From: Actinoplanes teichomyceticus ATCC 31121
Lineage (GTDB): Bacteria > Actinomycetota > Actinomycetes > Mycobacteriales > Micromonosporaceae
DNA length: 64,000 bases
Direction: 5' to 3'
NCBI RefSeq assembly: GCF_003711105.1
Contig: NZ_CP023865.1
Coordinates: forward strand, 7,733,001-7,797,000
The translations under genes and the position numbers were made by a program. This document shows, piece after piece, positions 1-64,000 of this stretch. Under the pieces are notes generated by a model. The model saw only the letters and a list, made by a program, of their open reading frames with translations, was not told the origin of the DNA and ran no database searches. How positions within the stretch are numbered: the first letter of the stretch is position 1; each line of letters opens with the position of its first letter.

Positions 1-711
1 GCCGGTTCGGACGCCAGCCGCGGGCAGCTGTCGCTGGACTTCGCCCGCAACCGGCTGACCGAGGCGACCACGATGACCGGGAACGCGCGGGCGTTCCGGG
101 ACGTGCTGGACGACATGGACGCGGACACCCGCAAGGGCGTCCGGCTGATCACCACCTCGGCGGTGTCGCGCAAGGACGCCAGGCAACTCACCACGCTGGA
201 CACGTTCGTCGCCGAGCAGCGGGCGACGTTCCAGCCGGCGCTGGAACGGCTCACCTCGGTCAATCGCGAGCGCGCGATGACCTCGCTGGGCCTGCTGACC
301 GACGTGGCACAGCGGACCGAGCAGCTGCGCATCGGCCTGGACTGCGAGCGGGTCGTGCCGGCCGGCTCCGACGTGCTGGGCCCGCGGCTGCGCGACTGCG
401 GGGACGGCGAGCCCACCGACAAGACACCGCCGACGGCGACGCACTCCGGTGGCGACCGGTCGACCACCCGGCAGCACGGCCAGACCACCACGCCGAGCAG
501 GCCGGCCCGCACCAGTCCCGCGACCGCCGAGCCCACCGCCACCACGGACGCGGTCGTGCCCGGCAAGGACACCACGAAGGCCTCGGTCAGCCCGACGCCG
601 GCCGACCGCGCCAGCAGCCCGGCCCCGGCGATCGCACCGACCGACGTGCAGGACGAGTCGTCGCCGGAGAACGACGGCGGTCTGGGCCGGTTGCTGGACG
701 ACCTGTTCTAG
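1..711 (+). CDS. DUF5667 domain protein, C-terminal part (5' end outside window)
   Basis: The reading frame is open from the first base, so the gene starts before the window. The visible 236 residues begin with a helical segment that looks like the end of a DUF5667 domain, in which RLTEA and an RKGVRLITTSAV-type stretch can be recognised. A threonine-, serine- and proline-rich low-complexity tail follows from about residue 140 and ends in an acidic and then hydrophobic sequence (LGRLLDDLF). DUF5667 proteins are actinobacterial, of unknown role, and often sit near ECF sigma factor genes; that neighbour is not visible here. The disordered tail suggests an extracytoplasmic or tethered protein. 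The family call is from memory of the motif, not from a search. Confidence 0.7.
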   Translation, partial: AGSDASRGQLSLDFARNRLTEATTMTGNARAFRDVLDDMDADTRKGVRLITTSAVSRKDARQLTTLDTFVAEQRATFQPALERLTSVNRERAMTSLGLLTDVAQRTEQLRIGLDCERVVPAGSDVLGPRLRDCGDGEPTDKTPPTATHSGGDRSTTRQHGQTTTPSRPARTSPATAEPTATTDAVVPGKDTTKASVSPTPADRASSPAPAIAPTDVQDESSPENDGGLGRLLDDLF

Positions 712-802
712 GAGCGCCTTCCGCAGCGCACGGCGAGGGGCGGTGCCGGATCGGTCCGGGGCCGCCCCTCAGTCGTCACTGGACGGTCCGGTACGGGGCC
801 GG

Positions 803-1786
803 TCACCGTGCGAACGGATCCGGACGCTTCTGCAACAGCTCGTGGAGAGTGGCCTGAATCGTCTCCCGGACCTGGTCGGCCAGGTTGTAGACGACCAGCG
901 GGTCGTCCGCGTACTCGGTGAGGTGCGCGGTCGGGATCGGCGGGCAGAACTGGATCAGCCACTTGCTGGGCAGCGGGACCAGGCCCAGCGGCCCCAGCCA
1001 CGGGAAGGTCGGCGTGACCGGGAAGTACGGCACCCCGAGCAGCCGGGCCAGCGGCTTCAGGTCGGCCAGGATCGGGTAGATCTCCTCGGCGCCGACGATG
1101 GCGACCGGGATGATCGGCGTACCGGTGCGCAGCGCCGCCGAGACGAACCCGCCGCGGCCGAAGCGCTGCAGCTTGTACCGCTCGGAGAACTTCTTGCCGA
1201 TGCCCTTGAAGCCCTCCGGGAACACACCGACCAGTTGGCCGCCGGTCATCAGCCGCTCGGCGTCCGGGTTGCAGGCCACCGTGGCGCCGGCCGCGCGCGC
1301 CAGCTCGCTCACGCCGGGCATCCGGAAGACCAGGTCCGCGCCGAGCAGCCGCAGGTGCCGCCGGCGCGGGTGGTTGTCGTGCAGCGCCACGGTCAGCATC
1401 AGGGCGTCCAGCGCCAGCGTCCCGGAGTGGTTCCCGACCACCAGACCGCCGCCGTCGGCCGGGACGTTCTCGATGCCGAACACCTCGGTGCGGAACCAGT
1501 CGCGGTAGAGCACCCGCAGCATCGGGTGGAACACCGACTCGGTCAGCTCCGCGTCGAAGCCGAACTCGTCCACGTCGTACGCCCCGGCGAGCCGGCGTCG
1601 CAGGAAGGCCAGGCCGCGGGCGATCCGGCGGTCCCACACGTCCGGCTCACCCGGCGGTGCCGGGCGCTCGGCGGCCGGCTTCTGCGGGATCGGGCGACGG
1701 CCGTTCAGCTTCCTCGGCTCGGGCGGCTCGGGCAGCCGGAAGTCGGCGTGCCCGGGGAGCATGTCACGGTACTCGTCCTGGCTCAC
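803..1786 (-). CDS. lysophospholipid acyltransferase family protein (PlsC-like)
   Basis: This 327-residue protein should transfer an acyl chain to a lysophospholipid or glycerol phosphate at the membrane. The acyltransferase block starts near residue 115 with VVGNHSGTLALD, which supplies His120 and Asp127, and continues to the FPEG motif at 189-192 followed by GFKGIGK. The N-terminal 50 residues are proline-rich and probably disordered. The start is GTG at 1786. It lies 6 bp downstream of the SDR gene on the same strand, so the two are likely co-transcribed. M. tuberculosis has the same pair (Rv0501-Rv0502). The exact substrate cannot be told from sequence. Confidence 0.85.
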   Translation of the reverse strand: MSQDEYRDMLPGHADFRLPEPPEPRKLNGRRPIPQKPAAERPAPPGEPDVWDRRIARGLAFLRRRLAGAYDVDEFGFDAELTESVFHPMLRVLYRDWFRTEVFGIENVPADGGGLVVGNHSGTLALDALMLTVALHDNHPRRRHLRLLGADLVFRMPGVSELARAAGATVACNPDAERLMTGGQLVGVFPEGFKGIGKKFSERYKLQRFGRGGFVSAALRTGTPIIPVAIVGAEEIYPILADLKPLARLLGVPYFPVTPTFPWLGPLGLVPLPSKWLIQFCPPIPTAHLTEYADDPLVVYNLADQVRETIQATLHELLQKRPDPFAR

Positions 1787-1792
1787 CAGCGA

Positions 1793-2878
1793 TCACGCCC
1801 TCGCGTCGGCGGAGTCGGCCGGGGTCGCGCCGGCCGCCGCCCGCGCCCGCCGGATGCCGTCCAGGATCGCCTGCTCGGCGGCGGCGAGCCGGTCGGCGGT
1901 GAGTGAGGAACCGGCCGGGTGCGCGCGGATGAACTCGTCGAACGCGGTGGCCGTGGTGCGCGGGGTGAAGCCGAACTCCCGGGTCAGCCGGGAGGTGTCC
2001 ACCACCCGGCCGTGCACGAACAGGTCGATCTGGTCCAGGCCGATCTGCTCGACGCCCAGGTGCCGGGCGAGGGCGGCGGCGGTGGACAGCCCGCTCTCGG
2101 GCAGCGGGAGGGCGATCCGGCCGGCCCGGCGGACCGCCTGGGACAGCATCAGCACGCCGTCGCCGGCGACGTTGAAGGTGCCGGGATGATCCTCGGTCAC
2201 CGAGCGGTGCAGCACCTCCAGCGCGTCGTCCACGTGAACGAACTGCAGCCGGGCGTCACGGCCGAGCACGGTCGGCACCACCGGCTGGGCGAAGTACCGG
2301 GTCAGCGACGTCTCGGCGGACGAGCTGATCATCGGGGCGAAACGCAGCACCGTGGCGGCCACCTCGGGCCGCCGGCGGCGGAACCCGCGGACGTACCCCT
2401 CGATGTCGAGGATGTCCCGGGCGAACGGCCCGCGCGGCACCGCGCGTGGCTCGGTGTCCTCGGTGAAGACCGCGGGGTCGCGGAACGAGGCGCCGTACGC
2501 CGCCGTGGAGGAACGCACCACCAGCTTGCGCAGTCGTGGCGCGCCCTGGGCGGCGGCCAGCACCTGCATGGTGCCGATGACGTTCTGTTCCTTCATGCCG
2601 GCGCGGCCGCCGTGCTCCGGGTCGGGAACGCTGGTCACCGCGAGGTGCACGACCGCCTCGGCGCCGAGCTCGGCGATGGCCTCGGAGGCCGCACGCGCGT
2701 CGGCCCGGATCCGCTCCACACCGTCCAGCAGGCCGAGCAGCCGTGCGGGCGGGTCATGCGGATCCAGACCGACGACACGGTCGATCCGGGGATCTGCGGC
2801 GAGGCGGGCGGCCACGGATGCGCCGAGATATCGGCTGACTCCGGTGACCACGACAACGCTGGGCGGTGAGGTCACCAC
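1793..2878 (-). CDS. NAD-dependent epimerase/dehydratase-like extended SDR
   Basis: The protein has a Rossmann nucleotide-binding start (VVVVTGVSRYLG, a TGxxxxxG motif), an acidic residue after beta-2 and a SSTAAYG segment where extended SDRs carry the catalytic Ser and Tyr. The Lys expected four residues after the Tyr is replaced (YGASF), so normal Y-x3-K chemistry may be lost. A TTG 42 bp upstream also gives an open frame, but GTG at 2878 (or 2875) follows an AAAGGTG ribosome site and begins directly before the Rossmann strand, so it is preferred. The gene precedes the acyltransferase by 6 bp. It corresponds by context to M. tuberculosis Rv0501 (galE2); the substrate is unknown. Confidence 0.82.
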   Translation of the reverse strand: MVTSPPSVVVVTGVSRYLGASVAARLAADPRIDRVVGLDPHDPPARLLGLLDGVERIRADARAASEAIAELGAEAVVHLAVTSVPDPEHGGRAGMKEQNVIGTMQVLAAAQGAPRLRKLVVRSSTAAYGASFRDPAVFTEDTEPRAVPRGPFARDILDIEGYVRGFRRRRPEVAATVLRFAPMISSSAETSLTRYFAQPVVPTVLGRDARLQFVHVDDALEVLHRSVTEDHPGTFNVAGDGVLMLSQAVRRAGRIALPLPESGLSTAAALARHLGVEQIGLDQIDLFVHGRVVDTSRLTREFGFTPRTTATAFDEFIRAHPAGSSLTADRLAAAEQAILDGIRRARAAAGATPADSADARA

Positions 2879-2957
2879 GAGCGCACCTTTCGATGCTGAG
2901 CCTCGGTACCAGGTCGGCAAGAGACGGCACAGGCCGGGTCAGACACCCGGCCGGCCG

Positions 2958-3059
2958 TCACTTGCCCAGACGGCGACGCTGGACGCGGGTCTTGCGCAGC
3001 AGCTTGCGGTGCTTCTTCTTCGCCATACGCTTGCGGCGCTTCTTGACCACGGAGCCCAT
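2958..3059 (-). CDS. small ribosomal subunit protein bS22 (AURKAIP1/COX24 family), 33 aa
   Basis: The 33-residue peptide [20 protein letters not shown]... ends in RRRLGK and is almost entirely basic. This matches the actinobacterial bS22 protein found on the 30S subunit (M. tuberculosis Rv0500B). It starts at ATG 3059 and lies 79 bp before the SDR start, on the same strand as the HTH gene further upstream. The reading frame stays open far upstream (to 3347), but the conserved peptide fixes the true start. Its place between the excisionase-type HTH gene and the SDR gene agrees with the conserved order Rv0500A-Rv0500B-Rv0501. Confidence 0.93.
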
Positions 3060-3249
3060 ACGAAAGCCTCTCGAACCATGTTTGGTGGACCCGGCACGCC
3101 CTGACGGCACGGCCGGAGCCGGACTTGGACGGCACCCGGAGCAGCGCAGCCGACAGCGGCGCACGTGGACCCGGGAGCCAACCGGTCCAGCGTACCGGCC
3201 CGGTCCGGCAGGACCAACACGACCCCGGCCGCCCGAGGCCGTCGAGGTC

Positions 3250-3462
3250 TCAGGCGGTCTGCGAGAACGCGCCGCGCAGATACTCGTGTACCGCGTGCTC
3301 GGGCACCCGGAACGAGCGGCCGACCCGTACGGCGGTGAGGTCACCACCGTGCACGAGCCGGTAGACGGTCATCTTGGAGACCCGCATCAGGGTGGCCACC
3401 TCGGCCACGGTCAGGAACCGTACCTCCGAGAGGCGTTCCTCGGTCTGGGCTGGACCCGTCAT
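3250..3462 (-). CDS. excisionase/BldC-type helix-turn-helix DNA-binding protein
   Basis: The 70-residue protein is a single MerR-like winged helix of the excisionase family. It reads [20 protein letters not shown], then a wing containing [14 protein letters not shown]. Such proteins bind DNA directly and include the developmental regulator BldC; this one is closer to M. tuberculosis Rv0500A. The start at ATG 3462 is the only one that keeps the whole domain. A perfect 14-bp palindrome lies about 60 bp upstream and could be its operator or that of another regulator. The target genes are unknown; bS22 and the SDR lie downstream on the same strand. Confidence 0.88.
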
Positions 3463-3522
3463 CTCGTCGCACCGATCCTTTCGCAGGCACGCTCTGCCTG
3501 GCGAACGTGCGTGTCATCAGAA

Positions 3523-3536
3523 CCGTATCGATACGG
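3523..3536. promoter_or_regulatory. perfect palindrome CCGTATCGATACGG, candidate operator
   Basis: The 14 bases read the same on both strands. The palindrome sits between the divergently placed end of proline dehydrogenase (3623) and the start of the HTH gene (3462). The sequence around it is A/T-richer than its neighbours, as expected for a promoter region. It could bind a dimeric regulator of the HTH gene. No -35/-10 pair is clear. Confidence 0.4.
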
Positions 3537-3622
3537 CTGTGACCAGGGCGTCGCGTTCCGTAATTTGCCCACAAAAAGTCAAGTGCGACACGCCGAATCT
3601 GCGTCCGATCAGCCGGAAAGAG

Positions 3623-4543
3623 TCACTTCCGTGAGGAAACCGCCCGGGCGAAGAAAGCGACGTTCGCCGGGCGCTCGGCCAGGCGGCGCATCAGGTAGCC
3701 GTACCACTGATTCCCGTACGGCAGGTAGACCCGCACGGTGTCGCCCCGCGCCGCGAGCCGGGCCTGCTCCTCCGGCCGCACGCCGTACAGCAGCTGGAAC
3801 TCGAACTCGCCCGCGGACCGGTCGAACCAGCGTGCCCGGTCCTCGGCGATCGCGATCAGCCGCGGGTCGTGGGTGGCCACCATCGGATAGCCCGCACCGG
3901 ACATCAGGATGTTCAGACAGCGCACGTACGACTTGTCCACGTCCAGCGACGACTGGAAGGCCACCGACTCCGGCTCGGCGTACGCCCCCTTGCACAGCCG
4001 CACCCGCGAGCCGGCGGTGGCCAGCTCCCGGCAGTCGGCCTCGGTGCGCCGCAGGTACGCCTGCAGCACCGCCCCGGTCGACGGGAAGTCACGCCGCAGC
4101 TCGACCAGCGTCTCCAGGGTCGCGTCGGTGGTGGTGTGGTCCTCGGCGTCCAGAGTCACCGTGGTGCCCGCCTCGGCCGCCGCCGCACACACCGCGCGGG
4201 CGTGCTCGTACGCCATCTTCTCGTCGATCCGCTGCCCCAGCGCCGACAGCTTCACGCTCACCTCGGCCGCCGGGGTCAGACCGGCCTCGTGCAGCCGGGC
4301 CAGCAGCGCGACGTACTCGTCCCGGGTGGCCTGCGCCTGCTCGGCGGTGGTGGTGTCCTCGCCGAGGAGGTCCAGACTGACCGCCAGCCCGTCGTCGGCC
4401 AGCTCGCGGCATGCCCGCAGCGCCTCCCCCGCATCCCCGCCGGCGACGAAGCGCCGGACCACCCCCTTGGTGACAGGCGCCGACTCGACGAGCCGCTCCA
4501 GCCGGGCGGAGCCGGCCGCGGCGAGAAACAGGGAACGGAGCAT
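3623..4543 (-). CDS. proline dehydrogenase (monofunctional, FAD-dependent)
   Basis: The enzyme oxidises proline to pyrroline-5-carboxylate, the first step of proline catabolism. The 306 residues match the usual length of monofunctional actinobacterial ProDH. Landmarks are the DAEDHTTTDATLE segment, AYLRRTEAD, the RLCKGAYAEP strand and the C-terminal YLPYGNQWYGYLMRRLAER, which contains the substrate-binding Arg pair. The frame is open far upstream, but ATG 4543 begins the typical N-terminus (MLRSLFLAAAGS). A divergent CGNR gene starts 90 bp away. No P5C dehydrogenase gene lies next to it. Confidence 0.92.
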   Translation of the reverse strand: MLRSLFLAAAGSARLERLVESAPVTKGVVRRFVAGGDAGEALRACRELADDGLAVSLDLLGEDTTTAEQAQATRDEYVALLARLHEAGLTPAAEVSVKLSALGQRIDEKMAYEHARAVCAAAAEAGTTVTLDAEDHTTTDATLETLVELRRDFPSTGAVLQAYLRRTEADCRELATAGSRVRLCKGAYAEPESVAFQSSLDVDKSYVRCLNILMSGAGYPMVATHDPRLIAIAEDRARWFDRSAGEFEFQLLYGVRPEEQARLAARGDTVRVYLPYGNQWYGYLMRRLAERPANVAFFARAVSSRK

Positions 4544-4633
4544 GCGCCCGAGCGTAGCCGCACGGCCCCGCCGCAGCGCGCCAGTGCGGGCGAGGAATCG
4601 CACCTCGCGGCCGGTTCCGGCTACCGTGGTCGG

Positions 4634-5203
4634 GTGAACTTCGATGCGTACGCCCGGACGGCGGTCGACCTCGTCAACGCCGGCCTGGACGACCTCGCCG
4701 GGCTGCGGGCCCTGTTCTCCGCCGACCAGGACTACATGCGGGACCAGGTCGTGGAGAAGGACCTGGCCACGTTCCGGCGCGCCCAGCGCCGGCTGCGCGA
4801 GGTCTTCGAGTACGGCACGGCCGGGCGCGACGCGGACGCGGTACGCGAACTGAACGCCCTGCTGGAGACGTACCCGGTGCAGCCACGCATCTCCGGGCAC
4901 GACGCCAGCGACTGGCACATGCACGTCACCAGCCGCGGTTCCTCGGTCAGCGCGGAGTACCTCGCCGGCGCGGTCTGGGGCCTGGCGGTATGGCTCTGCG
5001 AGTACGGCAGCGCCCGCTTCGGCATCTGCGCCGACGAACGGTGCGGCAACGTCTACCTGGACACCTCGTCCAACAACTGCCGGCGGTTCTGCTCCGAGCG
5101 CTGCGCGACGCGCTCGCATGTCGCCGCGCACCGGGCCCGCAAACGGGCTGGGCTGGCTGGCCTCGCTCCGCTCGGCGGGCATTCCGCCCCGGTGGGTCGA
5201 TGA
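4634..5203 (+). CDS. CGNR zinc-finger / ABATE-type stress-response DNA-binding protein
   Basis: The 189-residue protein has an N-terminal helical ABATE-like region (VDLVNAGLDDLAGL) and a C-terminal CGNR zinc finger. The finger reads FGICADERCGNVYLD, then NNCRRFCSERC, giving four cysteines in C-x4-C...C-x3-C spacing followed by a basic tail. Proteins of this family are presumed transcription factors in actinobacteria. The start is taken as GTG 4634, which opens the conserved NFDAYARTAVDLVN sequence; the frame is open further upstream only as a shadow of proline dehydrogenase. The gene is divergent from proline dehydrogenase. Confidence 0.87.
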   Translation: MNFDAYARTAVDLVNAGLDDLAGLRALFSADQDYMRDQVVEKDLATFRRAQRRLREVFEYGTAGRDADAVRELNALLETYPVQPRISGHDASDWHMHVTSRGSSVSAEYLAGAVWGLAVWLCEYGSARFGICADERCGNVYLDTSSNNCRRFCSERCATRSHVAAHRARKRAGLAGLAPLGGHSAPVGR

Positions 5204-5314
5204 CGGAATGCGCTGGGGTCGCGGTCAGATCCCGGGCGTGGTTCCGGAGTGCGGTCCGGGTCCGACGGGCGCGGGGCGGGTGACTGGGGTTCGGGCGGCG
5301 CTCGGGTACGCGGG

Positions 5315-6118
5315 TCAGGCCGGGGTGGTGGCGGGGGTCAGGTGGCGCCGGGCGAACGCGAGCGCCTCGCGCAGGTCGGCCTCGCGGACCGGGCGGCTGG
5401 CGGCCCGACGAGTGTTGATCTCCAGCGCGACGGAGCCGGTGAAGCCGCGACCGGACAGCGAGCGCAGCAGCTCGGCGCAGGGCTGGTTGCCCCGGCCCGG
5501 CACCAGGTGCTCGTCGCGGCCCTCGCCGGTGCCGTCGCCGAGGTGCACGTGCTTGAGGCCGGCGCCCATCCGGTCGGCCATCGCCAGCGCGTCGATCCGG
5601 GAGGCGGCGCAGTGCGACAGGTCGAGCGTGTACGCGTCGAAGCCGGTCTCGGTGGGATCCCAACCCGGGGTGTACGGCACGAACCAGCGCCCGGCCATCT
5701 TCACCGGGAACATGTTCTCCACCGCGAAGGTGATATCGGGATACCTGTCCTGGACCTTGGCGAGCCCGGCGGCGAAATTCTTGGCGTAATCACGCTGCCA
5801 GGTGAACGGCGGGTGCACCACGACCGTGGGCGCGCCCAGCGACTCGGCGAGCTGGGCCGCCCGGTCGAGCCGCTCCCACGGGTCGGAGCTCCACACCCGC
5901 TGGGTGACCAGCAGGCAGGGGGCGTGCACCGAGAGCACCGGCACGCCGTAGTGCTCGGCCAGGCCGCGCAGGGCGCCGGCGTCCTGGCTGACGGCGTCGG
6001 TCCACACCATGACTTCGAGCCCGTCGTAGCCCACCGTGGCCGCCATCTCGAACGCGGCCGCCGTCGGCTCGGGGAAGACCGAGGAGCTGGAGAGAAGCAC
6101 GGGAACGCGGGAACTCAC
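5315..6118 (-). CDS. sugar phosphate isomerase/epimerase, TIM-barrel
   Basis: The 267-residue protein is a xylose-isomerase-like TIM barrel. Metal-binding positions can be seen in VLSVHAPCL, VVHPPFTW, FAVENMFP, TLDLSHCA, HVHLGDG and ALEIN. These supply the His, Glu and Asp residues usual in this superfamily. The start is uncertain. GTG 6118 keeps the first beta strand and is used here, while GTG 6136 would add six residues. By gene order it corresponds to M. tuberculosis Rv0498. The substrate is not known. Confidence 0.82.
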   Translation of the reverse strand: MSSRVPVLLSSSSVFPEPTAAAFEMAATVGYDGLEVMVWTDAVSQDAGALRGLAEHYGVPVLSVHAPCLLVTQRVWSSDPWERLDRAAQLAESLGAPTVVVHPPFTWQRDYAKNFAAGLAKVQDRYPDITFAVENMFPVKMAGRWFVPYTPGWDPTETGFDAYTLDLSHCAASRIDALAMADRMGAGLKHVHLGDGTGEGRDEHLVPGRGNQPCAELLRSLSGRGFTGSVALEINTRRAASRPVREADLREALAFARRHLTPATTPA

Positions 6119-6203
6119 GCCCTCCAGCGTAACCACGTCCGGCGCGGCCGGATATATCCGCTCCAAACGGTCATGATCCACGAATGCGCGTACGCTGAGC
6201 GGG

Positions 6204-7037
6204 ATGAGCCGCACGCAACGCCCCGCGGAAGTCCCGCTCGACTTCCCTCGCGAGTGGATCGAGTTCCTCGACCCCGCCGACGAGCAGCACCTGGTCCGCG
6301 CCGATCTGACCTGGCTGCTCTCCCGCTGGACCTGCGTGTTCGGCTCGGCCTGCCGGGGCATCCTGCCGGGCCGGGCCGAGGACGGCTGCTGCTCGCACGG
6401 CGCCTTCTTCACCGACGCCGACGACGAGAACCGGGTCAAGGCGGCCGTCGCCCGGCTCACCCCGCAGACCTGGCAGCACCACCGGCGCGGGTTCAAGAAC
6501 TGGACCGAGATGGACAGCGTCGACGGCGCCAAGCCGGCCCGGCGCACCGCCACCCGATCCGGTGACGGCCCGTGCGTCTTCCTCAACGACGCGGACTTCC
6601 CGGGCGGCGGGGGCTGCGCGCTGCACGCCCAGGCGCTGCGCGACGGAGTGCACCCGCTGAAATACAAGCCGGATGTCTGCTGGCAGCTGCCGGTCCGCCG
6701 GGAGCAGGACTGGATCACCCGGCCGGACGGCACGAAACTGCTGCAGTCCACGTTGACCGAGTTCGACCGGCGCGGCTGGGGTCCGGGCGGCCACGACCTG
6801 GCGTGGTGGTGCACGTCGTCGCCGGACGCGCACGTGGGCACCGAGCCGATGTACCTGTCGTACGCCCCGGAGCTGACCGAGTTGATCGGCGTCGAGGCGT
6901 ACCGGAAACTCGCCGACCTCTGCGCGGCGCGCCTGGAGGCGGGCCTCATCGCCCGGCATCCGGCGACCGTGGCGGCGGAGCCGCCGACACGGCGGGGCGG
7001 GCGCCAGCCCGCCTCGCCGCGCGCGGCCCGCGACTGA
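6204..7037 (+). CDS. conserved actinobacterial protein with cysteine clusters (Rv0495c-like)
   Basis: The 277-residue protein is cytoplasmic in appearance and has ten or so conserved-looking cysteines. They occur in [56 protein letters not shown] and LADLCAARL. The early part resembles a YkgJ-type cysteine cluster that could bind zinc or an iron-sulphur centre. The last 30 residues are basic and low in complexity. I believe it belongs with M. tuberculosis Rv0495c, given the opening [14 protein letters not shown] and its place next to regX3 and phoU. The function is not known. It converges on regX3. Confidence 0.8.
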
Positions 7038-7058
7038 GTCCTCAGCGCGCGGGCCGCG
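7022..7058. terminator. hairpin between converging genes
   Basis: A near-perfect inverted repeat (left arm 7022-7038, right arm 7041-7058, one bulge) overlaps the stop codon of the cysteine-rich protein. It lies just before the end of regX3 on the other strand. It could end transcription in both directions; no U-run is present, as is common in high-GC actinobacteria. Confidence 0.55.
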
Positions 7059-7061
7059 GTC

Positions 7062-7745
7062 CTACGGCTCGAACTTGTAGCCCAGACCGCGGACGGTGAC
7101 GATGTAGCGCGGCGCGCTGGGCTCCGGCTCGACCTTGGAGCGCAGCCGCTTGACATGCACGTCCAGCGTCTTGGTGTCGCCGACGTAGTCGGCCCCCCAC
7201 ACCCGGTCGATCAGCTGGCCGCGGGTGAGCACCCGGCCGGCGTTGCGCAGCAGCAGTTCGAGCAGCTCGAACTCCTTGAGCGGCAGCTGCACGCCGGAGC
7301 CGTCGACGGTCACCACGTGCCGCTCGACGTCCATCCGGACCGGACCGGCGGCCAGCGTCGGGGTGCTCACCTCGGCGGTCTCACCGCCCTGGCGGCGCAG
7401 CACGGCGCGGATCCGGGCGACCAGCTCGCGCGGCGAGTACGGCTTGGTGACGTAGTCGTCGGCCCCGATCTCCAGACCGACCACCTTGTCGATCTCGCTG
7501 TCCCGGGCGGTGACCATGATGATCGGGACGGCCGACCGTTGCCGGAGCTGGCGGCACACCTCGGTGCCGGACATCTCGGGCAACATGAGGTCGAGCAGCA
7601 CGATGTCGGCGCCGGTCCGGTCGAACTGCGTGAGCGCCGAGGTCCCGGTCGCGGCGACCGACACCTCGAAGCCCTCCTTGCGCAGCATGTACGACAGGGC
7701 GTCGGAGAACGACTCCTCGTCCTCGACCACGAGCACGCGGGCCAA
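7062..7745 (-). CDS. regX3: OmpR-family response regulator RegX3 (PhoP-type)
   Basis: This is the transcriptional half of the phosphate-sensing two-component system (RegX3 in mycobacteria, PhoP in Streptomyces). The receiver domain covers about residues 1-115 with acidic residues VEDEE, phospho-acceptor Asp52 (LLDLMLPEM) and Lys101 (VTKPYS). A winged helix-turn-helix follows from about 130, ending in YIVTVRGLGYKFEP. The 227-residue length is typical. The kinase senX3 lies just upstream on the same strand, 30 bp away, and phoU is divergent. PHO-box repeats before phoU are its likely target. Confidence 0.95.
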   Translation of the reverse strand: MARVLVVEDEESFSDALSYMLRKEGFEVSVAATGTSALTQFDRTGADIVLLDLMLPEMSGTEVCRQLRQRSAVPIIMVTARDSEIDKVVGLEIGADDYVTKPYSPRELVARIRAVLRRQGGETAEVSTPTLAAGPVRMDVERHVVTVDGSGVQLPLKEFELLELLLRNAGRVLTRGQLIDRVWGADYVGDTKTLDVHVKRLRSKVEPEPSAPRYIVTVRGLGYKFEP

Positions 7746-7775
7746 TGAAGTTCCTTCCGTCGTCGGCGACCGGGC

Positions 7776-9062
7776 TCAGCGCCCGGTCACACCGGACTCG
7801 ATCTCAATTGCCGTCGGTGACGGCGAGGGGGATTCGGGCGGGCGCGCCGGTAGGCGCAGGGTGAACGTGGATCCGTCGCCGAGAGCGCTGGTCACGTCGA
7901 CTCGGCCACCGTGGTTGGTGGCGATGTGCTTGACGATGGCGAGGCCGAGGCCGGTCCCGCCGGTCGCCCGGGACCGGGCCTGATCGGCTCGGTAGAACCT
8001 TTCGAAGATCCGGTCCACGTCCTGCGGCGAGATGCCGATGCCCTGATCCGCGACATCGATCTCGATCCAGTCGTCGTTCTGACGCACGGTCAGTTCGACC
8101 TTGGTGTCCGGTCCGGAGTAGGCGATGGCGTTCTCCACCAGGTTCGTCACCGCGGTGGCGAACTGGCTGTCGCTGCCGTACGCCATCAGGCCCTTCGGCC
8201 CGGAGTAGGTGACCTCGATGTTCTTGGCCGACGACGTCGTCCTGGTCCGGTCCAGGACCTCGGCGATCACCCAGTCCAGCGAGACCGGTTCCGGGTTGGG
8301 CAGCGGCTCGGCGCCCTGCAGCCGGGTGAGTTCGAGCAGCTCGCTCACCAGCCGGCCCATCCGCGCCGACTCGTGGTGGATCCGCTCGGCGAACCGGCGC
8401 GCGGCCAGCAGGTCCTCCGACTGCGCCTCGGGCGCCGAGTCGGGCAGCTGGGTGGCGTCCAGGAGCGCCTCGGCGAGCAGTTGCAGCGCACCGATCGGGG
8501 TCTTCAGCTCGTGGCTGACGTTGGCCACGAAGTCGCGCCGGACCCGGGCCAGGCGGTGCGCCTCGGTCACGTCGGCCGCCTCGACGGCAACGTGCGTCGC
8601 GTTCAGCGCGACCGCCCGCAGGTGCAGGCCGAGCGGGGCCTGCGCGCCACCCGCGCGACCCCGTGGCAGATCCAGTTCCACCTCACGGCGCACGCCGGTG
8701 CGGCGGACCTGGCCGGCCAGCGTACGCAGGATCGGGTGCGCCGCTATCGTGCCCGGCGCCCCGCCGGAGCGCAGCAGTCCCATAGCCCGGGCGGCCGGGT
8801 TGACCAGCACCGGGTAGTCGTCCGCGTCGAGCACGACGACGCCGACCCGCAGCGAGTCCAGACTCTTGCGGCCGAGCCCTCTGAGGCCGTGCTTGCCTGC
8901 CGGGCGATCGTCGTCCGGTTCGATGGCGGCTCTCCCCTCCGGTGAGCCGACCCCCTCCGTCTCCCCCGGCGCCGGCCGGCGGAGACGGGCGATCGTCAGC
9001 CCAGCACCGACACCGACGGCCAGCGCGGCTGGAACCAAGCCGACGGCGTATCCCCACTCCAC
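7776..9062 (-). CDS. senX3: sensor histidine kinase SenX3 (PhoR-type)
   Basis: The 428-residue membrane kinase senses phosphate status with PhoU and the Pst transporter and phosphorylates RegX3. One hydrophobic segment lies at about residues 5-25 and a short PAS-like region at about 70-165 (VVVLDADDYPVLVNPAARA). The dimerisation helix has the phospho-accepting His184 (NVSHELKTP). The ATPase domain has the N box (VTNLVENAIAYS), the DQGIGI loop and GGTGLGLAIVKHI. The start is GTG 9062, which opens the membrane segment. The gene is divergent from phoU. Confidence 0.95.
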   Translation of the reverse strand: MEWGYAVGLVPAALAVGVGAGLTIARLRRPAPGETEGVGSPEGRAAIEPDDDRPAGKHGLRGLGRKSLDSLRVGVVVLDADDYPVLVNPAARAMGLLRSGGAPGTIAAHPILRTLAGQVRRTGVRREVELDLPRGRAGGAQAPLGLHLRAVALNATHVAVEAADVTEAHRLARVRRDFVANVSHELKTPIGALQLLAEALLDATQLPDSAPEAQSEDLLAARRFAERIHHESARMGRLVSELLELTRLQGAEPLPNPEPVSLDWVIAEVLDRTRTTSSAKNIEVTYSGPKGLMAYGSDSQFATAVTNLVENAIAYSGPDTKVELTVRQNDDWIEIDVADQGIGISPQDVDRIFERFYRADQARSRATGGTGLGLAIVKHIATNHGGRVDVTSALGDGSTFTLRLPARPPESPSPSPTAIEIESGVTGR

Positions 9063-9123
9063 GCTGCGATCGTAGGGTCATTGTTTACCTGACCCACAAG
9101 GCCAAGGGGGCAAACCGGGCGCT

Positions 9124-9178
9124 CGTTGAACAATGTTCACCACCAGGTCTGGCGTCGTTCACCGGTGTTCATGTTGAC
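9124..9178. promoter_or_regulatory. PHO box: GTTCACC repeats with 11-bp period
   Basis: Two exact GTTCACC units start at 9135 and 9157, 22 bp (two 11-bp turns) apart. Degenerate copies sit around 9124, 9146 and 9167-9168. Direct repeats of GTTCACC-N4 are the known binding units of Streptomyces PhoP. The array lies in the senX3-phoU intergenic region, where it can control both directions. Confidence 0.75.
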
Positions 9179-9260
9179 GCAGCCCCGGCGACCTAGCGTG
9201 AGCCGCACACATCGGCCGTCACCAGGCACGGGACGGCCCCGACAATCGGGACTTGAAAAC

Positions 9261-9914
9261 ATGCGCGAGGAGTTCCAGGCCGATCTCACCGAGGTGAGCC
9301 GCCTGCTGGTGACCATGGCGGAGTCGGTGCGCGCCGCGCTGCGCAAGGCGACGACCGCGCTGCTGACCGCCGACCTGAAGGCGGCCGAGGCCGTCATTCA
9401 GCGCGACGCCGACGTGGACCAGATCCACCAGCAGGTCGAGTTCAAGGTGGCCGACATGATCGCCCGGCAGGCGCCGGTCGCGCGTGATCTGCGCCGCGCG
9501 ATCACCGCCCTGCACATCTCCGCCGACCTGGAGCGGATGGGCGACCTGGCCGAGCACGTGGCCAAGACCGCCGCCCGGCGGCACCCGTCGCCGGCCGTGC
9601 CGGCCGAGCTGCGCCCGGTCTTCAAGGGCATGGCGGAGGTCGCCGACCAGATGGCCGAGAAGATCACCAACGTGCTCGTCAGCCCGGACGCCGGCCTCGC
9701 CGCCGAGCTGGAGAAGGACGACGACGCGATCGACGACCTGGAGCGCCAGCTCTTCAAGATCATGCTGGCCGACGACTGGCCCTACGGCGCGGAGACCGCG
9801 ATCGACGGGGCGCTGCTGGGCCGGTTCTACGAGCGGTACGCCGACCACGCGGTGAACATCAGCGAGCACACCATCTACCTGATCACGGGGGAGCCGGCGG
9901 CGGCTCAGGACTGA
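9261..9914 (+). CDS. phoU: phosphate signalling protein PhoU
   Basis: PhoU couples the Pst phosphate transporter to the sensor kinase and keeps signalling off when phosphate is plentiful. The 217-residue protein has two three-helix PhoU repeats, seen as VIQRDADVDQIHQQVEFKVADMIARQAPVARDLR-type blocks with RRAITALHISADLERMGDLAEHVAK in the first and RYADHAVNISEHT in the second (given here in short pieces of longer matches). ATG 9261 is chosen because MREEFQADL is the conserved start; the frame is open from 9126. It is divergent from senX3 behind a PHO box and is followed by a strong hairpin. Confidence 0.95.
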   Translation: MREEFQADLTEVSRLLVTMAESVRAALRKATTALLTADLKAAEAVIQRDADVDQIHQQVEFKVADMIARQAPVARDLRRAITALHISADLERMGDLAEHVAKTAARRHPSPAVPAELRPVFKGMAEVADQMAEKITNVLVSPDAGLAAELEKDDDAIDDLERQLFKIMLADDWPYGAETAIDGALLGRFYERYADHAVNISEHTIYLITGEPAAAQD

Positions 9915-9928
9915 GCGCCCCGGCAGGT

Positions 9929-9965
9929 CGCGGGCCGGGACACCACGGGGGTGTCCCGGCCCGCG
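9929..9965. terminator. bidirectional terminator between phoU and gpmA
   Basis: A perfect 16-bp stem (9929-9944 pairing with 9950-9965) with a 5-base loop lies between the converging ends of phoU and gpmA. It is GC-rich and lacks a U-run. Confidence 0.8.
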
Positions 9966-9981
9966 CTCGTTCGCGTCCGGC

Positions 9982-10728
9982 TCAGCGGCCCTGGTTGGCG
10001 ACCGCGGCGGCGGCCTCCTTGGCGGCCTCCGGGTCGAGGTAGGTGCCGCCGGGGGTGACCGGGCGCAGGTTCTCGTCCAGGTCGTAGCGCAGCGGGATGC
10101 CGGTCGGGATGTTCAGCTTGGCGATCGCCTCGTCGGAGATCTGGTCCAGGTGCTTGACGATCGCGCGCAGCGAGTTGCCGTGCGCGGCGACCAGCACGGT
10201 CCTGCCCGCGCGCAGGTCCGGCACGATCGCGTCGTACCAGTACGGCAGCGCGCGCTCGAGCACGTCCTTGAGGCACTCGGCCTTGGGCATCAGCTCCGGC
10301 GGCAGGTCGCGGTAGCGCGCGTCGCCGAACTGGGAGAACTCCGCGTCGTCCGCGATCGGGGGCGGCGGGACGTCGTACGACCGGCGCCAGAGCATGAACT
10401 GCTCCTCGCCGTACGCCTCCAGCGTCTGCTTCTTGTCCTTGCCCTGCAGGGCGCCGTAGTGCCGCTCGTTGAGCCGCCACGACCGCTTGACCGGGATCCA
10501 GTGCCGGTCGGTGATGTGCAGAGCGATCTCGCTCGTCCGGATCGCGCGCCGCAGCAGGCTGGTGTGCACCACGTCGGGCAGCACGTTCTGCTCCTTGAGC
10601 AGTTCCCCGCCGCGCCGGGCCTCGTCCTCACCCTTGGCGTCCAGGTCCACGTCGACCCAGCCGGTGAAGAGGTTCTTGGCGTTCCACTCGCTATTGCCGT
10701 GCCGCAACAGCACCAGGGTTCCTGTCAT
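9982..10728 (-). CDS. gpmA: 2,3-bisphosphoglycerate-dependent phosphoglycerate mutase
   Basis: The enzyme interconverts 3- and 2-phosphoglycerate in glycolysis. It has the RHG signature at residues 9-11 ([12 protein letters not shown]), which supplies the phosphorylated His10. Also visible are [18 protein letters not shown], and the second catalytic His in [12 protein letters not shown]. The 248 residues match the family. ATG 10728 opens the conserved [11 protein letters not shown]; upstream in-frame sequence is not conserved. In mycobacteria gpm1 also sits next to senX3-regX3, so the position is ancestral. Confidence 0.95.
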
Positions 10729-10864
10729 GACCACATCTTCCCCCGTGCGGCCGATCGCGTTCAGGGCCACCCGGCAGGTGGCGGTCACCACATGGAAACC
10801 GGGTTGCGAAAACCCCTAGGTTGTAAGGGAATAGCGGCGGTTGGCCGCTTACGGGGGAGGCGTC

Positions 10865-12373
10865 GTGCACGGTTGGTTACGGCAAGCCGCGGGAGGACTG
10901 CCGCGGCAGTTCTGGTTCCTCTGGACCGGCACCCTGATCAACCGTCTCGGCTCCTTCGTGGTGCTCTTCCTGAGCATCTACCTCACCGGCGAGCGGCACC
11001 TCACGCAGAGCCAGGCCGGTCTGGTCCTCGGGCTCTACGGCGTGGGCGGCGCGATCGGCACGATGACCGGTGGGGTGCTCGCCGACCGCTGGGGCCGGCG
11101 GCCCACCATGCTCACCGCCCAGTTCGGCGCGGCGGCGCTGATGCTGGCCCTCGGGTTCGCCCAGTCGTACCCGCAGATCCTGGTGGTCACCGCGCTGCTC
11201 GGACTGTTCGGCGAGGGGGTGCGGCCGGCGTTCTCGGCGATGATGGTGGACGTCGTGCCGGAAGCCGACCGGGTCCGGGCGTACTCGCTGAACTACTGGG
11301 CGATCAACCTCGGCTTCGCGCTCGCCGCGATCGCCGCGGGCTTCGCCGCGCAGGCCGACTACCTGCTGCTGTTCGTGGTGGACGCGGCCACCACGCTGCT
11401 CACCGCCACCATCACGCTGATCTTCCTGGCGGAGACCCGGCCGGCGCACCGCCCGGCCGGTGACGGCACGCCCGCCCCGCGCGGCGGGATGCTGACCGCC
11501 CTGGGCGACCGGGTGTTCCTCGTCTACCTGTTGATCAACCTGCTGTCCGTGCTGGTGCTCCTGCAGCACGCGTCGACGCTGCCGATCGCCATGCTGGCCG
11601 ACGGGTTCTCGGCCGCCACCTACGGCTGGGTCATCGCGGTCAACGGCCTCCTGATCGTCTTCGGTCAGCTCTTCGTGCCGAGGCTGATCGACGGACGCCG
11701 CAGCGACCGCGTGCTGGCGGTCGGCGCGCTGATCATCGGAGCCGGCTTCGGCCTGGTCGCCGTCGCACACGCGGCCTGGATGTACGCGCTGACCGTGGTG
11801 ATCTGGACGCTCGGCGAGATGCTGCAGTCGCCCAGCAACGCGGCGACCGTCGCCGCCCTGTCACCACCCGCGCTGCGCGGTCGCTACCAGGGGCTCAGCT
11901 CGCTGTCGTGGTCGATCGGGACGGCGCTGGCGCCGATCCTGGGCGGGCTGGTGCTGCAGGGGTTCGGGTCGGCCGCGCTGTGGCTGGGTTGTTTCGTCCT
12001 CTGCGCGCTGGCCGCCGCCGGACACCTGCTGGCCGGTCCGGCCCGCGAGCGGCGGGCGGCTTTGCGGCGTACGCAGGAACTCGCCGGCCTGGCGGACACG
12101 CCGGCGGCGACCGGCGGCCCGGCCCCGGCCGCATCCCCGACCGCGCTGCCCCCGGCGGCCGCGGACGGCGACCCGGACCCGGCCACCTCCCCGACCGCGC
12201 TGCCCCCGGCGGCCGCGGACGGCGACCCGGACCCGGCCCTGGCCGCGACCACTGTGGACGCCGGCAACCACGCGGCCCCCTTCCCCGTGGCCCGGCAGCG
12301 GGCGGCCGCGGCCGACGCCGCCCCGACCGGGTCCGGAGCGGACATGCGGGCCCCGGTCGCCGACGGGCGGTGA
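10865..12373 (+). CDS. MFS transporter (first of a tandem pair)
   Basis: This is a 12-helix major facilitator with the loop 2-3 motif GGVLADRWGRRPTML. It probably exports a drug or small molecule using the proton gradient; the substrate is unknown. GTG 10865 follows a GGGGGAGG ribosome site at the right distance and aligns with the start of the next gene (VHGWLR against VRGWLR), so it is preferred to an upstream TTG at 10841. After the last helix a cytoplasmic tail of about 100 residues is rich in Ala, Pro and Asp and contains an exact 18-residue tandem duplication. The second MFS gene follows 115 bp later. Confidence 0.88.
   Translation: MHGWLRQAAGGLPRQFWFLWTGTLINRLGSFVVLFLSIYLTGERHLTQSQAGLVLGLYGVGGAIGTMTGGVLADRWGRRPTMLTAQFGAAALMLALGFAQSYPQILVVTALLGLFGEGVRPAFSAMMVDVVPEADRVRAYSLNYWAINLGFALAAIAAGFAAQADYLLLFVVDAATTLLTATITLIFLAETRPAHRPAGDGTPAPRGGMLTALGDRVFLVYLLINLLSVLVLLQHASTLPIAMLADGFSAATYGWVIAVNGLLIVFGQLFVPRLIDGRRSDRVLAVGALIIGAGFGLVAVAHAAWMYALTVVIWTLGEMLQSPSNAATVAALSPPALRGRYQGLSSLSWSIGTALAPILGGLVLQGFGSAALWLGCFVLCALAAAGHLLAGPARERRAALRRTQELAGLADTPAATGGPAPAASPTALPPAAADGDPDPATSPTALPPAAADGDPDPALAATTVDAGNHAAPFPVARQRAAAADAAPTGSGADMRAPVADGR
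12134..12238. repeat. 54-bp tandem duplication inside the MFS gene
   Basis: Positions 12134-12184 and 12188-12238 are identical over 51 bp at a 54-bp offset. The duplication keeps frame and gives two copies of an SPTALPPAAADGDPDPA segment in the cytoplasmic tail. It looks like a recent slippage product. Confidence 0.9.
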
Positions 12374-12488
12374 ACCGCGCCCGGTGACCCGCGCCATCCG
12401 GCCCGACGCCCGCCCGCACTACGGTTAGGAAAGTTTGCCGTTGCGGGCCGAGGCGCCGCCGACGGGCGCGGCGGAAGAGGGTGAGCTG

Positions 12489-13709
12489 GTGCGCGGGTGG
12501 CTGCGCGGGACGGTCGGCGGCCTGCCGGCGGTGTACTGGTACCTCTGGGCCGGGCTGCTGATCAACCGGGTCGGCGGGTTCGCGGTGCTCTACCTGTCGC
12601 TCTACCTGACCGCCGAGCGTGGGGCGGGATCAGCGCTCGCCGGGCTGGTGGTCGGCACCTACGGGATCGGCGGCGTCGCCGGCACGCTGGCCGGCGGCGT
12701 GCTCACCGACCGGTGGGGCCGGCGCGCCACCCTGCTCGCGGCCCACCTCGCCTGCTCCGCGGTGCTGGTGGCGCTGGCGGTCAGCTCGCCGCTGCCGGTC
12801 ATCGCCGGACTGTGCCTGCTGCTCGGGCTGACCCAGGCGATGCCCGGTCCGGCGTTCGTCGCCGCGATCACCGACACGGTGCCGGCCGGGCACCGGCTGC
12901 GGGCGTTCAACCTGCAATTCTGGGCGTTCAACCTGGGGACGGCCGGGGCGTCGCTGCTGGCCGGGCTGCTGGCGCGCTGGAGCTACCTCGGGCTGTTCCT
13001 CATCGACGCGGCCAGCACCCTGGTCACCGCGCTGCTGATCGCCTGGAAGGTGCCGGAGACCCTGGGCGGGGCCGGCCGGTCCGGGCCGGCGACCGGCGGG
13101 ATGCGTACGGTCCTCGCCGACCGGATCTTCCTGGCCTTCGTCGGGCTGACCCTGCTGCAGGCGCTGCTGAGCAGCCAGACCAACACCATCGTGCCGCTCG
13201 CGATGCACGGCGACGGCCTCGGGCCCGGTGCCTACGGCCTGGTCACCGCGCTGGGCGGGGCGCTCATCGTGCTCGGGCAGCTGTTCGTGCCGAAGGTCAT
13301 CGACGGGCGGCGCAAGGACCGGGTGCTGGCACTGTCCATGGTCGTCATGGCGGCCGGGTTCGCGGTGCTGACCGTGGCCGACAGCCTGCCGGCGTACCTG
13401 GCCGCCGCGGCCGTCTGGACGGTCGGCGGGATGCTCGCCGCCCCGCCGAACGCCGCGATCAACTCGGAGCTGGCTCCGCCGCTGCTGCGCGGGCGGTACC
13501 AGGCGGTGTTCTACCTGAGCTTCCCGGCGGCGTCGTTCGTGGCGCCCGCGCTGGGCGGCGCCGGGCTGGAGGCGTTCGGCGCCGGGCACTGGGCGGTCGT
13601 GGCCGCGGTCGGGATGGTCGCGGCGGCCCTGCACCTGGCGGCCGGCCCGGCCCGGGAGCGCCGGGTGGCCGAGGCGCCCCGGCCCGCCCCGGAACGGCCG
13701 GCCGCCTGA
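12489..13709 (+). CDS. MFS transporter (second of a tandem pair)
   Basis: The protein is a clear paralogue of the preceding transporter. It shares VxGWLR at the start, the LTGERG/LTAERG segment, GGVLTDRWGRRATL in loop 2-3, the GQLFVPKVIDGRRKDRVLAL segment in the middle and APPNAA-type sequence near helix 10. GTG 12489 is preferred because it aligns with the paralogue; TTG 12435 also has an AGGAAAG upstream and cannot be excluded. It lacks the long tail of its neighbour. The substrate is unknown. Confidence 0.85.
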   Translation: MRGWLRGTVGGLPAVYWYLWAGLLINRVGGFAVLYLSLYLTAERGAGSALAGLVVGTYGIGGVAGTLAGGVLTDRWGRRATLLAAHLACSAVLVALAVSSPLPVIAGLCLLLGLTQAMPGPAFVAAITDTVPAGHRLRAFNLQFWAFNLGTAGASLLAGLLARWSYLGLFLIDAASTLVTALLIAWKVPETLGGAGRSGPATGGMRTVLADRIFLAFVGLTLLQALLSSQTNTIVPLAMHGDGLGPGAYGLVTALGGALIVLGQLFVPKVIDGRRKDRVLALSMVVMAAGFAVLTVADSLPAYLAAAAVWTVGGMLAAPPNAAINSELAPPLLRGRYQAVFYLSFPAASFVAPALGGAGLEAFGAGHWAVVAAVGMVAAALHLAAGPARERRVAEAPRPAPERPAA

Positions 13710-13777
13710 CCGAACGACCGCCGCCCGGCCCGCCGCGGAACGGCCGGCCGCCTGACCGAACGACCGCCGCCCGGTCC
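13690..13777. repeat. 46-bp tandem duplication across the MFS stop codon
   Basis: A segment beginning CGGAACGGCCGGCCGCCTGA at 13690 recurs at 13736 with a single difference near the end. The first copy contains the true stop codon (13707-13709), so the second copy repeats the 3' end of the gene in the non-coding DNA behind it. Confidence 0.85.
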
Positions 13778-14696
13778 GTGGCCCGCCGCGCCACGATCCG
13801 CTTCCGGCGCGCCGGTCGCCGCCGCGACGGGCCGGTCGGGTGGACGCGGCCGGCGCCGCCTCCGGCCGGAAGCTACGCGAACGGTCAGCACCGGAGCTTT
13901 GTGCAGCGGGCCCGGCGAGCGACGCGAAAGCCGGGTGAGAGGGCCTCCGGCGACCATGGGCTGAACACATCGGACGGCCGCGGCCGGCGCGCGGTGGAAT
14001 CGGCGCCCGGTGGCCTTGTAAATGCGTGGAGGGAATTCGATGAACGAAAGATCCTGCGGCACGGAACGGTGACGAGGCCGCAAAACAAAAGCGCCGGCGG
14101 CGGCGGGCGACCCCCATCCCCATAGGCGTCGCCCGCACTAACCGCCGGTCTCGGGTCGCGCCGTCCCCCAACGGCTTGTGCCACCCGTCCCCAAACGCCG
14201 ATCCGCGGCGATCATTGCTGATCCACCCGTTCCCCGAACTGACGGCTCGGCGTCCATCGACCACGCTAGTTGGGGCAGTCAAGCCTCACAACCCGTATCC
14301 GTGTCGACATCTGTCTCGGGCGTCACAATCGCCAACAACCAACCGATCGGACGATCCGCCAATCACTCGTCCGGCCTCACCGGACCGGCAAAAATTACGA
14401 CTCTTACCGGGAGATGAAAATGATGACGGTCGAATCAGCGGACCGCCTCGGCCGATCTTGCCGGTGGGCGACATCTCGATGAATTCGCGCTTATCGAGAT
14501 CGCGTTGTGGCACGTCAGAGCGATCTCGCCGGGGCGCGGCGGACACCCGGCCGCGGCCCGCGCGCCATCGCGCACGCGTGCCGCCGGCCACCGCGGACAC
14601 CGTCACCGCGTCCCGGCGGGTCCAGTGCGGACCGTCCGACCACGACGGTGCCCACGGGCGCGCTCGACGCGTCCCCGCGACCACGCGGGTCCGGGC
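13710..14696. other. 987-bp stretch without a recognisable gene
   Basis: No open frame here has a convincing product on either strand. After the 46-bp duplication there is a 9-bp-stem hairpin (14103-14111 with 14128-14136). From about 14210 to 14500 the DNA is visibly richer in A and T than its surroundings. A 10-codon frame at 14040 (ATG AAC GAA...) follows a good GGAGGG ribosome site but is too short to judge. The region could hold a small RNA, a leader or a decayed gene. Confidence 0.5.
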
Positions 14697-15194
14697 TCAG
14701 GACCCGCCGGCACCGCCCTCGGGCGCCGCGAAATGTTTGAACGCCTGCAGGTTCGCCAGCGACTCGCCACGCTTGACGCGCCACTCCCACTCGCGGCGGA
14801 TCGACGTACCGAAGCCGATCTCCAACATCGAGTCGAACGACTCGTCGGCGTACGTCAGAACCGCGCCCAGCAGCCGGTCCAGCTCGTCCTCGTCCAGCCC
14901 CTTCAGCGACACCCGGCCGGTCAGATAGATGTCGCCGGCCGTGTCGATGGAGAACGCCACCCCGTACATCCGGGCGTTGCGGCGCAGCAGCCAGGCCCAC
15001 AGCTCCTCGCGCCGCTCGTCCGGCTGGCGCATCACGAACGCCTCGATACGCAGCGCGTGCTCCCCGACGATCAGGTTGCAGGCGGTCTTGAGCTTGTGCG
15101 AGCCGGGCAGCGTGACCACGTACGACGAGTCGCCGGTCGACTCCCACTCCAGCTCCCGCTCGGCTAGCACCCGCTCGATCAGCTCCGTCACCAT
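14697..15194 (-). CDS. YbjN domain-containing protein
   Basis: The 165-residue protein is a YbjN-type (type III secretion chaperone-like fold) protein of uncertain function. It contains the [39 protein letters not shown] and [10 protein letters not shown] segments typical of the family. ATG 15194 overlaps the last 7 bp of mshA, so the two are translated as one unit. M. tuberculosis keeps the same order (Rv0486 mshA, Rv0487). A role linked to mycothiol synthesis is inferred from position only. Confidence 0.88.
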
Positions 15195-16477
15195 GCGCAC
15201 GTCGCCCCCTCCACCCGCGCCGTGATCAACGCCCGGTGCTCGCGCACCGCGTCCCGGTACACACCCAGCAGGGTCTGCACGGTCCGGTCCCAGGAGAACT
15301 GCGACGCGTGCGCGACCGCTCCGGCCGACAGCCGCCGCCGGTACCCCGGGGCGGCGAGCAGCCGGTCCAGCACCCGCGCCCAGTCGGCCGGGTCGTGGCC
15401 GTCCACCAGCACCCCGCTCTCCCCGTCGCGGACCGCGGTGACCAGACCGCCGACCGCGGCGGCCACCACCGGCGTGCCGCAGGCCTGCGCCTCCAGCGCG
15501 ACCAGCCCGAACGACTCGTTGTAGGAGGGCACCGCGACCAGGTCGGCGGCGCGGTAGAGCGCGGCCAGGTCGGCGCCGGTCTGCGGGGGCAGGAACACCA
15601 CCGCATCGGTGACGCCGAGCGAGGCGGCCAGCTCGATCAGCGCGGACGGCCGGTCCAGGCCGGTGCCGCTGGGGCCGCCGCAGATCACCAGGGTCACGTC
15701 CGTGGAGCCACGGGCCCGCAGCTCGGCGAGCGCGGAGATCAGCACGTCCGGGGCCTTGAGCGGCTGGATCCGTCCGACGAACGCGACGATCCGCCCGTGC
15801 TCGGGCAACCCGAACCGGGCCCGCTCGGACCGGCCGGGCCGGAACCGTTCCAGGTCGACGCCGGGCTGCACCACGCTGACCCGGGCCGGGTCGGCCTGGT
15901 AGTGGGTGATCAGGTCCTGCGCCTCGAACCGGGTGTTCGCCACCAGGCGGTCGGACTCGGCGACGACCTGCTCCTCGCCGATCACCCGGGCCTTCGGCTC
16001 CGGCCGGTCGCCGGCCGCGATCAGCCGGTTCTTCACCTTGGCCAGGGTGTGCGCGGTGTGCACGTGCGGCACGCCCCAGCGCTCCCGGGCCAGCCAGCCG
16101 ACCTGGCCGGACAGCCAGTAGTGCGAGTGGATCAGATCGTAGTGGCCCGGCGGGTGCGCCGCCTCGGCCCGTAGCACCCCGGTGGTGAACGCGCACAGCT
16201 GGGAGGACAGCTCCTCCTTGGCCAGCCCCTCGAACGGCCCGGCGGTCACGTGCCGCACGTGCACGCCCGGCAGCATCTCGACCACCGGGGGCAGGTCGCT
16301 GGACGTGGCCCGGGTGAAGATCTCCACCTCGACACCGGCCGCGGCCAGCCGCTTGGAAACCTCGACGATGTAGACGTTCATCCCGCCGGCGTCGCCGGTG
16401 CCCGGTTGCTCCAGCGGCGACGTGTGCACCGAGAGCGTGGCTATGCGCCGTGGTGTGGGCCAGCAGACCTCAGCCAC
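15188..16477 (-). CDS. mshA: D-inositol-3-phosphate glycosyltransferase MshA
   Basis: MshA transfers N-acetylglucosamine from UDP-GlcNAc to inositol 3-phosphate, the first step of mycothiol synthesis. The 429-residue GT4 enzyme shows the diagnostic start [20 protein letters not shown], then [19 protein letters not shown] and [12 protein letters not shown] in the acceptor half. The donor-binding half has [13 protein letters not shown] and the E-x7-E stretch ending in [16 protein letters not shown]. The start is GTG 16477. The presence of mshA supports an actinomycete host. The upstream gene is a divergent SDR. Confidence 0.96.
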
Positions 16478-16606
16478 GTTCGTTCCCTCCGCTCGGGGGT
16501 CTCACCGGTAAAAGTCGTTGCGCACTTGTCATCTTCCCCGCCGACGTGGCCTGAACCACTACGCAGCGGGGTCAGGGTGACCCAGGTCATGGGGTTAGAT
16601 CGGAGC

Positions 16607-17362
16607 ATGCAGAACATCGCAGTGGTCACCGGGGCATCCAGTGGAATCGGCGCGGCCACCGCGCGCCGCCTCGCCGGCGAGGGATTCCACGTGGTGGCCG
16701 CCGCCCGACGGGCCGACCGGCTGGCGACCCTGGTCAAGGAGATCGGGCCGCACGCGACCGCGGTCACGTGCGACATCACCTCGGACGACTCGGTGGCCGC
16801 GCTGGCCGGCACGGTGGCGGAGCTCGGCGCCCCGCTCACCCTGCTGGTCAACAACGCGGGCGGCGCGCGCGGGCTGGACCCGGTCGCGGCCGGCTCGATC
16901 GAGGACTGGCAGTGGATGTACGACGTGAACGTCCTGGGCACCCTGCGGGTCACCAAGGCGCTGCTGCCCGCGCTGGAGGCCAGCGGAGCCGGCACGATCG
17001 TGACGATCGGGTCGACCGCGGCCTTCACGCCGTACGAGGGTGGCGGCGGTTACGTGGCGGCCAAGCACGCCCAGACCGCGCTGGTCGGGACGCTGCGTCT
17101 GGAGATCGTCGGCAAGCCGGTCCGGGTCGTCGAGATCGACCCGGGGATGGTGCAGACCGACGAGTTCTCGCTGAACCGCTTCGCCGGCGACCGGGAGCGG
17201 GCCGACGCGGTCTACGCCGGGGTGAAGGAGCCGCTGGTCGCCGACGACATCGCGGACATCGTCGCGTTCGCCGCGACCCGGCCGCACCACGTCAACATCG
17301 ACCGGCTGGTGGTCCGCCCGATCGCCCAGGCCGCCCAGCACAAGGTGCACCGGGAGCGGTAG
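16607..17362 (+). CDS. classical SDR oxidoreductase
   Basis: The 251-residue enzyme has the classical short-chain dehydrogenase layout. TGASSGIG at residues 8-15 binds NAD(P), NNAG lies at 82-85, Ser136 lies in TIGSTAAF, and the catalytic Y-x3-K is Tyr149-Lys153 (YVAAKHAQ). An Arg pair after beta-2 (AARRADRL) points to NADP preference. ATG 16607 opens the Rossmann strand; upstream in-frame codons run through mshA antisense. M. tuberculosis Rv0484c is the likely counterpart near mshA. The substrate is unknown. Confidence 0.9.
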   Translation: MQNIAVVTGASSGIGAATARRLAGEGFHVVAAARRADRLATLVKEIGPHATAVTCDITSDDSVAALAGTVAELGAPLTLLVNNAGGARGLDPVAAGSIEDWQWMYDVNVLGTLRVTKALLPALEASGAGTIVTIGSTAAFTPYEGGGGYVAAKHAQTALVGTLRLEIVGKPVRVVEIDPGMVQTDEFSLNRFAGDRERADAVYAGVKEPLVADDIADIVAFAATRPHHVNIDRLVVRPIAQAAQHKVHRER

Positions 17363-17364
17363 TC

Positions 17365-18144
17365 ATCAAGCCGGTCGGTGCGATCACCCGAGGGACGACC
17401 AACCCCAACCGCCTGCGGCGGGTGGACAACTTCATCGCGTACCGCTGCGCGGCCGCGCTGACCGCGGCGGACGCCCCGCTGGTCGTCGACCTCGGCTACG
17501 GCGCGTCGCCGGTCACCGCGGTCGAGCTCCGCGACCGCCTGGCGACCGCGGTTCGCCCGGACGTCACGGTCATCGGCCTGGAGATCGATCCGGTACGGGT
17601 GGCCGCCGCCCAGCCGTACGCCGCCCCGCCGTTGCTGCAGTTCCGCCGGGGCGGGTTCGAGCTGGCCGGCCTGTCCCCGGTGGTGGTACGCGCGTTCAAC
17701 GTGCTGCGGCAGTACGCCGAGGAGGACGTGGCGGCGGCCTGGCGGCAGATGACCGCGACCGGCGCGGTGCTGGTCGAGGGCACCTGCGACGAGCTGGGCC
17801 GGATCGCCACCTGGGTGGTGGTCGAGGCCGGCGTGCCGGCGACGCTCACCCTGTCCGCCCGGCTGCCGGTCCTGGAACATCCGGCGGTCTTCGCCGAGCG
17901 GCTGCCCAAGGCGCTGATCCACCACAACGTGCCCGGCCACCCGGTGCACGAGCTGCTGCGCGCGCTGGGCCGGGCGTGGGAGACCGAGGCGACCCCGTTC
18001 GGGCCGCGGCAGCGCTGGCTGGCCACGGTGCGGCGGATGCGCACGGCGGGGTGGCCGGTGCTGGACGGGCCGGCCCGGTGGCGTCTCGGCGAGCTGACCG
18101 TGCCGATCGACGTCGCCCTCGGCTCCGCGGCAGGTCGCCCCTGA
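17365..18144 (+). CDS. class I SAM-dependent methyltransferase-like protein, apparent ATC start
   Basis: The 259-residue frame has a SAM-binding motif I (LVVDLGYGASPVTAVELRD) and an acidic residue after the next strand (VIGLEIDPVRVAAA). The rest is typical of a conserved actinobacterial methyltransferase; the substrate is unknown. No ATG, GTG or TTG lies in frame near the conserved N-terminus KPVGAITRGTTNPNRLRRVD. An ATC at 17365, 8 bases after a GGGAG, takes the place of the usual ATG. The next in-frame GTG (17422) would remove 19 conserved-looking residues. The gene begins 2 bp after the SDR stop, so it is probably co-transcribed. Confidence 0.75.
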   Translation: MKPVGAITRGTTNPNRLRRVDNFIAYRCAAALTAADAPLVVDLGYGASPVTAVELRDRLATAVRPDVTVIGLEIDPVRVAAAQPYAAPPLLQFRRGGFELAGLSPVVVRAFNVLRQYAEEDVAAAWRQMTATGAVLVEGTCDELGRIATWVVVEAGVPATLTLSARLPVLEHPAVFAERLPKALIHHNVPGHPVHELLRALGRAWETEATPFGPRQRWLATVRRMRTAGWPVLDGPARWRLGELTVPIDVALGSAAGRP

Positions 18145-18172
18145 GAGCCGGGCGACAGGCGGGTGGGTCCGA

Positions 18173-18586
18173 TCAGTTCGCTTTCGGGTCGTTGCCGTCG
18201 CCGAGGACCTTCTTGAGGGCCTGCAGCAGGGCGTCGGCGGTGAAGGGTTTCTTGACCAGCAGGGCGTCGTCGCCGACCAGGCCCTTGGTGACGGCGATGT
18301 CCTTGGGCAGGCCGGAGATGAACACCACGCCCAGCCCGGGGCGCATCCCGGTGATCGTGCCGGCCAGTTCGCCACCGGACGCCCCACCGGGCAGGGTGAG
18401 GTCGGTGACCAGGGCGTCGATGTCGCCCGCGTGGTCCCGGCAGACCGAGATGGCCTCGTCCGGATCGCCGGCCACCAGGGTCGAGTAACCCCGGCGTTCC
18501 AGCATGCGGCGCATGATGTCGCGGAGGTCTTCTTCGTCGTCGACGACCAGGACTGTCGGCGTATCGGCGACCGGCGCCTCGGACAT
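18173..18586 (-). CDS. stand-alone response-regulator receiver protein
   Basis: The 137-residue protein is a single receiver domain with no output domain. It has VVDDEED at 15-21, phospho-acceptor Asp62 (ALVTDLTLPGG), the Ser in VVFISG and the conserved Lys in LLVKKPF. ATG 18586 follows GGAGGAGG. It may relay phosphate to another protein. No kinase is adjacent on the same strand, although a PAS kinase lies 2 kb away. It converges with the methyltransferase gene. Confidence 0.88.
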   Translation of the reverse strand: MSEAPVADTPTVLVVDDEEDLRDIMRRMLERRGYSTLVAGDPDEAISVCRDHAGDIDALVTDLTLPGGASGGELAGTITGMRPGLGVVFISGLPKDIAVTKGLVGDDALLVKKPFTADALLQALKKVLGDGNDPKAN

Positions 18587-18692
18587 GGGGTCCTCCTCCC
18601 GGGCTGGGGTCGATTTCACGCTAGCCGTCAGGGGGCGTCGAGTTGGGCACTTTGCCGAGCCCGGCCGGCCGCCCGGGTGCGCGCGAAACACG

Positions 18693-18724
18693 ACGCCGCG
18701 CGACGCGGGGGCGTCGCGCGGCGT
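18693..18724 (-). terminator. terminator after the subtilase gene
   Basis: A perfect 14-bp stem (18693-18706 with 18711-18724) closes a GGGG loop. It lies immediately downstream of the subtilase stop on the minus strand. Confidence 0.75.
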
Positions 18725-18739
18725 GGCGGGAGAGAACGG

Positions 18740-19990
<1,251 letters not shown>

Positions 19991-20089
19991 CAAGTGTCTC
20001 CTCACGGGATGTGCCTGGGCTCCAGGGGGAATGCCGAGGCGACTTGAGGGAAATGGTGAGGACGAAGAGGAGCGGTTCCGGGTCGCGCC

Positions 20090-20107
20090 GGGTTGCACAG
20101 CCGTTGC
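20090..20107 (-). promoter_or_regulatory. TcrA-box-like direct repeat upstream of the subtilase
   Basis: On the minus strand the sequence reads GCAACGG-CTGT-GCAACCC, two 7-mers at 11-bp period, each one mismatch from GCA(A/C)CCG. It lies 100 bp before the subtilase start. No FliA-like promoter follows at the flagellar spacing. Confidence 0.4.
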
Positions 20108-20206
20108 GCAGGTCCGGGCGAGCCGTCGGACGTTTCACAGTGATCCGATGGGCTAAGCGCTAAGGGGTTCCGGGGGTGGGCCGATCTACCCGCTGTCAGG
20201 ACCGCT

Positions 20207-20246
20207 GCACACCGCCAATGAGCACGCCGCACACCGCCTTTGAGCA
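20207..20246. repeat. 18-bp direct repeat at 22-bp spacing upstream of the DUF7455 gene
   Basis: GCACACCGCC-AA-TGAGCA at 20207-20224 and GCACACCGCC-TT-TGAGCA at 20229-20246 differ at two bases only. The 22-bp spacing puts both on the same face of the helix. The second copy ends 11 bp before the DUF7455 start and overlaps its ribosome-binding region, so a repressor or a translational control site is possible. Confidence 0.55.
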
Positions 20247-20257
20247 AGGAGAGCGAT

Positions 20258-20470
20258 ATGACCACCCTGCTGTCGCCCGACATCCACACCGTCGGCGAAC
20301 TGACCGATCGCTGTGATCGCTGTGGCGCGGCCGCCAAGCTCGAGGTGACCCTGAGCAGCGGCGGCGACCTGGCGTTCTGCGGCCACCACGCGAATCGGAT
20401 GCATACCGACATCGCCCGGGTGGCCAGCAAGATCCGCCTGGCCGAAGGCTTCACCTGGGCCGGCAAGTAA
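20258..20470 (+). CDS. DUF7455 zinc-ribbon-like small protein
   Basis: The 70-residue protein has the DRCDRCGAAAKLEV knuckle and a second pair formed by FCGHHANRM, so C-x2-C and C-x-H-H could bind one zinc. This is the layout of the actinobacterial DUF7455 family, whose function is unknown. ATG 20258 follows AAGGAG at the right distance; TTG 20240 would add six residues and is less likely. The gene stands alone between the subtilase and the histidine kinase. Confidence 0.85.
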   Translation: MTTLLSPDIHTVGELTDRCDRCGAAAKLEVTLSSGGDLAFCGHHANRMHTDIARVASKIRLAEGFTWAGK

Positions 20471-20517
20471 CGGCGTAAGCCGCGATATGCTCTTTTCCTC
20501 ACGTCATGGGGGTATAG

Positions 20518-22332
20518 GTGCATATCGCGGCACGCGGCGTGGGCAGGATGTCCCGGCTGATCGCCGGGTGCGCCGGGGTCACGGTCACCGTGCTCGGCGC
20601 CCTGAACACGCGTACGTCCGATCTGAGTGCGCCGCCGGAGGGGCTTTCGCCCGCTCCGGCGCTCGCGTTGATACCCGCCGGGCTGGCCCTGCTGCTGCAC
20701 GTCACGCCCCCGGCCGGCGGCCTGCCCGGCCGGCTGCGCACCGGCGCGGCCGCCGCGTTCGCGCTGGCCGCGGTCGTCCTGGGAGCCACCGCCGCGGACC
20801 GGCACCCGGCCGCCGCGCTGGCCACCGTGCTCTCCGGCCTGGCCCTGGCCTGCCTGGACGTGCGGCTGCCCCGCCGCGCCGGGGCGGCGCCGGTCCGCAT
20901 CGCCGATCCCCTGCTGCTGGGGGCGGCCACCATCGCGCTGGTCGCGCTCGTGCCCCGGCTCTTCGCCGCGTCCTTCCCGAGCGGGCAGGGCCCGGCCGGG
21001 GTGATGCCCCTCTGGCTGGCCGGCGGTCTGCTCGCGCTCACCGCCGGCGCCATCCTGGCCCGGCCCGAGGCCGGGCCGTTACGCACCCTGGACCGGTCCG
21101 GCCCGCGCACCGCGGTGCGCCGGCTGGCCCCCGCGCTGGTCGCGGCACCCCTGATCGCCGCCCTGGTCAGCGCGTTCGCGGTACGCACCGGCCTGAGCCG
21201 GCCGGCCGCCGCGGTCAGCACCGGCGCGATCCTGGCCGCTCTCGCCCTGCTCGCTCTGCTGGCCTTCCTGGTACGCACCCTCGACCGCGCCGACCGCCGC
21301 CAGCGCCGCCTGGTCGCCGAGCTGCGCGACCGCCAGGACTTCGCGGACACGCTGCTGCAGTCGATGAACGAGGCGGTGATGGTGCTGGACGCCAACTACC
21401 ACGTGATCGACGTGAACCGGCGCTGGCGTGAGCTCACCGGCCAGCAGGACGACGTCCGCGAACCGCCGCCGCTGCCGCCACCGGGCAGCGGCGGCGACTG
21501 GCTGCTGCCCCGCGCGGACGGCACCGCGGTGCCCGTGCTGGCCACCATGGCCGCCATCCCGGACGCCGCCGGGGCACCCCGCGGATACGTCGCCACCTGC
21601 GTGGACATCGCCGAGCGCAAGGAGGCCGAGGAGGCGCTCAGCGAGCACGCCGCGGAGCTGGAGCGCGGCAACGCCGAGCTGGCCGCGGCCCTGGCTTTCA
21701 AGAACGACCTGACCTCGATGCTGACCCACGACGTGGCGCAGCCGATCAGCTCGATCGCCAGTCTCGCCGAGCTGCTCTGCGCCGACTGGTCCGACCTGCC
21801 GGACGACATCCGGCTGGAGCTGGCCACGAAGATCGACAAGAACACCCGGCGGCTGGTCAAGATGATGAACGACCTGCAGCTGCTGTTCCGGCTGGACACC
21901 GGGGCGGTGACCGCCCGGCGGGTGCCGGTGCCGCTGCTCGAGGTGGTGCGCGCGACCAGCGCCGAGACCCCGGGCGCCGGTGAGGTGGAGGTCGCCATCG
22001 ACGAGAACGTCTCCGCGCTGGCCGACCGGGGGCACCTGGCGGTGGTGGTGGCGAACCTGCTGAAGAACGCGATCACGCACGGCGCGGCGCCGATCCGGGT
22101 CAGCGCCGAGCGGCAGCCGGACGGGACCGTGCTGCTCTGCGTGCAGGACAGCGGTGCGGGGATCCCGCAGGACGTGCTGCCCAGCCTGTTCGGGCGGTTC
22201 ATCCGCGGCTCGGGGCTGGGCCTGTTCATCGTCCGGCACCTGGTGGAGGCGAACGGCGGCTCGGTCCGCTACGAGCACGCCGTACCCCGCGGCGCCCGCC
22301 TGTTGATCACCCTGGAGGCCGCGCCGCGCTAG
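20518..22332 (+). CDS. membrane PAS sensor histidine kinase
   Basis: The 604-residue kinase has about eight hydrophobic segments in the first 255 residues. A PAS domain follows at about 272-370 (ADTLLQSMNEAVMVLDANYHV), and a coiled coil leads to the dimerisation helix with His404 (MLTHDVAQPISSIASLAELL). The ATPase domain has the N box (VANLLKNAITHGA), DSGAGIPQDV and GSGLGLFIVRHL. The loop between the two glycine boxes is short. GTG 20518 follows GGGGGTAT. No response regulator is adjacent; the receiver at 18173 is a possible partner. Confidence 0.9.
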   Translation: MHIAARGVGRMSRLIAGCAGVTVTVLGALNTRTSDLSAPPEGLSPAPALALIPAGLALLLHVTPPAGGLPGRLRTGAAAAFALAAVVLGATAADRHPAAALATVLSGLALACLDVRLPRRAGAAPVRIADPLLLGAATIALVALVPRLFAASFPSGQGPAGVMPLWLAGGLLALTAGAILARPEAGPLRTLDRSGPRTAVRRLAPALVAAPLIAALVSAFAVRTGLSRPAAAVSTGAILAALALLALLAFLVRTLDRADRRQRRLVAELRDRQDFADTLLQSMNEAVMVLDANYHVIDVNRRWRELTGQQDDVREPPPLPPPGSGGDWLLPRADGTAVPVLATMAAIPDAAGAPRGYVATCVDIAERKEAEEALSEHAAELERGNAELAAALAFKNDLTSMLTHDVAQPISSIASLAELLCADWSDLPDDIRLELATKIDKNTRRLVKMMNDLQLLFRLDTGAVTARRVPVPLLEVVRATSAETPGAGEVEVAIDENVSALADRGHLAVVVANLLKNAITHGAAPIRVSAERQPDGTVLLCVQDSGAGIPQDVLPSLFGRFIRGSGLGLFIVRHLVEANGGSVRYEHAVPRGARLLITLEAAPR

Positions 22333-22341
22333 GGCGCCGCA

Positions 22342-22375
22342 CCACCGGGCCGGCCCCGCGGGGCCGGCCCGGTGG
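22342..22375. terminator. bidirectional terminator between the kinase and SRPBCC genes
   Basis: A perfect 16-bp stem (22342-22357 with 22360-22375) and a very short loop lie between the converging genes. Confidence 0.8.
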
Positions 22376-22392
22376 GTGGCTGCCGTGGGCGG

Positions 22393-23184
22393 TCAGCCGT
22401 TGCCCCGCTCCTCTTCGCTGATCATGCCGGTGCCCCACAGGTCCCCGCTCCGGGCGCCGCGGCCACCCATCGGGGCCGTCCCGGCCGCCCCGCCGCTGAT
22501 CGGGCCGGCGCCGGGCCCGCCGGCCGGGTGGCGCAGCGGGTTGTCGGTGAGGCCGGTGCCGGTCGGGTCGGCGTTGCCCATGTCCGCCGCGCCGGTGTCC
22601 CAACCGGCTCCCGGCTTCGGCCCGCCGCCCTGGCCGGGCGCCGGGTGCCGGTGCACGCGGGCGGCGACCGAGGCCGGTGAGGCGTAGTCGGTGCCGCGGC
22701 CGAGCAGCGTGTGCGAGGGGCCGGGCAGGCGCTTGCCGCTGACCCCGGTGGGCATCGCCCGGCCGCCCAGCACACCGCTCTCGACCAGGCCCTTGAAGGT
22801 GGTCAGGTCGGCCTTGAGCCGGCGGTTCAGTGACTCCTGACCGTGCCGGTCGCTCGGCATGAGGAACGCGATGTCGGCTTCGAGCTGGGCGACGACCTGG
22901 GTCTTGGTCTCCCCCAGCGGGCGCAGCGTGATGGTCTCGGCGAGCAGCGGCCCCTCCATCGTCGACCAGGAGACCCGCTCGTCCGGCGCCCGTTCGATGA
23001 TCTGGGCGTCGAACTCGCGGCTCTTGCCGTCCACGTCCATGATCCAGTGCGTCTGATCCCCGCCGGTGCTGGTCACCTGCCGGACTCCGGTCATGAACCG
23101 CGGATAGTTCTCGAACGCGGCGAGCTGCTCGTACACCGTGTGCAGCGGTGCACTCACCTCGATGGCCTGCTGAACCATACTCAT
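22393..23184 (-). CDS. SRPBCC (START-like/cyclase) family protein with a disordered tail
   Basis: Residues 1-150 form a helix-grip SRPBCC domain of the polyketide cyclase/dehydratase type. It begins VQQAIEVSAPLHTVYEQLAA and contains WIMDVDGKSREFDAQI and RVSWSTMEGP. Such domains bind hydrophobic ligands. The remaining 110 residues are Gly- and Pro-rich and probably disordered. ATG 23184 follows GGGAGAG; a longer open frame upstream is not conserved in character. The ligand is unknown. Confidence 0.85.
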   Translation of the reverse strand: MSMVQQAIEVSAPLHTVYEQLAAFENYPRFMTGVRQVTSTGGDQTHWIMDVDGKSREFDAQIIERAPDERVSWSTMEGPLLAETITLRPLGETKTQVVAQLEADIAFLMPSDRHGQESLNRRLKADLTTFKGLVESGVLGGRAMPTGVSGKRLPGPSHTLLGRGTDYASPASVAARVHRHPAPGQGGGPKPGAGWDTGAADMGNADPTGTGLTDNPLRHPAGGPGAGPISGGAAGTAPMGGRGARSGDLWGTGMISEEERGNG

Positions 23185-23257
23185 CGCATCTCTCCCATGC
23201 TGAAGTGCTGGCATGACAGAGAGTACGGAGACGAGTGCTACCCGTGTTCGCTTTCGC

Positions 23258-24007
23258 TCAGACCCGACGCAGGTACTGCCACCCGCCCACCTCGGCGGCG
23301 TACCGGGCATCACTCGCGGGCACCAGCGTCACACCGGCGTCCCGCAGCATCCCGACCAGGCGCGGGGACGGGCTGCGCCACGCCTCGCTGACCTCGACCA
23401 GGGTGCCGGTGCCACGGCAGGCGGCGGCCAGATCGGCGAGCAGCGCGGGCGACACCGCGGCGTCGTCCACACCGGCCTGGGCCAGCAGCGCGAGCGGGCG
23501 GGCGAGCTGGGTGGGCACGTACCGGCAGGCCCGTTCCAGGCCCCGCACGGTCGCCGCGACCAGCAGCTCGGCCACCTGCCCGGGGGTCATCTCACCGGTC
23601 GCCAACCGGGCCCGCACCGTGCGGGCGTCCAGCAGCTCGGCGCCGTACGGCAGGGCGGAGAGCGCCACCGACAGCGCGTCGAGCTGAGCCAGGTCGGCGG
23701 GCAGGGCCAGCCAGCCGTCCGGGCGGACCACCTCGACCTCGGCGGCCACCCGCAGGGTCATCTCGGTGCGGTGCCGGGCCCGGCGCACGGCGTCGGCGTA
23801 CGCGGTCAGCCAGGTGGTGTCCGGCCCGACCTGGTCGGCGAAGGTGAGCGAGGTCAGGCCGGCCCGGTCGGCGGCCGAGGCCACCACACCCACCGCGTCC
23901 CGCCCGGCCGAGAAACCGGTGTGCACGTGCGCATCGACCGTCAGGTCCAGCGCACACGCGGTGCCCACCGCACCGCCGCCGATGACTGATTCCCGCTCTG
24001 CGCCCAC
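23258..24007 (-). CDS. PHP-domain metal-dependent phosphoesterase-like protein
   Basis: The 249-residue protein starts a PHP fold with DAHVHTGFSAGRD (Asp25, His27, His29), a motif that binds divalent metals. Further acidic positions appear in AAEVEVV and near the end in VPASDARY. PHP enzymes include histidinol phosphatase and trinuclear-metal phosphoesterases; this one is short and its substrate is unknown. GTG 24007 follows GGGGAGC. It lies 128 bp after the csrA end on the same strand side, just outside the flagellar locus. Confidence 0.8.
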   Translation of the reverse strand: MGAERESVIGGGAVGTACALDLTVDAHVHTGFSAGRDAVGVVASAADRAGLTSLTFADQVGPDTTWLTAYADAVRRARHRTEMTLRVAAEVEVVRPDGWLALPADLAQLDALSVALSALPYGAELLDARTVRARLATGEMTPGQVAELLVAATVRGLERACRYVPTQLARPLALLAQAGVDDAAVSPALLADLAAACRGTGTLVEVSEAWRSPSPRLVGMLRDAGVTLVPASDARYAAEVGGWQYLRRV

Positions 24008-24134
24008 GATCGCTCCCCGACTGGTGTTCTCCGTCGTGGAGAAGAATGCGGGCCGCGCGTTGTCTCCGGGGTCAGCCGGTGGTGCAGGTCAGGTGCGCCC
24101 GCCGCCGCCGGCGACGGGGGCGCACCCGGCCGCC

Positions 24135-24377
24135 CTACGGCTGGCCGTCCGGCTTCTTCAGCATCCTGGCGACCGCGTCCACGGCGTCGTCGGTGGGCGA
24201 CGCGGCGGCGCGGTTCGCCTCCTGCAACTCGCGGTACACCTCCTCGCGGTGCACCTGCACGTCACGCGGGGCCTGGATGCCGAGCCGGATGACGTCGCCC
24301 CGGGCCTCCAGCACGGTGATCACCACGTCGTCGCCGATCATCACGCTCTCCCCGGCCCGCCTGGTCAGCACAAGCAT
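24135..24377 (-). CDS. csrA: carbon storage regulator CsrA
   Basis: CsrA binds GGA motifs in mRNA leaders and blocks translation, classically that of flagellin. The 80-residue protein has the canonical start MLVLTRRAGESVMIGDDV and the RNA-contacting VHREEVYREL segment. A longer acidic C-terminal extension than in E. coli follows. Its own leader carries three GGA motifs right before ATG 24377, including the ribosome site. It follows fliW, and the pair forms the FliW-CsrA-flagellin circuit with fliC 4 kb away. Confidence 0.95.
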   Translation of the reverse strand: MLVLTRRAGESVMIGDDVVITVLEARGDVIRLGIQAPRDVQVHREEVYRELQEANRAAASPTDDAVDAVARMLKKPDGQP

Positions 24378-24385
24378 CGACGCCC

Positions 24386-24395
24386 TCCTCCGTCC
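24386..24395 (-). promoter_or_regulatory. three GGA motifs in the csrA ribosome-binding region
   Basis: On the minus strand the leader reads GGACGGAGGA over 24395-24386, 8 bases before the csrA ATG. Three overlapping or adjacent GGA cores cover the ribosome site, the arrangement expected for CsrA autorepression. Confidence 0.45.
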
Positions 24396-24416
24396 ACGGA
24401 ACCGACAGCATGGCAA

Positions 24417-24448
24417 AGGCGCGGTCGCGACGGAACGCGACCGCGCCT
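24417..24448 (-). terminator. hairpin between fliW and csrA
   Basis: A perfect 13-bp stem (24417-24429 with 24436-24448) closes a 6-base loop right after the fliW stop. It can end or attenuate the flgN-to-fliW transcript before csrA. Confidence 0.7.
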
Positions 24449-24459
24449 GCGACGGAGGA

Positions 24460-24897
24460 TCAGAAGGCTCGATTCATGATGGCGCGCACCGGATAGCCCG
24501 ATCCGGTCAGCACCACCTGCTGGGCGCGCATGCTGTCCCGGTCCACCACGATCGGGGCGAGGAGGTTGGCCGTCGTCTCGTCCTGCCCCGCGGTGATGAC
24601 CGCCAGCAGCAGGACACGGTCCGGGTCCTTGGTGTTCAGGGCGGCGAACACGGCTTCGTCGATCTCCGGGGCGTACTCCGGGAAGAACGGCTCCGGCGGC
24701 GCGACCAGGAAACGCAGTTCCGGGTTGTCGATCGATGTGAGGGCGTAGAGCAGACCGTCGTCGTTGAGTCGCACCAGGACGAATTCCCGGTGTGCCGGAA
24801 ACCCCGGCATGGGCGTCGCCATCGTGATGGTCGGCAGGCCCAGCGACGGGTCGGTCATGGTGGCCTCGATCGGTCGGGACATGGTGCGAGTAGTCAT
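24460..24897 (-). CDS. fliW: flagellar assembly factor FliW
   Basis: FliW binds either flagellin or CsrA and so releases flagellin translation when the pool of free flagellin falls. The 145-residue protein has the family features: PGFPAHREFVLV, SIDNPELRFLVAPP and a C-terminal region with NLLAPIVVDRDSMRAQQVVL. ATG 24897 lies 2 bp after the flgL stop and next to a GAGGTGA site; an upstream GTG (24903) overlaps the stop and is possible. The flgL-fliW-csrA order matches other Gram-positive flagellar loci. Confidence 0.94.
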   Translation of the reverse strand: MTTRTMSRPIEATMTDPSLGLPTITMATPMPGFPAHREFVLVRLNDDGLLYALTSIDNPELRFLVAPPEPFFPEYAPEIDEAVFAALNTKDPDRVLLLAVITAGQDETTANLLAPIVVDRDSMRAQQVVLTGSGYPVRAIMNRAF

Positions 24898-24899
24898 GG

Positions 24900-25874
24900 T
24901 CACCTCAGGAAATCGATGAGCGAGGGCTGGATCACCTTGGCCGTGGCGGCCAGGGCGGCCTGATACGAGGTCTGCTGGAGCTGCAATTCCATGATCGCCT
25001 TGGGCAGGTCGACATCCTCGATATCGGACAGCTGCGACGACACGGACATCAAGCGATCCTCAGCGGACTGCTTCATCTGGGTAACCCGATTGTATCGGGC
25101 GCCTACGTCCGAAAGAGTGGATTTCAGGAGATCAGACGCTTTGTCGAGGTTCGTCAGCCCAGTGGCCAGAGCGTCCGAGTCGCCGGATCTCATGGCATCG
25201 ATGACATCGTCCAGCACCGTGAAGAGCTGCGCCGGATTGCGCACCCGATCGGCCTCCGCGACCGGGTTGCCGTCCGCGTCCACGTAGTTGCCGCTCGCAT
25301 CGACGAGGTAGTCCGTACCGAACGCCTCCGGGCCGCGCACATCGACGCGGACCTTGGCGTTCGGCCCGATCGCCCGCATCGTCTCGCCGGCTGGCTCGCC
25401 GATGTACCGGCCGGTGGCGTCGTAGGCCTCGTGGTCCGGCGTGGAACCGCCGAACACCGGCCGGTCCAGGTACCGGGAGTTGGCGAACTGGACCAGGTTG
25501 GCCTTGATCTGCTCCAGCTCGGCCGCCCGGGCCTTGTTCGCCTCCGAGGTGCCCGTCCCGCCCATGCTGCTGGCCTCCAGCGTGAGGTTGCGGGCCACGG
25601 TGACCAGCTCCTGCGAGTGCTGCAGGTTGTCCTGCACCACGCCGAGCCGGCCGGCCGCGTCGTCGGCGTTGGTGGAGTACCTCCTGTTGGCCCGCACCTC
25701 GCCGCGCAGCTGCAAAGCGGTGACCGTGCCGGTCGGCGAGTCCGACGGGCGGTTCAGCTGCTTGCCGCTGGAGATCTGGTCGGTGGCCTGCTGGCTGCGG
25801 TTGAGGTTGCGCTGCAGGCTGGCCATCACCCGGGTGCGCACGCTGCTCTCGGTGACCCTGGGGCTGCTGCTCAT
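24900..25874 (-). CDS. flgL: flagellar hook-filament junction protein FlgL (HAP3)
   Basis: FlgL forms the second junction ring between hook and filament. The 324-residue protein is flagellin-like at both ends. The N-terminal helix contains RNLNRSQQATDQISSGKQLNRPSDSPTG-type sequence (shown in part), and the C-terminal helix contains DLPKAIMELQLQQTSYQAAL and ends near SLIDFLR. The middle is short. ATG 25874 is 11 bp after the flgK stop. It is exported by the flagellar type III apparatus. Confidence 0.95.
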   Translation of the reverse strand: MSSSPRVTESSVRTRVMASLQRNLNRSQQATDQISSGKQLNRPSDSPTGTVTALQLRGEVRANRRYSTNADDAAGRLGVVQDNLQHSQELVTVARNLTLEASSMGGTGTSEANKARAAELEQIKANLVQFANSRYLDRPVFGGSTPDHEAYDATGRYIGEPAGETMRAIGPNAKVRVDVRGPEAFGTDYLVDASGNYVDADGNPVAEADRVRNPAQLFTVLDDVIDAMRSGDSDALATGLTNLDKASDLLKSTLSDVGARYNRVTQMKQSAEDRLMSVSSQLSDIEDVDLPKAIMELQLQQTSYQAALAATAKVIQPSLIDFLR

Positions 25875-25885
25875 GACGTACTCCC

Positions 25886-27346
25886 TTACCTACCGACCAG
25901 ACCGGTACGGTTGATCAACTGGTCCAGCATCGAGTCGATGGTGGTGAGCACCCGGCTGGCGGCCTCGTAACCGCGCTGGTAGGTGAGCAGGTTGGTCATC
26001 TCCTCGTCCAGGTTGACCCCGGCCTCGGCGTCCCGGGCCGCGTCCACCTGGTCGGTCACCGCGTTCTGCACGTCGCGCCGGCGGATCGCGGACTGCGCCG
26101 CGACGCCCAGCTCACCGATCAGCGACTTGTACTCGGCGTCCGCGCCGACCCGCGAGTCGGCCAGCTCGGCGATCTCGTCGGCCCGGTTGCCGTTCAGCAC
26201 CTTGGGCGCGCCGGCCGGATGGTCGGCCGTGGGCGCGCCGGTCGGATCGCCCGAGGAGATCGCCAGCTTCACCGGGTCGGTGACCGCCACCCGGATCCGC
26301 GCGGCGGTCACGTCGGCCGGCAGCCCGTTGTCGTTGCGGACGAAGAAGGAGTCGCCCGGGGTGCCGTCGATCGCGTACGCGTTCTTGTAGATCGCGTTCA
26401 CCGAGTCGGCCAGCTTCTTCGCGACCGCGTCCAGCCGCTGCGTCATGGTGTCGAGCGTGCCGCCCCTGGCGAGCAGCTCCATCGAGGCGCCGACCGCGCC
26501 ACCCGCGCCCACCGGGGCCCTGGTGTCCTTCCAGCGCAGGTTGACCTCCGCGCTGGCCAGGTCCTCCAGGCGGGTTGCGCTGCCGCTCTCGATCTCGATC
26601 TGCCGGGTGGTGAACCCGCTGACCAGGGGCGCGCTGCCGACGAAGACGTTGATCCCGCCGTTGGGCGTCTCGGTGACGCTCGCGCCGATCAGCTCGGAGA
26701 GCTTGAGGATCTGCTGGGCGCGCTGGTCCTGCAGCTCGTTGGCGGCCAGGCCGGCCTGCTCGGCGATGACGATCTGGTTGTTGAGCTTGGCCACCGCCTC
26801 GGCCGCCTTGTTGACGTCGTCGACGTAGGTGTCCAGGCCGGTGCGCGCCGACTTGTACTGGTTGTTCAGCGAGGTGGCCGCGTCGTTGAGCGTCGAGGCG
26901 ACCGTGGTGGCCTCCTCCAGCAGCGCGGACTTGGCCGACAGGTCGCTCGGGTTGGCGGCGACCGCGTTCCAGCCCTCCCACATGTCGGCGAGCCGGCCCT
27001 GCAGGGCGGTGTCGCTCGGCTCCGCGAACACGTCCTCGATCAGGCTGTACGCGCCGGCTCGCGCGTTGTGGTACGCCGAGCTCGCGTGCTCGGTGTAACC
27101 GCGCTGGTCCAGCGCGGCGTTGCGGAGCCGCTCCACCGAGGTGACGGTGACCCCGTTGCCGACCGCGGTGGTGGTGGCGTACACGCCGGGCACCAGGTTG
27201 GCGTTCTGCGCCTGCATCACCACGCGCTGCCGGGTGTACCCCTCGGTGCTCGCGTTCGCGATGTTCTGCCCGGTGACGTCCAGGCCGCGCCGTTGCGCGT
27301 AGAGGGAGGTCAGAGCGGTGTTGAGTCCACTGAACGTGCTAGCCAT
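25886..27346 (-). CDS. flgK: flagellar hook-associated protein FlgK (HAP1)
   Basis: FlgK joins the hook to the filament. The 486-residue protein begins with STFSGLNTALTSLYAQRRGL and the rod/hook signature LDVTGQNIANASTEGYTRQRV. It ends with EEMTNLLTYQRGYEAASRVL and a final amphipathic helix (TTIDSMLDQLINRTG). ATG 27346 overlaps the flgN stop by one base (TGATG), which indicates translational coupling to its chaperone. Confidence 0.96.
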   Translation of the reverse strand: MASTFSGLNTALTSLYAQRRGLDVTGQNIANASTEGYTRQRVVMQAQNANLVPGVYATTTAVGNGVTVTSVERLRNAALDQRGYTEHASSAYHNARAGAYSLIEDVFAEPSDTALQGRLADMWEGWNAVAANPSDLSAKSALLEEATTVASTLNDAATSLNNQYKSARTGLDTYVDDVNKAAEAVAKLNNQIVIAEQAGLAANELQDQRAQQILKLSELIGASVTETPNGGINVFVGSAPLVSGFTTRQIEIESGSATRLEDLASAEVNLRWKDTRAPVGAGGAVGASMELLARGGTLDTMTQRLDAVAKKLADSVNAIYKNAYAIDGTPGDSFFVRNDNGLPADVTAARIRVAVTDPVKLAISSGDPTGAPTADHPAGAPKVLNGNRADEIAELADSRVGADAEYKSLIGELGVAAQSAIRRRDVQNAVTDQVDAARDAEAGVNLDEEMTNLLTYQRGYEAASRVLTTIDSMLDQLINRTGLVGR

Positions 27347-27831
27347 CAGATCGCCTCATCAACGAGGGTGGGGCGGCGTACGCCGCCGGTGACGGTCTGG
27401 CCCTGCGGCCCGTACGTTTCCACAGTCTCGGCGAACACGAGCATGGTTTCGCGAGCCGCGCGCTGCCCTGCGGTGAGCAGGTCGCGGTTGACGTCGGCCA
27501 GGGCCCTGATCTCCGACGTCAGCAGCAGGAACGCCTTGCGGTGCTGGTGCAACAGGTCCGACCAGGGGTCGGGAGCCGCGTCGGCGAGCTCGCCCAGCGA
27601 CGCCTCCGGGGAGAGCCCGAGCTCCGCGGCGACCTCCTGGGCGTACGCGGCCCGGATGACCTCGGTCTGCCGGATCTGGTCCAGCACCACCTCCACCTCC
27701 CGGGTGGCGTGGCTGAGCCAGCGCGATCGGTTCGCCGCGAGGAGCAGTTGCTCCTCCTCAAGCTTGAACAACAGCATCTCCAGAAGCTCGCGAGAGCGCC
27801 ACAGGACGCTGGCCAGATCGGTGAGGCTCAC
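27346..27831 (-). CDS. flgN: FlgN-type export chaperone
   Basis: FlgN keeps FlgK and FlgL export-competent. The 161-residue protein is an all-helical coiled-coil chaperone with LWRSRELLEMLLFKLEEEQL at the start, typical of the FlgN family. The frame is open to 28035, but GTG 27831 has a GGAGG site 5 bases upstream and opens the first conserved helix. It heads the flgN-flgK-flgL-fliW unit. A candidate FliA-type promoter lies about 60 bp upstream. Confidence 0.9.
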   Translation of the reverse strand: MSLTDLASVLWRSRELLEMLLFKLEEEQLLLAANRSRWLSHATREVEVVLDQIRQTEVIRAAYAQEVAAELGLSPEASLGELADAAPDPWSDLLHQHRKAFLLLTSEIRALADVNRDLLTAGQRAARETMLVFAETVETYGPQGQTVTGGVRRPTLVDEAI

Positions 27832-27859
27832 CCGGTCCTCCGTCGGTTCGCTGGTCGGA

Positions 27860-27880
27860 TCGCACCCTTGCGGCAACCCG
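27860..27880 (+). promoter_or_regulatory. degenerate TcrA-box-like repeat between flgN and fliC
   Basis: The sequence GCACCCT-TGCG-GCAACCC (27862-27879) has two 7-mers at 11-bp period, each one base from GCA(A/C)CCG. It lies in the divergent flgN-fliC region, 30 bp from flgN and 200 bp from fliC. It does not have the 8-bp spacing to a promoter seen at flgB. Confidence 0.4.
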
Positions 27881-27891
27881 CTCATTCGGAC

Positions 27892-27918
27892 AGGTCGGCA
27901 TGTTCGCCGTACCGCTGA
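27892..27918 (-). promoter_or_regulatory. candidate FliA/WhiG-type promoter of the flgN operon
   Basis: On the minus strand TCAG (27918-27915), 15 bases and GCCGACCT (27899-27892) match the pattern seen at the other flagellar units. The -10 is 60 bases from the flgN start. Confidence 0.55.
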
Positions 27919-27983
27919 GCGGTTTCCCCCAATCCGCATATATCCGGTTCGGCCGAAAAGCCGGAGAAATCTTCGGAGAATCC

Positions 27984-28011
27984 TCAGTGCCCGTCGGACG
28001 ACCGCCGAAGA
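27984..28011 (+). promoter_or_regulatory. candidate FliA/WhiG-type promoter of fliC
   Basis: TCAG at 27984-27987, a 16-base spacer and GCCGAAGA at 28004-28011 lie 66 bases before the fliC start. The spacer is one base longer than at flgB and fliJ. Confidence 0.5.
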
Positions 28012-28035
28012 GATGAGCGCAACACCACGGCTCAT

Positions 28036-28069
28036 GGACGGGCCGGTTCAAGACCCCAGTCAAGGAGGA
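28036..28069 (+). promoter_or_regulatory. GGA motifs in the fliC leader, candidate CsrA sites
   Basis: The leader has GGA at 28036-28038 and two more at 28064-28066 and 28067-28069 inside the AAGGAGGAA ribosome site. CsrA of Bacillus binds the flagellin leader in this way; csrA and fliW are 3-4 kb away in the same locus. Confidence 0.45.
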
Positions 28070-28077
28070 ATCACCCA

Positions 28078-29289
28078 ATGGGTCTTCGTATCAACCAGAA
28101 CATCGCCGCACAGAACGCCTACCGGAACCTGTCGGTGACCGACAGCCAGATGTCGAAGTCGCTGGAGAAGCTGTCCAGCGGTTTCCGGATCAACCGGGCC
28201 GCGGACGACGCGGCCGGCCTCTCGATCTCCGAGGGGCTGCGGGCGCAGACCGGCGGCCTCAAGGTCGCGGTCCGCAACACCCAGGACGGCATCAGCGTCG
28301 CCCAGACCGCTGAGGGCGCGCTCAACGAGGTCACCTCGATCCTGCAGCGTATGCGTGACCTCTCGGTCCAGGCGTCCAACGGTGGCGCGGCGGACGCCGA
28401 GGCCAAGAAGGCCGCCCAGAAGGAGATCGAGCAGCTCAACTCCGAGCTGACCCGGATCGGCGACACCACCGCGTTCGGTAAGTCGAAGCTGCTCGACGGC
28501 ACCTTCGGCGCGACCAACACGGCCGCGCCCAGCACCAAGAAGGCCGGCATCCCGGCCTCCTCGCAGGCCGGCTACACCTTCAACATCACCGAGGTCGGCG
28601 GCAAGGCCGTCCCCGGTTCCGGCATCGCGGTGACCGTTCCGGCGGTGAGCTCCACCGCGTCGGCGGCGGACGTCGCGGCGACCGTGAACACCGCCCTCAA
28701 GACGGCCCTGCAGGGGGCCGGCTACCAGGGCAACGAGGTCAGCATGCAGGCCTCCGTCGCGGCTGACGGTAGCGGCGCGACCTACACCGTGACCGGCAAC
28801 GGCAAGTTCACCCTGAACGAGTCGGGCACCGGCCTGGCCGACCTGGGCCTCGCCGTCACCACCGGCACGCTGACCGGCGACCAGCCGAACGGCGCGGCCA
28901 GCAACAACGGCCAGTTCCAGGTGGGCGCCAACGCCAACGAGAAGATCAACATCACCATCGGCGCGGTCAACTCGACCGCGCTGGGCACCAACGCGATCGA
29001 CCTGACCAGCGACCCGGACGCCGCGATCACCATCCTGGACCGGGCCATCAGCACGGTCTCCGACCAGCGTGCCTCGCTCGGTGCCACGCAGAACCGGTTC
29101 GAGCACATCATCAACAACCTCAACGTCGCCGTCGAGAACCTGTCGGCGTCGGAGTCCCGGATCCGGGACACCGACATGGCGCAGGAGATGGTCGCGTTCA
29201 CCCGCAACCAGATCCTCACCCAGGCCGGCACGTCGATGCTGTCGCAGGCCAACCAGGCCTCGCAGAACGTGCTCTCGCTGCTGCGCTAA
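28078..29289 (+). CDS. fliC: flagellin
   Basis: Flagellin builds the filament. The 403-residue protein begins [20 protein letters not shown] and has the conserved N-terminal D0/D1 helices through about residue 165 ([30 protein letters not shown]). A Thr-, Ala- and Gly-rich variable domain spans about 165-320. The C-terminal D1/D0 helices end in the canonical [12 protein letters not shown]. Lengths and ends are normal. The AAGGAGGAA ribosome site is strong. A degenerate TcrA box overlaps its stop codon and probably serves fliD. Confidence 0.98.
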
Positions 29290-29338
29290 CCGAAGTACAA
29301 CCCGTGACAACTGAACCGCCCGCGTAAGCGGCCGAAGA
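29286..29338 (+). promoter_or_regulatory. candidate TcrA-like box and FliA-type promoter of fliD
   Basis: CTAACCG-AAGT-ACAACCC (29286-29303) is a 10/14 match to two GCAACCG units at 11-bp period. It is followed after exactly 8 bp by TGAA (29312-29315), 15 bases and GCCGAAGA (29331-29338). The geometry is identical to the perfect case at flgB. The box overlaps the fliC stop codon. Confidence 0.5.
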
Positions 29339-29340
29339 GG

Positions 29341-29370
29341 TGGGGGTAGCCGGACGATCGGCTACCCCCA
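29341..29370 (+). terminator. 12-bp perfect hairpin between fliC and fliD
   Basis: TGGGGGTAGCCG (29341-29352) pairs perfectly with 29359-29370 around a 6-base loop. It is the likely fliC terminator. It lies just behind the putative fliD -10, so it might instead form part of the fliD leader. Confidence 0.75.
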
Positions 29371-29414
29371 CCGCATGTCACACCGCCCCACCCCGGCAAC
29401 CGAAAGGCGATACC

Positions 29415-30788
29415 GTGACCAGTTCCGTCGATGGCCTCGTCAGCGGTCTCAGCACCTCCTCGATGATCACGCAGCTCATGCAGGTCGAGGCTGCTTCGCA
29501 GACCCGCCTCAAGACCAAGGTGAAGACGGCCCAGACGGCGGTCAGCTCGTACCAGTCGGTCAACAGCAAGCTGCTCACGCTCAACTCGGCCGCCGACGAT
29601 CTGGGGCAGCTGCCCACCTGGCGGGCGGTCAAGGCCACCGCCAGCTCCAGCTCGGTGACCGCCACCTCGACCGGGGGCACCAACACCGCCGCCGGCAGCA
29701 CCACGTTCGACGTCGTCGAGCTCGCCAAGGCGCAGGTGTCGACGCTGTCGGTGGACCCGACCGCCCCGATCACCACGGCCAGCAGCATCCGCGTCCAGAT
29801 CGGCAGCGCCGATCCGGTCGACATCCAGCTCGGCCCGGACAAGTCCGCGGCCGGGGTCGCGGCGGCGATCAACGCCAAGGGGATCGCGGTCAAGGCCGGC
29901 GTGGTGACCACCGGCGGCAGCCAGAACATCCTGCAGCTGAGCGGCACCAAGACCGGCTCGTCGAACGCCTTCACGGTCACCGGGCTGAACTTCGGCGACC
30001 CGGTCGTCGCGGCCACCGACGCCAAGCTGCGGGTCGGCGCGCTGGACGGCGACGGCAACCTGACCGCCGGCAGCTACGAGGTCACCAGCGCCACCAACAC
30101 CTTCACCGGGCTGCTCACCGGGGTGTCGGTGACGGTCTCGAAGAAGGAGACCGGGGTCACCGTCAACGCCGAGGCGGACGTCAGCGGCATCGCCGCCAAG
30201 TTCCAGGCGCTGGTGGACGCGGCCAACGCGGCGCTGACCGAGGTCACCGCCCAGACCAAGTACGACCCGGACACCAAGACCGGCTCCCCCCTCACCGGCG
30301 ACTTCGCCGTCCGCCAGCTGAGCCAGACCATCATGAGCGCGATCAGCGGCGGGCTGACCTACGCCAACCCGGACTACGTCAAGCCGGCCGCCGGCAGCGG
30401 GCTGCCCGAGGAAACCGAGACCAACAGGAAGAACGTCGTCTTCGGCAGCCTCTCCCGACTGGGCATCCAGCTGGACCGCAGCGGCCAGCTGACCTTCGAC
30501 GCGGCGAAGTTCACCGCGGCGTACAACGCCGACCCGACGAAGATCCAGCAGGCCGGCATCGGCTTCGCGGACAACTTCGAGGCCATGGCCACGAAGCAGA
30601 CGACGAGCATCTCGGCAGTGATCAACGGCCGGAAGACCGAGATCGACTCGATGAACTCGCAGATCGCCAACTGGGACACCCGGCTGGCGGCCAAGCGTGA
30701 GTCACTGCAGAAGCAGTACACCGGCCTGGAGACCGCGCTCGGCAAGCTGAAGAACCAGTCCAACTGGCTCGCCGGCCAGCTCGGCTGA
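29415..30788 (+). CDS. fliD: flagellar filament cap protein FliD (HAP2)
   Basis: FliD caps the growing filament and helps flagellin fold. The 457-residue protein starts TSSVDGLVSGLSTSSMITQL, which is typical, and ends in a coiled coil (SQIANWDTRLAAKRESLQKQ, then TGLETALGKLKNQSNWLAGQ). GTG 29415 opens the conserved N-terminus after GAAAGG. fliS follows 53 bp later. Confidence 0.95.
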   Translation: MTSSVDGLVSGLSTSSMITQLMQVEAASQTRLKTKVKTAQTAVSSYQSVNSKLLTLNSAADDLGQLPTWRAVKATASSSSVTATSTGGTNTAAGSTTFDVVELAKAQVSTLSVDPTAPITTASSIRVQIGSADPVDIQLGPDKSAAGVAAAINAKGIAVKAGVVTTGGSQNILQLSGTKTGSSNAFTVTGLNFGDPVVAATDAKLRVGALDGDGNLTAGSYEVTSATNTFTGLLTGVSVTVSKKETGVTVNAEADVSGIAAKFQALVDAANAALTEVTAQTKYDPDTKTGSPLTGDFAVRQLSQTIMSAISGGLTYANPDYVKPAAGSGLPEETETNRKNVVFGSLSRLGIQLDRSGQLTFDAAKFTAAYNADPTKIQQAGIGFADNFEAMATKQTTSISAVINGRKTEIDSMNSQIANWDTRLAAKRESLQKQYTGLETALGKLKNQSNWLAGQLG

Positions 30789-30841
30789 GCACTCTCCGGA
30801 GCACCGACCGCAGCACCGATCCGCAACTGGGGGAAAGATCG

Positions 30842-31216
30842 ATGACCGCGCCAAACCTGCGCAACCGCTATCTCGACGACTCGATCAGCACGGCTTCGCC
30901 GGCGAAGTTGCTGCTGATGCTCTACGACCGCCTGGTTCTCGACCTCATGCAGGGTGAGGAGGCGCTGCGGAACGGGAAGCGCGAGGAGGCCCACCAGCGG
31001 ATCACCCACGCCCAGGACATCATCCTGGAGCTGCGGACCACGCTCCACGTCGACGCCTGGGACGGCGCGCCGGGGCTGGCCAACCTGTACGGCTTCCTGC
31101 TCACCGAGCTGATCGGCGCGAACATCGCGCGCAGCCCGGAGCGGGTGGCCGCCTGCCGTGACCTGATCGAGCCGCTGCGCGACGCGTGGCGCGAGGCCGC
31201 CCTCGCAGCCGGGTGA
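30842..31216 (+). CDS. fliS: flagellin export chaperone FliS
   Basis: FliS binds the C-terminal helix of flagellin and prevents early polymerisation. The 124-residue four-helix protein has the family start (RNRYLDDSISTASPAKLLLM, LYDRLVLDLMQGEEAL) and usual length. ATG 30842 follows GGGGGAAAGAT. Its stop overlaps the next gene by 4 bp (GTGA), which implies coupling. Confidence 0.95.
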   Translation: MTAPNLRNRYLDDSISTASPAKLLLMLYDRLVLDLMQGEEALRNGKREEAHQRITHAQDIILELRTTLHVDAWDGAPGLANLYGFLLTELIGANIARSPERVAACRDLIEPLRDAWREAALAAG

Positions 31217-31545
31217 GCACCGGCATGGGCCAGGACTGGCGGGGCGCCTGGTCGGCGGCCCTCGACGAACTGGAGATGGACGTCGCGGCGGTCGAGGCCA
31301 TGCTCGCCGACGAGCACCGCCACGCCGAGACGCCCCCGGCCGACCTCTGGAAGCCGCCCACCGAACTGGGCGCGCTGCCGCTGGAGCTGCGGCCGCGTGC
31401 GGACGAGATCCTCACCCGGCAGCTGGCCGCGGCGGAGGAGATCGCCAGGCGGCTCACCGCGAACCGCCAGCAGTCGGCGATGACCGCCCGGATCGAGACC
31501 GGCGAGGCGGTCAAACGCCCGGTCTACCTCGACTGCGCCATGTGA
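31213..31545 (+). CDS. small helical protein in the FliT position
   Basis: The 110-residue protein follows fliS with a 4-bp overlap, the place where many bacteria carry fliT, a chaperone for FliD. It is predicted largely helical (WRGAWSAALDELEMDVAAVE, AMLADEHRHAE, DEILTRQLAAAEEIARRL), which fits a FliT-like coiled coil. No residue signature makes the family sure. GTG 31213 is fixed by the overlap and by the ribosome site inside fliS. A strong hairpin follows it at once. Confidence 0.65.
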   Translation: MSTGMGQDWRGAWSAALDELEMDVAAVEAMLADEHRHAETPPADLWKPPTELGALPLELRPRADEILTRQLAAAEEIARRLTANRQQSAMTARIETGEAVKRPVYLDCAM

Positions 31546-31552
31546 GCACGAA

Positions 31553-31593
31553 CGAACGTCCCGGATCCCCGCCCGTGGGGTCCGGGACGTTCG
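31553..31593 (+). terminator. terminator after the fliD-fliS unit
   Basis: A 17-bp stem with a single-base bulge (31553-31570 with 31577-31593) closes a 6-base loop. It directly precedes the TcrA box of the flgB operon and insulates the two units. Confidence 0.8.
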
Positions 31594-31596
31594 TGT

Positions 31597-31651
31597 GTGC
31601 AACCGCGCGGCAACCGTCTGACACTCAGCGGATCGTCGGGCACGCCGAACT
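31597..31651 (+). promoter_or_regulatory. perfect TcrA box with a FliA/WhiG-type promoter for the flgB operon
   Basis: GCAACCG-CGCG-GCAACCG fills 31599-31616. Eight bases later TCAG (31625-31628), a 15-base spacer and GCCGAACT (31644-31651) follow. The repeat equals the TcrA box that I recall from Actinoplanes missouriensis, nnGCA(A/C)CCG-n4-GCA(A/C)CCGn. The flgB start is 75 bp downstream of the -10. Confidence 0.75.
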
Positions 31652-31725
31652 GCATGGTACGAGCACGGATTGCTCAACCGAACAGCCATGGATCGGCGCC
31701 CAGACGGATCGACCAGGAGCTGCAA

Positions 31726-32073
31726 GTGTTCGACGACATCTCTTCGTCTGCACTGCGCGTCGCTGTCACCGGCCTGTCGGCCCGGCAGAACGCCATTGCC
31801 AACAACATCGCGAACGTCGAGACCCCGGGCTTCCGGGCCCGTAAGGTCAAGTTCGAGGAGGCGCTCCAGGGCGCCATCGCCCGTGGCCGGTCGCCCCTCG
31901 GTGTGAACCCGAGCGTGCAGACGTCGCTGGAGCCCACCCGTCTCAACGGCAACAACGTCAACCTCGACGAGGAGACGCTGTCGCACATCGACACCACGAT
32001 GCGCTACCAGCTCACCCTGCGGGCCATCGACAGCAAGTACGGTCTGCTGCGCGACGCCATCAAGGGAGCCTGA
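31726..32073 (+). CDS. flgB: flagellar proximal rod protein FlgB
   Basis: FlgB forms part of the proximal rod that crosses the peptidoglycan. The 115-residue protein has the rod signature LSARQNAIANNIANVETPGF and the C-terminal LDEETLSHIDTTMRYQLTL helix. GTG 31726 follows AGGAG at 7 bases; the frame is open from 31597 but that part overlaps the TcrA box and promoter. It opens the flgB-C-fliE-F-G-H-I operon. Confidence 0.95.
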   Translation: MFDDISSSALRVAVTGLSARQNAIANNIANVETPGFRARKVKFEEALQGAIARGRSPLGVNPSVQTSLEPTRLNGNNVNLDEETLSHIDTTMRYQLTLRAIDSKYGLLRDAIKGA

Positions 32074-32075
32074 GG

Positions 32076-32468
32076 ATGAGCATCTTCAACGCCATCGGGG
32101 TCGCCGGCACCGGCGTGACGGTCTACCGCAAGTGGCTGGACGCGGTCTCCGACAACATCGCGAACATGAACAACACCAGCCGTACCTCCGAGGGCGCGTT
32201 CCAGGCCCGTTACGTGCAGGCCCGGTCCGCGCAGGACGGCAACGGCGCCGAGGTGGCGGGGGTGCAGCTCGGCAGCGCCGAGGGGATCCTCGCCTACGAG
32301 CCGGACAACCCGCTCGCCGACGCCGAGGGCTACGTGCGCCGGCCGGACATCGACATGGGCAGCCAGATGGCTCAGATGATCATGGCGCAGCGTTCCTACC
32401 AGGCGAACCTGTCGGTCGTCGACCGGGCGCGGGACGCCTACACGGCCGCCATCAACCTCGGGAAGTGA
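32076..32468 (+). CDS. flgC: flagellar proximal rod protein FlgC
   Basis: FlgC is the second proximal rod subunit. The 130-residue protein has the rod motif WLDAVSDNIANMNNTSRTSE and the YVRRPDIDMGSQMAQMIMAQ segment, followed by RSYQANLSVVDRARD. Its length is normal. ATG 32076 lies 2 bp after the flgB stop. The equivalents of flgF and flgG are not present in the window. Confidence 0.95.
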   Translation: MSIFNAIGVAGTGVTVYRKWLDAVSDNIANMNNTSRTSEGAFQARYVQARSAQDGNGAEVAGVQLGSAEGILAYEPDNPLADAEGYVRRPDIDMGSQMAQMIMAQRSYQANLSVVDRARDAYTAAINLGK

Positions 32469-32470
32469 TC

Positions 32471-32806
32471 ATGATCAACCCTATCGGCGCGGTCTCCGGT
32501 TTCACCGGAATCTCCGGCATCTCGGGAATGTCCGGTATTTCGGATGAGTTGGACTTCACCGAGGCGGCCAAGACGCCCAGCCCGAACACCGACTTCGCCC
32601 GGATGCTCTCCAAGGGCCTGGAAAGCGTGCAGGACGCCCAGGACAAGGCCAGCGACCTGGCCGTCCAGGTGGCCAACGGAACGCTCCAGGACCCGGCCCA
32701 GTACACGATGGCCGCCAACGAGGCGTCCCTCGGGCTCCAGATGACACTCGCCATCCGCAACAAGGCCGTCGAAGCCTTCCAAGAGATCATGAGGATGCAG
32801 GCCTGA
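32471..32806 (+). CDS. fliE: flagellar hook-basal body complex protein FliE
   Basis: FliE connects the MS ring to the rod and is the first exported rod subunit. The 111-residue protein has the typical C-terminal half (DFARMLSKGLESVQDAQDKA, TMAANEASLGLQMTLAIRNK, AVEAFQEIMRMQA). The N-terminal 35 residues are Gly-, Ser- and Ile-rich. ATG 32471 lies 2 bp after the flgC stop, and fliF begins 1 bp after its end. Confidence 0.93.
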   Translation: MINPIGAVSGFTGISGISGMSGISDELDFTEAAKTPSPNTDFARMLSKGLESVQDAQDKASDLAVQVANGTLQDPAQYTMAANEASLGLQMTLAIRNKAVEAFQEIMRMQA

Positions 32807-32807
32807 T

Positions 32808-34424
32808 ATGACTGACCGCCTTCCCGCACCGGTACGCCGCATCACGGACACCTTCAAGTCCTTCACGCCGGGACAGAAGGCTGTCACGATCTTCGCGGTT
32901 CTGGCCATCCTCGTCGGCGGGTACTTCTTCGCCACGTGGGCGGCGAAACCGTCGTACGCGATCCTCTTCAACAACCTGTCGACGAAGGACGCCAGCGCCA
33001 TCGTCGAGTCCCTGCAGAAATCCGGCACCTCCTACGAGCTGGCGAACGACGGCCAGACCATCATGGTGCCGCGGGACCAGGTGAACACCCTGCGGCTGCA
33101 GCTCTCCGGCGAGGGCCTGCCGAACGACGAGGGCACCGGGTACTCGCTGCTGGACCAGCAGGGCATCACCACCAGCGACTTCATGCAGCACGCGAACTAC
33201 CAGCGGGCGATGGAGGGCGAGCTGGCCAAGACGATCAAGTCGATCGACGGCGTCGAGGCGGCCACCGTGCACCTGGTGATGCCGGAGAAGGACGTCTTCG
33301 CCGACACCGAGGCCAAGCCGACCGCGTCGGTGCTGGTCGCCTCGAAGGCCAGCGACCCGCTCAGCGGCGACCAGGTGCAGGCCATTGTGCACCTGGTCGC
33401 GTCGAGCGTCGAAGGGCTGGACCCGACCCAGGTCACCGTGGCCGGCGCGGACGGCAAGATTCTCTCCACGGGCGGCGGGGCGGCCGTCGCCACCGGCGGG
33501 GACAGCGGCTCCGAGGCGCAGACCGTCCAGTTCCAGAACCGGATGAACGCCTCGCTGCAGGCCATGCTCGACCGCCTGGTCGGCCCCGGGCACGCGGTCG
33601 TCACCACGACCGCCGACCTGGACTTCGACCAGACCGAGACGCGCAGCAAGAAGTACAGCTCGGACCCGTCCCTGCCGTCGCTCTCCGAGACCACCAGCTC
33701 GGAGACCTACAGCGGCAGCGGCACCGGCAACGGCGGCGTGCTCGGCCCGGACAACATCCAGGTGCCGAACGGCGCCGGCTCCAACGGCCAGTACGCCAAC
33801 AAGAACGAGGCCCGCAACAACGCCCTGAACGAGGTGGTGGAGACCCGCCAGAGGGCGCCGGGCAGCATCCGCCGGCTCAACGTGGCGGTCCTGCTGGACA
33901 GCACCACCGCGGCCTCGGTCGACCCGACCCAGGTCCAGCAGCTGGTCAGTTCGGCGGCCGGCATCGACGCCACCCGTGGCGACTCGATCGCGGTCAGCGC
34001 CATGCCGTTCGACAACAGCGCGGCCCAGGCGGCCCGGGACGAGCTGGCGGCCGCGGCGGCCGCCGAGAAGCAGAACAAGCAGCTCACGCTGATCAAGACC
34101 GCGGCGCTCGCCCTCGTGGTGCTGATCCTGATCCTGCTGGCCTGGCGGGCCAGCCGGCGCGCCAAGCGGCGCCAGCAGCTCACCGCCGAGGAGCGGGCGC
34201 ACCTGGAGGAGATGCAGGCCGCGCTGGACGCACAGCGGCAGGCCGAGCTGGAGGCGACCCAGGCCATGCACGCGGCCGGGATGCTCGAGGGCATCGCGCC
34301 CGAGGAGCACAACGAGGCCCGCGAGGAACGGCACCGCGAGATCGAGCAGATGGTCAAGGACAAGCCGGACGAGATGGCGACGCTGCTACGCGGCTGGATG
34401 TCCGCCGACGCGACCCACCACTGA
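32808..34424 (+). CDS. fliF: flagellar MS-ring protein FliF
   Basis: FliF forms the membrane MS ring that houses the export gate and carries FliG. The 538-residue protein has membrane helices at about residues 23-43 (AVTIFAVLAILVGGYFFATW) and about 425-445 (ALALVVLILILLAW). The ring-building motifs of the YscJ/FliF fold lie between them (YELANDGQTIMVPRDQV, GVEAATVHLVMPEKDVF). The C-terminal cytoplasmic tail that binds FliG is present. ATG 32808 is 1 bp after fliE. Confidence 0.96.
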   Translation: MTDRLPAPVRRITDTFKSFTPGQKAVTIFAVLAILVGGYFFATWAAKPSYAILFNNLSTKDASAIVESLQKSGTSYELANDGQTIMVPRDQVNTLRLQLSGEGLPNDEGTGYSLLDQQGITTSDFMQHANYQRAMEGELAKTIKSIDGVEAATVHLVMPEKDVFADTEAKPTASVLVASKASDPLSGDQVQAIVHLVASSVEGLDPTQVTVAGADGKILSTGGGAAVATGGDSGSEAQTVQFQNRMNASLQAMLDRLVGPGHAVVTTTADLDFDQTETRSKKYSSDPSLPSLSETTSSETYSGSGTGNGGVLGPDNIQVPNGAGSNGQYANKNEARNNALNEVVETRQRAPGSIRRLNVAVLLDSTTAASVDPTQVQQLVSSAAGIDATRGDSIAVSAMPFDNSAAQAARDELAAAAAAEKQNKQLTLIKTAALALVVLILILLAWRASRRAKRRQQLTAEERAHLEEMQAALDAQRQAELEATQAMHAAGMLEGIAPEEHNEAREERHREIEQMVKDKPDEMATLLRGWMSADATHH

Positions 34425-34460
34425 CCCCCACAGCAGGCAAGACGGTTCGAGGAGTAGGCG

Positions 34461-35486
34461 TTGACCACACCCGCGCTCACCACGCTCTCCATGACGGGCG
34501 TCCGTAAGGCCGCGATAATGCTCGTCCAGTTCGGCAAGGAACAGTCCGCGCAGGTGCTGGCGAACATGACCGAGAAGGAGGTCGAGCAGCTCTCCGCCGA
34601 GGTGGCCCGGCTGGGCAAGCTCGACCCGGTCCAGGTCGACGACGTGATGGACGAGTTCTACGCCATGGCGACCACCCGGTACGCCGGGTCCGGCGGCATG
34701 GACTACGCCCGTGAGCTGCTGGAGGCGTCGCTCGGCAAGGAGCGGGCGGCGCTCATCCTGGACCGGCTCGAGGCGTCGATGAACGACATCCCGTTCAACT
34801 TCCTCAGCAACGCGGACCCCCGGCAACTGCTGTCCTACGTGCAGTACGAACATCCGCAGACGATCGCGCTGGTGCTCGCCCACATCCCGGCCGGCCTGGC
34901 CTCGTCGATCCTGGCCGGACTGCCGCTGGAGGTGCAGACCGAGGTCGCGCACCGTATCGCGATCATGGACCGTACCTCGCCGGACATCATCCGCCAGGTG
35001 GAGAGCGCACTGCAGCGCAAGCTCTCCAGCGTGCTGCAGCCGGACGAGCTCTCCACCGTCGGCGGCCTGCAGCCGCTGGTGGAGATCATCAACCGGGCCG
35101 ACCGGACCACGGAGCGGCTCATCCTGGAGGCCCTGGACGCCCGCAGCCCCGAGCTGGCCGAGGAGATCCGGCGCCGGATGTTCATGTTCGAGGACATCGT
35201 GAACCTGGAGGACCGGGCGGTTCAGCTGGTGCTGCGCCAGGTGGAGCCGGCCGACCTGGCCACCGCGCTCAAGGGCGTCCCGGAGACGGTGCGCGACAAG
35301 GTCACCAAGAACCTGTCCGAGCGCGGCCGGGAGAACCTGCTCGAGGAGATGGACCTGCTCGGCCCGGTCAAGGTCAAGATGGTCGAGGAGGCACAGGCGA
35401 AGATCGTCAGTGTCATCCGCACCCTGGAGGACTCCGGCCAGATCGAGATCCAGCGCGGCGGCGAGGCCGATGAGCTCATCGCCTGA
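34461..35486 (+). CDS. fliG: flagellar motor switch protein FliG
   Basis: FliG transmits torque from MotA and sets the direction of rotation. The 341-residue protein contains the EHPQTIALVLAHIP motif in the middle domain. Charged torque residues lie in the C-terminal domain (FMFEDIVNLEDRAVQLVLRQ). TTG 34461 follows GAGGAG at 6 bases and gives the usual start; no better codon is near. Its last 17 bp overlap fliH. Confidence 0.96.
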   Translation: MTTPALTTLSMTGVRKAAIMLVQFGKEQSAQVLANMTEKEVEQLSAEVARLGKLDPVQVDDVMDEFYAMATTRYAGSGGMDYARELLEASLGKERAALILDRLEASMNDIPFNFLSNADPRQLLSYVQYEHPQTIALVLAHIPAGLASSILAGLPLEVQTEVAHRIAIMDRTSPDIIRQVESALQRKLSSVLQPDELSTVGGLQPLVEIINRADRTTERLILEALDARSPELAEEIRRRMFMFEDIVNLEDRAVQLVLRQVEPADLATALKGVPETVRDKVTKNLSERGRENLLEEMDLLGPVKVKMVEEAQAKIVSVIRTLEDSGQIEIQRGGEADELIA

Positions 35487-36138
35487 CCGCCCGGTGATCC
35501 GCGGCGCGGTGGCGGACAACGCCACCGCCGCCCGGTTCGCCACCGACCTGCGCCGGCCGGACCCCAACGATCCGAAACTGCTGGAGGAAGCGAAGCAGCA
35601 GGCCCGGACCACCGGGTACGCCGAAGGGTGGGCGCAGGGCAAGCGCGACGCCGCGATGGCCGCCGAGGCCGGCGCGGCGCGCGCGCTGGCGGCCGAGGAA
35701 CAGCACGAACAGCGGCGTACGGCGGCGCTCGCGCATGCCGTGAACGCGCTCGGCAGGGCCGTCACCGAGCTGGAGAACCAGCTCATGCCCACCTTCACCG
35801 AACTGCAGGAACTCGTGCTGGCCAGCGCGTTCGAGCTGGCCGAGGCGATCGTCGGGCGCAGCCTGCACGACGATCCGGAACGCGGCCGGGACGCGCTGCG
35901 CCGGGCGATGACCGCCGCACCGGAACAGGGCAACGTGGTGGTACGCCTGCACCCGGACGACTACCGGAACCTGGTCGGCGACACCGGCGGTGTCTTCGAC
36001 TACCAGGGCCGGCAGATCAGCCTGCAGGCCGATCCCACCCTCCAGCCCGGCGACGCGATCGCCGAGACCGGGACCGCGACCGTCGACGCGACGGTGGCCG
36101 CGGCGGTCGCGCGCGCCCGGGAAGCCCTGCGGATCTGA
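35470..36138 (+). CDS. fliH: flagellar export ATPase regulator FliH
   Basis: FliH binds and restrains the ATPase FliI and carries it to the export gate. The 222-residue protein has a helical middle (GYAEGWAQGKRDAAMAAEAG) and a C-terminal domain like the V-ATPase E subunit (LASAFELAEAIVGRSL, VVVRLHPDDYRNL). ATG 35470 lies within the fliG end (17-bp overlap). The short basic extension upstream in the open frame is a fliG shadow. Confidence 0.9.
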   Translation: MSSSPDRPVIRGAVADNATAARFATDLRRPDPNDPKLLEEAKQQARTTGYAEGWAQGKRDAAMAAEAGAARALAAEEQHEQRRTAALAHAVNALGRAVTELENQLMPTFTELQELVLASAFELAEAIVGRSLHDDPERGRDALRRAMTAAPEQGNVVVRLHPDDYRNLVGDTGGVFDYQGRQISLQADPTLQPGDAIAETGTATVDATVAAAVARAREALRI

Positions 36139-36161
36139 CCAGCCGACGAAGGGCCGCCGCG

Positions 36162-37469
36162 ATGACCGACGTCTTCCACCACCGGATGCGCAACGCCGTC
36201 GCCGCCGCCCGGCCCACGGTCAGTGGCCGGGTCACCGGGGCGGTCGGGCTCCGGATCACGGTCAGCGGCCTGGAGGCCCGCGTCGGTGAGCTGCTGCAGA
36301 TCGGCGACGGGCCGGAGGCGGTGCTCGCCGAGGTCGCGGCCCTGGACGGGCAGCAGCTCTCCTGCCTGCCGCTCGGCCCGATCGCCGGGATCGGCGCGGG
36401 CACGCCGGCCACCAGCACCGGTGGGCCGCTACGCATCTCCGTCGGCCCGGACCTGCGCGGACGCATCCTGGACGGCCTCGGCCGCCCGATGGACGGCGGC
36501 CCGCCGCTGCGCGGTGAGCTGGTCGGGATCGAGGCGGCCCCGCCGTCGGCGATGGAGCGCCAGCTCGTCGACCGGCCGATGTCGCTGGGCGTACGGGTGC
36601 TCGACACGCTCGTCCCGTGCGGGCGCGGCCAGCGGATCGGCATCTTCGCCGGCTCCGGCGTGGGCAAGTCCACCCTGATGAGCATGATCACCCGGGGCAC
36701 CTCGGCGGAGCTGAACGTGGTCGCCCTGGTCGGTGAGCGCGGCCGCGAGGTGCGCGAGTTCATCGAGCACGACCTGGGCGAGGAAGGGCTGGCCCGGTCG
36801 GTGGTGGTGATCGCCACCTCGGACGCGCCGCCGCTGGTCCGGTTGCGCGCCGGCTCGGTGGCCACCCGCATCGCCGAGTACTACCGGGACGAGGGCTCGG
36901 ACGTGCTGCTGATGATGGACAGCGTGACCCGGGCCGCGATGGCGCAGCGCGAGGTCGGCCTCTCGGTCGGCGAGCCGCCCGCCACCCGGGGCTATCCGCC
37001 GTCGGTGTTCGCCATGCTGGCCTCGCTGCTGGAACGGGCCGGGCCGGGCGCCCGGGGCAGCATCACCGGCCTGTACACGGTGCTGGTCGAGGGCGACGAC
37101 CACAACGAGCCGATCGCCGACGCGGCCCGCTCGATCCTGGACGGGCACATCGTCCTGGACCGCAAACTCGCCACCGCCGGGCACTTCCCGAGCATCCAGG
37201 CCCTGGACTCGATCTCCCGGGTGGCCAACAGGATCACCACCCGTGAGCAGCGCGCGGACGCCGCCGAGCTGCGCCGGCTGATGGCCGCCCACCGCGAGGT
37301 CCGGGAGCTGGTCGAGATCGGCGCCTACGTCCCGGGCACCAACCCGGAGGCCGATCGCGCCAACGCGGCGTGGCCGCAGATCACCGCCTTCCTGCGCCAG
37401 GACCTGGACGAGCGCGTCGACGCCGACGACGCCTGGGCGGCCCTGCGCGCCCTCCTGGCCACCACCTGA
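36162..37469 (+). CDS. fliI: flagellum-specific ATPase FliI
   Basis: FliI powers substrate unfolding and entry at the export gate. The 435-residue protein is a member of the F1-beta/rotary ATPase family with a P-loop at 164-171 (GSGVGKST), Walker B LLMMDSVTRAAMAQREVG, and the PSVFAMLASLLERAG segment typical of FliI. ATG 36162 opens the conserved N-terminal barrel; the frame is open from 35628 as a fliH shadow. The operon appears to end here, since fliJ has its own promoter. Confidence 0.96.
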   Translation: MTDVFHHRMRNAVAAARPTVSGRVTGAVGLRITVSGLEARVGELLQIGDGPEAVLAEVAALDGQQLSCLPLGPIAGIGAGTPATSTGGPLRISVGPDLRGRILDGLGRPMDGGPPLRGELVGIEAAPPSAMERQLVDRPMSLGVRVLDTLVPCGRGQRIGIFAGSGVGKSTLMSMITRGTSAELNVVALVGERGREVREFIEHDLGEEGLARSVVVIATSDAPPLVRLRAGSVATRIAEYYRDEGSDVLLMMDSVTRAAMAQREVGLSVGEPPATRGYPPSVFAMLASLLERAGPGARGSITGLYTVLVEGDDHNEPIADAARSILDGHIVLDRKLATAGHFPSIQALDSISRVANRITTREQRADAAELRRLMAAHREVRELVEIGAYVPGTNPEADRANAAWPQITAFLRQDLDERVDADDAWAALRALLATT

Positions 37470-37570
37470 CCCGCCGTTACGCCCGGTGGTCCGGCCGCGG
37501 ACCCGCCCGGCCACGCCCCGCTCCGGTCGCCCGTGAGTTCCCGCCGGCGCCGCTGGGTGGTGGCGCTCGT

Positions 37571-37627
37571 GCCGGGCGTTTCCCCGAGGGACGCGACGGG
37601 CCGGGCGTTTCCCCAGGGACGCGACGG
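37571..37627. repeat. 29-bp tandem repeat in the fliI-fliJ gap
   Basis: GCCGGGCGTTTCCCC... at 37571-37599 recurs at 37600-37627 with one base missing. It lies in a 279-bp gap without a gene, upstream of the fliJ promoter. Confidence 0.8.
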
Positions 37628-37659
37628 GCCGGGCGGGATGCCCGTTGCGGCTTGCGAGC

Positions 37660-37710
37660 TCGTTGCGGGTTGGGTGCAGGGGCTCAGCGGAATCCCGGGC
37701 GCGCCGAACC
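37660..37710 (+). promoter_or_regulatory. candidate FliA-type promoter of the fliJ-fliK unit with a reversed TcrA-like box
   Basis: TCAG (37684-37687), a 15-base spacer and GCCGAACC (37703-37710) nearly equal the flgB promoter. A reversed, degenerate TcrA-like repeat TCGTTGC-GGGT-TGGGTGC lies at 37660-37677, 6 bp upstream of the -35. The -10 is 38 bases before the fliJ start. Confidence 0.6.
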
Positions 37711-37748
37711 GGTGAGTTGAGGGCCCACCGCCCCGCTAGGAGGCCAAC

Positions 37749-38219
37749 GTGAACCGCATGTTCCGACTCAGTCCGGTGCTGCGCGCCCGGAAAGCGCAGG
37801 AGGACGCCGCCCGCGGCGAGCTGATCCAGTCACGCGCCCAGGTCCGCGAGGCCCAGGCCCTGGTGAAGCGTCGCCAGCTGGACCTGATCGGTGCGGACGC
37901 GCCCTCCGAGGGGTCGGCGCGGGCGATGGTCGCCGCGCTGGTGGCCCGGCAGTCACTGGCCGCCGGGGTGTTCGGGGCGCAGCGCATGGTGACCGAGGCC
38001 GAGGACGTCGAACGGGAGCGGATGGTCGCGCTGACCGACGCCGCGAAACGGCGTCGCGCGGTGGAGATGATGGCCGAGCGGCACGCCGCCACCGTCCGCG
38101 CCCACGATCTGCGTACCGACCAGGCCAACCTCGACGAGTTGGCGGTCACCTCGAAGGCACGCGATGCCGCCCGCGGCGTGGAGACGCCGGGTTCGGACCG
38201 GAACGGGAGTGATGCATGA
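37749..38219 (+). CDS. fliJ: flagellar export protein FliJ
   Basis: FliJ is the coiled-coil stalk that enters the FliI ring and contacts FlhA. The 156-residue protein is nearly all helical from FRLSPVLRARKAQEDAARGE through LDELAVTSKARD, with heptad spacing of Ala, Leu and Val. GTG 37749 follows AGGAGG. It ends in a 4-bp overlap (ATGA) with the next gene. Confidence 0.9.
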   Translation: MNRMFRLSPVLRARKAQEDAARGELIQSRAQVREAQALVKRRQLDLIGADAPSEGSARAMVAALVARQSLAAGVFGAQRMVTEAEDVERERMVALTDAAKRRRAVEMMAERHAATVRAHDLRTDQANLDELAVTSKARDAARGVETPGSDRNGSDA

Positions 38220-39196
38220 GCCTTGGTGTCGATGGTGTGCTGTCTCGTGTCGCCGAGCTGCAGGATGCGCTCGGCCTGAACCCGCCGCCGGCGGCGCCGG
38301 TCGCCGCGTCCCGCGACGGGTTCGCGTCGGCGCTGGCCAAGGCGACCGGGGCGGCGCCGCGCGGCCGGGTGGTCGCCGGCCCCAGCGGTGGCGACGTGGT
38401 CGCGGCGGCCCGCAAATACCTGGGTACGCCGTACGTCTTCGGCGGCACCGACCCGGCCAAGGGCCTGGACTGTTCCGCGCTGGTCCAGCGGGTCTACGCG
38501 GATCTGGGCGTGAAGCTGCCGCGCAACTCGTGGCAGCAGGCGACCGCGGGTCGTCCGGTGGCGAGCCTGGCCGACGCCAAGCCGGGCGACGTGCTGGCGT
38601 TCGACTCGCCGGTGGACCACGTGGCCATCTACATCGGCGACCACAAGATGATCGCCGCGCCGAAGCCGGGCGACCACGTGAAGATCCAGTCGGTGTACGA
38701 GAAGCCGACCCACATCCGGCGGATCATCGACGACGTGCCGCCCGCCGCCGTGCAGGACATGTCGTCGCTGCGCCCGGCCGGTCTGCGCGGGGCGGCCGCC
38801 GGCGGGCTCGCCGGGGTGCCGTACGCGGACCTGTTCGTCAAGGCCGGCGCCAAGTACGACGTCTCCCCGAAGCTGCTGGCCGCGGTCGCGAAGGTGGAGT
38901 CCGGCTACGACCCGAAGGCGGTCAGCAAGGCCGGCGCGCAGGGTCTGATGCAGCTGATGCCGGGCACCGCGCGCGGGCTCGGGGTGGACAACGCGTTCGA
39001 CCCGGAGCAGGCGGTGTACGGCGCCGCGAAGATGCTGCGCGGCCTGCTGAAGGAGTTCAAGTCGGTGCCGCTGGCCCTGGCCGCGTACAACGCGGGCGGC
39101 GGCGCGGTGCACCGGTACGGCGGCATCCCGCCGTTCAGCGAGACCCAGGCGTACGTCCCGAAGGTGCAGAAGGCACTGGCCGCACTCGGCGGCTGA
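38216..39196 (+). CDS. flagellar NlpC/P60 peptidase fused to an SLT lytic transglycosylase
   Basis: The 326-residue protein joins two peptidoglycan hydrolases. Residues about 58-165 are an NlpC/P60 endopeptidase with Cys86 (KGLDCSALVQ) and His135 (VDHVAIYIGD); the usual third His position reads MIAAP, so it is not conserved. Residues about 203-320 are a soluble lytic transglycosylase domain with Glu228 (AKVESGYDP) and AQGLMQLMPGTARGLGV and AYNAGGGAV. There is no signal peptide, so export is likely through the flagellar apparatus. It sits between fliJ and fliK and probably replaces the muramidase part of FlgJ in opening the wall for the rod. Confidence 0.9.
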   Translation: MSLGVDGVLSRVAELQDALGLNPPPAAPVAASRDGFASALAKATGAAPRGRVVAGPSGGDVVAAARKYLGTPYVFGGTDPAKGLDCSALVQRVYADLGVKLPRNSWQQATAGRPVASLADAKPGDVLAFDSPVDHVAIYIGDHKMIAAPKPGDHVKIQSVYEKPTHIRRIIDDVPPAAVQDMSSLRPAGLRGAAAGGLAGVPYADLFVKAGAKYDVSPKLLAAVAKVESGYDPKAVSKAGAQGLMQLMPGTARGLGVDNAFDPEQAVYGAAKMLRGLLKEFKSVPLALAAYNAGGGAVHRYGGIPPFSETQAYVPKVQKALAALGG

Positions 39197-39249
39197 ACCG
39201 GCAGTCCTTCGGCGAAGCAACCACCGCAGCAGTGAGGAGCCCCACCATC

Positions 39250-41226
39250 ATGCCGAGTTCCGTGACCGGCCCCGAGCACCGACCCACCACCGAGGCCACC
39301 CGCCGACCGGGTGGCCGGCGCGACGACGGCGCGGACTTCGGTTCGGCGCTGTCCGCCGAGCTGAGCCGCCCGGACCGGGACGAGCCGGCCGCCGGATCCG
39401 GGCACGGCCGGCACCTGCCCGCCGCGGAACGGGCGGCCACGGAACGGGCCGACCTGGAGCGGATCGGCGCCGACCGGACCGCCCTGAACCGAGCCGCCAC
39501 CGAACGAGCCGCCACCGAACGAGCCGCCACCGAACGAGCCGTCGAGCGCGGCACGGCCGGGCGGGCCGACCAGCGCGCCGCCGACCAGCGCGCCGCCGCA
39601 CATCGCGCCGCCGCCGAGCGGGCCGCCGCCGACCGGGCCGCCGACCGCGCCACCGGACAGCACGCGGCGAACCGGGACGCGATCGGGCGTGCGGCGGCCG
39701 AGCGCTCCGCCGGCGACCACGCCACGGCGGACCGGGCCGCCGCCCGGGCCGCGGGCGACCGCGCCGCCGCGCGCCGGGCCGCCGCGGACCGCGCTGCCGC
39801 GGACCGGGCCGCCGACGCTCATGCCGAGCGGGTGAACGACGGCCGGCCGGACCACGCCACCGGGCGCACCCGCACGGAGCGGGCCGCGCACCGCGACGCG
39901 ACCGACCGGGCCGCGGAGACCGCCACGGACCCGGCCGACGACGCGCCGGACCGCACCGGCGAGCCGGTCACCGCGGCGTCCGTCACCGCGCTGTCGCTGC
40001 CCACCCCGGTCGCGCCGCCGCCCGCCGACGCCGGGACCGCCGACACCGAAGCCACCGCCGCCGTCGCGGGCGTGGGCGGGGTCACCGCCGCGGCCGGTCC
40101 GGACCCGGCGGCGCCGGCTGCCGGCGCGCCCGCCGCGACCGGCACGTGGACGCCCGGCGCCGGGACGGCCCCCGGCGCCGATCCGGCCGCCTCCGGACCC
40201 GTCCAGGGTCGGCCCGTGGCCGGTCCGGACGCACCCGTGGCGGCCACCGCGGCCGGCGCTGCCGGGCCGGCGACGGGCCAGGCCGCGGGACCGGCGACCG
40301 GAACCGCCGCCGGCACGCCGGCGACCGGTGGCGTGCCCACCGGCGTACCGGCCGGGGTCACCCCGCAGGCCACGCCGGCCGGCCCCAGCACCCCCCGCCC
40401 GGCCTGGCTCTCCGCCGCCTCGGCGCGGACCGGCACGGACCCCGCCGGGACCGCGCCGGCCGGCGGCGACCCCGCGGCGGCCACCGGCACGGCCGCGGAC
40501 CACACCGCGACGGCGCCGACCGGCGAGTTCGCGCCGGTCGCCCCGGGCACGGCGCCGGACACCGGCACGGGCGCCGGGGACGGCACGGACGCCGGTGGCG
40601 GGCCGGGACAGCCGGGGACGGAGGTGTCCGGCGCCGCCGAGGCCGTACCGCAGGACTCGCCCGCACCGGCCGGGCCGCCCACCGCGACCGCGGCGGCGCA
40701 GCCGGCCGACGCCGGGCTGCCACCGGTCGCCCCGCAGCCCGGGGTGACCGGTCCGCAGGCGACCGCGCCGGCCGCGCCCACCGCCACGGCGGCGCAGAAC
40801 CCGGTCCTGTCGGCGCCGCCGGCCGAGCAGATCGCCATGCGGATCGCTCCGCTGCGGCTGGACGCCGACGGCGTGCACCGGCTCACCGTGCAGCTGCACC
40901 CGGTCGACCTGGGCCCGGTTCAGGTGGTCGCGGAGATCCGCAACGGCGACATCAGCGTGCAGCTCACCGGCGCGACCGACGCGGGCACCGAGGCGATCCG
41001 CTCGGCCCTCGACGACCTGCGCCGTGACCTGCAGGACTCCGGGTTCGGCAACTGTTCGCTGGACCTGCGCCAGGGCTCGCCGCAGGACCAGGGGCGGCAG
41101 CGGTTCGAGGCCGGCGGGTTCGGCCGTCGCGGGGGCGGGGGCGACACCGAGCGCCCGGCCGAGCCGGCCCCGGTGACCACCCGGCGGGTCGACCCGGCCG
41201 GCGGGCGGCTGGACATCCACGCGTGA
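39250..41226 (+). CDS. fliK: flagellar hook-length control protein FliK
   Basis: FliK measures the hook and switches the export gate to filament substrates by acting on FlhB. The C-terminal hook-length domain is clear at about residues 535-620 (LRLDADGVHRLTVQLHPVDL, GPVQVVAEIRNGDISVQL). The 658-residue protein has a very long Ala-, Arg-, Pro- and Gly-rich front. Residues about 70-200 are full of RAATERA, RAADRA and RAAA units, and about 240-510 are Ala-, Pro- and Thr-rich. ATG 39250 follows GAGGAG at 10 bases. It ends before a 17-bp hairpin. Confidence 0.88.
   Translation: MPSSVTGPEHRPTTEATRRPGGRRDDGADFGSALSAELSRPDRDEPAAGSGHGRHLPAAERAATERADLERIGADRTALNRAATERAATERAATERAVERGTAGRADQRAADQRAAAHRAAAERAAADRAADRATGQHAANRDAIGRAAAERSAGDHATADRAAARAAGDRAAARRAAADRAAADRAADAHAERVNDGRPDHATGRTRTERAAHRDATDRAAETATDPADDAPDRTGEPVTAASVTALSLPTPVAPPPADAGTADTEATAAVAGVGGVTAAAGPDPAAPAAGAPAATGTWTPGAGTAPGADPAASGPVQGRPVAGPDAPVAATAAGAAGPATGQAAGPATGTAAGTPATGGVPTGVPAGVTPQATPAGPSTPRPAWLSAASARTGTDPAGTAPAGGDPAAATGTAADHTATAPTGEFAPVAPGTAPDTGTGAGDGTDAGGGPGQPGTEVSGAAEAVPQDSPAPAGPPTATAAAQPADAGLPPVAPQPGVTGPQATAPAAPTATAAQNPVLSAPPAEQIAMRIAPLRLDADGVHRLTVQLHPVDLGPVQVVAEIRNGDISVQLTGATDAGTEAIRSALDDLRRDLQDSGFGNCSLDLRQGSPQDQGRQRFEAGGFGRRGGGGDTERPAEPAPVTTRRVDPAGGRLDIHA
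39491..39540 (+). repeat. three tandem 15-bp repeats in fliK
   Basis: GAGCCGCCACCGAAC is repeated exactly at 39491, 39506 and 39521, with a partial fourth copy. It encodes RAATE units in the N-terminal region of FliK. Confidence 0.9.
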
Positions 41227-41231
41227 GACGC

Positions 41232-41269
41232 GGACCGGCGCCGGCCCCGCAGGGGGCCGGCGCCGGTCC
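41232..41269. terminator. bidirectional terminator between fliK and the 75-aa gene
   Basis: A perfect 17-bp stem (41232-41248 with 41253-41269) with a GCAG loop lies between the converging transcription units. Confidence 0.85.
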
Positions 41270-41290
41270 ACCGGGACTGCTGGTGGGCGC

Positions 41291-41518
41291 TCAGTCGGTG
41301 TCCATCGGGGTCGGCTCGACCGGGGTGGCCGGGGTCTCCTCGGTGACGCCGTAGCCGGCCGTGACGAACCGGAAACCGGCCAGCAGCACCGCGGCGATCG
41401 GCACCGCGATCAGGAACCGGATCAGCACCTGGGTGAGGTCCAGCTGGTCGAACATCAGCCGGTACAACGCCGGCAGGCTGATCAGCAGGGCGAACACCAG
41501 GACCGACGGTCGGATCAT
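41291..41518 (-). CDS. small membrane protein at the end of the flhA unit
   Basis: The 75-residue protein has two hydrophobic segments (PSVLVFALLISLPALYRLMF and VLIRFLIAVPIAAVLLAGFRFV) and an acidic, Pro- and Thr-rich tail. It is about the length of FliQ and has two membrane spans like FliQ. It lacks the FliQ sequence pattern, so it is not called FliQ. ATG 41518 overlaps the flhF-like stop by 4 bp. The function is unknown. Confidence 0.75.
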   Translation of the reverse strand: MIRPSVLVFALLISLPALYRLMFDQLDLTQVLIRFLIAVPIAAVLLAGFRFVTAGYGVTEETPATPVEPTPMDTD

Positions 41519-43110
41519 CGGCGGGCGGCGCGGGTGGCCCGGCGGGGCGAGGCGGCGGCCGGCATGACCTCGGCGGCGATCCGGGCGCAGAGCATCGCCG
41601 CCCAGGCGTGCGGGGTGGCCGGCTTGCCGTCCAGCGAGAAGATCGGCACGTCCAGCCCGAGCACCGACGCCGGATCCGCGGTCAGCTCCACGCTGTGCAC
41701 CACCAGCGCCTCGACCTCGCCGAGGCTGCGCAGGTGGCGGGCGGTGTCGGCGGTCTTGCGGGTGGCGTCGACCACGGCCCAGAGCGCGGTGGCGCCGAGC
41801 GCATCGCACATCTCGTTGACCCAGAACTCGTCGGTGCCGCCGACCGGGGCGTCGATCACCACGACCCACGCGTGGTCGGAGGACTGCAACTTCTCGGCGC
41901 GTGACTCGGCCGCGTCCCGGCTGGAGATCAGCCGGGACGAGTGCAGCCCGGTCCCGGCCGTGGAGGGCGCCGCCAGCAGCAGGTGCGTCTGGTCCACGTG
42001 GATCTGCTCGAGCAGGTGCTTGGCGATCGGCACCGCGGTGTGCACCTCGCCGGCGAGCACCAGGATCTCCCCCGGGCCGTCCGGGATGCCGGGCGCGGCC
42101 GGGCGGGAGGCGAGCACGCTGAGCACCCCGGCGTAGGTGTCGCCGCCGGTGATCTGCCGGGCCATCTCCTCGGGCATGCCGACCGTCATCAGGTTGCGCT
42201 GCACCGGGTCGAGGTCGTCGCTCATCCGGACCGGCGCCGGCCTGGGCGGGGGCGGCGGGGCGGCCGCGACCGGGGCCGGGGCCGGGGAGACCGGAGCCGG
42301 CTCCTCGGACAGGCCGTACACCTCGGCGGCGGAGCGGATCGGGGCCACCGGGGCGGGCTGGAACGCGGCCCGGGGCGGCGCGGCGGTGGGCTCGGAGGTC
42401 CGGATCGGCGGTGGGGCCTCGGTGTGCGGTACGGCGCGCCGGGCGGACGACACGGGCGTCTCGGCGGCCGGCGAGACCGGGGCCGCGGGGGCCGGCGGTG
42501 ACACCGGGCGTCCCGGCCGGGCCGGCAGCGCGGCGGGCAGGCTGGGGCGGGCGCCGCCGTTGATCGGCGACTCGGTCGTGGTGGCCGGGGTGAACGGGCG
42601 TACCCCGGACGTCTCGGCCGGCGGCCGGTCGGCGGGCTGGCGCACCCGGTGCCCGGTCCGGTGCGTCTCGCCGAGGTGGCTGGCGACGTCCAGACCGGCC
42701 ATCAGCTCGGCGAAGGCCGCGCCGGTGTCGCCCATGCCGGCCTCCCGGCTCTCCTGCCGGGTCAGCGGCTCGGAGCGGGCCGGCCCGCCCAGCCCGAGCT
42801 CGGGGCCCAGCCTCGGCGCGGACGGCGGTTCGGCGGTGAACCGGTCGCGGGACTCGACCTGTTCGAGCAGCCGGTCCAGCGGGTTTGCGCCGCTCTCGGC
42901 GACGGTCTGTTGCGCCATGTCCTCACTGTCCTCTTGTGCGTCCGGTACCTCGACGGAGAGCTCGTAATGCTGCTTCGCGAAGAAGCCGCCGATGCCACCG
43001 CTTCGTACCTTGTCGGCGGAGATGATCCGGACGCGCGAGCCGTACTCGTCACGTACCTGAGCCAGTAGCGGCTCGATGGCCGGTCCCTCAAGCAGCACCC
43101 GCGTAGGCAC
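41515..43110 (-). CDS. FlhF-like protein with a degenerate GTP-binding site
   Basis: Residues 1-55 match the FlhF N-terminal B domain (VRDEYGSRVRIISADKVRSG, GGFFAKQHYELSVEV). A long Pro- and Ala-rich linker covers about 90-290. The C-terminal part has an NG-domain-like order (LMTVGMPEEMARQI, then a first beta strand, then VVVIDAPVGGTDEFWVN where the DTAGR motif belongs). The P-loop reads VLAGEVHTAVPIAKHLL near residue 350 and has no GKT. FlhF normally places the polar flagellum using GTP. GTG 43110 overlaps the flhA end by 23 bp. Confidence 0.8.
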   Translation of the reverse strand: MPTRVLLEGPAIEPLLAQVRDEYGSRVRIISADKVRSGGIGGFFAKQHYELSVEVPDAQEDSEDMAQQTVAESGANPLDRLLEQVESRDRFTAEPPSAPRLGPELGLGGPARSEPLTRQESREAGMGDTGAAFAELMAGLDVASHLGETHRTGHRVRQPADRPPAETSGVRPFTPATTTESPINGGARPSLPAALPARPGRPVSPPAPAAPVSPAAETPVSSARRAVPHTEAPPPIRTSEPTAAPPRAAFQPAPVAPIRSAAEVYGLSEEPAPVSPAPAPVAAAPPPPPRPAPVRMSDDLDPVQRNLMTVGMPEEMARQITGGDTYAGVLSVLASRPAAPGIPDGPGEILVLAGEVHTAVPIAKHLLEQIHVDQTHLLLAAPSTAGTGLHSSRLISSRDAAESRAEKLQSSDHAWVVVIDAPVGGTDEFWVNEMCDALGATALWAVVDATRKTADTARHLRSLGEVEALVVHSVELTADPASVLGLDVPIFSLDGKPATPHAWAAMLCARIAAEVMPAAASPRRATRAARR

Positions 43111-45130
43111 CGTTCACCACCCCTATCGTCTCGATCTGTGCGGTGGAACCAGAGATTTCGCTGTACGACAGCACCTGCACCCGGCGGGAGCCGGCACGCA
43201 GCAGTCGCATCAGCGGCAACCGCAGTTGTGGCGAGCAGGCCAGGACCGGGTTGAGGCCCTGCTGCTCGGCGGCCTCGGCGAGCCGGCTGGCCTCGCTGAC
43301 GATCGCCTCGGCACGCATGCCGTCGATCGCCATGAAGGCGCCGGTCTCACTGGGCCGCAGTGATTCGAGCAGGCTCTGCTCGAGCATCGGGTCGAGCGTG
43401 ATCACGGTGAGCCGGCCGCCGGTGGCGTACTGGGCGGCGATGGCCGGGCCCAGCGCGCCACGCGCGGCCTCGACCAGGCCGTCGTGGTCCACCGAGATCT
43501 TGGCGCGCAGCGACAGCGCCTCGAAGATCCGGACCAGGTCACGGATCGGCACGCCCTCGTCCAGCATCGCCTGCAGCACCTTCTGGATCTGGCCGAGGCT
43601 GAGCAGACCCGGGGTCAGCTCCTCGACCACCACCGGGTGGGTGCGCTTGACCATCTCGGTCAGGGCCCGGACGTCCTCGCGGCCGAGCAGGCGGCTGGCG
43701 TTGCTGCGGACCACCTCGGCGAGATGCGTGATGATCACCGAGGCCCGGTCCACGACCGTCGCGCCGGACAGTTCGGCCTGGTAGTGCAGTTCGGCCGGGA
43801 CCCACTTGCCGGCCAGGCCGAACACCGGCTCGACGCCGGCCCGGCCGGGCAGCGCCTGGAGTCCCTCACCGATCGCCAGGACCGTGCCGGGCGGCGCCTG
43901 ACCGGCGCCGGCGTCGACGCCGGAGATCCGGATCGCGTACGACGACAGTGGCAGGTCCAGGTCGTCCCGGGTACGGACCGGCGGCATGATCACACCGAGT
44001 TCCAGGGCCATCTTGCGGCGCAGGGCGCGCACCCGGTCGAGCAGGTCGCCGCTGCTGACGTCGACCAGGTCGACCAGGTCCGGGGCGAGGGCCAGCTCCA
44101 GCGGGTCGATCCGCATCTCGCCGAGCAGCTGCTCGGGCGAGTCGGCGGCAGGCATCTCGACCGCCTCGGCGAGCGGCGTGGCCTCCTCCGGGATCGGCTC
44201 CTTGACCCGCTGCGCGATCACCAGCACCACCACGCCGACCAGCAGGAACGGCACCTTGGGCAAGCCCGGGATGACGCACAGGGCGAGCGCCGCGGCGCCG
44301 CCGATGCGCAGCGCCAGCCGGTTCTGACTGAGCTGGGCGGTGACGCTCTGGCCCATGTCCCCGGAGGTGGCCGAGCGGGTCACGATCAGACCGGTGGCCA
44401 CCGAGAGCAGCAGCGCCGGCACCTGGGAGACCAGGCCGTCGCCGATGCTGAGCATGCTGAACTGGTTCATCGCGTCGGCGGGCGCCAGGCCGTGCTGCAG
44501 GACGCCGACCGCGAACCCGCCGATCAGGTTGATCAGCGTGATGATGATGGCCGCGATGGCGTCGCCCTTGACGAACTTGGAGCCACCGTCCATCGCGCCG
44601 TAGAAGTCGGCTTCCGCGGCCACCTCGGCGCGCCGCCGCTTGGCCTCGGCCTCGTCGATCAGGCCGGCGTTCAGGTCGGCGTCGATCGCCATCTGTTTGC
44701 CGGGCATCGCGTCGAGGGTGAACCGGGCGCCGACCTCGGCGACCCGCTCGGCGCCCTTGGTCACCACGATCATCTGGACGATCACCAGGATCGAGAAGAT
44801 CACCAGGCCGATGACCAGGTTGCCACCGACGACGAAGCTGCCGAACGCGTGGATCACCTTGCCGGCGTCGCCGTCGCGCAACACCAGCCGGGTGGCGCTG
44901 ATGTTGAGCGCCAGCCGGAACAGGGTCATCACCAGCAGCAGGGCGGGGAACACCGCGAAGTCGAGCGGCTTCTGAACGAACATGCTGGTCAGCAGGACCA
45001 GCAGCGCGACCGTGATGTTGAGCGCGATCAACAGGTCCAGCAGGAAGGTGGGCAGCGGGACCACCATCATGATGATGATGCCGATGACCCCGATGGGTAC
45101 GGCGAGCTTGCTGATGCTCCGGTTCTTCAC
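43088..45130 (-). CDS. flhA: flagellar export gate protein FlhA
   Basis: FlhA is the nonameric gate platform that uses the proton-motive force. The 680-residue protein has about eight membrane helices in the first 330 residues, including ARFTLDAMPGKQMAIDADLN and the FHIPEP-type segment of the family. A large cytoplasmic domain follows that binds FliJ and chaperones. GTG 45130 follows AAGGTG. A FliA-like promoter lies 70-95 bp upstream, in a 169-bp gap after flhB, so the gene may be expressed separately. Confidence 0.96.
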   Translation of the reverse strand: MKNRSISKLAVPIGVIGIIIMMVVPLPTFLLDLLIALNITVALLVLLTSMFVQKPLDFAVFPALLLVMTLFRLALNISATRLVLRDGDAGKVIHAFGSFVVGGNLVIGLVIFSILVIVQMIVVTKGAERVAEVGARFTLDAMPGKQMAIDADLNAGLIDEAEAKRRRAEVAAEADFYGAMDGGSKFVKGDAIAAIIITLINLIGGFAVGVLQHGLAPADAMNQFSMLSIGDGLVSQVPALLLSVATGLIVTRSATSGDMGQSVTAQLSQNRLALRIGGAAALALCVIPGLPKVPFLLVGVVVLVIAQRVKEPIPEEATPLAEAVEMPAADSPEQLLGEMRIDPLELALAPDLVDLVDVSSGDLLDRVRALRRKMALELGVIMPPVRTRDDLDLPLSSYAIRISGVDAGAGQAPPGTVLAIGEGLQALPGRAGVEPVFGLAGKWVPAELHYQAELSGATVVDRASVIITHLAEVVRSNASRLLGREDVRALTEMVKRTHPVVVEELTPGLLSLGQIQKVLQAMLDEGVPIRDLVRIFEALSLRAKISVDHDGLVEAARGALGPAIAAQYATGGRLTVITLDPMLEQSLLESLRPSETGAFMAIDGMRAEAIVSEASRLAEAAEQQGLNPVLACSPQLRLPLMRLLRAGSRRVQVLSYSEISGSTAQIETIGVVNGAYAGAA

Positions 45131-45197
45131 GACACCTTCCAGGCAGGGGCAGTCCGATGGCCATCCGGGCCCAGTCGTCGCCGTCCTGGCGTCGTTC

Positions 45198-45224
45198 TGT
45201 TCGGCGATCCGTCGCCATCACTGA
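45198..45224 (-). promoter_or_regulatory. candidate FliA-type promoter of flhA
   Basis: On the minus strand TCAG (45224-45221), 15 bases and GCCGAACA (45205-45198) match the flgB and fliJ promoters closely. The site lies in the flhB-flhA gap, 68 bases before the flhA start. No TcrA-like repeat is upstream. Confidence 0.6.
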
Positions 45225-45299
45225 GACCCTTGTGGCACCGCCACGCCCCGATCTTCCCCGGTAAGCGCCCGCGATGTGAGGAAATCTCCTGAATTCCGG

Positions 45300-46391
45300 T
45301 TACGTCATAGCTGGGGTGGGGTTCGGGTTGCGGTGCACGCCCGCCGCCGAGCCGCGTGCCTTGAGGCTCATCACGAACGCCAGCACCCGGGCCACCGCGC
45401 CGAAGAACTCGGCGGGGATCTCCTGGCCGATCTCGCACCCCGAGTTGAGCGCCCGGGCCAGCGCGATGTCCTGCACCATCGGCACCCGGTTGTCGGTGGC
45501 CAGCTGCCGGATCTTGGCGGCCACCGGGCCCTGCCCCTTGGCCACCACCCGCGGGGCGCCCTTCTGCGGCTCGTACCGCAGCGCGACCGCGACGTGCACC
45601 GGGTTGACCACCACCACGTCCGCGGTCGGTACGTCGGCCATCTGCCGGTTGCGCGCCATCGCGAACTGCCGGGCCCGGATCTGCGCCTTGATCAGCGGGT
45701 CGCCCTCGGTGTTCTTGTTCTCCTGCTTGACCTCTTCCTTGGTCATCCGCAGCTGCTTCTGGGTGCGCCGCCGCACCACGAAGTAGTCCGCCGCGGCCAT
45801 CACGATGCCGGCGACCGCGGCGGCCCGGATCAGCGCGAGCGTCGCGTCGGTGACGATGCCCAGCAGCGCGGCGAGCGGCAGCCGGCCGGCGGTCATCAGC
45901 TGCGGGACGATGTCCTTCATCGTCATGTACAGCACCCCGCCCAGCACCAGCGTCTTGAACAGCGACTTGGTCAGCTCCCAGGCCGCCTGCGGGCCGAACA
46001 TCCGCTTCAGCCCGGTGAACGGGTTGAGCCGGTTGAACTTCGGCATGAACAACTTCGTGGCGACCCGGATGCCGCCCTGCGCGCCGGCCGCCGCGATGCC
46101 GACCGCCATCATGGTCAGCGCCAGCGGCAGCACCGCCCACGCCGCGCTCATCAGCCCGTCCTTCAGGATGGCCAGGCACTTCGCCGCGTCCGGGTTGGCG
46201 ATGGTGTCCGGGACCTTGCCGATCAGCTCCTCGGCGTTCTCCATCGCCTTGGACAGGGTGCGCGGCAGCATGACGCTGGCGGCCAGCATCCCGACCCAGG
46301 CGCCCAGGTCCGGGCTACGCCCGATCTGACCCTCCTGCCGGGCCTTCTTGAGCCGCTGTTGGGTCGGCTGCTCGGTCTTCTCGCCGGACAT
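45300..46391 (-). CDS. flhB: flagellar export switch protein FlhB
   Basis: FlhB changes the export specificity from hook to filament after cutting itself at NPTH. The 363-residue protein has EKTEQPTQQRLKKARQEGQI at the start, four membrane helices and a cytoplasmic domain. The self-cleavage motif reads NPVH at 263-266 (VVVVNPVHVAVALRYE), so the Thr is replaced by Val. ATG 46391 is preferred to GTG 46397 because the GGAGGGGG site fits it better. It follows fliR by 34 bp. Confidence 0.95.
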   Translation of the reverse strand: MSGEKTEQPTQQRLKKARQEGQIGRSPDLGAWVGMLAASVMLPRTLSKAMENAEELIGKVPDTIANPDAAKCLAILKDGLMSAAWAVLPLALTMMAVGIAAAGAQGGIRVATKLFMPKFNRLNPFTGLKRMFGPQAAWELTKSLFKTLVLGGVLYMTMKDIVPQLMTAGRLPLAALLGIVTDATLALIRAAAVAGIVMAAADYFVVRRRTQKQLRMTKEEVKQENKNTEGDPLIKAQIRARQFAMARNRQMADVPTADVVVVNPVHVAVALRYEPQKGAPRVVAKGQGPVAAKIRQLATDNRVPMVQDIALARALNSGCEIGQEIPAEFFGAVARVLAFVMSLKARGSAAGVHRNPNPTPAMT

Positions 46392-46425
46392 CGTCACCCC
46401 CTCCCATCAACGTGTTCGGCCGCGG

Positions 46426-47190
46426 TCACCCGCCGCTGAGCCGCACCACCGCGGTCACCGCCCGGTCGACCAGGGTGTCCAGCACGCCCGGGAGCATCGA
46501 GATGGCCAGCCCGGCGAGGGTGACCAGCAGGAAGATCTTGATGGGGAAGCCGAGCTGGAAGGCGTTCAGCGCGGGCGCCACCCGGTTCAGCAGGCCGAGC
46601 GCCACGTCGGCGAGGAAGAGCACGGCGATCAGCGGGCCGGCGATCTGCAGCGCGGACAGGAACATCTCGCCCACCCCGGTGAGCAGCAGCCGGCTGAAGG
46701 TCTCCATGGAGAACGTGGTGTTCAGCGGCAGCGTGCGGAAGCTCTGCAGGAATCCGCGCAGGATCAGCTGGTGCCCGTCGCTGGCGAACAGCAGGGTGAC
46801 CGCGATCAGGTTGTAGAACCGCCCGAAGACCGCGTTCTGGCTCATCCCGAGCGGGTCGTACGCCGTCGCCAGGGTGAACCCGCCGAACAGGTCGAGCAGG
46901 TCACCGGCGGCCTGCAGGGCGGCGAACAGCAGCGCGGTCAGGAAGCCCAGCGCGACCCCGACGAAGACCTGCAGCGCGGCGCTGGCGATCAGCGCCGGCG
47001 TCTCCAGCACCGGGACGGTCCCCCGCAGGTACGGCGCCATCGGCAGGGTGAACCCCACCGACATCAGCGCCTTCGCCGGGCCGGGGATGAGCCGGGAGTT
47101 GAACGGCGGGCACACCATCATCCACGCGCCGGTCCGGCACGCGCCGAGCATGATCGCCATCAGCTCGGCGATCGTCAGGTCGTAGTTCAT
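46426..47190 (-). CDS. fliR: flagellar export gate protein FliR
   Basis: FliR joins FliP and FliQ in the helical export pore. The 254-residue protein has about six membrane segments, with IMLGACRTGAWMMVCPPFN at the start and LDLFGGFTLATAYDPLGMSQ in the middle, typical of FliR. ATG 47190 overlaps the fliP stop by 4 bp (ATGA). There is no room for fliQ between the two. Confidence 0.95.
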   Translation of the reverse strand: MNYDLTIAELMAIMLGACRTGAWMMVCPPFNSRLIPGPAKALMSVGFTLPMAPYLRGTVPVLETPALIASAALQVFVGVALGFLTALLFAALQAAGDLLDLFGGFTLATAYDPLGMSQNAVFGRFYNLIAVTLLFASDGHQLILRGFLQSFRTLPLNTTFSMETFSRLLLTGVGEMFLSALQIAGPLIAVLFLADVALGLLNRVAPALNAFQLGFPIKIFLLVTLAGLAISMLPGVLDTLVDRAVTAVVRLSGG

Positions 47191-48152
47191 CCCCGATACG
47201 AGCCGACCAGCGCCGTGATGATCAGCCCCCAACCGTTGACCAGGACGAACAGCAGCAGTTTGAACGGCAGGGCGATGGTCACCGGGGGCAGCATCATCAT
47301 GCCCAGCGACATCAGCGAGGCGCTGACCACCATGTCGATGATCAGGAAGGGGATGAAGATGACGAACCCGATGATGAACGCGGCGCGCAGCTCGGACAGC
47401 GCGAACGCGGGCACCAGCGTGGTCAGCGGCACGGCGTCCTTGTTCGCCGGCTGCGGCTGGCCGGACACCTTGATCAGCAGGGCCAGCTCGTCCTCGCGGG
47501 TGGTCCGGTACATGAATTCGCGCAGCGGCTGGACGCCGTCCTTGAAGGCCTGCGACTGGGTCTTCTCCCCGCGCAGGTAGGGCTGCACGCCGAGGTCGTT
47601 CATCGCGGAGACGGTCGGGCCCATGATGAACAGGCTCAGGAACAGCGCCAGGCCGGCGATCACCTGGTTGGGCGGCAGCGTGCTCAGCCCGAGCGCGTTA
47701 CGGGTGATCCCGAGAACCATGAAGATCTTGGTGAACGAGGTGCAGAGCAGCAGCACCGCCGGCGCCACCGAGAGCAGCGTCAGGCCGAGCAGGATCACCA
47801 GGCTGGCGGCCGGGCGGCTGCCGTCCGGATTCGTGCCGTTGACGTTGACGTTGATGCTCGGCGGCGACGTCGCCGGCGCCTGCGGCACCGGCAGCCGCGG
47901 TCGCTCCACCGCCGGGCCCCGCGCCGCCGGGCGCGCGGGCGCCTGCGGCGCGATCCGGGGTACGCCGATCGCCGGCCGATCCTCCACCCCGGCCCCCGGC
48001 ACTCCGGGCGCCGCGCCGGCCGGGGCGGGCAGGGCGAGCGCCAGCCCGCCGCCCACGAGAAGCAGCAGCACCACACGTCGCAGGGCGCTCCCGGCCCGGT
48101 CCGCGGGGCCGCTCGGCGGTCCGGCTCGGTACTGCTGCGTGCGGTCTGTCAT
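47187..48152 (-). CDS. fliP: flagellar export gate protein FliP
   Basis: FliP forms the pentameric core of the export gate. The 321-residue protein has an N-terminal signal-like helix at about 25-48. A Pro-rich periplasmic stretch and then the diagnostic membrane core follow (LLLCTSFTKIFMVLGITRNA, LPPNQVIAGLALFLSLFIMG, FIPFLIIDMVVSASLMSLGM). It ends FVLVNGWGLIITALVGSYRG. ATG 48152 is 4 bp after the fliO stop. It is directly followed by fliR. Confidence 0.96.
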   Translation of the reverse strand: MTDRTQQYRAGPPSGPADRAGSALRRVVLLLLVGGGLALALPAPAGAAPGVPGAGVEDRPAIGVPRIAPQAPARPAARGPAVERPRLPVPQAPATSPPSINVNVNGTNPDGSRPAASLVILLGLTLLSVAPAVLLLCTSFTKIFMVLGITRNALGLSTLPPNQVIAGLALFLSLFIMGPTVSAMNDLGVQPYLRGEKTQSQAFKDGVQPLREFMYRTTREDELALLIKVSGQPQPANKDAVPLTTLVPAFALSELRAAFIIGFVIFIPFLIIDMVVSASLMSLGMMMLPPVTIALPFKLLLFVLVNGWGLIITALVGSYRG

Positions 48153-48156
48153 GGCG

Positions 48157-48615
48157 CTATCGCCTCGTCGTCCGGTCGCGCAGGAACTCCAGGGTGGAGC
48201 TCCAGGTCCGTGGGGAGAGCAGGGAGCCGGCCAGCCGGCCGGTCCGGTGGTGGTGGTCGCCGGGCCCCGCGCCGGCCTCGGCCGCGGGATGCCGCCCGGG
48301 CAGGATCATGTCCGGTTCGATCAGCTCGGACCGTTCGACCACCACCGGGTCGCGGTGCTCGGGCTCGGTCTCGAACGCCTCCAGCTCGGTCTCGCCCAGG
48401 TAGCTGATCTGCTGGTCGGTGACGCCGAGGACCAGCGCGCGGTCGGCCACCCGGACCACGGCCACCGCCGAGCTGCGGCTCAGCTGCTGGCGGTTCAGCA
48501 CCGTCAGCGTGCCGTAGCCGCGCCCACCGAACGGGCGCCGCAGCGCCCGGGCCAGCCCCCACATCATGAACAGCACGACGAACAGGGAGAAGGCGACCTG
48601 GAGGAGGAGCCGCAT
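48157..48615 (-). CDS. fliO: flagellar biosynthesis protein FliO
   Basis: FliO helps the FliP ring assemble. The 152-residue protein has a single membrane helix at about 3-22 (LLLQVAFSLFVVLFMMWGLA). A small beta domain follows (YGTLTVLNRQQLSRSSAVAV, ALVLGVTDQQISYLGETE), which is the FliO/YscC-regulator pattern. The tail is basic and disordered. ATG 48615 is used; a TTG one codon upstream also opens the frame. It lies between fliN and fliP. Confidence 0.88.
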   Translation of the reverse strand: MRLLLQVAFSLFVVLFMMWGLARALRRPFGGRGYGTLTVLNRQQLSRSSAVAVVRVADRALVLGVTDQQISYLGETELEAFETEPEHRDPVVVERSELIEPDMILPGRHPAAEAGAGPGDHHHRTGRLAGSLLSPRTWSSTLEFLRDRTTRR

Positions 48616-48629
48616 CAAGGTCGTGACTC

Positions 48630-49397
48630 CTACTCGGCGCCCGGGGAGACGATCTCGGTGATCCGGATGCCGAAGTTCTCGTCCACCACGACCACCTCGC
48701 CGCGGGCGATCAGCCGGCCGTTCACCAGCAGGTCGGCCGGGCTTCCGGCGGCCCGGTCCAGCTCGACGATCGCGCCCGGGGTCAGCGAGAGCAGCTCCCG
48801 TACGCTCATCCGGGTCCGGCCCAGCTCGGCGGAGACCTCCATCTCCACGTCGTACAGCATGTCCAGCCCGCCGCTGCGGGAGCTCATCATCGACGGCGCC
48901 CGCTGCGCCACCCCGCCGCCACCGGCCGCCGCGGCCAGCACCGGGTCCTCACCGGGCCACGGGCTGAGCGCCATCGCCAGCACCGCGCGGACCTCCTGGT
49001 CGTCGCGCAGCGGGATGGCCACCGCGCCGTCCTTGGCGGCCAGCGCGCTGAGCGCCACCTGCGGCTCCATCACCTGACCGGGGTCGAGCACCACCGGCCC
49101 GAAGACCCGGGACGCCGCCTCCAGGGCGGGCCGGACCGCCGCGGTCAGGTCCAGCTCACCGAGCGGGCTCTCCCGCAGCGCGTCCGCGAGGTCCTGGCCG
49201 ACCACCACCACGACCTCGCCGGAGGCCGCGCCGCTGAACCGTGCGGTGACCGCCTGACCCGCGATCATCGTCCCCGCGTCGGGGATCACCGGATCGCCGG
49301 CGACCAGGGCGCGGCTGGTGGGCAGGACGGCCAGCGCGGCCTCGGCGGCGTTCCGGGCGAGAGACAGCTGCGGCACGGTGATGGCGGGGGCGGTCAT
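48630..49397 (-). CDS. fliN: flagellar motor switch protein FliN with an extended CheC-like N-terminus
   Basis: The C-terminal 80 residues are the SpoA (SurA) domain that builds the lower C ring (MLYDVEMEVSAELGRTRMSV, RELLSLTPGAIVELDRAAG). The front 165 residues are extra compared with E. coli FliN and resemble the FliY/CheC fold. In Bacillus, FliY is a CheY-P phosphatase; here no clear E-x2-N pair is visible, so activity is uncertain. ATG 49397 overlaps the fliM stop by 4 bp. Confidence 0.9.
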   Translation of the reverse strand: MTAPAITVPQLSLARNAAEAALAVLPTSRALVAGDPVIPDAGTMIAGQAVTARFSGAASGEVVVVVGQDLADALRESPLGELDLTAAVRPALEAASRVFGPVVLDPGQVMEPQVALSALAAKDGAVAIPLRDDQEVRAVLAMALSPWPGEDPVLAAAAGGGGVAQRAPSMMSSRSGGLDMLYDVEMEVSAELGRTRMSVRELLSLTPGAIVELDRAAGSPADLLVNGRLIARGEVVVVDENFGIRITEIVSPGAE

Positions 49398-50404
49398 GGG
49401 TGGCCAGACTCCTTGGAAGAGTGCTCGTTGGGCGACGGCACGACGAGACAGGCGAGCCGGGCGCCCTGGTTACCCGGAACGGCATGCGCGAAGACGATGT
49501 CGTTCACGGTCACCTCGAGCGGCCGGCTGGTCGGATGCCCCAGCGGCACGACGTCACCCGGACGTAGATCCACGATGTCATCGGTACGCATCCGGATGGG
49601 CTGGAATCGCACTGCTACGTCGATCGGAGCGGCGGAAAGTCCGGCCGTGAGGTTGCGCAACGCCCGATCCTTGGCCTGCCGCTCGGCCGCGCTGAGCACG
49701 ATCGTCTCGGTCCGGGAGAGCACCGGCAGGATGGTGTTGAACGGCAGGCAGATCGTGGAGATGCACTCCTCCGCGCCGATCTTGGTCTCGAACGAGGCCA
49801 CCACGATCGCGTCGCCGGGCGCGTGCGCGCGCAGGAACTGCGCGTTGTACTCGATCTCCTTGAGCTTCGGCGAGATGTCCACCAGGCTCTCGAAGCCGTA
49901 GCGCAGCTCGCCCAGCATCCGCTCCATCAGGCCGCGCAGCAGCGGCATCTCGACCTCGGTCAGCGGCCGCTCCGGCTGGGAGCCGCCGGGGCCGCCGAGC
50001 ATGTGGTCGATCGCGGTCATCACCGCGGACTGGGCGATCTCCAGCAGCACCGTGCCGGGCAGCGGGTCCAGGGTGACCACCCCGATGATCGTCGGGTTGG
50101 CCAGCGAAGCCACGTACTCGTCGTAGTTCAGCTGCTCGATGGAGATCAGCGAGACGTTGCTGACCGCGCGCAGGCGGGTGGTCAGCAGGGTGCCGCAGCT
50201 GCGGGCGTATGTCTCGAACGCGATCTGCAGGGTGCGGACATGCTCACGGGAGAGCTTGATCGGGCGGCGGAAGTCGTACGGCGCGGGCCCGCCGCCCTGG
50301 CTCCGGCGCGAGATCTTGCCCGGGGTACGTGCGGTGGTGGTCACGTCGTCCTGATCGGCGGACTTCGCGAACCGCTGAGCGGTGGGGCCGTTTTCGGCCG
50401 CCAT
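49394..50404 (-). CDS. fliM: flagellar motor switch protein FliM lacking the usual N-terminal CheY-binding peptide
   Basis: FliM forms the C-ring wall. The 336-residue protein has the core from about residue 45 (FRRPIKLSREHVRTLQIAF) with LTEVEMPLLRGLMERMLGEL and a C-terminal SpoA domain (DIVDLRPGDVVPLGHPTS). The first 40 residues do not contain the LSQxEIDALL peptide that binds CheY-P in other bacteria. ATG 50404 is the only sensible start. A hairpin separates it from fliL. Confidence 0.93.
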   Translation of the reverse strand: MAAENGPTAQRFAKSADQDDVTTTARTPGKISRRSQGGGPAPYDFRRPIKLSREHVRTLQIAFETYARSCGTLLTTRLRAVSNVSLISIEQLNYDEYVASLANPTIIGVVTLDPLPGTVLLEIAQSAVMTAIDHMLGGPGGSQPERPLTEVEMPLLRGLMERMLGELRYGFESLVDISPKLKEIEYNAQFLRAHAPGDAIVVASFETKIGAEECISTICLPFNTILPVLSRTETIVLSAAERQAKDRALRNLTAGLSAAPIDVAVRFQPIRMRTDDIVDLRPGDVVPLGHPTSRPLEVTVNDIVFAHAVPGNQGARLACLVVPSPNEHSSKESGHP

Positions 50405-50413
50405 TGCACGGAT

Positions 50414-50442
50414 GGGCGGGTCCCCGGTGAAGGGACCCGCCC
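50414..50442 (-). terminator. 11-bp hairpin between fliL and fliM
   Basis: GGGCGGGTCCC (50414-50424) pairs perfectly with 50432-50442 around a 7-base loop. As the genes on both sides share direction, it may weaken rather than end transcription into fliM. Confidence 0.6.
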
Positions 50443-50457
50443 GATCGCCGCCCGTGG

Positions 50458-50913
50458 TTACTGCGTCACGAAGGAGGTGTAGTAGATGCCCATGACCATC
50501 TTCTTGCCGTCCTCGGTGTAGGCCTTGACGAGCTTGGCCACCAGGTCTGCCTTGAGCTTCTCGCGGCCCTCCTCGGTGGCCAGCTCGGCCACCGTCCGGC
50601 CGGTGTACTCGTCGATCGCCAGCTCGTACGCCTCGCTCAGGTCGACCGCCTCCTCACCGGCGTCCTCGGTCTGCTGCAGGGCGAAACCCAGCTTCAGGTA
50701 GTGCCCGTCGGCCAGGTTCACCGTGATGGTGTTCTCGGCCGCGGTGATCGCGCCCTTCTTCGGCGCCGACGCCTCGGCCGAGTCGCCGCGGAGCATGAAG
50801 AACGCCCCGGCACCGCCGCCGCCCAGCACCACCAGTGCCAGAGCGATGACGATCATCATCATCTTGTTCGACTTCTTCGGCGCTTCCGCAGCCGTGTCCT
50901 TGTCGTCCGCCAT
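50458..50913 (-). CDS. fliL: flagellar basal body-associated protein FliL
   Basis: FliL strengthens the stator around the rod. The 151-residue protein has a short cytoplasmic start, one membrane helix at about 18-40 (MMMIVIALALVVLGGGGAGA) and an extracytoplasmic FliL domain (TITVNLADGHYLKLGFALQQ, KLVKAYTEDGKKMVMGIYYT). ATG 50913 lies 16 bp after the motB stop. Confidence 0.94.
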   Translation of the reverse strand: MADDKDTAAEAPKKSNKMMMIVIALALVVLGGGGAGAFFMLRGDSAEASAPKKGAITAAENTITVNLADGHYLKLGFALQQTEDAGEEAVDLSEAYELAIDEYTGRTVAELATEEGREKLKADLVAKLVKAYTEDGKKMVMGIYYTSFVTQ

Positions 50914-50929
50914 CAGAACTCCTCCCTGG

Positions 50930-51970
50930 TCAGTCGTGCGTGGTGGTGGTGCCGGGGGTGGTACCGGTCGTGCCGTGCTCGGCCGCGGCCCGCTTCGCCG
51001 CGGCCTCCGCGGCGGCCTTGGCCTGCGCGGTGGTCTGGCCGGTGTGCAGCTTCGCGTCGCTGCCCGCCGCCGCCGGCAGCAGCGCCGCCTGGTCGGCCGT
51101 GAGCATGGTCAGCACGACCACGTCCACCCGGCGGTTCATCGTGATCGACCGCGGGTCCTTCGGGTCGATCAGCGGCTTGGTGTCCGAGAAGCCGACCGCG
51201 CTGAGCCGCTTCTTCGGGATCCCGTGCCCGGTGAAGAACCGGACCGTGGTGGAGGCTCGGGCCGCGGAGAGCTCCCAGCCGCTGGGGTAGTACTTGGTCT
51301 TCGCCTTGAGCTGGTTGGTGTTGCCGTCCACCTCGATGTTGTTCGGCAGCTTCGCCAGCGTCGGGGCGATCGCGTTGAGGATCTTCTCGCCGCCCGGGCG
51401 CAGGTCCGCCCGGTCGCCGGCGAAGACCACCTCGTTGGTGACCACGGTGATCACCAGGCCGCGCCGGTCGATCGTGAACTTGACGTTGCCGAGCAGCTTC
51501 TGCGCGGCCAGCGCGTCGGCGATCCGGTTCTCGATCGCCTTGAGGTTCTCGGCCTCCGCGGCAGCCTTGTCGGCGTTCGCGGAAGCCCGCTTGCGGTCCT
51601 CGGCCAGGATCGCCCGCTTGACCGCTTCCTTCTGCTTCTGGGTCAGGCCCTCGGTGCCGGAGGTGCCGTCACCGGGGTTGGAGCCCGGGTCGATCTGCAC
51701 GATCTGGGCGGTGTTCGCCGCGCCGTCCAGCGGAGCGCTGTTCCCGGTGAACGCGGCGCTCTTGGAGCCGAATCCCGCGGACAGACCCTGGGCCAGCTGG
51801 GCGAACTTCTTCTGGTTGACGTCACTCATCGAGAACAGCACGACGAAGAGGACGAACAGCAGGGTGAGCATGTCGGCGTACGACACGAGCCAGCGCTCGT
51901 GGTTGACGTGCTCCTCGTGCTCCTCGTGACCGCCCTTCCTCTTACGCCGGGCGCCACCACCGGAACTCAT
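50930..51970 (-). CDS. motB: flagellar stator protein MotB
   Basis: MotB anchors the proton-driven stator to peptidoglycan. The 346-residue protein has a membrane helix starting near residue 29 with the proton-carrying Asp33 (SYADMLTLLFVLFVVLFSM). A plug and linker region and a C-terminal OmpA-like domain follow (LRPGGEKILNAIAPTLAKLP, NNIEVDGNTNQ, RASTTVRFF, RLSAVGFSDTKPL, NRRVDVVVL). A Thr-rich tail ends the protein. It follows motA by 4 bp. Confidence 0.95.
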   Translation of the reverse strand: MSSGGGARRKRKGGHEEHEEHVNHERWLVSYADMLTLLFVLFVVLFSMSDVNQKKFAQLAQGLSAGFGSKSAAFTGNSAPLDGAANTAQIVQIDPGSNPGDGTSGTEGLTQKQKEAVKRAILAEDRKRASANADKAAAEAENLKAIENRIADALAAQKLLGNVKFTIDRRGLVITVVTNEVVFAGDRADLRPGGEKILNAIAPTLAKLPNNIEVDGNTNQLKAKTKYYPSGWELSAARASTTVRFFTGHGIPKKRLSAVGFSDTKPLIDPKDPRSITMNRRVDVVVLTMLTADQAALLPAAAGSDAKLHTGQTTAQAKAAAEAAAKRAAAEHGTTGTTPGTTTTHD

Positions 51971-51974
51971 CGCC

Positions 51975-52766
51975 TCAGGCCGCCTTCTTCGAGGAGGCCG
52001 CGGCCTCGGCCTTCTTCATCTCGTCCGGCGGGAGCAGGCTGCGCAGCTTCTGGGCGACCAGACGCGGGTTCGAGCCGGCCTGGATGGCCAGCACACCGTC
52101 GATCACCAGCTCCATCTCCTCGGCCTCGACGGCGCTGAGCCGGGTCAGCCGGGCCGCCATCGGCAGCCAGATGATGTTGGCGCTGAGCACGCCCCACAGG
52201 GTGGCGACGAAGGCCGCCGAGATCGAGTGGCCCAGGGTCTCCGGCTGGTCCAGGTTCTCCAGCACGTGCACCAGGCCCATGACCGTACCGATGATGCCGA
52301 TGGTCGGCGCGTAGCCGCCCATGTTCTCGAAGAACTTGACGCCGGCCTTGTCGGCCTTCTTCTTCGCGGCGACCTCGGCGTGCAGGATGTCGTGCAGCTC
52401 GTCCGGGTCGGTGCCGTCGATGGCCAGCTGCAGGCCGCGCTTGAGGAACGGGTGCTCGACCGTCTTGACCGCGTCCTCGAGAGCCAGCAGGCCCTCGCGG
52501 CGGGCCCGCTCGGCGAGCTTCACGACGTTGTCGAGCAGCTTGGTCGGCGGCGTCACCTTGGCGGTGAAGGCCTTCTTGAGCTGGTTGACGAAACCGGTCG
52601 CGTCCTTCAGGACACCGCCGGCCATGGCGGCGGCGAACGCCCCGCCGAAGACCAGCAGCATCGACGGAATCAGCAGGATGGAGGCGGGCGAGCCGCCCTC
52701 CAGGATCTGGACGGTGAAGACGATCACCAGTCCGGCGACCACTCCGACGATGGTTGAGATGTCCAT
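51975..52766 (-). CDS. motA: flagellar stator protein MotA
   Basis: MotA forms the ion channel with MotB and contacts FliG. The 263-residue protein has four membrane helices, two near the start (TIVGVVAGLVIVFTVQILEG, LIPSMLLVFGGAFAAAMAGG) and two after the cytoplasmic loop (GGYAPTIGIIGTVMGLVHVL, SISAAFVATLWGVLSANIIW). A short basic tail follows. ATG 52766 overlaps the flbD stop (TGATG); the longer open frame upstream is a shadow of flbD. Confidence 0.96.
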   Translation of the reverse strand: MDISTIVGVVAGLVIVFTVQILEGGSPASILLIPSMLLVFGGAFAAAMAGGVLKDATGFVNQLKKAFTAKVTPPTKLLDNVVKLAERARREGLLALEDAVKTVEHPFLKRGLQLAIDGTDPDELHDILHAEVAAKKKADKAGVKFFENMGGYAPTIGIIGTVMGLVHVLENLDQPETLGHSISAAFVATLWGVLSANIIWLPMAARLTRLSAVEAEEMELVIDGVLAIQAGSNPRLVAQKLRSLLPPDEMKKAEAAASSKKAA

Positions 52767-53041
52767 CAGCGTTCCTTCCGGTGCAGCGGGAGCACCTTGG
52801 CGTCGAGCTCGTCGTCGGACGAGGAGGGGGCCGTGGGCTCGGGCTCCATGCGGCTCGCCTGGGCGATCAGCGAGGCGCGGTAGTGACGCACCGAGTCGAT
52901 GAATTCGGGCACGGACTCGGCGATGACGTACTTCGTGCCGTCCACCAGGGTGACGACCGTGTCGGGCGTGCAGTCCACACGCTCGACCAGGTCCGGGTTC
53001 AGCGCGAACACGGCACCGTTGAGGCGAGTTACGAGGATCAA
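52766..53041 (-). CDS. flagellar FlbD/SwrD family protein
   Basis: The 91-residue protein opens the stator-switch-export operon. The first 60 residues match the FlbD/SwrD family (MILVTRLNGAVFALNPDLVE, VVTLVDGTKYVIAESVPEF), whose Bacillus member raises motor torque. The tail is acidic and Ser-rich. TTG 53041 begins the conserved MILVTRLNG; no ATG is available. It is coupled to motA by a one-base overlap. Confidence 0.9.
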   Translation of the reverse strand: MILVTRLNGAVFALNPDLVERVDCTPDTVVTLVDGTKYVIAESVPEFIDSVRHYRASLIAQASRMEPEPTAPSSSDDELDAKVLPLHRKER

Positions 53042-53100
53042 GACAGTCCGTCCTTGGGTCGTCCTTGGCTGGCGAAGGCCGTCCGTGGCCCTCGCCTGTT

Positions 53101-53154
53101 ACTTCGGTCCGACCTCGGTTGCCGATGAGATCGGGCCGGTCGCGATCCGGGTGC
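53101..53154 (-). promoter_or_regulatory. TcrA box and FliA-type promoter of the flbD-mot-fli operon
   Basis: On the minus strand GCACCCG-GATC-GCGACCG (53154-53137) matches 13 of 14 positions of the TcrA box. After exactly 8 bp comes TCAT (53128-53125), 16 bases and ACCGAAGT (53108-53101). The geometry is that of the flgB promoter. The -10 is 60 bases before the flbD start. Confidence 0.65.
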
Positions 53155-53179
53155 GACTGACGGCGCCGTGCGCACACGA

Positions 53180-53216
53180 CGGCGGCCGGGGCGGGCAGGG
53201 CCCGCCCCGGCCGCCG
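53180..53216 (-). terminator. terminator after flgE
   Basis: A perfect 16-bp stem (53180-53195 with 53201-53216) and a 5-base loop lie just behind the flgE stop. It separates flgD-flgE from the flbD promoter. Confidence 0.85.
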
Positions 53217-53232
53217 GCCGGAGATGCTGCGT

Positions 53233-54510
53233 CTAGCGCTTCATGCTGACGAGTTCCTGGAGGATCTCGTCGGACGTGGTGATGATGCGGGAGTTGGCCT
53301 GGAAGCCGCGCTGGGCGACGACGAGGTTGGTGAACTCCTGGGCGAGGTCGACGTTCGACATCTCCAGGGCGCCACTGATCACCTGGCCCATGCCGGCGCT
53401 GCCGGGCTGGCCCACCTGGGCGTAACCGGAGTTGACCGTGCTGCGGTACATCGAGTTGCCGACCTTCTCCAGGCCGTCGACGTTCTTGAAGGTGGCCATG
53501 GCGACCTGCCCCAGGACCTGCTTGAGGCCGTTGCTGTAGACGCCGACGATCTGACCGGTGTCGGACACCGTGTAGGACAGCGAGGTCAGCGCGCCGGCGG
53601 TCTGGCCGTCGGTCTCGAACACCCGGGCGTCGGACAAACCCGAGTACGACGTGACGTCGGAGATGTCGACCGTGTACTGGCTGGTGCCGCTGCCCAGGGT
53701 GATCGTCCGCTGCACCCCGCCGGAGCCGTCGCTCGGCTTGCCGTTGGAGAAGTTGATCGTCGCGTCACCGGCGATCGGGTTGCCGTTCTCGTCGGACAGC
53801 GACACCGCCCACGTGGACGTGGTCGGGTCGGTCGTGTTGTCGTAGCCGACCGGGCTGCGCTTGAACGTGGCGGTGACCGTGTGCGTCCCGCCCTGCGCGT
53901 CGTACACCTTGACCGGGATGGTGGTCTCGTAGTCGTTGACGCCGCCGTTGTCCGGGTTGTTCGGGTCCGGGATCTTGTCGCTGCTCAGATTGCCCTTGAG
54001 CGTGACCGTGGTGGTCGCCTTGGGCGGGATGGTCGCGCCCAGCGGCATCCGGATGTCGTCCGGCTTGCCGGCCGCGTTGACCACGCCGTCCTTGGCCGTC
54101 CAGCCCTGCACCGGCTCACCGGTGGTGGTGGTCAGCAGGCCGTTCGCGTCGAAGAAGAAGGAGCCGGCGCGGGTGTAGAGCGACTCGTTGCCGCTGCGGG
54201 TGATGAAGAAGCCGTCACCCTGGATCATCATGTCCCCGGACTTGCCGGTGGTCTGCGCCGAGCCCTGGCTGAAGTTCTGGCTGATACCGGCCACCCGGAC
54301 ACCGAGACCGACCTGCGCCGGGTTGGTACCGGCCTGCCCGTTCTGCGGCGCGCCCGCGGCGCCGACCATCTGGCTGAGGGTGTCCTGGAACTGCACCTGC
54401 GACGCCTTGTAGCCGACCGTGTTCACGTTGGCGATGTTGTTGCCGGTGACGTCCATCATCTGCTGGTGCGCGTGCAGGCCGCTGATGCCGGAGTAGAGAG
54501 AGCGCAGCAT
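53233..54510 (-). CDS. flgE: flagellar hook protein FlgE
   Basis: FlgE builds the hook. The 425-residue protein begins LRSLYSGISGLHAHQQMMDV with the rod/hook motif DVTGNNIANVNTVGYKASQV. It ends with SNVDLAQEFTNLVVAQRGFQ and ANSRIITTSDEILQELVSMK. The middle carries the Thr- and Val-rich D1/D2 domains. Start and length are normal. flgD lies 46 bp upstream. Confidence 0.96.
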   Translation of the reverse strand: MLRSLYSGISGLHAHQQMMDVTGNNIANVNTVGYKASQVQFQDTLSQMVGAAGAPQNGQAGTNPAQVGLGVRVAGISQNFSQGSAQTTGKSGDMMIQGDGFFITRSGNESLYTRAGSFFFDANGLLTTTTGEPVQGWTAKDGVVNAAGKPDDIRMPLGATIPPKATTTVTLKGNLSSDKIPDPNNPDNGGVNDYETTIPVKVYDAQGGTHTVTATFKRSPVGYDNTTDPTTSTWAVSLSDENGNPIAGDATINFSNGKPSDGSGGVQRTITLGSGTSQYTVDISDVTSYSGLSDARVFETDGQTAGALTSLSYTVSDTGQIVGVYSNGLKQVLGQVAMATFKNVDGLEKVGNSMYRSTVNSGYAQVGQPGSAGMGQVISGALEMSNVDLAQEFTNLVVAQRGFQANSRIITTSDEILQELVSMKR

Positions 54511-54556
54511 ATAGGGGTTTCCTTCGCTTTTCAGGTGAGGGGAGAGAAAAACGGAA

Positions 54557-55003
54557 TTAGGCGGTCTGCTGAATCTCCGTGACCTTGGACAGCTCTACAT
54601 CCGTGTTCCCGACCTTGAGCGTCGGTTCGCTGTCTCCGTTGAGCTTCGCCGCGGACACCACCCCGGTCTGGTACTGACCGGTGGGGTCCAGGTACGTGAC
54701 GGTCTTGCCGACCAGCGAGCTGGCGTTGACCATCCGCTGGCCCTTCATCATGCTGATCATGTCTTCCAGCTTCTCGACCTGCGTGAACTGCGCGGTCTGC
54801 GCCAGGAACTGGGTCGAGTCCGCGGGATTCGACGGGTCCTGGTATTTCAGCTGGGCGACCAACAGCTTCAGGAAGGTGTCCTTGTCGCCGAGGTCCTTGT
54901 TCTTGGCCGCCTGTTTCGCGGCCTCGGCGGCCTTGGCCGCGGCTGCCTGTGCGGCTTCCGAAGAGGCGCCGGTAGCGCCGAATCCAGAGGTCGGCGAGGT
55001 CAT
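54557..55003 (-). CDS. flgD: flagellar hook capping protein FlgD
   Basis: FlgD caps the growing hook. The 148-residue protein has an Ala- and Lys-rich start and the diagnostic KDTFLKLLVAQLKYQDPSNP followed by STQFLAQTAQFTQVEKLEDM. A short beta domain (TVTYLDPTGQYQTGVVSAAK) ends it, so it is a minimal FlgD without the large C-terminal domain. ATG 55003 is 35 bases after a FliA-type -10. Confidence 0.94.
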   Translation of the reverse strand: MTSPTSGFGATGASSEAAQAAAAKAAEAAKQAAKNKDLGDKDTFLKLLVAQLKYQDPSNPADSTQFLAQTAQFTQVEKLEDMISMMKGQRMVNASSLVGKTVTYLDPTGQYQTGVVSAAKLNGDSEPTLKVGNTDVELSKVTEIQQTA

Positions 55004-55037
55004 TGACTTCTCCTGTCCCTTGGCAAGCTCAACCTAA

Positions 55038-55064
55038 GCTTCGGCCCGGTCCAGGAATTGCTTA
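55038..55064 (-). promoter_or_regulatory. candidate FliA/WhiG-type promoter of flgD-flgE
   Basis: On the minus strand TAAG (55064-55061), 15 bases and GCCGAAGC (55045-55038) are close to the WhiG/FliA consensus TAAA-N15-GCCGATAA. No TcrA-like repeat lies upstream; a terminator occupies that space. Confidence 0.65.
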
Positions 55065-55075
55065 GGCACAAATTT

Positions 55076-55102
55076 GCGGGCCCGCCGATCCGGCGGGCCC
55101 GC
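55076..55102 (-). terminator. terminator of the chemotaxis operon
   Basis: A perfect 12-bp stem (55076-55087 with 55091-55102) closes a 3-base loop, downstream of the last che-operon gene and upstream of the flgD promoter. Confidence 0.85.
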
Positions 55103-55156
55103 AGCGGGAGATCTTCGGTTGGCTCCGCGCCCGGCGGGCGCGGCGGTGCGGCGGCG

Positions 55157-55645
55157 TCAGGGCGCCAGGGAGAGGCTGAGCTTGCCCTTGCCGTACCGGC
55201 TGACCTCGACCATCAGGTCCAGCCGCCGGCCCAGCGCGAGCAGGACCGCCCGGGCGTCCCCGGGCAGCTCCATCCCTGGGTAGATCACCTGGTAGAGCTT
55301 GACGTGCGGCGCGCCCTCCTTGTTGAGCAGGCTGGTGAAGATGTTGCACAGCTCGAACACGTTCTCCGCCAGGTTCGGGAAGAGCTGTTTCTCGTCGATG
55401 CTGTCCTCGGCCGCGCCGGCGGGCAGCAGGCCGAGCGCGGCGCCGGCGTTCGCCGCCAGGCTCAGCTGCATACCCAGGGTCGCGTAGATCTTCTGGCCGG
55501 CGTCGGTGAAGATGGCGACCGTGGCGGTCCGCACCTCGTCCGCGCTGAGCGGCTCACCGGGGCTGACGGTCACCTCACGGCCGAGGAGGTCCTCGAACAG
55601 ATTGCGAACGGCTAGAGAGCCGGGAAGAACCGAGACGTCTGACAT
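55157..55645 (-). CDS. CheX/CheC-like protein at the end of the chemotaxis operon
   Basis: The 162-residue protein has no sure family. Its size and the helix with Glu98-Leu-Cys-Asn101 (NVFELCNIFTSLLN) parallel the E-x2-N helix of the CheX gene two positions upstream (GELANIVGG). It may therefore be a CheC/CheX/FliY-fold protein with one active-site helix. Other segments are SADEVRTATVAIFTDAG and VKLYQVIYPGMELPG. ATG 55645 lies 7 bp after the cheY stop. A CheY-P phosphatase or adaptor role is inferred. Confidence 0.6.
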   Translation of the reverse strand: MSDVSVLPGSLAVRNLFEDLLGREVTVSPGEPLSADEVRTATVAIFTDAGQKIYATLGMQLSLAANAGAALGLLPAGAAEDSIDEKQLFPNLAENVFELCNIFTSLLNKEGAPHVKLYQVIYPGMELPGDARAVLLALGRRLDLMVEVSRYGKGKLSLSLAP

Positions 55646-55652
55646 GTCGCAA

Positions 55653-56015
55653 TCATCCCAAAATAGGAGCGAAAACTTCGTCGAATCGCTCAGCGGTGAA
55701 GGGCTTGACGATGAAGAACGCCGAACCCGCGGCCTCCGCGGCGGACTTCATCTCGGGCGTGCACTCCGAGGTGACGAACCCGAACTTGACGTTGTTGCCG
55801 GCCGCGCGGAGCTGCCGCAGCACCTCGATGCCGGTCATCTGCGGCATGTTCCAGTCCGAGATGACCAGGTCCGGCTGGTCCTTGGTGGCCATGTCGTACG
55901 CTTCCTGGCCGTCGGCAGCCTCGATCAGGGTGTGATCGCCGAAACCGGCCTGCCGCAGGGTACGGACGACGATCTGCCGCATCACCCGGCTGTCATCGGC
56001 GATGAGGATCTTCAT
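55653..56015 (-). CDS. cheY: CheY-like response regulator (second copy)
   Basis: The 120-residue single receiver domain has the acidic pair ADDS at 6-9, phospho-acceptor Asp54 (LVISDWNMPQM), the Thr in GFVTSE and Lys in FIVKPF. It has the length of CheY and no output domain. ATG 56015 overlaps the cheX stop by 4 bp. Two CheY copies flank cheX; which one binds the motor is unknown. Confidence 0.93.
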   Translation of the reverse strand: MKILIADDSRVMRQIVVRTLRQAGFGDHTLIEAADGQEAYDMATKDQPDLVISDWNMPQMTGIEVLRQLRAAGNNVKFGFVTSECTPEMKSAAEAAGSAFFIVKPFTAERFDEVFAPILG

Positions 56016-56497
56016 GCACCCTCCTCCTTCGTGTCGGTGCTGCTCTGCCACATCGAAATGGACACCGGCTCGCCCTCCCAGAGTCCATAGACGCCGCTGA
56101 TGCGTTCGGTGTTCGGGAAACGCGCCGAGGCCTCCGGCGCGAGCACAACCTGCGGGAGCGACAACTGCGCGCCCGGCGGGAGCATCGCCTTGACGTTGCC
56201 GCCGACGATGTTCGCCAGCTCTCCGAGCGTGTCGGAGATGTCTTCCTCGCTGACCTCGTCGAGTTCCATGGCCAGGAAGGCGGCCGCGGCCCGCTGGGCG
56301 GCGGCGCGGGACGAGGCGTAGACGACGTGCCCGTTCCAGGACCCGGTGATGGAGACCGAGGAGTGCACCTCGGAAGGCTGGTTCTCGTCGTACGTCTGCA
56401 TCAGCGGGCTGACGCCCTCGGGGTCCAGGTACGATTCCCAGACCTGTTCCACCATCTCAGCGAGGTCGTTCTCGTCCACTTCGACTTCGACACTCAT
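56012..56497 (-). CDS. cheX: chemotaxis phosphatase CheX-like protein
   Basis: CheX removes phosphate from CheY-P. The 161-residue protein has the family helix with Glu93 and Asn96 (SDTLGELANIVGGNVKAML), which acts on the phospho-aspartate. The beta-sheet parts (VHSSVSITGSWNGHVVYASS, ISGVYGLWEGEPVSISMW) also fit. ATG 56497 and both neighbours overlap by 4 bp, so translation is coupled with the two cheY genes. Confidence 0.88.
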   Translation of the reverse strand: MSVEVEVDENDLAEMVEQVWESYLDPEGVSPLMQTYDENQPSEVHSSVSITGSWNGHVVYASSRAAAQRAAAAFLAMELDEVSEEDISDTLGELANIVGGNVKAMLPPGAQLSLPQVVLAPEASARFPNTERISGVYGLWEGEPVSISMWQSSTDTKEEGA

Positions 56498-56889
56498 GAG
56501 TTCGCTCCGGTCGGCACGAGGCCCAGCAGGGCCAGCTTCTCGATCATGGCGCCCTCGGTGAAGGGCTTGATCACGTACTCGTGGGCGCCCGCGGCGAGCG
56601 CCCGGACGATCTGACTCTGTTCGCTCTCGGTGGTGACCATCACCAGGGTCATCTCCCGCAGCCGCGGATCGGCCCGGACCTTCGTGACGAACTCGAGCCC
56701 GTTCATGTTCGGCATGTTCCAGTCGATGAGGGCCACCTCGGGCACCTCCGTCATGTCGGCGAGCAGGTCGAGCGCCTCTTTGCCGTCGCCGGCCTCCACC
56801 GCCTCGAAGTTGAGCTTCGTGACGATGCGCTTGAGGATCATGCGCATCGCGCGCGAGTCATCGATCACCATGGCGCGCATCGGCGTCAT
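56494..56889 (-). CDS. cheY: CheY-like response regulator (first copy)
   Basis: The 131-residue receiver has IDDSRAMR at 9-16, phospho-acceptor Asp56 (ALIDWNMPNMNG), MVTTESEQ and the Lys in YVIKPF. ATG 56889 overlaps the cheR stop by 4 bp, as at the other joins of this operon; ATG 56880 would remove three residues. It lies between cheR and cheX. Confidence 0.93.
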   Translation of the reverse strand: MTPMRAMVIDDSRAMRMILKRIVTKLNFEAVEAGDGKEALDLLADMTEVPEVALIDWNMPNMNGLEFVTKVRADPRLREMTLVMVTTESEQSQIVRALAAGAHEYVIKPFTEGAMIEKLALLGLVPTGANS

Positions 56890-57731
56890 CCCCTTCTTCC
56901 GGCGCCCGCGGGCACCGCGTTGCGAATTCGGTACGCGGAAGTGCGGCCAGCCGCCACCCGCTCGTAGTTGTCGTCGATCCCGATCGTCGTCTCGGCGGCG
57001 CCGAGGAACAGCCACCCGTCCGGGCGCAGCACCCGGGCGGCGTTCTGCAGCACCTGCCGCTTGGTCGCGACGTCGAAATAGATGAGCACGTTGCGCAGGA
57101 AGATCACGTCGAACGGCTGCATCGGCGGGAAGGGTGCCGTCAGGCTCATGTGCTTGAACGACACGTTCTTGCGCAACGCCGGGATGACGCGCCAGTGCGC
57201 GCCCGCCCGCTCGAAGTACTGGACCAGTTGGGTGGCCGGCAGCCCGCGGTTGACCTCGACCTGGCTGTACTCGGCCTTCTGCGCCCGCTCCACCATCGCG
57301 GTGGAGATGTCGGTGCCCTGGATCTCGTAGGACCAGCCCGCCGGCAGTGACTCCTGCAGCGTGATGGCCAGGCTGTACGCCTCCTGCCCGCTGGAGCTGG
57401 CCGCCGACCAGAAGCGCAGCTTGCGCGCGCCGGCCCGGGACTTGACCAGTTCCGGCAGCACCACGTCGGTGAGCGCGGCGAACGGCTCGCGGTCGCGGAA
57501 GAACGAGGTCTCGTTCGTGGTCAGCGCATCAATGATCTTGCGTTGGTGCTGCGGGTTGGGGCGGCGCTGCAGGTCGGCCAGGAACTCCGCGACACTGGGC
57601 GACCCGACCGCCCGGGCCACCGGGATCAGCCGCGCCTCGACCAGGTACTCCTTGCCGGGCGCGAGGACGATCGACGCCTCCCGGCGGACCAGGTTGGAGA
57701 CGAAGGCGAAGTCCGACTGCGAGAGCGTCAT
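56886..57731 (-). CDS. cheR: chemoreceptor methyltransferase CheR
   Basis: CheR adds methyl groups to receptor glutamates using SAM. The 281-residue protein has the N-terminal helical part (LTTNETSFFRDREPF) and the SAM fold (LRFWSAASSSGQEAYSLAIT, IQGTDISTAMVERAQKAEYS, FDVIFLRNVLIYFD). ATG 57731 overlaps the cheB stop by 4 bp. No receptor gene is present in the window, so its targets are encoded elsewhere. Confidence 0.95.
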   Translation of the reverse strand: MTLSQSDFAFVSNLVRREASIVLAPGKEYLVEARLIPVARAVGSPSVAEFLADLQRRPNPQHQRKIIDALTTNETSFFRDREPFAALTDVVLPELVKSRAGARKLRFWSAASSSGQEAYSLAITLQESLPAGWSYEIQGTDISTAMVERAQKAEYSQVEVNRGLPATQLVQYFERAGAHWRVIPALRKNVSFKHMSLTAPFPPMQPFDVIFLRNVLIYFDVATKRQVLQNAARVLRPDGWLFLGAAETTIGIDDNYERVAAGRTSAYRIRNAVPAGAGRRG

Positions 57732-58882
57732 CGCGCCACCGCCGCGGACCGCCCCACCCGCACCCGGTTGAGCAGCGCGCCCGCAATCCGGTCCAGGGGC
57801 AGCACCTCGTCCGCCAGGCCGGCGGCGACCACCGCACCGGGCATACCCCAAACCACCGAGCTCGCTTCGTCCTGGGCCAGAACCTCGCAGCCCGCGTCTC
57901 GTAGCACTTTCGCACCACCCCGTCCGTCTTGTCCCATTCCTGTGAGCACGGCGGCGAAGGCGGTGCCGCCGTACAGTGCCGCCACCGACCGGAACATCAC
58001 GTCCACGGCGGGCCGGCACGAGTTCTCCTGTGGCGCGTTGCTGAGCTGCGTCAGCGTCGAGGTGCCCCGGCGGTTGAAGACCAGGTGCCGGTCCCCCGGG
58101 GCGATGTAGACCGTGCCGGGGTTGAGCTCCATGCCGTCGCCGGCCTCCACCACCTTCAGCGGGGTGCTGCGGTCCAGGCGCTCGGCGAACATCTTGGTGA
58201 ACACCGGCGGCATGTGCTGGGTGATCACCACCGGCACCGGGAGATCGGCGGGCAGGCCGAGCAGGACCTTGGTGAGCGCGTCCGGGCCGCCGGTGGAGGA
58301 CCCGATCGCCAGGATGTCGATCCGGCCCTGCGGCCCGCGGCGGGCCGGCGGGCGGGCCGGCGCCGGACCGGCCACGGCCGGGCGCGCCGGTGACGGCGGC
58401 AGTCCGGGGCGGGCCGGCACGGCGCCGGGACGCAGCCCGGCGGCCGGGGCCCGCGGGGGTACCGCGGCCGGCGGGCGGCGGCGCCCCCCGAGCGCCTGGA
58501 TCTTCGGTACGAGCTGCTCCCGCACCGCCGCGATGGACTCCTTGATCGAGCCCACGTTGCTCGGCTTGGTGACGTAGTCGGTCGCTCCCGCGGCGAGCGC
58601 CTCCAGGGTGGCGCTCGCGCCCGCCGCGGACAGCGTGCTGAACATGATCACCGGTAGCGCGGCGTGCCGCTTGCGCAGCTCGCGGACGGCCTCGATCCCG
58701 TCCATCTGCGGCATCTCGATGTCCATCGTGATCACGTCGGGCTTGAGCTGGTCGATCTTGGCTTGGGCCAGCAGGCCGTTCGCCGCGGTGCCCACCACCT
58801 GGATGCCCGGCGCCTCGCCGAGAGCGTCGACGATCAGCCGACGGACCACCACGGAATCGTCGACGACGAGAACCGAGATCAT
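57728..58882 (-). CDS. cheB: protein-glutamate methylesterase/deamidase CheB
   Basis: CheB removes receptor methyl groups when phosphorylated by CheA. Residues 1-120 form the receiver with Asp54 (VITMDIEMPQMDG) and TKPS. A Pro-, Ala- and Arg-rich linker covers about 145-190. The esterase domain has the catalytic Ser (AIGSSTGGPDALT), His (VITQHMPPVFTKMFAERL) and Asp (TGMGQDGRGGAK). ATG 58882 opens the receiver. The order with cheR is usual. Confidence 0.95.
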   Translation of the reverse strand: MISVLVVDDSVVVRRLIVDALGEAPGIQVVGTAANGLLAQAKIDQLKPDVITMDIEMPQMDGIEAVRELRKRHAALPVIMFSTLSAAGASATLEALAAGATDYVTKPSNVGSIKESIAAVREQLVPKIQALGGRRRPPAAVPPRAPAAGLRPGAVPARPGLPPSPARPAVAGPAPARPPARRGPQGRIDILAIGSSTGGPDALTKVLLGLPADLPVPVVITQHMPPVFTKMFAERLDRSTPLKVVEAGDGMELNPGTVYIAPGDRHLVFNRRGTSTLTQLSNAPQENSCRPAVDVMFRSVAALYGGTAFAAVLTGMGQDGRGGAKVLRDAGCEVLAQDEASSVVWGMPGAVVAAGLADEVLPLDRIAGALLNRVRVGRSAAVAR

Positions 58883-58895
58883 TCGACCGCTCCCT

Positions 58896-59768
58896 TCAAC
58901 CGAGCCAGGCCGGACCGAGTGCCGCGACGACCGGCGCGAGGAGCCGGTGCGCCGTTGCGGTGTCCAGCAGATCGCGGACCACGAGCGCCTGGACGGCGCC
59001 GCTGAGCATGTTCCAGACCCCGCCGGCCCGGTCGGCCAGCGAGACGCCGGCCGTGTCCACCGCCTGGACCAGCAGCATCTGCGCCGCCGCCGCGGTGCGG
59101 ACCCGATCCGAGAGGTACGCCGCCCAGGACGCCGAATGCACGGCGGGCGACCAGCCGGCGGTGTTGCGCCGGGCGTCGTCTGCGGCCGTCGAGACCCGCA
59201 CCCGATCCTCCGGCCGCAGCGTGCGCAGCCGGTCGAGCAGGGCGGAGACGGTGTAGTGGTGCGGGCCGAGGTCGATCGGCGCGCCGGCCGGGAGCTTGCG
59301 CATCGCGGCCACCCAGCCGGCGCCGAGGCGGCGGCGGGTGTCGTCGTCCAGCACCTCACGCAGGTAGCTGGCGACCGCCGCGTCGCAGAGCAGCGCGGTG
59401 GCCGCGGCCGCCTCCTCGGTCTGCCGGGCGGCCCGGCCGGTGCCCTCCCAGGTCCACGACATCACGTCGTAGCGCAGGCAGGTGAGCAGCGAGTCGACCG
59501 AGCCGATCGGCGCGCGCTCCACCAGGGCCAGGTTCCCCGCCGGGTCGTCCTTCGACATGCCCTTGAGGTTGGGCATCCGGCGGGCAGCGCTCTCCACCTC
59601 GACCCAGAGCGGGCCCCGGACGCCCTCGTCCGGGAGCCGCTCGGCGAGCACGGGCAGGTCGTCGCGCTGCAGGCGCAGGGCGCGCAACAGCACGTCGGCC
59701 GCCGCCGACCCACCCGGCAGGCGGGTCAGGTCGAAGCCCAGGACGGGGGCGCTGACCAGGCTGTACAT
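58896..59768 (-). CDS. unknown protein inside the chemotaxis operon
   Basis: I do not recognise this 290-residue protein. It is soluble, rich in Ala, Arg and Leu and predicted mostly helical. Landmarks are VESAARRMPNLKGMSKDDPA, SLLTCLRYDVMSWTWEG, YLREVLDDDTRRRLGAGWVA and GGVWNMLSGAVQALVVRDLL. ATG 59768 is coupled to the cheW stop by a one-base overlap and cheB follows 13 bp later. That tight placement argues for a role in chemotaxis, perhaps as a scaffold or adaptor. Confidence 0.7.
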   Translation of the reverse strand: MYSLVSAPVLGFDLTRLPGGSAAADVLLRALRLQRDDLPVLAERLPDEGVRGPLWVEVESAARRMPNLKGMSKDDPAGNLALVERAPIGSVDSLLTCLRYDVMSWTWEGTGRAARQTEEAAAATALLCDAAVASYLREVLDDDTRRRLGAGWVAAMRKLPAGAPIDLGPHHYTVSALLDRLRTLRPEDRVRVSTAADDARRNTAGWSPAVHSASWAAYLSDRVRTAAAAQMLLVQAVDTAGVSLADRAGGVWNMLSGAVQALVVRDLLDTATAHRLLAPVVAALGPAWLG

Positions 59769-60205
59769 CAGTTGGTGGCGCGGTAGGTGTCGACCGCCTG
59801 GTTGACGTCGAGGGCCAGCATCAGGCGCCCGTCCAGCTTGAACGTGCCCACCACCAGCTCCCGGGTCGGGCCGCTGAGCGTGTCCGGCGGCGGCTCGAAC
59901 GTCTCGTCGTCCAGATCCACCACCTCGCCGATCTTGTCGACCAGCAGGCTCACCGGTTCCCCGTCACCACGCAGGATCACGTTCATCACCGGACCCTGCA
60001 GCGCCTGCCGGGCCAGCCCGAGCTGGACCCGCAGGTCGACCGCCGCGATCACCTGACCGCGCAGATTGAACAGCCCACCGACGGCCGGCGGCGCGAGCGG
60101 CACCGGGGTGTACTCGTTGTACGAGAGCACCTCCTGCACGGTGTGCACCTCGACCCCGAAGAGCTGGCCGTCCACCTCGAAGGTGGCGAACTGACGACTC
60201 GCCAT
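59768..60205 (-). CDS. cheW: chemotaxis coupling protein CheW
   Basis: CheW links CheA to receptors. The 145-residue protein is a single CheW domain with VEVHTVQEVLSYNEYTPVPL, the NLRGQVIAAVDLR signature and SLLVDKIGEVVDLDDETFEP. ATG 60205 is 1 bp after the cheA stop. It is the only stand-alone CheW in the window. Confidence 0.95.
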   Translation of the reverse strand: MASRQFATFEVDGQLFGVEVHTVQEVLSYNEYTPVPLAPPAVGGLFNLRGQVIAAVDLRVQLGLARQALQGPVMNVILRGDGEPVSLLVDKIGEVVDLDDETFEPPPDTLSGPTRELVVGTFKLDGRLMLALDVNQAVDTYRATN

Positions 60206-60206
60206 C

Positions 60207-62567
60207 TCAGGCCTCCACCAACATCTCGTCGGACGCGTCGCTGTAGAAGTTCGGGTCGGCGGCGAGGATCGCCCGGCGCACGTCGAGCAGCTCGGTGACC
60301 CGCTGCTGGATCACCGCGGTGCCGACCAGGCCGTCCTCCTCCGCGTCGCGGCGGGCCGTGGTCGAGTTCTCCGCGATGTCCACGATCCGGTCGACCACCA
60401 GCGCCACGCTCCGTCCGCCCTCGCTGTAGACGACCACCGACACGGTGTCGCCCTCCGGCTCCTCGCCGTACGCCCCGAGCAGGTGCGACAACCGCACCAG
60501 GGGCAGGATCTGCCCGCGGTACTGGACCACCTCCCGGGAGCCGGCGTGCTCGATCCGGTCACGCGGGAATTCCTCCAGCCGGGTGACCGTGTCCAGCGGG
60601 ATCGCCACCCGGCGCTCGCCGACCGCGGTGACCAGCAGGCGCTCGGTGCCGCCACCGCCCGAACCGCGCTTCTCCACCACGTTCTCGCGCTCCGAGTCGA
60701 CCGCCAGGTGCGAGCGGCGGGCCAGCGAGGAGACGTCCAGGATCAGCCCCACCTTGCCGTCGCCCAGGATGGTGGCGCCGGCGTACAGGCCGATGTCCTT
60801 GAACCGGGTGTTCAGCGCCTTGACGACCACTTCCTCGGTGTTCAGCACCCGGTCCACGACCAGGCCGAAGCGCCGGCCGTCGGCCTGCAGCACCATGATG
60901 TAGACGCCCTGGTCGCCGCCGACCTCGAGGCCGAGCGCCCGGTCCAGGCGCACCAGCGGGAGCAGCTTGCCGCGCAGCCGGTAGACCGGCGCCCCGGAGG
61001 CGTACTCCACCTTGGTGGTCTGCCCGTCGACGAAGACCAGTTCGAGCACCGCGACCTGGGGCACCACGTAGCGCTGGTCGCCGCAGTCGACGGTCAGCGC
61101 CTGGATGATGGCCAGCGTCAGCGGGATGGTGAGCCGCCAGACCGTACCCTCGCCGGGCGTCGAGTCGACGCTGACCGCGCCGCCGATGTTCTCGATGTTG
61201 GTCTTCACCACGTCCATGCCGACACCGCGGCCGGAGACGTTGGTGACCTTGGCGGCGGTGGAGAACCCGGGCTGGAAGACCATCGCCATGATGTCGCGCT
61301 TGTCCATGTTCGGGATCTGCTCCGGGCGGAGCAGCCCGTTCTCCACGGCCTTCTGCGCGATCCGGTCGACGTTCAGGCCGGCCCCGTCGTCCGCGACCTC
61401 GACCGCGACGTGCCCACCCTCGTGGTACGCGCGCAGGGTCAGCGTGCCCTCCGGGCCCTTGCCGGCGGCCAGCCGGCGCTCCGGCTCCTCGATGCCGTGG
61501 TCGACCGCGTTGCGCACCAGGTGGGTCAGCGGGTCCTTGACCGCCTCCAACAGGCTCCGGTCGAGCTCGGTCTCCTTGCCCTCCATCACCAGCTGGACCT
61601 GCTTGCCCAGCGAGTTGCTCAGGTCCCGGACGACCCGGGGCAGCTTGGACCAGATGTGCTCGATGGGCTGCATCCGGGTCTTCATGATGCCCTCTTGCAG
61701 CTCACTGGTGATCATGCCGAGCCGCTGGGCGCTGCGCACCAGACCGGAGTCGCCGGTCTCCATCACGCCACGGACCAGCTGGTTACGGGCCAGCACCAGC
61801 TCGCCGACCATGTTCATCAGGGTGTCCAGAAGGTCCACGTCGACCCGGATGGCGCTGTCCGCGATGCTGCGCTTGGGGGCCTGCGACTGCAGCGCCTCGT
61901 TCACCGCGGCCGGCTGCGCCTTGCCCTCCTCCAGCAGGATCGTGCCGAGCCTGCGCTCGTCACCCTCGATCTGCTGCTGCAACGCGGAGGTCACGTCGCC
62001 GGGCTGCGCCGCGCCGGCCTCGACCAGGATCTGGCCGAGCGGCTGGCGCTGCTCGGCGACCGGCTCGGGCGCCGGGCGCGCGGCGGGCGGCTCCGGCAGC
62101 GGGACCGGCGCCTCGGCGGGGGCCGCGGCGGCGGGCGCGGGGGCCGCGGCGGCCGGCGCCGCGGCGGGCGCGCCGTCCGACGGCGCGTTCATCTGCGCGT
62201 GGACCTTCGTGATGATGCTGTCGATGTCGACCTCGTCCTCGGTGCCCTTCTCCTCGATCGAGGAGAGCAGGGCCCGGACGCCGTCGATGGTCAGGAGCAA
62301 CGTGGTGATGGTCTCCGGCGTGACGGGCTGGACGCCGTCGCGCAACCGGGAGAGCAACGACTCACCGGCGTGCGCCAGCTTCTCCAGCCGGGAGAACGCC
62401 AGGAACCCACTGGTGCCCTTGATGGTGTGGATCGCCCGGAAGATCCGGGAGATCAGGTCACGCGAGTCCGGTTCCTGCTCGAGGCTCACGAGGTCCCGGT
62501 CGATCTGATCCAGGTTCTCGTGCGACTCCATCAGGAATTCGCCGACGATCTCGCCAAGGTCTTCCAC
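60207..62567 (-). CDS. cheA: chemotaxis histidine kinase CheA with two CheW-like domains
   Basis: CheA phosphorylates CheY and CheB in response to receptors. The 786-residue protein has an HPt domain with His47 (FRAIHTIKGTSGFLAFSRLE). A linker carries two short repeats (LGQILVEAGAAQPGDVTSAL and LGTILLEEGKAQPAAVNEAL) where P2 is expected. The dimerisation helices, an ATPase domain (LVRNAVDHGIEEPERR, ADDGAGLN, GRGVGMDVVKTNIE) and two CheW-like domains follow. GTG 62567 has GGAGG 8 bases upstream and is chosen over TTG 62621. It heads the che operon. Confidence 0.95.
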   Translation of the reverse strand: MEDLGEIVGEFLMESHENLDQIDRDLVSLEQEPDSRDLISRIFRAIHTIKGTSGFLAFSRLEKLAHAGESLLSRLRDGVQPVTPETITTLLLTIDGVRALLSSIEEKGTEDEVDIDSIITKVHAQMNAPSDGAPAAAPAAAAPAPAAAAPAEAPVPLPEPPAARPAPEPVAEQRQPLGQILVEAGAAQPGDVTSALQQQIEGDERRLGTILLEEGKAQPAAVNEALQSQAPKRSIADSAIRVDVDLLDTLMNMVGELVLARNQLVRGVMETGDSGLVRSAQRLGMITSELQEGIMKTRMQPIEHIWSKLPRVVRDLSNSLGKQVQLVMEGKETELDRSLLEAVKDPLTHLVRNAVDHGIEEPERRLAAGKGPEGTLTLRAYHEGGHVAVEVADDGAGLNVDRIAQKAVENGLLRPEQIPNMDKRDIMAMVFQPGFSTAAKVTNVSGRGVGMDVVKTNIENIGGAVSVDSTPGEGTVWRLTIPLTLAIIQALTVDCGDQRYVVPQVAVLELVFVDGQTTKVEYASGAPVYRLRGKLLPLVRLDRALGLEVGGDQGVYIMVLQADGRRFGLVVDRVLNTEEVVVKALNTRFKDIGLYAGATILGDGKVGLILDVSSLARRSHLAVDSERENVVEKRGSGGGGTERLLVTAVGERRVAIPLDTVTRLEEFPRDRIEHAGSREVVQYRGQILPLVRLSHLLGAYGEEPEGDTVSVVVYSEGGRSVALVVDRIVDIAENSTTARRDAEEDGLVGTAVIQQRVTELLDVRRAILAADPNFYSDASDEMLVEA

Positions 62568-62598
62568 GTCAACTACCTCCTGCTCGGCTTCACAGCAC

Positions 62599-62625
62599 TC
62601 ATCGACCCCGACGGTCGCCAACTGA
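62599..62625 (-). promoter_or_regulatory. candidate FliA-type promoter of the cheA operon
   Basis: On the minus strand TCAG (62625-62622), 15 bases and GTCGATGA (62606-62599) match the flagellar pattern with the usual second C replaced by T. A single TcrA-like half site GCAACCA lies at 62652-62646, near the expected distance. The -10 is 32 bases before the cheA start. Confidence 0.45.
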
Positions 62626-62658
62626 GAAGACTCGCCCGGTACGCCTGGTTGCCAGTTG

Positions 62659-63357
62659 TCAGGCCTCGCCGCCCGGGCGCCGGTAGCGGTAGCCGAACCC
62701 GCGGACCGACTCGATCGGCGACTCGTCCGGGTCGGACCAGCCGAGCTTGCGCCGCAGCCGCAGCACCGCGAACTTGACCCGCTCCTGGCCGATGCCGGTC
62801 GGGTCGTCCCACGCCTGGGTCAGCAGCTGGTTCGGCGAGAGCACCGCGCCGGCGTGCCGGACCAGCGCGTTGAGCAGGCGGAACTCGGTCGGCGTGAGGC
62901 GCTTCTCCTCCCCCTTGACGTAGACCCGGCGCTTGGTCGGATCGAGGTGGACCAGGCCGTCGTCGTAGATCTGGCTGGCCCAGTTGCTCTGGCCGCTGGA
63001 CGAGCGGCGCAGCAGCGCCTCCACCCGGGCCAGCAGCTCGTTGTTGGCGAACGGTTTGGTCAGGTAGTCGTCGGCGCCGCCACGCAGCCCGCGGACCTTC
63101 TCCGCCTCCTGGCCGTGCGCGGTGAGCACCAGGACCGGCACGTCGGACACGTCGCGCAGCCGCTCCAGCACCTGCCAGCCGTCCATCTCCGGCAGCCCCA
63201 CGTCGAGCACCACCAGGTCGGGATGCTCGGCGTACGCCTCCTTCAGGCCGGAGCGGCCGTCCGCGGCATGCGCCACCTCGTACCCGGCGCGGCTGAACAG
63301 CAGCCGCAGGGCGAGTGCGATGTCCGGGTCGTCCTCGACCACGAGTAGGCGACTCAT
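62659..63357 (-). CDS. orphan OmpR/PhoB-family response regulator
   Basis: The 232-residue regulator has a receiver (VVEDDPD at 6-12, Asp52 in VVLDVGLPEMDG, LTKPF) and a C-terminal winged helix ending SVRGFGYRYRRPG. No histidine kinase gene is adjacent, so it is an orphan. It borders the cheA promoter and the flagellar locus. OmpR-family regulators bind direct repeats with an 11-bp period, which is the period of the TcrA-type boxes in this locus, so it is a candidate for the regulator that reads them. That link is inference. Confidence 0.9.
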   Translation of the reverse strand: MSRLLVVEDDPDIALALRLLFSRAGYEVAHAADGRSGLKEAYAEHPDLVVLDVGLPEMDGWQVLERLRDVSDVPVLVLTAHGQEAEKVRGLRGGADDYLTKPFANNELLARVEALLRRSSSGQSNWASQIYDDGLVHLDPTKRRVYVKGEEKRLTPTEFRLLNALVRHAGAVLSPNQLLTQAWDDPTGIGQERVKFAVLRLRRKLGWSDPDESPIESVRGFGYRYRRPGGEA

Positions 63358-63812
63358 CGTGTGCTCACCCTGCCCCCAACCCGCGCTCGCGCCCGTTCTC
63401 GGGCACGGCCGAATCCCCTCGCGCTCGCCCCGAGCGCCGGGAAGTCGGTGTCTTGCCTGGCACCGTCCGCGCGACCGCGAACGGGAGAAATTCGAAGGCG
63501 CAAAAACACCATAGCGTGATGTGTTCGCCTATTTACGGACAGTGACAGTCTAGCGGGCAACGGCCTGGCCCACGGCCGGTCCACGAGGATCTTCGGCCAA
63601 CACCGATGCGCGGCGGGGCGCCGGCGGGGCGCCGGCGGGTCGGCCCGCGGGGGCGCGCGGCGGGTCGGCCCCCGCGGGCCCGCCCATCCCCCCAGGATTT
63701 CACGTCGGCTACGGCTTTTCTGCCGTTCCGCGAAAGATGTGACACGCGGCGAAGTACGGGGTCCGATATCCCTGGTGGACGAATCGCGTCCACACGGATC
63801 CGGAGGAAACCC
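63358..63812. other. 455-bp divergent intergenic region without a gene
   Basis: The region separates the orphan regulator from the secreted-protein gene. Its middle (63610-63690) is an extreme GC-rich stretch with a repeated CGGCGGGTCGGCCC at 63633-63646 and 63658-63671. A poor TcrA-like repeat (GCAACGG-CCTG-GCCCACG) starts at 63557. An A/T-richer segment around 63480-63550 may hold promoters. No open frame looks real. Confidence 0.5.
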
Positions 63813-64000
63813 GTGTTCGACAAGGTGGTACGCCGTGCCTCCGCGCTCGTGGCCGCGCCCGCACTGATCGCCCTGCCCGCCGCGCTGTTCGCCCTGCCGC
63901 ACGCGGTCAGCGCCCAGGGACCGGTGGTCCCGAACCGCCCGCCGAGCCCGCCGCAGCCGACGGTCACCGTCACCGCGTCTCACTCGCCGGTGACGTCACC
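63813..64000 (+). CDS. secreted protein, N-terminal part (3' end outside window)
   Basis: GTG 63813 follows a GGAGG site by 6 bases. The visible 62 residues begin with a basic segment (FDKVVRRAS) and a hydrophobic stretch rich in Ala, Leu and Pro. A plausible signal peptidase site follows at AVSA-QG. A Pro-, Thr- and Val-rich stretch comes next. The gene runs off the window, so the product cannot be named beyond a predicted exported protein. Confidence 0.75.
   Translation, partial: MFDKVVRRASALVAAPALIALPAALFALPHAVSAQGPVVPNRPPSPPQPTVTVTASHSPVTS

Follow-up and report, generated by a model that had tools for sequence, protein, structure and literature searches.

The window, the whole stretch of 64,000 nt to which all coordinates below refer, comes from a host genome that consists of a single contig of 8,287,152 bases. 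We identified flgB on the forward strand (31726..32073, with a GTG start at 31726) by its match to Pfam Flg_bb_rod, which bears out the name given to the gene in a preliminary description of this DNA. It heads an operon of genes in the same direction, flgB-flgC-fliE-fliF-fliG-fliH-fliI-fliJ-fliK, that reaches 41226 (Pfam assignments; the match for fliJ is weak). The Shine-Dalgarno (SD) sequence of flgB, AGGAG at 31715..31719, includes a GGA.

Upstream of flgB, the forward strand reads GCAACCG-CGCG-GCAACCG (31599-31616), the 7 bp TCTGACA, CTCA (31624-31627), a spacer of 16 nt (N16) and GCCGAA (31644-31649). The direct repeat forms the core of a TcrA-type box at 31597..31617. CTCA (31624..31627), 7 bp past the box core, and GCCGAA(CT) (31644..31651) are the predicted -35 and -10 elements of a FliA/WhiG-type promoter, and the predicted transcript start region, GGTAC at 31656..31660, is placed from the position of the -10 element. 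The preliminary description had divided the same bases into two GCAACCG units of 11-bp period, followed by 8 bp, TCAG, 15 bp and GCCGAACT. All of these are present as described, at 31599-31605 and 31610-31616, 31625-31628, and 31644-31651. It had also regarded the repeat as TcrA-type, and the match to the published box, nnGCA(A/C)CCG-n4-GCA(A/C)CCGn, is exact; binding of TcrA to this box activates its regulon (PMC12691653). The spacer of the promoter begins with GCGGATC (31628-31634, forward strand, directly after CTCA), which is kept in most flgB promoters of the genus.

Control of flagellar genes by TcrA and FliA is known in Actinoplanes missouriensis, where flagellar genes are said to be TcrA targets and flagellar promoters reportedly take the form CTCA(N15-17)GCCGAA. 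The composite of box and promoter at flgB is therefore not new in kind. The promoter fits this form exactly at flgB (CTCA-N16-GCCGAA) and at fliC (N17), whereas flbD of this genome has ACCGAA. The box shares the 21-bp direct repeat consensus, and the position upstream of a promoter, with the A. missouriensis TcrA regulon (PMC12691653). It differs in that it belongs to another species and is known from sequence, and in that its 7-bp distance to CTCA was measured over 67 genomes. Three sigma factors of the FliA family take part in forming sporangia, and between day 1 and day 3 the expression of 29 genes of the flagellar cluster increases 100-fold or more (PMC13293333, PMC11960193). The host genome encodes four genes that score 174.9-190.8 bits against the FliA/WhiG model, one above the family cut-off, and the next scores 119.8.

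An inverted repeat with 24-nt arms (31546-31569 and 31577-31600, 88% complementary) occupies 31546..31600 of the forward strand, and its right arm overlaps the first two bases of the TcrA-type box. It is probably the end of the fliD-fliS transcript. A terminator scan reported none at 31546..31600, where the T-run rule is unmet. Between fliS and the flgB promoter lies a gene for a 119-aa protein (31186-31545, forward strand), for which we found no Pfam match.

Composite promoters in the genome and among relatives

Each half of the combined pattern matches once in the window, compared with 0.02 matches expected from shuffles. Strict promoter matches (CTCA-N15-17-GCCGAA) number five in the window, where simulation gives 0.45. 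Genome-wide, the exact box pattern has 15 matches and its reversed control one, and for the majority of these 15 boxes a FliA-like promoter was not seen close downstream. With the spacing found at flgB, one match without mismatch was identified in the whole genome, and allowing up to three mismatches added one more (none for the reversed control). The preliminary description had proposed a genome scan with the combined pattern. When run, the scan returned flgB and flbD as the only sites with at most two mismatches; eight further matches have three mismatches, against five matches of the reversed control at three or fewer, and we make no claim for them.

The preliminary description had also considered the spacing between box and promoter to be fixed, and within the genus it is. 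We found flgB in 67/67 genomes searched from the genus and used the upstream DNA of all 67, scoring 100 combinations in each genome (box-to-CTCA gap of 0-19 by spacer of 14-18). A gap of 7 with a spacer of 16 was the best geometry in every one of the 67, with no mismatch to the composite in 16 genomes, one in 39, two in 10 and three in 2. The box described as perfect does lack mismatches here, but this is not special, given the 16 genomes that likewise have none. A stricter pattern search recovered the composite in 61/67 genomes; the G041 copy has one mismatch, in the box. In a profile of 62/67 genomes (five were dropped because the strict promoter pattern failed), the columns of the box, CTCA and GCCGAA are kept, and the linker between the half-sites varies, as does the mid-spacer.

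Outside the genus, 16 of the 67 genomes searched from other genera of the family have flgB. In the three genomes of group g10, the best geometry is again 7/16 (gap/spacer), with 2-3 mismatches. In group g13, it is 18/16 in three of the four genomes examined (G103, G105 and G107; 2-3 mismatches), a gap that equals 7 plus one 11-bp repeat unit. A gap of 7 is second best in G103 and G105, with four mismatches. Elsewhere in the family, the geometry is 9/15 in G329, 8/16 in G349 and a weak 7/16 in G351, and G326 has an exact box with tied geometries. By the same scoring, a clear composite upstream of flgB was not found in G101, G136, G314, G001, G327 or G343, where it is unclear or absent. At flgB loci outside the family, the best matches to the TcrA box are no better than those in shuffles. 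Within the genus the composite is constant, and part of the family shares it. In G103, G105 and G107 (loci L175, L177 and L181), GCAACCG-like units of 11-bp period lie one repeat unit further upstream than in Actinoplanes, and in G103 and G105 they build longer arrays upstream of flgB.

Across the family, the exact combined pattern has matches in 41/354 genomes. Many of these have the form GCAACCG-n4-GCACCCG. The match of this form at G000 4874219 lies in apparent coding sequence on the opposite strand, and we treat these matches as coding conservation. A composite-like site with three mismatches (L027, G000 1544579-1544629) lies where the DNA shows no clear coding frame.

A second copy of the design precedes flbD on the reverse strand (53103..53154), with a box GCACCCG-GATC-GCGACCG (53137-53154), 7 bp, CTCA (53126-53129), N17 and ACCGAA (53103-53108). 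The flbD region was taken from 37 genomes, and flbD itself is present on 30 of those stretches. Using a pattern widened to fit the flbD composite, 7/17 was the best geometry in 28 of the 30 relatives. By this widened pattern, 19 have no mismatch, four have one, two have two (at most two in all for 25/30) and five have 4-8. The flbD promoter spacer holds a further GCAACCG unit, seen in 27/30 stretches by a loose definition. The fliC promoter (CTCA-N17-GCCGAA, 27983..28009, forward strand) has no TcrA-type box in the 60 bp upstream of it in this genome.

Predicted GGA-loop hairpins in flagellar leaders

Sequence conservation in the profile of 62/67 genus genomes runs on past the -10 element of flgB. 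The conserved stretch fits two hairpins with GGA in the loop, HP1, GAGC(R)ANGGAN(Y)GCTC, and HP2, GCCANGGANNGGC. In this genome, HP1 is GAGC-ACGGATT-GCTC (31661..31675, forward strand) and HP2 is GCC-ATGGATC-GGC, with a 3-bp stem (31685..31697, forward strand). A third ANGGA motif (ACGGA, 31704..31708, forward strand) is present but is not kept in all genomes. This conserved RNA leader, directly downstream of the composite, was absent from the preliminary description and is the larger and less expected result.

Both hairpins match by pattern in 67/67 genus genomes. The HP2 pattern allows G or C at its first base; G072 has C, and the pair is broken there. The distance from GGA to GGA is 21-26 nt (22 in 39 of the 67 genomes and 23 in 16), and the 67 leaders hold 203 ANGGA motifs, compared with 29.9 in shuffles. 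The HP1 loop is 7 nt in this genome and 6 nt in a 16-nt form of HP1. Of the 40 genus genomes with this 16-nt form, 24 have A-U as the inner pair and 16 have G-C, with no mismatch; on a tree made from the flgB region, this takes at least five changes. The outer pair of HP2 is canonical in only 29/67 genus genomes, yet in 33/33 loci of Microbacteriaceae and allied groups. Most pairs of the flgB leader are invariant, and pairs changed on both sides are no more frequent than in shuffles (486 of 500 shuffles are as high).

Single-sequence folding failed as proof of the hairpins at flgB and fliC. RNAfold gives the isolated flgB leader a structure other than HP1 and HP2 (z -0.40) and folds the fliC leader otherwise (z +0.31); the flbD leader folds as proposed (z -2.45). 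A count of hairpins with ANGGAN loops in the window was also unconvincing as support (4/224, compared with 42/4688 for eleven control loops, no clear enrichment). Between 20000 and 60000 of the window, no match to Rfam reached the curated score.

Within the class, the twin-hairpin leader was found in Micromonosporaceae, Microbacteriaceae and further families. Among the 16 other members of the Micromonosporaceae, HP1 was found by pattern in 15 and both hairpins in 13. The leader has been lost in G105 (L177), where the predicted start codon lies about a dozen bases past the -10 element and the hairpins are missing. A covariance model trained only on 54 sequences from within the family, the genus included, was run on unseen loci. 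At flgB loci from other families of the class, it identified the leader in 22 of 25 genomes (E ≤0.0046), with seven weaker matches (E 0.027-0.9). It also found the leader at 33/33 named flgB loci (E ≤1.6e-6), with six weak matches elsewhere. These named loci are mostly from Microbacterium, with Nesterenkonia, Glaciibacter, Cryobacterium and Intrasporangium, and are close relatives rather than 33 independent cases. By pattern, HP1 and HP2 occur together at 19/25 of the other-family loci and at all 33 further loci; HP1 is missing from 5 of the 25. A plain hairpin scan gave 22/23 for the other families, against 1.7% expected, and 33/33 for the named loci, against 2/66 coding stretches. In the host genome itself, the model scores the flgB leader at 59.7 bits and the next candidate at 21.9 (150 of 13993 first-look candidates were scored).

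GGA-loop hairpins were also identified in the leaders of fliC (CGGCTC-ATGGAC-GGGCCG, 28028..28045, forward strand) and flbD (CGAGGGCC-ACGGAC-GGCCTTCG, 53073..53094, reverse strand). In all 64 of the 67 genus genomes in which fliC could be reached, a stem of at least 6 bp closes an ANGGA loop. The loop has 6 nt in 51/64, in which all six stem positions pair, and 7-8 nt in the other 13. Over 33 distinct sequences, four of the six pairs vary on one side and one flips from C-G to G-C. The commonest stem includes a U-G pair, which is workable in the sense RNA only. Nine other genomes of the family were compared at fliC. In six of them (G094, G098, G349, G326, G314 and G103, the last in one of its two copies) a stem of 6-8 bp closes an ANGGAN loop, and five of these stems differ from that of the genus; in G096, G351 and G107 the pairing is imperfect. 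In other families of the class, the fliC hairpin occurs at 15 of 24 usable loci from 20 genomes, against 0.96% expected; four of the 28 loci had no clear start and were left out. On visual inspection, eight of the nine loci that miss it retain the loop and have a single stem mismatch each. For flbD, an ANGGA hairpin of at least 3 bp is present in 29/30 stretches, 27 of which have a 6-nt loop and the inner four pairs.

Two similar structures were observed elsewhere in the window. One lies between flhB and flhA (45202-45225, reverse strand), where a strict CTCA-GCCGAA match overlaps a TGGCG-ACGGAT-CGCCG hairpin that has a weak score with the leader model (E 0.02). Between fliW and csrA, a perfect 8-bp inverted repeat, CGGTCGCG/CGCGACCG (24422-24443), encloses an ANGGA loop on the strand opposite to these genes.

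CsrA, FliW and proposed control of the flgB operon

Genes for CsrA (24135..24416, PF02599, E 2.9e-25) and FliW (24460..24903, PF02623, E 1.9e-31) lie next to each other on the reverse strand, inside the flagellar cluster, and both have PDB matches. CsrA residues 2-74 align with the CsrA chain of 5dmb, in which the other chain is FliW. The protein carries the RNA-binding residues L4 and R44 (numbering by our own count), which are the residues highlighted in CsrA (PMC7652899). It also has a C-terminal extension, which, together with the presence of fliW, is as expected for a CsrA system antagonized by FliW. In a sample of 76 genomes (nine of the 67 from the genus and 67 others), csrA is present in 25/25 genomes with flgB and in 0/51 without it. 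RsmE/CsrA is known to recognize ANGGAN as a hexaloop, and in most selected CsrA ligands the contiguous pairs number four or fewer (PMC7652899). Given the csrA and fliW genes in the cluster, L4 and R44, the co-occurrence of csrA with flgB, this known site and the likeness to the Campylobacter jejuni flaA leader described below, CsrA is the likeliest candidate ligand of the leader.

We propose, at a probability of roughly 70%, that the flgB upstream region is a two-layer control region of an early flagellar operon, with a TcrA-type/FliA-type layer in the DNA and a CsrA/FliW layer in the RNA. A TcrA-type response regulator would bind the direct repeat, which lies 7 bp before the -35 element, and activate RNA polymerase carrying a FliA/WhiG-family sigma factor at CTCA-N16-GCCGAA. 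The preliminary description had suggested that regulator and sigma factor are needed jointly, which is a hypothesis. The transcript would start a few bases upstream of HP1. A CsrA dimer could then bind the GGA loops of HP1 and HP2, which lie 22-23 nt apart in most genus genomes, and the GGA in the flgB SD is perhaps a further CsrA site. GGA within an SD is common in any case, which weakens this GGA as evidence for CsrA. CsrA bound in this way would repress the translation of rod and export genes until FliW releases it.

Three other explanations were weighed. It is most improbable that the arrangement of box and promoter arose by chance or inheritance and plays no part in controlling flgB. A loose match to the composite (G000 4874219) does recur in many genus genomes in apparent coding sequence, so such matches can last for other reasons. 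At flgB, however, the columns of the box, CTCA and GCCGAA are kept while the linker and mid-spacer vary (62/67 genomes), and the spacing is unchanged in 67/67. A more serious possibility, which we still consider unlikely, is that the DNA layer alone matters and the leader is a DNA operator (a GAGC-N-GCTC palindrome) or an initially transcribed sequence constrained by the promoter. The near-invariance of HP1 just past the promoter, the thin covariation at flgB and the RNAfold structure of the isolated leader, which lacks HP1 and HP2, would all be expected in that case. However, the ANGGA loop is not palindromic and is conserved as well as the stem. It recurs in HP2 and, on different stems, in the flbD and fliC leaders. 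Moreover, the U-G pair of the commonest fliC stem works in sense RNA only, and the leader is present in families where the TcrA box does not stand out.

The remaining alternative accepts CsrA as the ligand and reverses the sign of its effect. CsrA bound near the 5' end would shield the mRNA of the flgB operon from RNase and so activate it, as described for Escherichia coli flhDC. HP1 lies a few bases from the predicted 5' end, and flhDC has, according to a review, a pair of CsrA sites near its 5' end. Against this, HP1 is followed by HP2 and by the SD-proximal GGA, and fliC shows the hairpin-plus-SD design of repressed flagellin leaders. We infer that repression by CsrA is likelier than protection of the 5' end, and activation seems improbable, if slightly less so than an operator or promoter constraint in the DNA alone.

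The putative two-layer region can be compared with established CsrA targets. In Bacillus subtilis, where csrA and fliW also lie within the flagellar cluster, CsrA occludes the SD of hag and FliW relieves the occlusion, according to a review. The fliC leader here resembles hag in having a GGA hairpin and an SD GGA; unlike that system, the rod/export (flgB) and flbD operons also carry hairpins, as judged from sequence. The C. jejuni flaA leader, like that of flgB, has two ANGGA stem-loops, with the GGA motifs 21 nt apart, and its stem-loops are backed by compensatory changes (PMC4894983). In flaA, however, flagellin is the target and the RBS is covered by the second loop, and flgB appears in the C. 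jejuni CsrA pull-down table of that source at 1.6x, not enriched (PMC4894983). The E. coli flhDC leader, also described in a review, belongs to an early flagellar mRNA, as that of flgB does, and has a pair of CsrA sites close to its 5' end, where flgB has two putative ones. In E. coli, CsrA stabilizes a regulator operon, whereas flgB heads a structural one.

We read the leader as a probable CsrA/FliW-controlled element common to the class. The open-licence literature matches listed contain no description of CsrA targets in Actinobacteria, and none in print, among those listed, of a conserved flgB leader or of GGA hairpins on three actinobacterial flagellar operons. The fixed spacing of box and promoter offers a clean system for the meeting of a response regulator with sigma-28-type polymerase.

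In A. missouriensis, a single promoter type reportedly drives all flagellar genes simultaneously. If so, something else must order assembly, and a conserved leader of CsrA/FliW type in front of the first structural operon is a direct candidate. Tentatively, and at somewhat less than an even chance, the twin-hairpin leader of flgB may be an old RNA element of the class that puts rod, export and motor assembly, and not flagellin alone, under CsrA/FliW translational control. In zoospore-forming species, whose flagellar operons would be turned on jointly by TcrA and FliA, the RNA layer, and not transcription, would then determine when and in what order flagella are assembled within the sporangium. 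If true, this would extend CsrA control of flagella to the Actinobacteria and to rod and export genes.
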